From positions 1 to 20,148 of IMG/VR virus record IMGVR_UViG_3300031973_000209: 20,148 bases of DNA. One strand, written 5' to 3'. Both the position numbers and the translations under genes were made by a program. This document shows positions 1 to 20,148 of this stretch, piece by piece (within the stretch, counting starts at the first letter, position 1; each line of letters opens with the position of its first letter). The stretch comes from a virus. Under the pieces are notes generated by a model. That model saw only the letters and a program-made list of their open reading frames with translations, searched no databases and was not told the origin of the DNA.

Positions 1-3000
1 TGATCTAGGCCCAACAATAGCAGCACCAAGAGCTTCCTCTGATGTAGGAATAACTTTAGGATCTAAGCCATACAATTCTCTTAATTCTTCTGCTGACTTG
101 CCTTTGCTTCTCAATCCGTCTATGGTATTTCTAAGCTGGATATCCATAGCTGAGGCTTCTTGTTTTACTTCCTCGAATAATCTACGCTGCTCAAAGGTAG
201 CAGCGTCTGGTGTAGCTGTTTCAGGTACACTATTCTTTCTAGCTCTCTCTGCCATTTTTGCTATGTAATCTTTTCCTGATCCAAAGAATTCTACAAAGAA
301 ACCATCATCCCTTACACCTGGAGCATCAAGAAACTTTCTTTGCATCTTTGGTGGTAACTTAGAGATATCTGCTGTGGTGTATACCCCTCTTTGCAGATTC
401 ATAGCTGCATCGTCTATGGTCATACCCTTTAGTCTATTGAAATCTTCGAAGTACAACTTGCCATCTTTCAAGTTATCAAGAATGTTTCTGAATTCAATGT
501 TACCCAATTTGTTCTGTGCTTTGGCATCAAAGAGCAGCATATTCAAAGCATCGGTATCTTCAGGTTCTAAATAGAAAAACTTTTGCGGCTTTGGTGCTTC
601 AGCATACCCACCCAGTTCTGCCATCTGTGACTTTGATGCTGATATTCTCTCGGCATCAATACCGATCTTTCTTGCAGGTACTACATCGCCTGCAAACACC
701 CTACGTATGGGAGCTGTCCACTTACCAAAAACACCTTGTGTATCTATGGTTTGCTTTCTTCCGTGATAAATTTGAGAAAGATATTGTGATAGTGGAGATT
801 TGTTTGCTTCTGCGTAAAGCTCAGCTTCTCTTGCTGGATGGGTAAAGGTCTTTCTGGTTACTGCTTTTACACCATCTAAACCTCTTAGGCCAGGTGCTGC
901 TTCAAAAACCGAAGACCTTGCGTAGTGATAGTCTACAAGTTTTTGTACATCTGCTAGTTCATCAGGACCCATTCTAGCAATTCTCGTTCCTCTGGATGTG
1001 GCAATCCTATCAAGCAATTCTTTATTTACCCTAGGGTTGTCTAGTAATGCTTGCTCAGCAAAGTCAAAGCCTTCGTCCGCTACTTCGTCAAGGTATCTTT
1101 GGGTAGCATCGTGTTCTAATTTGGATTGCTTTGCATTTCCAAACATTTTTTCGTCAACTGCTTTAGATGCTTCAGTTACGTCATCACCAGTTCTAGCAAT
1201 GTGTTCATCTAGTAACTTAGCGTACTTAGTATCAGGGTTAGGAATCTGACCTTTAGCCGCAGTTCTAGAAGCCTCTAGTTCTCTGGCAGTCTTAGCACCT
1301 ACAAGAGATCTGATATCTCCGTAATCATCAGTAGCTTTAATTACTTTCTTTGCTAGTGGCTTACCTACAATTGGCATATGTGTAATAAAGTTTACATCTT
1401 TTGCAAAAGCATTTAGTCCAGAACCACCTGCTGCTTTTAAAACTTCACCTACAGCCTTTGCGTCTGTAGAAGTATTTAGAACTTTTTGTGCTTTGTACAT
1501 TTGACTACCGCCCTTGAGGGCTTTTGATCCAGCAATCAAAACACCAAAGTCTGGTGACAGAATATCTCCAGCTAAACCACCACCAACAACTACAGCGGCT
1601 TGCCAACCTTCTAATCCAAGAGCGTTAGATACGTCTTGGAATTCACCTGTAAGCCCTTTGTTAAGTGCTATCGAAGCCATATAAGAAGAATCTGCGTAGT
1701 CAGGTGTTGCTTCTGCTCTACCCTTTCTTCTTGCCATACCCAGTGTAGATGGTTCACCGCCAGCAAATTCTGGAATAAAAGAAGATAATCCTGTTGTAAA
1801 GTAATCAGCTTCTTCGATCAAACCAGCTTTTGCAGCAACTTCAAAGCCTACACCCATAGCGGTTTCTACAGCAGGTTCTAGAACAGGCTCAATCACGTTT
1901 TCTTGTACAGCTACAGCCAATACGTTTAGCGGAGCCATACCCATACGAAAAACATAATTCTTAGAAGTCTCGGCCTGCTTACCCATATAGTCCATGTCAG
2001 TGAAGAAACCTTCAACAACATACTTGTCGGGATTAGCTTTGATATCTGCTTTTAAAGCAGGGTCAAGAAACCAAGCATTAGGATCACCAAATTCATTAAT
2101 AGCTCTAACAGAAGTTAAAGCACCACCCATAGTGGGGCTGATACTATTTGATGTACCTCTACCAGCTGACATAGATACACCACCAGCATTTCTAATAGCT
2201 TGGTCTGCTTGTGGCGATATAAGCGTTCTTGTAGTCTTTGGGTTTGTGTTTGTAAGATAATCAAATACTTCTCTTGGCACAGTACCAGTTGCAGTACCGC
2301 CAATAGGGAAGCTAACCAAATCTACTTCTTCTTCGCCAATCTTCTCTCTGTTCTCAGAAAAAAACTTATAATAAGGCTTCTCAATGGTCTTCTTAACGTA
2401 AGCCATCTGTGCTGGTGTGTAGTCCTTAACCTGCCCTTTGTTACCTGTTACCTGCAATTCAAATGCACCAACAGTATCTTCAGAGAATCTATCTTGTAGT
2501 TCGGTTTTTGCAGGTTCAAATGTAGGAGCAGAATCTATTGCTGCTATCTCATCAAGTGCTTTTCTAAGTGCATCATCAGTACCTTTTGATAGGGGCAACA
2601 AACGAAAGTAAGCTTCTTCAATAGCGTCTACTTGTGTCTGTGCATTATCAAAGTCTATATTAGGATTAGCAGTTATGACAGCATTGTACAATCCGTCTCT
2701 GTCCAATCTTGTATCTGACTTTTTACTAGAGAACTGCTGAGGTCTAAGTGGAGATACAGCACCAGTGAGAGAAGGCAGCTGACCTGTAGCTGTTTCAATA
2801 GGAGGAGCGGCAGGAATATCTACACCTAAAAATTCTGCAGGTGCAGTCTTTTCTGCAAAGTCACCAAAGGTAGCAGTAGTAGGTGGCTTTACATAAGTCT
2901 CTCTAATCTCTTTGTCGAACTTATTGTAGATGCTATCGTAGCTAATAGAAGATGCAGGTATGCCAGAATCTATCATGGCTTGCATCTCTTGTTGCGTCTT

Positions 3001-3231
3001 TAAATCAGCAAGCTGACCAATAAGCGTTTGCTTTTCTGTTTCGTTAGGAATTAAACCTGACAGCAAAGGATCTGGGGCAGAAGGAGAATAATAATAATTA
3101 CCCAAGATAGAAGACATTGTAGGAATACCATACTGGTTTTCTTGTATCTCTCTATCTGCATATCCTCCAAGGATCTGGGCTTCTAAGGCTTTCTTTTTTC
3201 TTTCTAATTCCAGTTCTTCTGGCGTTGGCAT
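1..3231 (-). CDS. Giant virion protein, probable internal/ejection protein (3' end outside window)
   Basis: Reading from ATG at 3231, the frame stays open for 1077 codons to base 1 without a stop, so the gene continues beyond the window. The start is supported by AGGGGTG five bases upstream, and it lies nine bases after the preceding gene. I recognise no catalytic domain in the visible part. The N-terminal ~430 residues are mostly polar with Pro/Thr-rich stretches. Two weakly hydrophobic Ala/Gly/Val-rich segments follow (about 433-470 and 541-565, the second containing AAVVVGGGLAGD). The rest is charged and largely helix-forming. Size and its place last in a run of 215-, 547- and >1077-aa proteins after the tail nozzle match the T7 gp14-gp15-gp16 order. 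An ejection (inner core) protein that enters the host envelope with the DNA is therefore the best inference. The T7 gp16-type N-terminal transglycosylase motif is not evident here. It could instead be another large structural protein. Confidence 0.8.
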   Translation of the reverse strand, partial: MPTPEELELERKKKALEAQILGGYADREIQENQYGIPTMSSILGNYYYSPSAPDPLLSGLIPNETEKQTLIGQLADLKTQQEMQAMIDSGIPASSISYDSIYNKFDKEIRETYVKPPTTATFGDFAEKTAPAEFLGVDIPAAPPIETATGQLPSLTGAVSPLRPQQFSSKKSDTRLDRDGLYNAVITANPNIDFDNAQTQVDAIEEAYFRLLPLSKGTDDALRKALDEIAAIDSAPTFEPAKTELQDRFSEDTVGAFELQVTGNKGQVKDYTPAQMAYVKKTIEKPYYKFFSENREKIGEEEVDLVSFPIGGTATGTVPREVFDYLTNTNPKTTRTLISPQADQAIRNAGGVSMSAGRGTSNSISPTMGGALTSVRAINEFGDPNAWFLDPALKADIKANPDKYVVEGFFTDMDYMGKQAETSKNYVFRMGMAPLNVLAVAVQENVIEPVLEPAVETAMGVGFEVAAKAGLIEEADYFTTGLSSFIPEFAGGEPSTLGMARRKGRAEATPDYADSSYMASIALNKGLTGEFQDVSNALGLEGWQAAVVVGGGLAGDILSPDFGVLIAGSKALKGGSQMYKAQKVLNTSTDAKAVGEVLKAAGGSGLNAFAKDVNFITHMPIVGKPLAKKVIKATDDYGDIRSLVGAKTARELEASRTAAKGQIPNPDTKYAKLLDEHIARTGDDVTEASKAVDEKMFGNAKQSKLEHDATQRYLDEVADEGFDFAEQALLDNPRVNKELLDRIATSRGTRIARMGPDELADVQKLVDYHYARSSVFEAAPGLRGLDGVKAVTRKTFTHPAREAELYAEANKSPLSQYLSQIYHGRKQTIDTQGVFGKWTAPIRRVFAGDVVPARKIGIDAERISASKSQMAELGGYAEAPKPQKFFYLEPEDTDALNMLLFDAKAQNKLGNIEFRNILDNLKDGKLYFEDFNRLKGMTIDDAAMNLQRGVYTTADISKLPPKMQRKFLDAPGVRDDGFFVEFFGSGKDYIAKMAERARKNSVPETATPDAATFEQRRLFEEVKQEASAMDIQLRNTIDGLRSKGKSAEELRELYGLDPKVIPTSEEALGAAIVGPRS

Positions 3232-3240
3232 AATTCACCC

Positions 3241-4884
3241 CTATTCGTTCATAAAATGCAAAGCAACTAATAGCTGTTGTGCTTCCTTCATCTTCTCAGG
3301 CTTATCCTTATAGAACACTTCCAGCTCTCTATACGCATTTGTAAAAAGCTGGTCTCTCTTATCTTTGGAGGTATCTTTGGGTGGATTGTATAGTGATAAC
3401 ACCATCTTGGTTGTTTCAGTTTTTTCTTCGGCATTTACCTTTGCACTTAAATCTTCTTCGGCTATTGCCATACCTGAAGAGATAGTATCGATAGCTGCGG
3501 AATCTCTTTTCTGCTGTCTAGTCTTATCCATAGTCACAGGCTGACCTTGAGGGGTACTTGGGGGTGCAGCTAGTTCATCAATAGACAAACCCATAGCTTC
3601 AAATTCTTGTCTTCTTTGAGCATACGGATCTGGTATAGGTTCTGGAGGTGTAGGAGGTACAGTTCTTCCTAACTGCTGTGCTTGTGCAAACGGAAGTGGT
3701 TGCCCTACGTCCATAGAGCCTGCAGGTTGTTGTAGCAAGTCCATTGGAGCTGGGCCAGCAGTAGGTTCCATAATAGCAGGAGAATCTTCTAGAGGTGTAG
3801 GTTCTAGTGCAGGAGAAAAACTTCCTAAAGGTTCTGTTCTCATAGAGACATCACCTCTCATTTGTTCTCTGAGGTCATATTCTTCAGGCTTCATACCAGT
3901 AGCAAAGAATTCTTGTGCCTGACCTTGGCTAAGTCTTGGAGGCATAGAACCCTTTGGCTCTTCCAAGAAAGACATTAAGTATTCTCTTTGTCCAGCCTGT
4001 GATCCCATATCAAAGTCAGTACGCGTAGGTGGGGGAGCAGGTGCACCACGCAGTCTAGCCCCTTCCATTCTAGTTCTGCCAGTGAGATCCATAGTAGGAG
4101 CAGGACCGAAGTCTGGTGCTGTTGGTCTTTGGGTTTCAGCAACTTCTAAAGTAGAAATCTTTGTAGTGGTTTCACCTAGCAAATCTTCTAATCTTTTTAT
4201 TTCTGCATCTCTAGCAGCCTTGGCTTCTTTCGACAACTTCTTTTGTCTACCAGAACCAGAAGAAGATCTTGTGGTTTCTATTGTTCTACCAGCAAAAGGT
4301 GTGTATCCTTCACCTTCAAGTTTCTCAATACCTGTGCCAAGTTTAGTAGAGATTTCTCCCTGTGCTGTTTTCTGTCCTTCCAATTGCTGTCTTCTAGCAG
4401 GGGGAAGTGTAGGATCTTTTAATTTATCATCAATAGCTTGGATAAGTCTGTCAGATTCACCTTTATCTTTGGTAGCTCTGTCCAGTTCTCTTTGCTTTGG
4501 ATCTAACTTTGTAGTTGTTGAAGAACCTCCACCGCCACCACCAACAGTAGTAGTACCTGCTTCGATCTTCATCTTAGTAAGATCTCTATTTGTTTTTTCT
4601 CTTAATCTTGTCAGGTCTTGAATCTGATCAAGTCTTATTTTTTCTTGTTGTTGTGCAAGTCTAAGTTCATCTTCGTATGTAGCTAACCCTTGTCTTACCT
4701 TAAGTTCGTAAGCCTTCATATCGGACTGTAACTGCAATTTGGCTGCTTCTTGAGCCATCTGCAGTTGTTTGTACTTTGCTTGAGAAACAGTTTGTGCAAA
4801 CTGCTGTCCCAAAGTCATAGGGTCTACGTTCCCTTTAATAACATACACCGTACCTGGTGCACCTTTAACGCCTTGTATAGCCAT
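3241..4884 (-). CDS. Coiled-coil and proline-rich virion protein, probable internal/ejection protein
   Basis: A 547-residue protein with three visible parts. Residues ~25-110 are a Gln/Lys/Glu-rich helical coiled coil. A linker with a run of glycines followed by Ser/Thr (around 115-125) comes next, then a second charged coil to ~245. Residues ~250-455 are low-complexity and proline-rich, with many short PAP/PTP/EP segments. The last ~90 residues are helical and Lys/Glu-rich. There is no signal peptide or membrane helix and no recognised enzyme motif. ATG at 4884 has GAGGTAGAG just upstream and sits six bases after the preceding stop. Its position between the 215-aa and the giant protein suggests the middle member of an ejection-protein set (the T7 gp15 slot), although the sequence does not look like T7 gp15. 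A tail-fibre-associated or scaffolding role cannot be excluded. Confidence 0.75.
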   Translation of the reverse strand: MAIQGVKGAPGTVYVIKGNVDPMTLGQQFAQTVSQAKYKQLQMAQEAAKLQLQSDMKAYELKVRQGLATYEDELRLAQQQEKIRLDQIQDLTRLREKTNRDLTKMKIEAGTTTVGGGGGGSSTTTKLDPKQRELDRATKDKGESDRLIQAIDDKLKDPTLPPARRQQLEGQKTAQGEISTKLGTGIEKLEGEGYTPFAGRTIETTRSSSGSGRQKKLSKEAKAARDAEIKRLEDLLGETTTKISTLEVAETQRPTAPDFGPAPTMDLTGRTRMEGARLRGAPAPPPTRTDFDMGSQAGQREYLMSFLEEPKGSMPPRLSQGQAQEFFATGMKPEEYDLREQMRGDVSMRTEPLGSFSPALEPTPLEDSPAIMEPTAGPAPMDLLQQPAGSMDVGQPLPFAQAQQLGRTVPPTPPEPIPDPYAQRRQEFEAMGLSIDELAAPPSTPQGQPVTMDKTRQQKRDSAAIDTISSGMAIAEEDLSAKVNAEEKTETTKMVLSLYNPPKDTSKDKRDQLFTNAYRELEVFYKDKPEKMKEAQQLLVALHFMNE

Positions 4885-4890
4885 AGTTCT

Positions 4891-5538
4891 CTACCTCACT
4901 AGCATAAAATAATTTAACATTTCAGTTTGGCCTGATTGCATCATCTTCTGCTGAATCTTCTGAGCATCATCCAAAGGAATGTTGTATTGCTGAGATATCA
5001 TCTGTGCATAATTTGGAGAACCAAACCCACCGTAAAGACCTTGAGATGGAGCCATAGATGCTACAGCGGCTTGTGAACCTGCAACAAAAGGAGAAGCTAG
5101 AGCTTCTCTTCTAAGCATTTGCTGTTCTGATAAGGCAGCTTCCATATCTCTTAGCATTTGTTCTTCTTGTTGCTTTTTCAAAAGATTTTGCTCGGCTATT
5201 CTTCTATCTGCTTCTGCAGCCATACGATCTGCAGATTCTTGTTGAAGGGTATCTTGAAGTAGTTGTTGACCACCTTGTACCATACCACCACCAGCCATAA
5301 TCTGTTTACGCTGTTGTTCTGCTAAAGCTTGCGTCTGAGAAGTCTTAGCTTGCATTTGACCTTCCATTACACGCCTTTCTTCAGGTGTAAGTCCAAGCAA
5401 TCCAAGTTCTTCTCTGCGTTGCAGTTTCTTATAATCTTTTTTTAATTCTTTCTCTGCCAAGGTAGGAACCACTTGAGGTATAGCACCAATAGCTGAACCA
5501 CCTGCTGCAATTAATGCCGACAATGTTATAGGATCCAT
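4891..5538 (-). CDS. Gln-rich virion protein with hydrophobic N-terminus, T7 gp14-like position
   Basis: 215 residues. The first ~30 are small and hydrophobic (MDPITLSALIAAGGSAIGAI), a feature of phage inner-core/ejection proteins that insert into the host membrane, e.g. T7 gp14 (about 200 aa). From ~30 to ~145 it is a Gln/Glu/Lys-rich helix with long heptad-like runs. The C-terminal ~70 residues contain Ala/Gly/Tyr-rich turns. ATG at 5538 is preceded by AGGAGATGAATT, a good SD. It opens the final three-gene block, downstream of a 99-base gap that carries a hairpin and one copy of the 22-bp inverted repeat. Size, hydrophobic start and gene order support the gp14-like role; I see no sequence signature that would prove it. 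Confidence 0.75.
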   Translation of the reverse strand: MDPITLSALIAAGGSAIGAIPQVVPTLAEKELKKDYKKLQRREELGLLGLTPEERRVMEGQMQAKTSQTQALAEQQRKQIMAGGGMVQGGQQLLQDTLQQESADRMAAEADRRIAEQNLLKKQQEEQMLRDMEAALSEQQMLRREALASPFVAGSQAAVASMAPSQGLYGGFGSPNYAQMISQQYNIPLDDAQKIQQKMMQSGQTEMLNYFMLVR

Positions 5539-5580
5539 AATTCATCTCCTGTCATAAATACTGATTTGTAAAGGGTTATA

Positions 5581-5602
5581 CCAATAGGGTAACTTAGGGA
5601 AG
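5581..5602. repeat. 22-bp inverted repeat, copy B
   Basis: On the plus strand this begins CCAATAGGGTAAC and ends TTAGGGAAG. It is the exact reverse complement of 13742-13763; the match ends at both flanking bases. Two TAGGG blocks (5585 and 5595) sit 10 bp apart. It lies in the gap before the 215-aa gene, and the minus-strand transcript would carry the complement of copy A. Confidence 0.95.
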
Positions 5603-5615
5603 AGCTACTAGAGAG

Positions 5616-5634
5616 GGACCTCCCCAAGAGGTCC
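5616..5634 (-). other. Intergenic hairpin B (possible terminator or processing site)
   Basis: GGACCTC (5616-5622) pairs perfectly with GAGGTCC (5628-5634) around a five-base loop. It lies three bases after the stop of the 240-aa gene. On the transcribed minus strand no U-run follows, so it is not a standard intrinsic terminator; an mRNA-end stabiliser or processing hairpin is equally likely. It is the mirror image of the hairpin beside copy A of the inverted repeat. Confidence 0.7.
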
Positions 5635-5637
5635 TGA

Positions 5638-6360
5638 CTATACATAGAAGACCTCTGCTGTCATAGACTTAACAGAACAATAAGCTACTTCATTATGAGG
5701 ATCTACTGAAGCTGTAAAGTTATAAGTTCCTGCATCTAAGGTTACAGATACTGTTGTCATAATAGATCTATAAGATGCCATCTGATCTCCAGCCCAAGGA
5801 TCTAAAGTATCTGACGTAGAACCTGCTGGATCAAATGCGTAGTTGTCTGTAACATTACCTAGAAAGAATCTCTTGCTATCTACCCCTCTGGTATAAGTAA
5901 TAATAATTTCATTTTGCCAAAGACCATTACCAGGTCCTTTTGAGGAAGTGGGAGCTTCATTTCCTTGTACATAATAGTGAAGATACATTGTAAGTAGACA
6001 CTTTGCTCCGTCTTGCTTTACGTGTACCCTGCATCCTGAATTTGTGATGTCTTGCCAATCTTTTACCAGCGGATCTGTCTGAGAATTATTTTTAGTTGTA
6101 GAAGTTTGGTATGACCTGTTGGTGTAATTGGCTAGCTCTGCAGAACCTACTACTTCTCCAGTTTCAAAAGAATAAGCACCCTCTAGTGGAGAGAACCTAC
6201 CCAAAGCTATATCTGACTTATCTAAGGACAAACCATCAATATCTCCAGCTACAATCTCTTGGTTAAGGAAATCTTTTAAAGATTCTTCATTGTTTTGCAG
6301 ATGCTGCGTTCTTAATTCGCTAGTATCTGTATATTGATTTGGTTGTGTATATGTAGACAT
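5638..6360 (-). CDS. Beta-rich virion protein, third of a tandem trio
   Basis: 240 residues, function not recognised. The first ~70 residues are polar and contain the motif DIDGLSLDKSDIALGRFSP. Such 'G-x-L-x-x-x-x-I' repeats are common at the N-termini of phage fibre or appendage proteins. The rest alternates short beta-forming stretches with turns, ending in VTLDAGTYNFTASVDP and a final strand with AEVFYV, like a beta-sandwich. ATG at 6360 shares one base with the upstream stop (TAATG) and is preceded by GAGGT, so translation is probably coupled. Similar size, layout and N-terminal motif to the next two genes suggest diverged paralogs forming a tail or head appendage. Confidence 0.8.
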   Translation of the reverse strand: MSTYTQPNQYTDTSELRTQHLQNNEESLKDFLNQEIVAGDIDGLSLDKSDIALGRFSPLEGAYSFETGEVVGSAELANYTNRSYQTSTTKNNSQTDPLVKDWQDITNSGCRVHVKQDGAKCLLTMYLHYYVQGNEAPTSSKGPGNGLWQNEIIITYTRGVDSKRFFLGNVTDNYAFDPAGSTSDTLDPWAGDQMASYRSIMTTVSVTLDAGTYNFTASVDPHNEVAYCSVKSMTAEVFYV

Positions 6361-7019
6361 TATGACCTCGCTAGTACAACATTTATATTGTATCTTGTTA
6401 CTTCTACAGACTGATGACTAGCGTCACCGATAACCGCTTGCAGTTCTACCCTCTCTACAGTATCGAGAGGAGAAATTAAAATTAATTCTGTACCAGAACA
6501 AGATCTCCACTGGATACCATCGGTATTGATAGCAGATGAATCAGTTTCTATCGACCTGTTAGAAAAAGAATAAATTCCTGGAGCTATATATTCTGTACCC
6601 AAAGTTGTTGTTACCTTAATTCTAAAGCCATAATCAAACCCTGCTTGTACGTCATTACCTGGATCGGTAAAGCTAAGTTCTCCTACTAGAAGATCCCAGT
6701 GTACCCTTAGTAACGATGTATTCACTGCCTGCTTATCTATGTCGATGTACGCTTGTTCTCCACCATTCATAGATATGGTTTGCCAAGTCTCAGAGGTACA
6801 AACATAAGATGCAGAAGTTTCAAATCTTTGAAAATTAAATAATCTGTTCATTGGTTCTTCAGAGCCTACATCTCTATCGAAGTGTTCTCTTGTAGCCCAA
6901 TTAGCATCAGTGTTTTCACCGTCTATATCCATATTCTCTACAGCAACATAAACTTCGTTTAGCTCTGTAGCAGTAGGTGCATCACCTTCTTTAAAATGTT
7001 TTCCGTTTACTTTTCCCAT
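6360..7019 (-). CDS. Beta-rich virion protein, second of a tandem trio
   Basis: 219 residues, function not recognised. The N-terminus (MGKVNGKHFKEGDAPTATEL) resembles the start of phage fibre or receptor-region proteins that begin with a short 'K-V-NG...G' strand. Then comes MDIDGENTDANWATREHFDRD, which occupies the same place as the NG/IDG motif in its neighbours. From ~75 on, strands alternate (LRVHWDLLVGELSF, FDYGFRIKVTTTLG, VEVTRYNINVVLARS), giving the impression of one beta-sandwich domain. ATG at 7019 follows AGGTAGGG. It ends in a one-base overlap with the following gene. One copy of the recurrent 17-nt motif lies inside it (6452-6468). Confidence 0.8.
   Translation of the reverse strand: MGKVNGKHFKEGDAPTATELNEVYVAVENMDIDGENTDANWATREHFDRDVGSEEPMNRLFNFQRFETSASYVCTSETWQTISMNGGEQAYIDIDKQAVNTSLLRVHWDLLVGELSFTDPGNDVQAGFDYGFRIKVTTTLGTEYIAPGIYSFSNRSIETDSSAINTDGIQWRSCSGTELILISPLDTVERVELQAVIGDASHQSVEVTRYNINVVLARS
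6452..6468 (+). repeat. Recurrent 17-nt dyad motif, copy 1 (TCTCTACAGTATCGAGA)
   Basis: Identical to 19891-19907, and 15 bases of it are repeated in reverse orientation at 8764-8778. With its flanks it forms a hairpin, CCTCTC-N9-GAGAGG. It is inside a coding region here. Confidence 0.75.
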
Positions 7020-7025
7020 AGTTCC

Positions 7026-7757
7026 CTACCTATATGTATTTCTTGCCCAGATACCAGCAGACCACAGCTCTAAAGGTGTGGTTGGATTATCTGTGTATGA
7101 TGGTGTGTTAAGGGCATTTGATGTAATAGATTTCCAGCGAATATCTATCCTTACTTTCTGACTACCAACAGGAATAGAAAAAGGAATTACTAAATTTTCT
7201 CCTCTTGGATAGCATTCTCCAGATTCTGCTACAAGAACATCATTTACGAATACACCCCATCTAGTCCACCAGTCAAAGCCTGTTTGAGCGTGTAGCGTTG
7301 TTTCTCCAGAAATGTAGGTCACTACATTGACACCGTGCCTAAAGTTTATTCTCGCACATCCTGACAACATCCCCTCAACCATTTGGTCTTGGATAAAGAT
7401 ATCGTCAAACTGCCCTATCGCTTCTAGCTTGTTCCAGTTCTTTCCCCAATTATAAGTTTTTAAATCTAAATCAATGATGGTATCGTGCCAAGTTGTATCG
7501 GAATCTAAGTTCTGATACTTAGTGCTTTCATAGTAAGTTTGCGTAGCTGCTTCCCACTTAAACTTTTTTACATCTCCAGCGGAGAGATCTGTGATTGTTA
7601 CTGGCTCAAACTTCTTAAAGCTAAGAGAATCTACAGGCAGATTAGTAGAATCTAAGCCGCCATTAAGCTCTCCTGCATAGTGTTCAACATTCTCATTGAA
7701 TGTTTCGGGTACAACTTGTGTGTAGTCCCACTGTAGTTTTTTAGGAAATTTCTTCAT
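7026..7757 (-). CDS. Beta-rich virion protein, first of a tandem trio
   Basis: 243 residues, function not recognised. An N-terminal ~55-residue region carries GELNGGLDSTNLPVDSLSF, the clearest version of the 'N-G-x-L-D-x-x-N-L' repeat often seen in phage fibre-like proteins. After a helical linker there is an aromatic-rich beta domain (FDWWTRWGVFVNDVLVAESG, then VRIDIRWKSI) ending in WSAGIWARNTYR. The ATG overlaps the nozzle stop by four bases (ATGA), with AGGA upstream, implying coupled translation and a role close to the tail. Candidate roles are tail appendage, receptor-binding adaptor or head fibre. Confidence 0.8.
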   Translation of the reverse strand: MKKFPKKLQWDYTQVVPETFNENVEHYAGELNGGLDSTNLPVDSLSFKKFEPVTITDLSAGDVKKFKWEAATQTYYESTKYQNLDSDTTWHDTIIDLDLKTYNWGKNWNKLEAIGQFDDIFIQDQMVEGMLSGCARINFRHGVNVVTYISGETTLHAQTGFDWWTRWGVFVNDVLVAESGECYPRGENLVIPFSIPVGSQKVRIDIRWKSITSNALNTPSYTDNPTTPLELWSAGIWARNTYR

Positions 7758-9988
7758 CTTGGTGATCCTGCGTTTAGATTGATCGACTGGTTCAGCGGCT
7801 TGATAGCTTCAGAAGAAGTAGTTAGACGGTAAGAAACCACGGTAAATGGATCTAGTATCTCGCCTAGCAACTTGAACTTAAACGAACCTACAAGTCCTGT
7901 GTTTACGTCAAATCTTAAAGTAATTTTTCTGTGACCGTGTATCAGGCTTTCACCTACAATAAAAGGATTGTTGGTAACACCATTGGCCCCTGCAGGGCCG
8001 ACAGATACGGGCGGTTCTTCTTTAGTAAAAACATAATCTGAATAAGCTTGCTTTTGAGGTTTGGTTTCGTTGTCTGTTAGAAAGTGATCTGCATACCAAG
8101 CTACTTTCATCTCTACATCACCCCAAGCTATGATGTCAACTTCTACAGAAAACACCCTTACCTTTGCTCCTTCGAATTCTATCCAAGAAGATTCCCAAGA
8201 CTTTTTAGTAGAGAGAACTTGAGCAACTTGGTAAGTAATTGTTCCATCGACATTACTAGTGATGGTAGCTGTTTGACCGTGGAAATGAGAAGCACACCAA
8301 ACGTGTAGAGGTCCGAACAGGGTAGTTCTAGAATCTATATTATTATCATCTGTCCAGTTAGGAGAAGATCCAACAATAAATCTACCAACCTCATCTACAC
8401 CTAGTCTGTTAAAGGTCCATAGGTTGTCGTTAATGGGGTTTAAAGCCTTTCTAAAAGAGAACTGGGGTTCTTGCATATCCGTATGAATTACAATCCCTCT
8501 AGAAGGAACTGTGGAATAGTCAGCAGGGTAATGAATCCAAAGTTCTTTTTCTACATCAGAATAAGCAGATGTTACCCTTGCTATGCTTGCATCGTTACAA
8601 GTCTTCCATTCTTCGTTTACAGCATCAGATATTTTTTTAATTTCTATTCTAGAGCCACCATCAAATCCACCTGTTAAGGAATAGATACCATCAACAGTAA
8701 CAAAAGTAAGTCCAAGTCTAGGTACAAACTGTATAGCATTTGAAGCAACAGTACCAATAGAAGTCGATACTGTAGAGAATGTATAGCCGCCAGATCCATT
8801 CGGTCTTACAATGTTAACAGCATTCTCTCTAAATATAATTAGATTATTATAGTAAGCCTTTATCTGCGTAACCTTACCACCTACTGTATTACCTAGATCA
8901 AAGTAAGAAGTAGCTGCAAATTGCTCAGGTATTCCCTTATCAGAATAGATTACTGTGTCTCCCTTAGCTAACCAAACACGCCCATCCCAGTTTTCACCGT
9001 AAGCATAATCAGAGCGAATCATCGATGATGCCGTAGCACTGGGAGCTAGAGAGACTAGGAAGGTGTCGCCCATATAGTCAATGTACATCTCAGAAGAATT
9101 TTCTTTTATTTCTTTTAGAAAGAAGAATTCACCTGTCGTGTCTTTGCTGTCTTTCATATTCTTTGTTCTGTACAATCTACGAGCAACACAACCTTCGGGA
9201 GCAAAAGGTAGTTCTAGATAAATTCCATATTTATATTCTGCAGTTCCAGAATTATCAGGGACCCTCCACACTTCGTACCAAGGGGAGCTGAGAGGCGATT
9301 CAGCACCGTCTTCAGTGATCCAAGACATTCTATAGCCGTACTGGTTTAAAGTGTGGTCAATGTCCCCTAAGCCAAGCGTAGAGCTAGTACTAAACCAAGG
9401 TGCACCTGTACCATATTCTAGTTCTTCTCCTTGCTGGTAGTTAGCTTGAACATTTGCAGGAAAAATATCTGGTGCAGGGAAAGTAAAAGAAAAATCTCTC
9501 CAGTTACCGTTACCACCAAACCAGATAGGTTTGTCATAGCCGTTGATAATAAGTAGCTTAGATCCGTAAGGAATATATTGTGTACCTGCTTCACCTGCTT
9601 TTGGTATATGTCTCTTATCATCTACAGTGTGTATATCGTTCTCATAGTATGTACCTGTGTAAGAAGTACCTTGTCCTTTGTTTCCAAAGAAATAATATAA
9701 GGTCCCTGCTTGCTCAACAAAGATGTAAACTTCTCCAGAACCAGGTCTTTTCCAAAAATAAAAAGAATCTACTTTCTCGTCGAAGTAGAAGGCAGGTGTA
9801 GCTGTTGGCTTTACAAAGTTATTAGGAAATTTCCAGTAAGGCTGTAATGACCTGTCAGAGATCCAAGCACCTAAGTTAGAATCAAATCTTAAATCTACAA
9901 TCTCAGAAGCATACTGGGGTGTAGCGGATAAAGATCCGTTAACACCTAATGCTGTTATTGTTTTTGTCTTCGCACCCTTGATAGCCAT
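7754..9988 (-). CDS. Tail nozzle protein (T7 gp12 / P22 gp10-type)
   Basis: 744 residues, similar in size to T7 gp12. The protein is beta-rich throughout. Around residues 375-440 it shows the hallmark segment of phage nozzle/stabilisation proteins: NNLIIFRENAVNIVRP, a glycine turn, then STSIGTVASNAI and LTFVTVDGIYSLTGG. This is a propeller-like repeat in which an uncharged loop checks '...dGiy...'. N-terminal strands begin GAKTKTITALGVNGSLSATP. The product would form the distal part of the short tail, through which DNA passes. ATG at 9988 has GAGGGTAATT upstream, located in the last codons of the adaptor gene (gap two bases), so adaptor and nozzle are translated as a pair. The assignment rests on motif and order, not on a search. 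Confidence 0.82.
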   Translation of the reverse strand: MAIKGAKTKTITALGVNGSLSATPQYASEIVDLRFDSNLGAWISDRSLQPYWKFPNNFVKPTATPAFYFDEKVDSFYFWKRPGSGEVYIFVEQAGTLYYFFGNKGQGTSYTGTYYENDIHTVDDKRHIPKAGEAGTQYIPYGSKLLIINGYDKPIWFGGNGNWRDFSFTFPAPDIFPANVQANYQQGEELEYGTGAPWFSTSSTLGLGDIDHTLNQYGYRMSWITEDGAESPLSSPWYEVWRVPDNSGTAEYKYGIYLELPFAPEGCVARRLYRTKNMKDSKDTTGEFFFLKEIKENSSEMYIDYMGDTFLVSLAPSATASSMIRSDYAYGENWDGRVWLAKGDTVIYSDKGIPEQFAATSYFDLGNTVGGKVTQIKAYYNNLIIFRENAVNIVRPNGSGGYTFSTVSTSIGTVASNAIQFVPRLGLTFVTVDGIYSLTGGFDGGSRIEIKKISDAVNEEWKTCNDASIARVTSAYSDVEKELWIHYPADYSTVPSRGIVIHTDMQEPQFSFRKALNPINDNLWTFNRLGVDEVGRFIVGSSPNWTDDNNIDSRTTLFGPLHVWCASHFHGQTATITSNVDGTITYQVAQVLSTKKSWESSWIEFEGAKVRVFSVEVDIIAWGDVEMKVAWYADHFLTDNETKPQKQAYSDYVFTKEEPPVSVGPAGANGVTNNPFIVGESLIHGHRKITLRFDVNTGLVGSFKFKLLGEILDPFTVVSYRLTTSSEAIKPLNQSINLNAGSPR
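8764..8778 (-). repeat. Recurrent dyad motif, copy 3 (reverse orientation)
   Basis: TCGATACTGTAGAGA on the plus strand is the reverse complement of the first 15 bases of the 17-nt motif at 6452 and 19891; with the next base it matches the 19890 copy over 16. The dyad arms are broken here (only one side of the stem is kept). It lies inside the nozzle gene. Confidence 0.65.
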
Positions 9989-9990
9989 AA

Positions 9991-11484
9991 TTACCCTCTA
10001 TAGTGTAGATTCGAAATATCAAAGCGAGCAGAGCGTTGTCCCATAGAAAACTGTCCTCTCTGTACTTGGAAGTCAATCTTATCTACATATCTTTTCTCTA
10101 AACCTTTCACTTCGGTTTCGTATTTCTTTTCATAAATCCTAGCCATATCAATCTGACCTAGCTTTAGATAGATATCTTCTAGAGCCTTGTAGACAATAAG
10201 CTGATGGAATTCAACAGGCATATCAGGTACATCTGTTCCTAGAAGAAGATCTTGTGGTTTCTTCATATAACGCATAATGCCCTGTCTTACGTAGTTGTGG
10301 AACTGTGTAATAATAGCAAAGTCTGTTTTCCTAGGTAGCTCAATGTCATATCCATTTACACGAGGATAAAAACGAATTTGTTGGTGCAACCCATCTCTTT
10401 CAATATATCTTTCATTTCCAGAATCCAACTGGGTTATGTCATCGATTGTAACCTCAAAGTCTTCATCAGATACAAGCAAAGGCTCTAAGTAAGTGTTTGT
10501 ACCCCTAGAACCACCTTTCGTTACTTGCACCCAACAGTGTAGACCTTTGTGTTCTCCAGTCTTTCTGTCTAGATTTTTATTAAAGAATATAACCTTACGA
10601 TAACCTTCCCACTGTGTAGGTGTCTTGTCGTTTGCATAGAAACCGTCAGAGAATATCTCTTCATCATTCCAAGACATAAATTTTAAAATTACAGATCCGT
10701 TGTTACCGTGTGTGTGTACCTGTGAAGGTTCTGATAAAGGCCCAATCTTACCGTCCTTAACAAACGCATAACAGAATTCCCAGTAGGTATTGTTTGGTAG
10801 CGTACCAGTCTCACCGTCTCTAATCTCTAATCTTTCTGCAGGTTTAATCTGTACCGTAGGACTGTTGATGTAAGCCTCTGCGTAAGGCTGATCGTAGTCT
10901 ACACGCATATTAAGGCGTTCTTCCATTGAAGGAAGAATAGCCGAAGATTTACCGTATGGATTAGACATACCAGATACTGTTGTGTATGGGTAATCTCTGT
11001 GTCCTACATAAAGCAATTCAGAGCAGTCTTGTGGTAAGTCATAGTATCTTTTTTTAATTTTCCAAGCAGTAGAATCTGTGAGGTCTTCGCCTCTGTATTC
11101 TTCTGTTAGCTGTATGTTTCCGCTGACATCGATATAGTTGATGATGTATTCTTGGTTGTTCAGCTCAATTATAGCTCCTTCCCATACATCTCTTTGAGAG
11201 ACAAGGCGGTCTACAAAAGTAAAGAATACAACTTTTCTTGATCCAGATGCGATGGTGATGGTTTTCTCTGCACCAAGGGGCATACCTTCGTTATCTCTTG
11301 CAGGTGTAATATCTGGATAAAAATCAAAGATAGCTAGCTTTGTTGTGAAGTTCCAACGCTTTTTAGTATAGATAGAATAGTAAGCGTCGTTGATAAGATC
11401 ATCTAGCTGTTCATTGTACTGTTGCAGCTCTGGGCTGTAGTCAGTAATGTTTTTAATTTTCTGGCGTAATGCAGTTAGGTTCAT
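9991..11484 (-). CDS. Head-to-tail adaptor protein (T7 gp11-like role)
   Basis: 497 residues. The N-terminus (LRQKIKNITDYSPELQQYN, then LDDLINDAYYSIYTKKRWNF) is the typical helical start of phage adaptor/tail tubular A proteins. The C-terminal helix pair at ~424-468 (VEFHQLIVYKALEDIYLKLG followed by an ARIYEKKYETEVKGLEKRY segment) is the matching end. Between them is a large beta-rich insertion, including an Fn3-like piece (YWEFCYAFVKDGKIGPLSEP). This makes the protein much longer than the ~200 aa of simple adaptors. It would form the ring joining portal to nozzle. ATG at 11484 is preceded by GGGAGGATC. The gene is the first after an intrinsic terminator and follows one of the three recurrent ACTTTTTA/AT-rich leaders, so it probably starts a transcript or a read-through segment. 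Confidence 0.85.
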   Translation of the reverse strand: MNLTALRQKIKNITDYSPELQQYNEQLDDLINDAYYSIYTKKRWNFTTKLAIFDFYPDITPARDNEGMPLGAEKTITIASGSRKVVFFTFVDRLVSQRDVWEGAIIELNNQEYIINYIDVSGNIQLTEEYRGEDLTDSTAWKIKKRYYDLPQDCSELLYVGHRDYPYTTVSGMSNPYGKSSAILPSMEERLNMRVDYDQPYAEAYINSPTVQIKPAERLEIRDGETGTLPNNTYWEFCYAFVKDGKIGPLSEPSQVHTHGNNGSVILKFMSWNDEEIFSDGFYANDKTPTQWEGYRKVIFFNKNLDRKTGEHKGLHCWVQVTKGGSRGTNTYLEPLLVSDEDFEVTIDDITQLDSGNERYIERDGLHQQIRFYPRVNGYDIELPRKTDFAIITQFHNYVRQGIMRYMKKPQDLLLGTDVPDMPVEFHQLIVYKALEDIYLKLGQIDMARIYEKKYETEVKGLEKRYVDKIDFQVQRGQFSMGQRSARFDISNLHYRG

Positions 11485-11494
11485 AGCAGGATCC

Positions 11495-11520
11495 TCCCTA
11501 TATATAATAAAAAGTAAAAG
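11495..11520 (-). promoter_or_regulatory. Recurrent AT-rich leader motif before adaptor gene
   Basis: The minus strand reads CTTTTACTTTTTA, then TTATATATAGGGA. Aside from one indel and one substitution it is the same as the element before portal (18021-18047). The downstream TATAGGGAGGA resembles the initiation region of T7-type single-subunit RNA polymerase promoters, but its GGGAGGA also serves as the ribosome binding site. The T-rich part doubles as the U-tract of the terminator just upstream. Promoter activity is an inference. Confidence 0.45.
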
Positions 11521-11549
11521 GGGCGGCAGCGAATGCCACCAGCCCCCTT
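11511..11549 (-). terminator. Intrinsic terminator after decoration-protein gene
   Basis: On the minus strand a GC-rich stem (GGTGGCA with TGCCGCC, one G-U pair, five-base TTCGC loop) extends through a small bulge into AAGG/CCTT. It is followed by TTTTACTTTTTA. It begins about 30 bases after the decoration-protein stop. Probably attenuates transcription from the abundant head genes into the tail genes. Confidence 0.75.
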
Positions 11550-11577
11550 ATTGAAGAACTACGTTATAGTAATTTAA

Positions 11578-12027
11578 TTAGAAGTTCTTACAAACGTAAA
11601 CTGAAATGCTCTCAGCAGTAGTCGAAGCAGCCAAAGCAACAGCAGCGTAAGGCGTAATGTTAGCACCTGTAGCATCTGTTTTAGCAGCACCTACACCAGC
11701 AGCAGCAGAAGGAAACAGAGCGTCTCCTACAGCGATGTTTACCGAAGTACCATCTACTTTCATATCTACTACACCTTTGATGCAAACACGAACCTTTCCG
11801 CCTTCATCAGCAGCAGCCAAAGCTACACCGATAGGGCAAGCATCAGTAGCATCACATTCTTTTACGAAAAGCATTTGATCAGCAGCATCAGTTTGGCTCA
11901 AGTCCAAAGCAACCAACGCACCTTCAGCAATAGCTTCACCAGCCAAGAATGATTCAGTTTGATTTCTGTTAGAGGTATCAACCCCAGAACCAGATTCTAA
12001 ATAATTAATTAATGTATTTGTTGACAT
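11578..12027 (-). CDS. Capsid decoration (cement) protein, DUF2190-like
   Basis: 149 residues. After a polar start, residues ~28-110 follow the pattern of small head decoration proteins: EAIAEGALVALDLSQT, then PIGVALAAADEGGKVRVCIK and GVVDMKVDG, VGDALFPS and a closing strand with YAAVALAAS. Such proteins trimerise on the capsid surface and stabilise it. The gene lies 12 bases after the major capsid gene, with GGGGG six to seven bases before its ATG. This neighbour relation is usual for cement proteins. Its alanine-rich, GCA/GCT codon use makes this one of the less AT-rich genes in the window, as expected for an abundant product. A strong terminator follows it. Confidence 0.82.
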   Translation of the reverse strand: MSTNTLINYLESGSGVDTSNRNQTESFLAGEAIAEGALVALDLSQTDAADQMLFVKECDATDACPIGVALAAADEGGKVRVCIKGVVDMKVDGTSVNIAVGDALFPSAAAGVGAAKTDATGANITPYAAVALAASTTAESISVYVCKNF

Positions 12028-12039
12028 AATAACCCCCTA

Positions 12040-13086
12040 TTAGTAAGTGTCTGCATCGAATAAAACGCCACAAGAACCCAGGTGATCAGCGATCAACTGC
12101 ATCTTAACGTACAACTGAGCAGCTCTAGCAGTAGAACCAGATACATTCTCAAAAGCAGAAAGAGCGAAGTCAGCGTCTTTGTGCATACACAATTTGATAG
12201 CATCGAAGTTGATAAAGTAACCAGAAAGAGCAGCAGTAGTAGGTGCACTAGCAGTTTGGAATGATTGTGATGTTACGTCAAAACCAAGTTCAAGGTCTTG
12301 CTCAACAACAGCACCACCGAATGCCAACTGCATTCTACCAGCGTCTAATGTTTTTTCATTAATATATCTTTCTTGTTGGAACAAGGCTCTACGATAGTTA
12401 GCCATAGCTTGTTCAGAAAGAAGTACAGTTTGGATTTCTCCCATAGGAGCAACAGATCCAGCCTTGATAGCAAGCTCTTGCATTTTTCTGATACCGTTAG
12501 TACCGAATGCACCTGAAGCTGTAACAGCTTGGTTACACCAACCAGTAGCATTTGGGTAATCTTGTTTAGAGATTCCACCAACAGTGTTACCAGCCAACTT
12601 TTGTTGAGCTACAGTTTCTGCTTCCAAGAATCCACCAGAAACAGCACCGTTCAAAGTATTGAGGTTTGTCAATACAGAGCTATCTCCTCTAAGAAGCTGG
12701 CGATTTATATTCTTCCTAAGCATCGTCATTACCGATCTCATACGTGCTTCAAGAATTTTAACAATCGCTTTTTCCCCAGAATTTTCTAATTCTTCTCTCT
12801 TACTGATCACGATTGGAGCTACATAGTCTGCCCAGTCAAAAATAGCAGGTCTCATTACGTCTCTTACAGACATATCGATTCCTTCGTATCCAGAGCTGAT
12901 TTGTGTTACTGTTGAATGTTCTTCCAATGCCAATGGGCGTTGAATTTTGATACCACCATCTTCGTATTCGATTCCACCAAATTTCTTGGCGTTATCTAAG
13001 AAGGCAGTCTTTTGAAATAGCTGATCGACTTCACCATCTCTAATGCTATAGAGGGTTGACGACAGCAGGTCATTTGAAATAGCCAT
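12040..13086 (-). CDS. Major capsid protein
   Basis: 348 residues, the usual size for an HK97-fold capsid protein without a covalently attached scaffold. Visible landmarks: an N-terminal arm with DNAKKFGG; the EYEDGGIKIQRPLAL segment, in the style of an E-loop; then VRDVMRPAIFDWADYVAPIV and a long helix (EARMRSVMTMLRKNINRQLL) typical of the spine helix. The C-terminal half has ADFALSAFENVSG and a final beta strand. Function is assigned from these features plus position between scaffold/amidase and decoration protein. ATG at 13086 has AGAGG upstream. The 181-base non-coding leader before it contains several hairpins and the third copy of the ACTTTTTA element, so it is likely separately expressed at high level. 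Confidence 0.88.
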   Translation of the reverse strand: MAISNDLLSSTLYSIRDGEVDQLFQKTAFLDNAKKFGGIEYEDGGIKIQRPLALEEHSTVTQISSGYEGIDMSVRDVMRPAIFDWADYVAPIVISKREELENSGEKAIVKILEARMRSVMTMLRKNINRQLLRGDSSVLTNLNTLNGAVSGGFLEAETVAQQKLAGNTVGGISKQDYPNATGWCNQAVTASGAFGTNGIRKMQELAIKAGSVAPMGEIQTVLLSEQAMANYRRALFQQERYINEKTLDAGRMQLAFGGAVVEQDLELGFDVTSQSFQTASAPTTAALSGYFINFDAIKLCMHKDADFALSAFENVSGSTARAAQLYVKMQLIADHLGSCGVLFDADTY

Positions 13087-13267
13087 AATAATTTTCCTCT
13101 CATATGGTTTTAAAAAGTTCTTTCGTTAGAAAGTAGTGTAAGTAATAATTTTCTTTGTTACGTGTTCCTTGCGGAATGTACTAGGAAAGCTATTCCTTAC
13201 AAGTGTTCCCATATGGGAGGTTGCATTGGATGCTGTTCCTACTGTACAGAAAATGTAAAATAAATAT
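13087..13267 (-). promoter_or_regulatory. Hairpin-rich leader of the major capsid gene
   Basis: This is the longest non-coding stretch in the window, 181 bases. In transcription order it holds the 12-bp palindrome TCCCATATGGGA (13207-13218); a stem AGGAA/TTCCT (13183-13197); a stem TTCC/GGAA with a GCAA tetraloop (13165-13176); a stem CTTTC/GAAAG with a TAAC loop (13120-13133); then the ACTTTTTA element and the SD. GGAAC recurs three times between 13160 and 13240. No U-run follows any stem, so these look like 5'-UTR structure and not terminators. I find no convincing -35/-10 pair. Confidence 0.55.
13097..13119 (-). promoter_or_regulatory. Recurrent AT-rich leader motif before capsid gene
   Basis: The minus strand reads GAACTTTTTAAAACCATATGAGAG. 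It shares ACTTTTTA and, after an A/T stretch, CATATGAG with the portal leader (AATATATATGAGGGA). It ends in the capsid gene's ribosome binding site. Confidence 0.4.
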
Positions 13268-13693
13268 CTAGACATATCTTTGCTTTATCTGCAGAAGTAC
13301 CTCTACTAGCTTTTCACCAGGGCAGGCTGTAGCTTGCCAGTTCTTATGCCAAGTCACTTCATTCCAAGTAAGGTCATGGGTTTCTAGCAATCTATTTATA
13401 AAAGTTTCTAAGGTATCCATCATAGGTTTACGAGGTACTTCATTCTCATAATTACCAACAACACAGATCCCAATAGAATCTTTATTTCTAGGTGGTGAAT
13501 GTGCACCACGTCTGTTCTCAGGTCTAGCCTTGTACACTGTAGCATCATTCTTAATAATATAATGGTAGCCTATATCAGACCAGCCATTGTCCTCTACGTG
13601 CCACTTACGAATACGCTCAGGTGTAGTTCTATCAATGGGTGATGCAGAATGATGTATTACAATATATTTAATTTCTCTCTTTCCTTTCGGCAT
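13268..13693 (-). CDS. N-acetylmuramoyl-L-alanine amidase (phage endolysin, Amidase_2/PGRP type)
   Basis: 141 residues, a single-domain zinc amidase close in length to T7 lysozyme (151 aa). It cleaves the bond between N-acetylmuramic acid and L-alanine in peptidoglycan to lyse the host. Visible catalytic set: the IVIHHSA strand (H14 as first zinc ligand, H15 adjacent); Y43 in GYHYIIKND; H65 in the RGAHS loop; DSIGICVVGN; then H116 and C124 in the WHKNWQATACPG segment as the other zinc ligands. T122 stands where T7 lysozyme has Lys128, as in many PGRP-type amidases. There is no signal peptide and no cell-wall-binding domain, so it would need a holin, not seen here. SD AGGAG lies upstream of ATG 13693. 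Its place between scaffold and capsid genes is unusual and it is flanked by structured non-coding DNA on both sides, which suggests an inserted, separately regulated gene. Confidence 0.93.
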   Translation of the reverse strand: MPKGKREIKYIVIHHSASPIDRTTPERIRKWHVEDNGWSDIGYHYIIKNDATVYKARPENRRGAHSPPRNKDSIGICVVGNYENEVPRKPMMDTLETFINRLLETHDLTWNEVTWHKNWQATACPGEKLVEVLLQIKQRYV

Positions 13694-13712
13694 TACTTCT
13701 CCTAGTGAAGCA

Positions 13713-13731
13713 GGAGGCCTTCGGGGCCTCC
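13713..13731 (-). other. Intergenic hairpin A before the amidase
   Basis: GGAGGCC (13713-13719) pairs with GGCCTCC (13725-13731) around a five-base loop. It is 10 bases from copy A of the inverted repeat and about 20 bases before the amidase start. No U-run follows on the minus strand. Possible attenuator, processing site or translation control element for the amidase. Confidence 0.7.
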
Positions 13732-13741
13732 CTTAGATGTA

Positions 13742-13763
13742 CTTCCCTAAGTTACCCTATTGG
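13742..13763. repeat. 22-bp inverted repeat, copy A
   Basis: Exact reverse complement of 5581-5602. It starts one base beyond the scaffold stop codon. On the minus strand its 5' part also fits into a local hairpin spanning 13749-13770 (AAGTAATCC with GGGTAACTT, one A-A mismatch and one G-U, loop AATA) that includes the scaffold stop codon. Confidence 0.95.
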
Positions 13764-13764
13764 A

Positions 13765-14613
13765 TTACTTAGCTGCTTTATTATTCTTATGATACTGAAA
13801 TGCTTCCCAAGCAGATCTAAACTGAGGTGTTCCTGAAGGAGACACCGACTTACCAGTAGAAGTTTTTTGAAATGTTTCTCTTCTGGTTTGCTTAGTTCTC
13901 TTAGCTTCTTCTTGAGCAATCAAAGCCTTCTGGGTTTCATACTTACTTTTTACTATATAGTAAGCATCTTCCAATTTCAGCTCAGGTCTTTCCACAAGCA
14001 TTTGAGCAATAGGTTTTCTCAGTTCATCTGACGTCAGATCAGGATGCTCAGATTTAAATCTTTGCAATTCCATTTGTCTTTGTTCCAGCTGGATCTGCTG
14101 TTGTGCAGGCTTCATCATTTCTTGCATCATTAGTGCTGCTTGCTTTTTAATTTCAGCCTGTAAACCTGCTTCAGTATACACATCGTTCTCAGTCTCTGCA
14201 TACTGCTGCATTTGCTTAATCACAGGATTATTTACCGCTAAATCTTTCTGGTTTAAAAGTTCTTGCTTTAAATTTTCAAGTTCTTTTCTTTGCTCTGCAA
14301 TAGCCTGCGTTTTTCTAGTGTAAGAAGCTCTCATATTAGCTACGTGCTTTCTTACGTCTTCAGGCATATGCTGCATCCAGTGATGTAGTGGCTTCATTCC
14401 CTTATGATTAGCATCATCCTCAAATTCAGGATAGTCCTCTTCATTTAATTTTAAAAGCTCGTCAATGCTCATCAGCTCTGCTTCAAGCTCTTCTATTGTT
14501 TGTTCTGTTGTAGTCTCACCCGCAACTTCTTCAGCAACCTCTGTGGTTGCTTCTGCTGTTTCTGTAGGCTCGACAGTTTCTACTGGTGTAGAAGTATTGT
14601 CTGTATTTTCCAT
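13765..14613 (-). CDS. Capsid scaffolding protein
   Basis: 282 residues from ATG at 14613. I prefer this start to an in-frame TTG at 14628 because GGAGGA lies seven bases before it and overlaps the TTG. Residues ~1-60 are strongly acidic with Thr/Glu repeats. Residues ~95-215 are a long Gln/Glu/Lys/Met coiled coil (RKTQAIAEQRKELENLKQEL is part of it). The C-terminal ~50 residues are basic and end in FQYHKNNKAAK, as in scaffolds that contact capsid through a basic tail. This overall plan and the position before the capsid gene (with only the amidase between) are typical of podovirus scaffold proteins, which direct procapsid assembly and then leave. Confidence 0.85.
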   Translation of the reverse strand: MENTDNTSTPVETVEPTETAEATTEVAEEVAGETTTEQTIEELEAELMSIDELLKLNEEDYPEFEDDANHKGMKPLHHWMQHMPEDVRKHVANMRASYTRKTQAIAEQRKELENLKQELLNQKDLAVNNPVIKQMQQYAETENDVYTEAGLQAEIKKQAALMMQEMMKPAQQQIQLEQRQMELQRFKSEHPDLTSDELRKPIAQMLVERPELKLEDAYYIVKSKYETQKALIAQEEAKRTKQTRRETFQKTSTGKSVSPSGTPQFRSAWEAFQYHKNNKAAK

Positions 14614-14633
14614 TTTAATTTCCTCCAAATGGA

Positions 14634-14924
14634 TTAAGTTTCTTTCTTGCCACCTGGATTGGTGGTCTTCTTGTTTCTAGGCCAAAGATCTTTGCAAGCC
14701 CAATATGAGGCTGACATCTTATCCTTAGCTCTGTCACACTTATGTCTGGCTCTAAAGGACTTCTTAGCAGAATCAGAATAGTTATGCTTGTAGCCCTTAG
14801 CTCCGTAATGAACTAATTTTTCTTTTCCATCCTCACAAGCCTTAACCATCTTCTTCTTACCTGGTCTGGTAGAACGTCTAGGTTTGTTGCAAGGCATATC
14901 ATCTTTATTTACTTTTCTTGGCAT
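14634..14924 (-). CDS. Small basic phage protein with conserved GAKGYKHNYS...RARHKC motif
   Basis: 96 residues, rich in Lys and Arg, with four cysteines spread through the chain. The central part reads KKKMVKACEDGKEKLVHYGA, then KGYKHNYSDSAKKSFRARHK and CDRAKDKMSASYWACKDLW. I know this arrangement from small proteins encoded near the head genes of environmental tailed phages, but not an established function. Charge suggests binding of DNA or of the acidic scaffold. ATG at 14924 follows AAGGAAAGGG. Its first 20 bases overlap the end of the 54-aa gene in another frame, so the two are probably translationally coupled. It ends about 20 bases before the scaffold start. Confidence 0.78.
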   Translation of the reverse strand: MPRKVNKDDMPCNKPRRSTRPGKKKMVKACEDGKEKLVHYGAKGYKHNYSDSAKKSFRARHKCDRAKDKMSASYWACKDLWPRNKKTTNPGGKKET

Positions 14925-15069
14925 TACCCTTTCCTTTCTTCTTCTTAGGCTTGAACTTACCTTTCTTTTCCGACATCTGCTTATAGACCTTGGGATCTAT
15001 AGTAGACTTCTTCTTAGAGCGTGATGTCCCAGCTTTCTTTCTTTTATTTATATTTCTATACAAGCTCAC
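14905..15069 (-). CDS. 54-aa lysine-rich protein, GTG start
   Basis: Short gene with a GTG start overlapping the preceding stop as GTGA, and GGGAG upstream. It reads VSLYRNINKRKKAGTSRSKK, then KSTIDPKVYKQMSEKKGKFK and ends in PKKKKGKGNAKKSK. I count 20 Lys and 3 Arg against 2 acidic residues. Without this gene there would be a ~140-base hole in an otherwise packed operon, the four-base overlap at its start and the 20-base overlap with the next ATG are typical of coupled phage genes, and the reading frame is uninterrupted. Function unknown. Likely a nucleic-acid-binding or scaffold-interacting virion component. It has no ATG, so start-codon-strict gene callers may miss it. Confidence 0.7.
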   Translation of the reverse strand: MSLYRNINKRKKAGTSRSKKKSTIDPKVYKQMSEKKGKFKPKKKKGKGNAKKSK

Positions 15070-15278
15070 TTCTTCTCCCACTTTTCTCTTTCGATACGCC
15101 TAAGTTCATCCCATTCGAATTGAGCTGATTCGTAAGCTTCTTTTGCTTCCTCTTTAGTAGAGAACACATTAACCAAAAGATTCATTGTTCCTTTGCGAAT
15201 TACAGCCCACCAACGGTTAGGTGAATGTTCCCAATACCCAGAGCCGTTAGCTAACTGCATTCCTTTTTTATTTTCCAC
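15066..15278 (-). CDS. Small hypothetical phage protein (70 aa), GTG start
   Basis: The gene begins with GTG two bases after the stop of the 176-aa gene and ends in a GTGA overlap with the 54-aa gene. The protein has a compact alpha/beta look: GYWEHSPNRWWAVIRKGTMN, a strand LLVNVFSTKEEAKEAYESAQ, and a final charged helix (RRIEREKWEKK). The 'W-x-A-x-I-x-x-x-x-x-L-x-V-x-x-x-x-x-x-E-E-A' layout resembles the small AP2-like or integrase N-terminal DNA-binding folds that read a strand then a helix, but I cannot establish this. Function unknown; operon context links it to head assembly. Confidence 0.7.
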   Translation of the reverse strand: MENKKGMQLANGSGYWEHSPNRWWAVIRKGTMNLLVNVFSTKEEAKEAYESAQFEWDELRRIEREKWEKK

Positions 15279-15280
15279 GA

Positions 15281-15811
15281 TTACATTCTCGCTGCAAAGA
15301 GATCATCCATCTCTTCATCTGACATAGCTGCATCTTCTGCCATAGCTTCTTCCATTGGCTCTTCTTCTGGCTCTGTCTCAGGTGGGTTCTGTAGAAAAGA
15401 TTTAAAATTTCTATCATTAGCCAACTTAGTCAACTTACCAGCCAACATCATAATAGCTCTATCGTCATTGATATCTTCCATAAGAAAATCATTTTCTTCA
15501 TCGATAACATCGTAGTCAACAGCCATATTGACAGCACCTTGAAACATAGCTAGGATACGAACAAAGTCGCCAGGAAAGCTAGTTACACGATCAGAGAACT
15601 GTGGGTAGTTAGGCTCTTGATCGAAGGCAGGTAGTAATTTATTTGTTGCATCTACTAAGCGGTTCATAGCATTAGCAGAGAAGTCTCCCATAGGAGCCAT
15701 TTGTGCAAACATTTCATCTTCAGATTGTTCAGCTTCTGCAATTACCACTTCCATTTCCATCGCTGGTTGTGCTTCTGCATCAGGCATTTTATTTTTATAT
15801 TCCATAGCCAT
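15281..15811 (-). CDS. Acidic hypothetical virion/assembly protein
   Basis: 176 residues, strongly acidic at both ends: the N-terminal ~35 residues (many Glu, Met, Ala) and the C-terminal ~35 (ETEPEEEPMEEAMAEDAAMS is part). The middle (~45-140) is more ordinary and helical, with NRLVDATNKLLPAF and FVRILAMFQGAVNMA. GGAGGG lies five bases before ATG 15811, and the gap to the preceding gene is 11 bases. Not recognised as any named family. It stands next to two very basic small proteins, so charge pairing or a chaperone role in head assembly is possible but untested. Confidence 0.72.
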   Translation of the reverse strand: MAMEYKNKMPDAEAQPAMEMEVVIAEAEQSEDEMFAQMAPMGDFSANAMNRLVDATNKLLPAFDQEPNYPQFSDRVTSFPGDFVRILAMFQGAVNMAVDYDVIDEENDFLMEDINDDRAIMMLAGKLTKLANDRNFKSFLQNPPETEPEEEPMEEAMAEDAAMSDEEMDDLFAARM

Positions 15812-15822
15812 AAGGCCCTCCG

Positions 15823-16365
15823 TTAGTGTTTTATTGAATCATCATATACTTTGTCTAAAGTTCCATCGACTGCATCTTTTGCAGACCAAGTTTCCATAAC
15901 AGCGTCTTCCTTGCTAACACCAGAATCAACAAGTGATTGGTATTTGTTCTCAAGATTACTTTGCTGTTGTATTTTTGTTTTTCTTTCATTAGTCGCATCC
16001 TCGAACCACTTATCTCCACCTAGATCTGAAAGAGGAACGAAGCCTGACTTGTCCATTATTTTTCTTTCTTCCATTCTAGACTTCACATACTTACCTAAAG
16101 AAGCAGAGAAGTAACCTCTAGCATCGCAGCCAGAGCCTGTAGATTCTCCTTGTATACCAAATGATCTAGGCAACTGCTTGTGGATATTCTCGGAACCACA
16201 GCCTACAATTTGCTCACCTGATTCAAAGTCACACCACAGTTCTTCTTGACCGCAGTACTTGGCACTATCCATATAAGTTTCTTTTGTTTCTGGATTGTAC
16301 TTGGTTCTCTCAAACGCTTCACCTTCTGAACCGCAGTCCCCACATTTATATTTAAAAAATGGCAT
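15823..16365 (-). CDS. FmdB-like zinc-ribbon phage protein
   Basis: 180 residues. The N-terminus FFKYKCGDCGSEGEAFE has a CxxC pair (C8, C11), and a second half-site VGCGSENIHKQL (C56) with further Cys at 38 and 45 could complete a zinc ribbon of the FmdB/zinc-ribbon type. Residues ~83-112 (ARGYFSASLGKYVKSRMEER, then KIMDKSGFVPLSD) match a segment I know from zinc-ribbon proteins encoded beside phage portal genes. The C-terminal ~65 residues are a charged helix. ATG shares one base with the portal stop (TAATG) and has GGGAGAG upstream, so it is coupled to portal translation. Exact role unknown; a head or packaging accessory is likely. Confidence 0.75.
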   Translation of the reverse strand: MPFFKYKCGDCGSEGEAFERTKYNPETKETYMDSAKYCGQEELWCDFESGEQIVGCGSENIHKQLPRSFGIQGESTGSGCDARGYFSASLGKYVKSRMEERKIMDKSGFVPLSDLGGDKWFEDATNERKTKIQQQSNLENKYQSLVDSGVSKEDAVMETWSAKDAVDGTLDKVYDDSIKH

Positions 16366-18014
16366 TATGCTCTCCCACCCCTTTGCATTAACATCTGACT
16401 TAACTGCTCAGCAGGTAGCTCTCCTGCAGGGCCTATATCGCCTTCTGGAGGCAGTTCTCCTGCAGCTCCTTGTGGTAACCCTCCTGCGGCTTGAGGAGCC
16501 GCTTCAGGTGTATCCATGAAGCTCTTAGGCAGGTCATACAGTCTGATGATTTCTTCTTTTATTTTCTCTGCTGGTACACCCAACTGCATAAGCTGAGGTG
16601 CCAACATAATTAAGTTATTCTTCTTGATAGAATCTGATAACGGTGTAGAGGATTGGTCCAGTGCTACAATTTTAAACTTTGCATCTAGATCTTCTACGGT
16701 GATAATCTTCGGCATATCATCTATCTCAATAGTAGCTGTCTCACCTTCTTCGCAAAGCAAAGATACAGTTCTTAGATAAGCTCTGGCTAGAAGTTCAATA
16801 GAATTATCTTTTTCTCTTGCTAACTTTCCAATCTCTGACGCACTGTATTGAGCTAAAGCAGTAATCTCTGTAGCGGTTGCTTTAGTAGCTTCACCTCTAG
16901 AGAATGGAGCAAGGATAGATCCTCTGTTTATATCTGCTTCAATCTGTCCTAAGTACCTGTCAAAATTTGTAGAAATAGATTCTACACCAATAGGCTGGAT
17001 AATACCAGCAAGTGATTGTTCATCTACAGGTATCATAGCTCCATCAATACCAGCAGTAATAGCTGCTAAGGCTTCAGGATCTAAAGTTCCTTCTTTGTAT
17101 AAGTATTGTCTGGAATCCCTACGTATAGAATTAGCCCAGTAAGTCCTAAGAATATTCTTTTCAAAAAACTGGTCATATACCCTTGCCACAGCTGAGAGAC
17201 CACACATAGGTCTCTCTGGTTTTCTAGCAAAATAAATAGGGCAAAGAGGAGATAGTGGTTTGTCATCATAGGTTCTCAAAGGTATTTCAGATTTTTCTAG
17301 TAGCTTGTCGCCATCAGAATAGTTAGGGGACCAGATGTACAGATGATCATAGGAGAAGTCATACAGCTCAACCACTTGAATGTACAGGTATTCTTCAGGT
17401 AAATTATTTATCTTTCCATTGTATGCAGCGTTGTTGTCTGTGTCGAAGTAATCTACTTTAGGAATAGCCGAGAACTTTTTGTTCCCAAACTTCTGCTTAG
17501 CTTCTGCAACTGTAAGGTAGTATACGTGGCCACAGAAACGCTGTGAATCCCAAGAAGAAGCGTCCATATCTGTTATCACTTCCCAAGGTGGCAAAGCCTT
17601 TATAGCTACCTTCTCAAGCATATCCTCTGACTTAGCATCGGATAATTTTAAAAAAGAATTAGGGTAGATTAGTGCAAGCCTTGATGCAATTTCAATCTGT
17701 TCTCTTTTCTCGAATAGAAATCTGTTGACTACTTCCTGTGCCATTGAAGCATTACCAGAAGTCATACTTGGATCTTTGCCTACAGCTACTGCAGGAGATC
17801 TAGAAAATAAACTTGCGATGAATCCTTCGATGTAAGAAAAGCAATCTGCAGTTTCTACACGGATCATACTGTCGTCTACTTGTTGTCCTTCCCAGAACTT
17901 ATTCTCATAAGAATTTTTAAATCTCTTTAGCTGTGGCCTAAGATGATCAAAGTATTCTTCGTGTTCTGTAAGGATGGTTCTGATTAGCTGTACAGCCTGT
18001 TCTATAGTTCTCAT
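16365..18014 (-). CDS. Portal protein
   Basis: 549 residues, the usual size for a podovirus portal. It forms the dodecameric ring at one capsid vertex through which DNA is packed and ejected. Visible pattern: N-terminal helices with LRPQLKRFKNSYENKFWEG; a central domain with LPPWEVITDMDASSWDS; the PLSPLCPIYFARKPERPMCG bend; then the conserved EATKATATEITALAQYSASE segment followed by IGKLAREKDNSIELLARAYL, which is the stem/crown helix signature in this family. The last ~45 residues are Gly/Pro/Ala-rich (GGLPQGAAGELPPEGD). The start ATG at 18014 follows GAGGGA. Its leader contains the recurrent ACTTTTTA/AT-rich element, overlapping the 35-base gap after terminase. Confidence 0.9.
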   Translation of the reverse strand: MRTIEQAVQLIRTILTEHEEYFDHLRPQLKRFKNSYENKFWEGQQVDDSMIRVETADCFSYIEGFIASLFSRSPAVAVGKDPSMTSGNASMAQEVVNRFLFEKREQIEIASRLALIYPNSFLKLSDAKSEDMLEKVAIKALPPWEVITDMDASSWDSQRFCGHVYYLTVAEAKQKFGNKKFSAIPKVDYFDTDNNAAYNGKINNLPEEYLYIQVVELYDFSYDHLYIWSPNYSDGDKLLEKSEIPLRTYDDKPLSPLCPIYFARKPERPMCGLSAVARVYDQFFEKNILRTYWANSIRRDSRQYLYKEGTLDPEALAAITAGIDGAMIPVDEQSLAGIIQPIGVESISTNFDRYLGQIEADINRGSILAPFSRGEATKATATEITALAQYSASEIGKLAREKDNSIELLARAYLRTVSLLCEEGETATIEIDDMPKIITVEDLDAKFKIVALDQSSTPLSDSIKKNNLIMLAPQLMQLGVPAEKIKEEIIRLYDLPKSFMDTPEAAPQAAGGLPQGAAGELPPEGDIGPAGELPAEQLSQMLMQRGGRA

Positions 18015-18020
18015 AGGTGT

Positions 18021-18047
18021 TCCCTCATATATATTAAAAAGTAAAAG
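18021..18047 (-). promoter_or_regulatory. Recurrent AT-rich leader motif before portal gene
   Basis: The minus strand reads CTTTTACTTTTTA, then ATATATATGAGGGA. It is nearly identical to the element before the adaptor gene (11495-11520) and similar to the one before the capsid gene (13097-13119). It fills most of the gap after the terminase stop. It may be a late promoter core plus ribosome binding site; no transcription evidence is available from sequence alone. Confidence 0.45.
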
Positions 18048-18049
18048 AC

Positions 18050-19558
18050 TTAGTATCTACGGTGTGCCTTTGTGCCTGCACCAGCTAATTCTTTAATTCT
18101 TTGTGCTTTTCTCTGTAGTATCCAATCTGGTAAATAAGCAGAATCCTTTAGCCTTACTGCATCTAAACACCAACAAGCAAGAGCCAGTGCCATAGCCGAA
18201 TCACTGTGACCTTCTTTAGAAGAATCTAAGAATTTAATTCTTCCTCTGTCATCTGTCTGTATCGTTCTCAGTTCAGCTGCAGTAGTGCTATCTAGTAAAG
18301 AGATCTTACCAGTTTGTATTTCTTTTTTTAATTTCTCGAACAGTAAGGGCTTGGACTTTGCAGTGGTAAGAAAGTCTTTTCCATCTTCTTTCCATATACG
18401 GCTACATCCTTGGTGGCCCAGTTCATTGATTGTTGCCAGTCCATAGTTGTTTGCTTCCACAAGTACTAGGGCGGAATTATACTGTTCAGATATTTCAAAA
18501 ATATATTCTGCTAACTGTATGGGTGTTACCTGATTAGATCTCCACATACACACTGGTACATTCATACGCTTAGACATCACTGTAATTACGCTGTAGTCCC
18601 TTCCTACACCTCCACCTACGTCTACCCCTATGGCATACGCATCAGATTGGTCAGGCTCAGCTATGGTCAGCCATTCCTCTCCATCGTGTGTAATGATCTC
18701 ACAGTCTTGGAAATCTTTAAAAGAAAAGTATGTATTCCCTACTATCCTGTATGCTTCTTCTAATGTAGTAGGATATTCTCTTGTAAATTTCTCTATCCCT
18801 AACTTACCTACTTTACGCCTACGCCAAGTAATCTGTTCTGGCGTTACACCACTTTTTACTAAAGAGGATTCATAGTCAGTTAGATCTTTGGCTGGTACCT
18901 CCGAAGTGTATTCCTCGTGTTCATACCAAGGAAAAAATAAATAATTCCATTGTGCTTGCTTTAGCTCGTAGGTCTTAATCTCTTTGTGCAGGCAGTCATT
19001 GTAGTAGTTGGCTGTAGATTCTATTATAATTTGTCCATCATTTACTGCGGCTAATGCTGTAGCCTTTAGTTCTTCTGGGTCATCAGCGAACGCATATTCC
19101 GATATATGGATCTTTGTAGCTGTGAAGGAGCGTAACCCTCCCTGCTGTGTTGCAGCGGCTGCTATGATGCGTCCTCCGCCTTCAAATGCAAGCTGTGTAG
19201 TATTGTCCACCTCAAGTGGACGCTGTAGTGCAGTGGGTAAAGAATAATAAAAGTTCTTGTGCATCTTCAGGATCTGCTTAGAGGATTCCAATTTATAACT
19301 TAAGATAGCATAAGTCACTGGTTCATCAGAGCGGTAAGCTAAGGCAAACAGATAAGCTGACCAGAAGGTAGTGCTACCCATCTGTCTAGCTTTTAAAATT
19401 AAAATATCCTCACCAGTCTCTGCAGCTTCCAGCATACGTTTCTGTTCAGCATTGAGCTGAAACTGTTGTTGCTTTCCGTGCTTATTGATGATGGTAAGTT
19501 TCTCTATAAATTCTTCTAGCGGCATTTGCTGAATAATTTCTAAAAGTTCTTTGTCCAT
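18050..19558 (-). CDS. terL: Terminase large subunit (ATPase and nuclease)
   Basis: 502 residues, the DNA-packaging motor. ATPase domain: a non-classical Walker A, ARQMGSTT (57-64), with the Lys displaced from the standard GKS/T place as in many phage terminases; Walker B/catalytic Glu in KIHISEYA (E154); coupling motif IIIESTAN (178-184). RNase-H-like nuclease domain: D313 in YAIGVDVGGGVGRDYS, E368 in LVEANNYG and D453 in HSDSAMALA are the expected metal-binding acids. It cuts concatemeric DNA and pumps it through the portal. The ATG shares one base with the small terminase stop (TAATG), so the two subunits are coupled. Confidence 0.95.
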   Translation of the reverse strand: MDKELLEIIQQMPLEEFIEKLTIINKHGKQQQFQLNAEQKRMLEAAETGEDILILKARQMGSTTFWSAYLFALAYRSDEPVTYAILSYKLESSKQILKMHKNFYYSLPTALQRPLEVDNTTQLAFEGGGRIIAAAATQQGGLRSFTATKIHISEYAFADDPEELKATALAAVNDGQIIIESTANYYNDCLHKEIKTYELKQAQWNYLFFPWYEHEEYTSEVPAKDLTDYESSLVKSGVTPEQITWRRRKVGKLGIEKFTREYPTTLEEAYRIVGNTYFSFKDFQDCEIITHDGEEWLTIAEPDQSDAYAIGVDVGGGVGRDYSVITVMSKRMNVPVCMWRSNQVTPIQLAEYIFEISEQYNSALVLVEANNYGLATINELGHQGCSRIWKEDGKDFLTTAKSKPLLFEKLKKEIQTGKISLLDSTTAAELRTIQTDDRGRIKFLDSSKEGHSDSAMALALACWCLDAVRLKDSAYLPDWILQRKAQRIKELAGAGTKAHRRY

Positions 19559-19833
19559 TATCCAGCCTTCTTTAACCAGTCCTTCACTTCATTAATCTGC
19601 TCTTTGCTATCCGCACCTTTTGCAGCATCTAACTTCTGCAGTGAATCTAACATTGATACGATGTGGTTACCAGAAAAGGTTTTAAGTTCTCCATCTTGCC
19701 TAAGTTCGTGTACAGAATGCGATAAGAAAGCCCAGTATAAATCTTCTAAAGATCTGTTTTCAACGGCCTTCTGGATGATTGTGGTAGTTTTCTTTGGTCT
19801 ACCACCTAAGTTTTTTTGTTTAGAATTTGCCAT
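19558..19833 (-). CDS. Putative terminase small subunit
   Basis: 91 residues beginning MANSKQKNLGGRPKKTTTII, the basic N-terminal 'GGRPKK' start that is frequent in phage small terminases. The rest is helical and charged (DLYWAFLSHSVHELRQDG, HIVSMLDSLQKLDAAKGADS). It would recognise the packaging site and load the large subunit. Support comes mainly from position directly before terL with a one-base overlap, and from size and basic start. I cannot confirm an HTH fold. AGGAGG stands seven bases before the ATG, the strongest SD in the window. It is the first gene after the terminator at 19912-19948 and so the likely first gene of the late transcript. Confidence 0.7.
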   Translation of the reverse strand: MANSKQKNLGGRPKKTTTIIQKAVENRSLEDLYWAFLSHSVHELRQDGELKTFSGNHIVSMLDSLQKLDAAKGADSKEQINEVKDWLKKAG

Positions 19834-19866
19834 AGTATCCTCCTGGTATAATAGGGTTAGGGCAAA

Positions 19867-19881
19867 GTTTTTAGTAAAAAC
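19867..19881. other. Dyad GTTTTTA-G-TAAAAAC (possible operator)
   Basis: Seven-base arms are exact inverted repeats around one central base. Two more outer bases on each side are paired beyond a single mismatch. Symmetry of this kind in front of a late operon and next to a helix-turn-helix gene suggests a protein-binding site. Confidence 0.5.
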
Positions 19882-19890
19882 CTTTCGTGT

Positions 19891-19907
19891 TCTCTACAGT
19901 ATCGAGA
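19891..19907 (+). repeat. Recurrent 17-nt dyad motif, copy 2 (TCTCTACAGTATCGAGA)
   Basis: Identical to 6452-6468. Here it is intergenic, between terminator and small terminase. The outer stem pair differs from copy 1 (T-A in place of C-G) while pairing is kept. Confidence 0.75.
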
Positions 19908-19911
19908 ATGT

Positions 19912-19948
19912 AAAAAAAGAGGCTGATAGCTCTTAACTACCAACCTCT
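19912..19948 (-). terminator. Intrinsic terminator after the helix-turn-helix gene
   Basis: On the minus strand AGAGGTTGGTAG (19948-19937) pairs with CTATCAGCCTCT (19929-19918), 12 pairs with two G-U, around a seven-base loop. It is followed by seven T. This is a textbook rho-independent terminator that separates the upstream module from the packaging operon. Confidence 0.88.
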
Positions 19949-19986
19949 GAAAAAACCCATATGACGATAGGATTTGTTTCTTCTCC

Positions 19987-20148
19987 TTATGTCCAGCTCT
20001 CCTTTAATTTCTTTATTATTCTTTCGTAATGATACTTGATGTTCTGTCTTGTGCAACCTAAGTCTCTTGCAATTGCTGCGTATGATCTTCCGTGTTCTAA
20101 ATGCTGTCTTACTATGTACTGATCTTTTTGTTTTAATGATGCGATCAT
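19987..20148 (-). CDS. Small helix-turn-helix protein (possibly 5' partial)
   Basis: 53 residues from an ATG that coincides with the window edge, so the true start may lie outside. The protein reads MIASLKQKDQYIVRQHLEHG, then RSYAAIARDLGCTRQNIKYH and YERIIKKLKESWT. Residues ~22-48 have the spacing of a helix-turn-helix: helix 'YAAIARDL', turn 'GC', recognition helix 'TRQNIKYHYERIIKKL', similar to region 4 of sigma-70 factors or small phage regulators. Possible role: switch to late transcription, acting at the dyads just downstream. It is followed by a strong terminator, so it ends the upstream transcription unit. DNA binding is inferred from the motif only. Confidence 0.72.
   Translation of the reverse strand: MIASLKQKDQYIVRQHLEHGRSYAAIARDLGCTRQNIKYHYERIIKKLKESWT

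Follow-up and report, generated by a model that had tools for sequence, protein, structure and literature searches.

A dispersed phage repeat with an invariant 18-nt core and a structure-conserved hairpin: a possible late promoter-like module

The window analysed here is the whole 20,148-nucleotide stretch of IMG/VR virus record IMGVR_UViG_3300031973_000209, and it contains a perfect 22-nt inverted repeat. In this study, we found that the 22-mer belongs to a larger module of about 55 bases, which takes in the hairpin beside it and in which the 22-mer is the conserved portion. Dispersed regulatory repeats with a stem-loop are a known kind in phages, and the module is a new form of them, specific to one lineage. 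Tentatively, and with less than even confidence, we read the repeat as the recognition part of a dispersed, orientation-specific late promoter-like module with a 5' mRNA hairpin. A puzzling inverted repeat becomes a defined, testable module made of a sequence-fixed site and a structure-fixed hairpin. The phages of this group are uncultured, and the collection of cultured phages that was searched contains none closely related to them.

The two arms lie at 5581-5602 on the + strand (copy A) and at 13742-13763 on the - strand (copy B), where they carry the 22-mer CCAATAGGGTAACTTAGGGAAG in opposite orientation and are exact reverse complements. An earlier note on this DNA had described a perfect 22-bp inverted repeat, a hairpin with a 7-bp stem on the inner side of each arm and genes that all lie on one strand, and all of this held on re-examination. 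The copy A hairpin (GGACCTC-CCCAA-GAGGTCC, 5616-5634, +) stands 13 nt from its arm and the copy B hairpin (GGAGGCC-CCGAA-GGCCTCC, 13713-13731, -) stands 10 nt from its own; both have a 7-bp stem and a 5-nt loop, and one G.U pair can extend the stem. The window genes are on the - strand. With up to 3 mismatches allowed, the 22-mer had no further match in the window, nor did any occur in 100 dinucleotide shuffles. Among 200 first-order Markov sequences as long as the window, the longest exact inverted repeat reached 18 nt, compared with 22 nt in the window itself. These results show that the inverted repeat is beyond chance.

Read in one orientation, the module runs from the core CCAATAGGGTAACTTAGG through a purine run and a spacer to the hairpin, and this order is constant. 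Copy A occupies 5581-5635 (+), with the core at 5581-5598, the purine run and spacer at 5599-5614 and the hairpin at 5615-5635. Copy B occupies 13712-13763 (-), with the core at 13746-13763, followed by the purine run and spacer, and the hairpin at 13712-13732. Copy B is co-directional with the genes and copy A is inverted relative to them. The inversion takes in the hairpin as well as the repeat, so that copy A is an inversion of the whole module. In module orientation the A and B hairpins share the loop CCNAA and a C-G closing pair, and three of their stem pairs differ, with both sides changed in each.

The copies were then sought in related DNA. An IMG/VR contig of 31,480 bp (G001), 99.7% identical to the window, has a 77-bp terminal direct repeat, which suggests that the assembly is closed, at about 31.4 kb. 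It carries copies A (G001:24917) and B in the same orientation as in the window, and a third copy, C, at 10862-10883 (-) in the region beyond the end of the window. Copy C reads CCAATAGGGTAACTTAGGAGAG ACACCACCAAG GACCGCC-CCGAA-GGCGGTC; it has the same sense as B and has 18 nt in common with A and B without mismatch. In contig L081, at 76-81% DNA identity, copy B was found in the same gap between the scaffold and amidase genes with the 18-mer unchanged and with a very different, perfectly paired 8-bp stem, GACGGTCC-CCCCGA-GGACCGTC. This contig was retrieved through an 18-mer search, so its core identity was partly selected for; the identity of the core among the three G001 copies and the absence of near-misses are free of this bias. 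Copy B is also present in fragments L007 and L066. The L081 contig stops before the A locus and G001 has both A and B; the core is invariant in all copies, and no diverged relative spans both arms.

Exactly 18 nt, with a sharp left edge, are invariant in the four distinct modules (A, B, C and the L081 copy of B). The core ends in TTAGG, and from its final GG the sequence continues as GGGAAG, GGAGAG or GGAAGA, purine-rich and free in order. The spacing from core to hairpin is 13-17 nt and the stem is 7-8 bp long. All 8 of the 8 stem pairs are kept in 4/4 modules, mostly via two-sided changes, and more than one pair type occurs at 7/8 stem positions; the pairs were tabulated directly, as MAFFT does not align the bare hairpins correctly. 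From the sequences, such a pattern would be expected for a site that is read by sequence, followed by an element that is read by shape. When 2.2 Mb of related DNA were scanned for a hairpin preceded by the core, with as many as 6 mismatches allowed in the core, the matches were the copies with an exact core and four others with 6 mismatches; there was nothing at 1-5 mismatches.

The module is restricted to this uncultured phage lineage. In dozens of distant relatives with the same gene order and a capsid protein about 56-75% identical, the gap between scaffold and amidase is mostly 11-57 bp; none of these gaps holds the module, and the few longer ones have other sequence. The g240-g215 region of the distant relatives likewise lacks it. 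A search for a similar k-mer-plus-hairpin repeat in other relatives gave a few shared 11-mers in G007 and G009. The exact pattern also occurs in L077, within coding sequence of an unrelated phage, in L082, a contig of Alistipes, and in L184 and L185; none of these has the module hairpin, and they were dismissed as chance. No convincing copy was found in INPHARED phages, nothing beyond a chance match in a set with a single genome for each bacterial and archaeal species, and no Rfam family at or near gathering score. The literature offered loose analogies only to this type of module. Among phage records, only remote relatives were found for the capsid protein and the terminase encoded in the window, and none for the portal.

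The positions of the three copies relative to genes were examined. Copy B begins 1 nt past the scaffold stop codon, upstream of the amidase and capsid genes. Directly downstream is the amidase gene (13268-13693, -; Pfam Amidase_2, E 1.1e-20), and the same segment holds the major capsid gene (12040-13086, -; PHROG 9953, E 1.9e-22). After the capsid cluster, between a decoration-type gene and the tail-tube gene, a strong hairpin GGTGGCATTCGCTGCCGCC that resembles an intrinsic terminator, with the T-rich tail CCTTTTACTTTTT, lies at 11522-11540 (-). Some 3 nt separate the hairpin end of copy A from the stop codon of g240. This copy sits between the tail genes and the genes in the place of the T7 internal virion proteins, and points the opposite way; no + strand gene follows it. 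Copy C in G001 precedes an HNH/NUMOD4 gene and the gene of a 423-aa orphan protein, and heads a leftward gene group that runs into the terminase genes. A sigma70-like promoter, read by eye, stands between copy C and the HNH gene.

Signals of known kinds were compared with the module. No T run follows the module hairpins on either strand and they are absent from the terminator list; no promoter-like match overlaps copy A or B and no sigma70 boxes lie in the module. It therefore fails as a sigma70 promoter and as a terminator. GC skew placed no origin or terminus near the copies. The closest layout is that of T7 promoters. At phi1.1A, phi1.3, phi3.8, phi10 and phi17 of T7 a purine start is followed by a hairpin within the first 40 nt, as in the module, and in all four modules a conserved site comparable to the roughly 17-23 bp of T7 promoters runs into a GG/GA purine start. 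In T7, phi10 lies between scaffold and capsid and Tphi after the capsid gene; copy B and the 11522-11540 hairpin occupy the matching places. However, the core sequence differs from that of T7 promoters, there are three copies only, and B and C but not A are co-directional with the genes they would serve, leaving one copy antisense. Since no cognate single-subunit RNA polymerase gene was recognised in G001, the module is only laid out like a T7-type promoter and is not filed as one. The promoter early stem-loop (PeSL) cassettes of T4 are similarly promoter-plus-stem-loop cassettes dispersed in phage genome gaps. They combine an early sigma70 promoter with a stem-loop that acts as a terminator, whereas the module has neither a T run after the hairpin nor sigma70 boxes. 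Cluster K mycobacteriophages have a 13-bp start-associated repeat of unknown function in 11-19 copies near start codons, and part of the extended start-associated sequences have additional 17-bp inverted repeats upstream (PMC3203893). Both systems place a short conserved repeat in gaps before genes, some with an inverted-repeat element, but the module has an 18-mer, three copies and a downstream hairpin. The 17-bp repeats of Cluster O mycobacteriophages, present in more than 30 copies and also of unknown function (PMC4351075), are strictly conserved and dispersed as well; unlike the module, they are palindromic and carry no attached hairpin.

The promoter-like reading rests on the module structure, the invariance of the core, the covarying stem, the positions of the copies and the lineage restriction. 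The invariant 18-mer with its sharp left edge in four modules, together with the finding that 2.2 Mb contain no copy with 1-5 mismatches, points to a sequence-specific site. We infer that this 18-bp site, ending in TTAGG, would mark the RNA start (TTA|GG) and its direction. The purine-rich bases after the core, resembling T7 starts, and the constant order of core and then hairpin are consistent with this, and the stem of 8 pairs kept in 4/4 modules, with more than one pair type at 7/8 positions, is what a folded RNA downstream of the start site would be expected to show. The purine run, a short open spacer and the 7-8 bp hairpin would then form the first 40 nt of the RNA, and the built-in 5' stem-loop may protect or process the mRNA. 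Copies B and C, which run in the direction of the genes and each head a gene group, also suit a promoter, as does the absence of the module in distant relatives, those inspected having a sigma70-like box upstream of the capsid leader. Transcription from the module would presumably be late. Copy B would start an amidase-capsid transcript ending at the terminator-like hairpin 11540-11522, copy C would drive the leftward operon, and the inverted copy A would either be silent or produce RNA antisense to the tail genes. A promoter role would give this phage, with its genome of about 31.4 kb, a transcription signal with an unrecognised reader and one antisense copy. Against a promoter, copy A points against the genes with no + strand gene after it, no T7- or N4-type RNA polymerase was detected in G001, and the sigma70-like promoter between C and the HNH gene means that C need not be one.

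The polymerase search used T7 gp1, N4 gp15 and N4 gp16 as queries and gave no match in G001; as a control, N4 gp16 finds T7 gp1 at 8e-9. It was used in place of a PF00940 search, which was uninformative as its control matched nothing. The 423-aa orphan, encoded just downstream of copy C (L078:8896-10167, -), has D-x-S-x-x-G, K-x7-F-G and Q-F-D-G motifs that look polymerase-like by eye, with no model support. It has no family match and no homologue in IMG/VR, INPHARED phages, PDB or 13 more distant relatives, and its single-sequence AlphaFold model (mean pLDDT 38) is unusable. That it is a miniature single-subunit RNA polymerase with the 18-mer as its promoter, one copy being antisense to the tail genes, is in our view very doubtful.

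Other explanations of the module were weighed against the promoter-like one. The earlier note had raised a duplicated site as one alternative, and of its suggestions this fits best, with three whole-module copies, an invariant core and a structure-conserved hairpin. Such a site might serve a phage protein other than a polymerase, acting as a repressor (stoperator-like) or in antitermination, replication or packaging, with the hairpin belonging to the DNA or RNA signal. Orientation would then not have to follow transcription, and copy A is accounted for without an antisense transcript; the strict 18-mer, the few copies in both orientations and the lack of a recognised RNA polymerase also agree. 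Yet a protein site of this kind does not require the fixed order of core, spacer and hairpin or the purine run past GG, and no DNA-binding regulator was recognised among the scanned G001 genes; we regard it as somewhat unlikely. A small mobile cassette, of the promoter-stem-loop type like T4 PeSLs or a miniature element, perhaps with the adjoining HNH gene, would explain why the three copies stand in gaps that are missing or of different sequence in distant relatives, why C lies ahead of the HNH/NUMOD4 gene and why both orientations occur. However, stems that diverged with compensation beside an invariant core indicate copies that are old and selected rather than freshly moved, the flanks have no visible target-site duplication, and outside the lineage there are only chance matches; this origin appears quite unlikely. 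Recombinase sites inverting the 8.1-kb segment, another proposal of the earlier note, are highly improbable despite a perfect inverted repeat of suitable length: none of the scanned proteins was recognised as a recombinase, the orientation is identical in two assemblies (the window and G001), inversion would set the capsid and tail genes against the operon, and a third copy exists.

Pairing between RNA copies of A and B was also considered. Long-range inverted repeats flank a transcript segment in the RNase III processing stems of rRNA precursors. By analogy, A and B might form a 22-bp panhandle within one late mRNA, and an RNase III cut would free an 8.1-kb amidase-capsid-tail mRNA with a hairpin at both ends. 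The complementarity suggested by the earlier note is real: A and B match perfectly over 22 nt on one-strand transcripts, C only over 18 without mismatch, and the hairpins lie inside both arms. Its idea of pairing or a loop contact is weakened by the same-sense copy C and because copy A is an inverted whole module, beyond the arm alone, with CCNAA loops in module orientation. Copy C would compete, A being complementary to it over 18 nt, and the terminator-like hairpin 11540-11522 falls between the arms. As the core never varies, no compensating arm change supports pairing in any sequence compared, and the arms differ from the rRNA stems in this lack of covariation, in the third same-sense copy and in the whole-module inversion. 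We consider such a panhandle rather improbable; if it did form, it would give a phage structural mRNA that undergoes long-range processing, which is rare.

Further elements were observed near these genes. The leader of the major capsid gene (13087-13267, -) has a hairpin, CATTCC-N3-5-GGAA[CT]ACG, about 45-100 nt before the start codon. It is kept in most of the family (L010, L044, L033, L037, L054, L058, L081 and others); alignment folding supports it with little covariation, it matches nothing in Rfam, and it may serve to control the capsid gene. In L010, L044, L033, L050 and L037, near-canonical sigma70 boxes (TTGACA-17 nt-TATAAT-like) were seen by eye immediately before the capsid leader; they were not seen, by eye, at this place in the window lineage. 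A 21-nt direct repeat, 95% identical between 11500-11520 and 18027-18047 and reading CTTTTACTTTTTA(T/A)TATATAT on the gene strand, lies upstream of the ribosome sites of the tail-tube and portal genes, and T-rich boxes like it stand before the capsid gene and g215; from its sequence it is a candidate for a separate late promoter motif. The place of the internal virion proteins is occupied by a giant protein, about 2,490 aa long in G001, the start of which lies at 1-3231 (-); it continues in L079 and L078 and has no clear family match. Between convergent genes at L078:12915-12940, a perfect 9-bp hairpin, AAAGCCATC...GATGGCTTT, is probably a bidirectional terminator.
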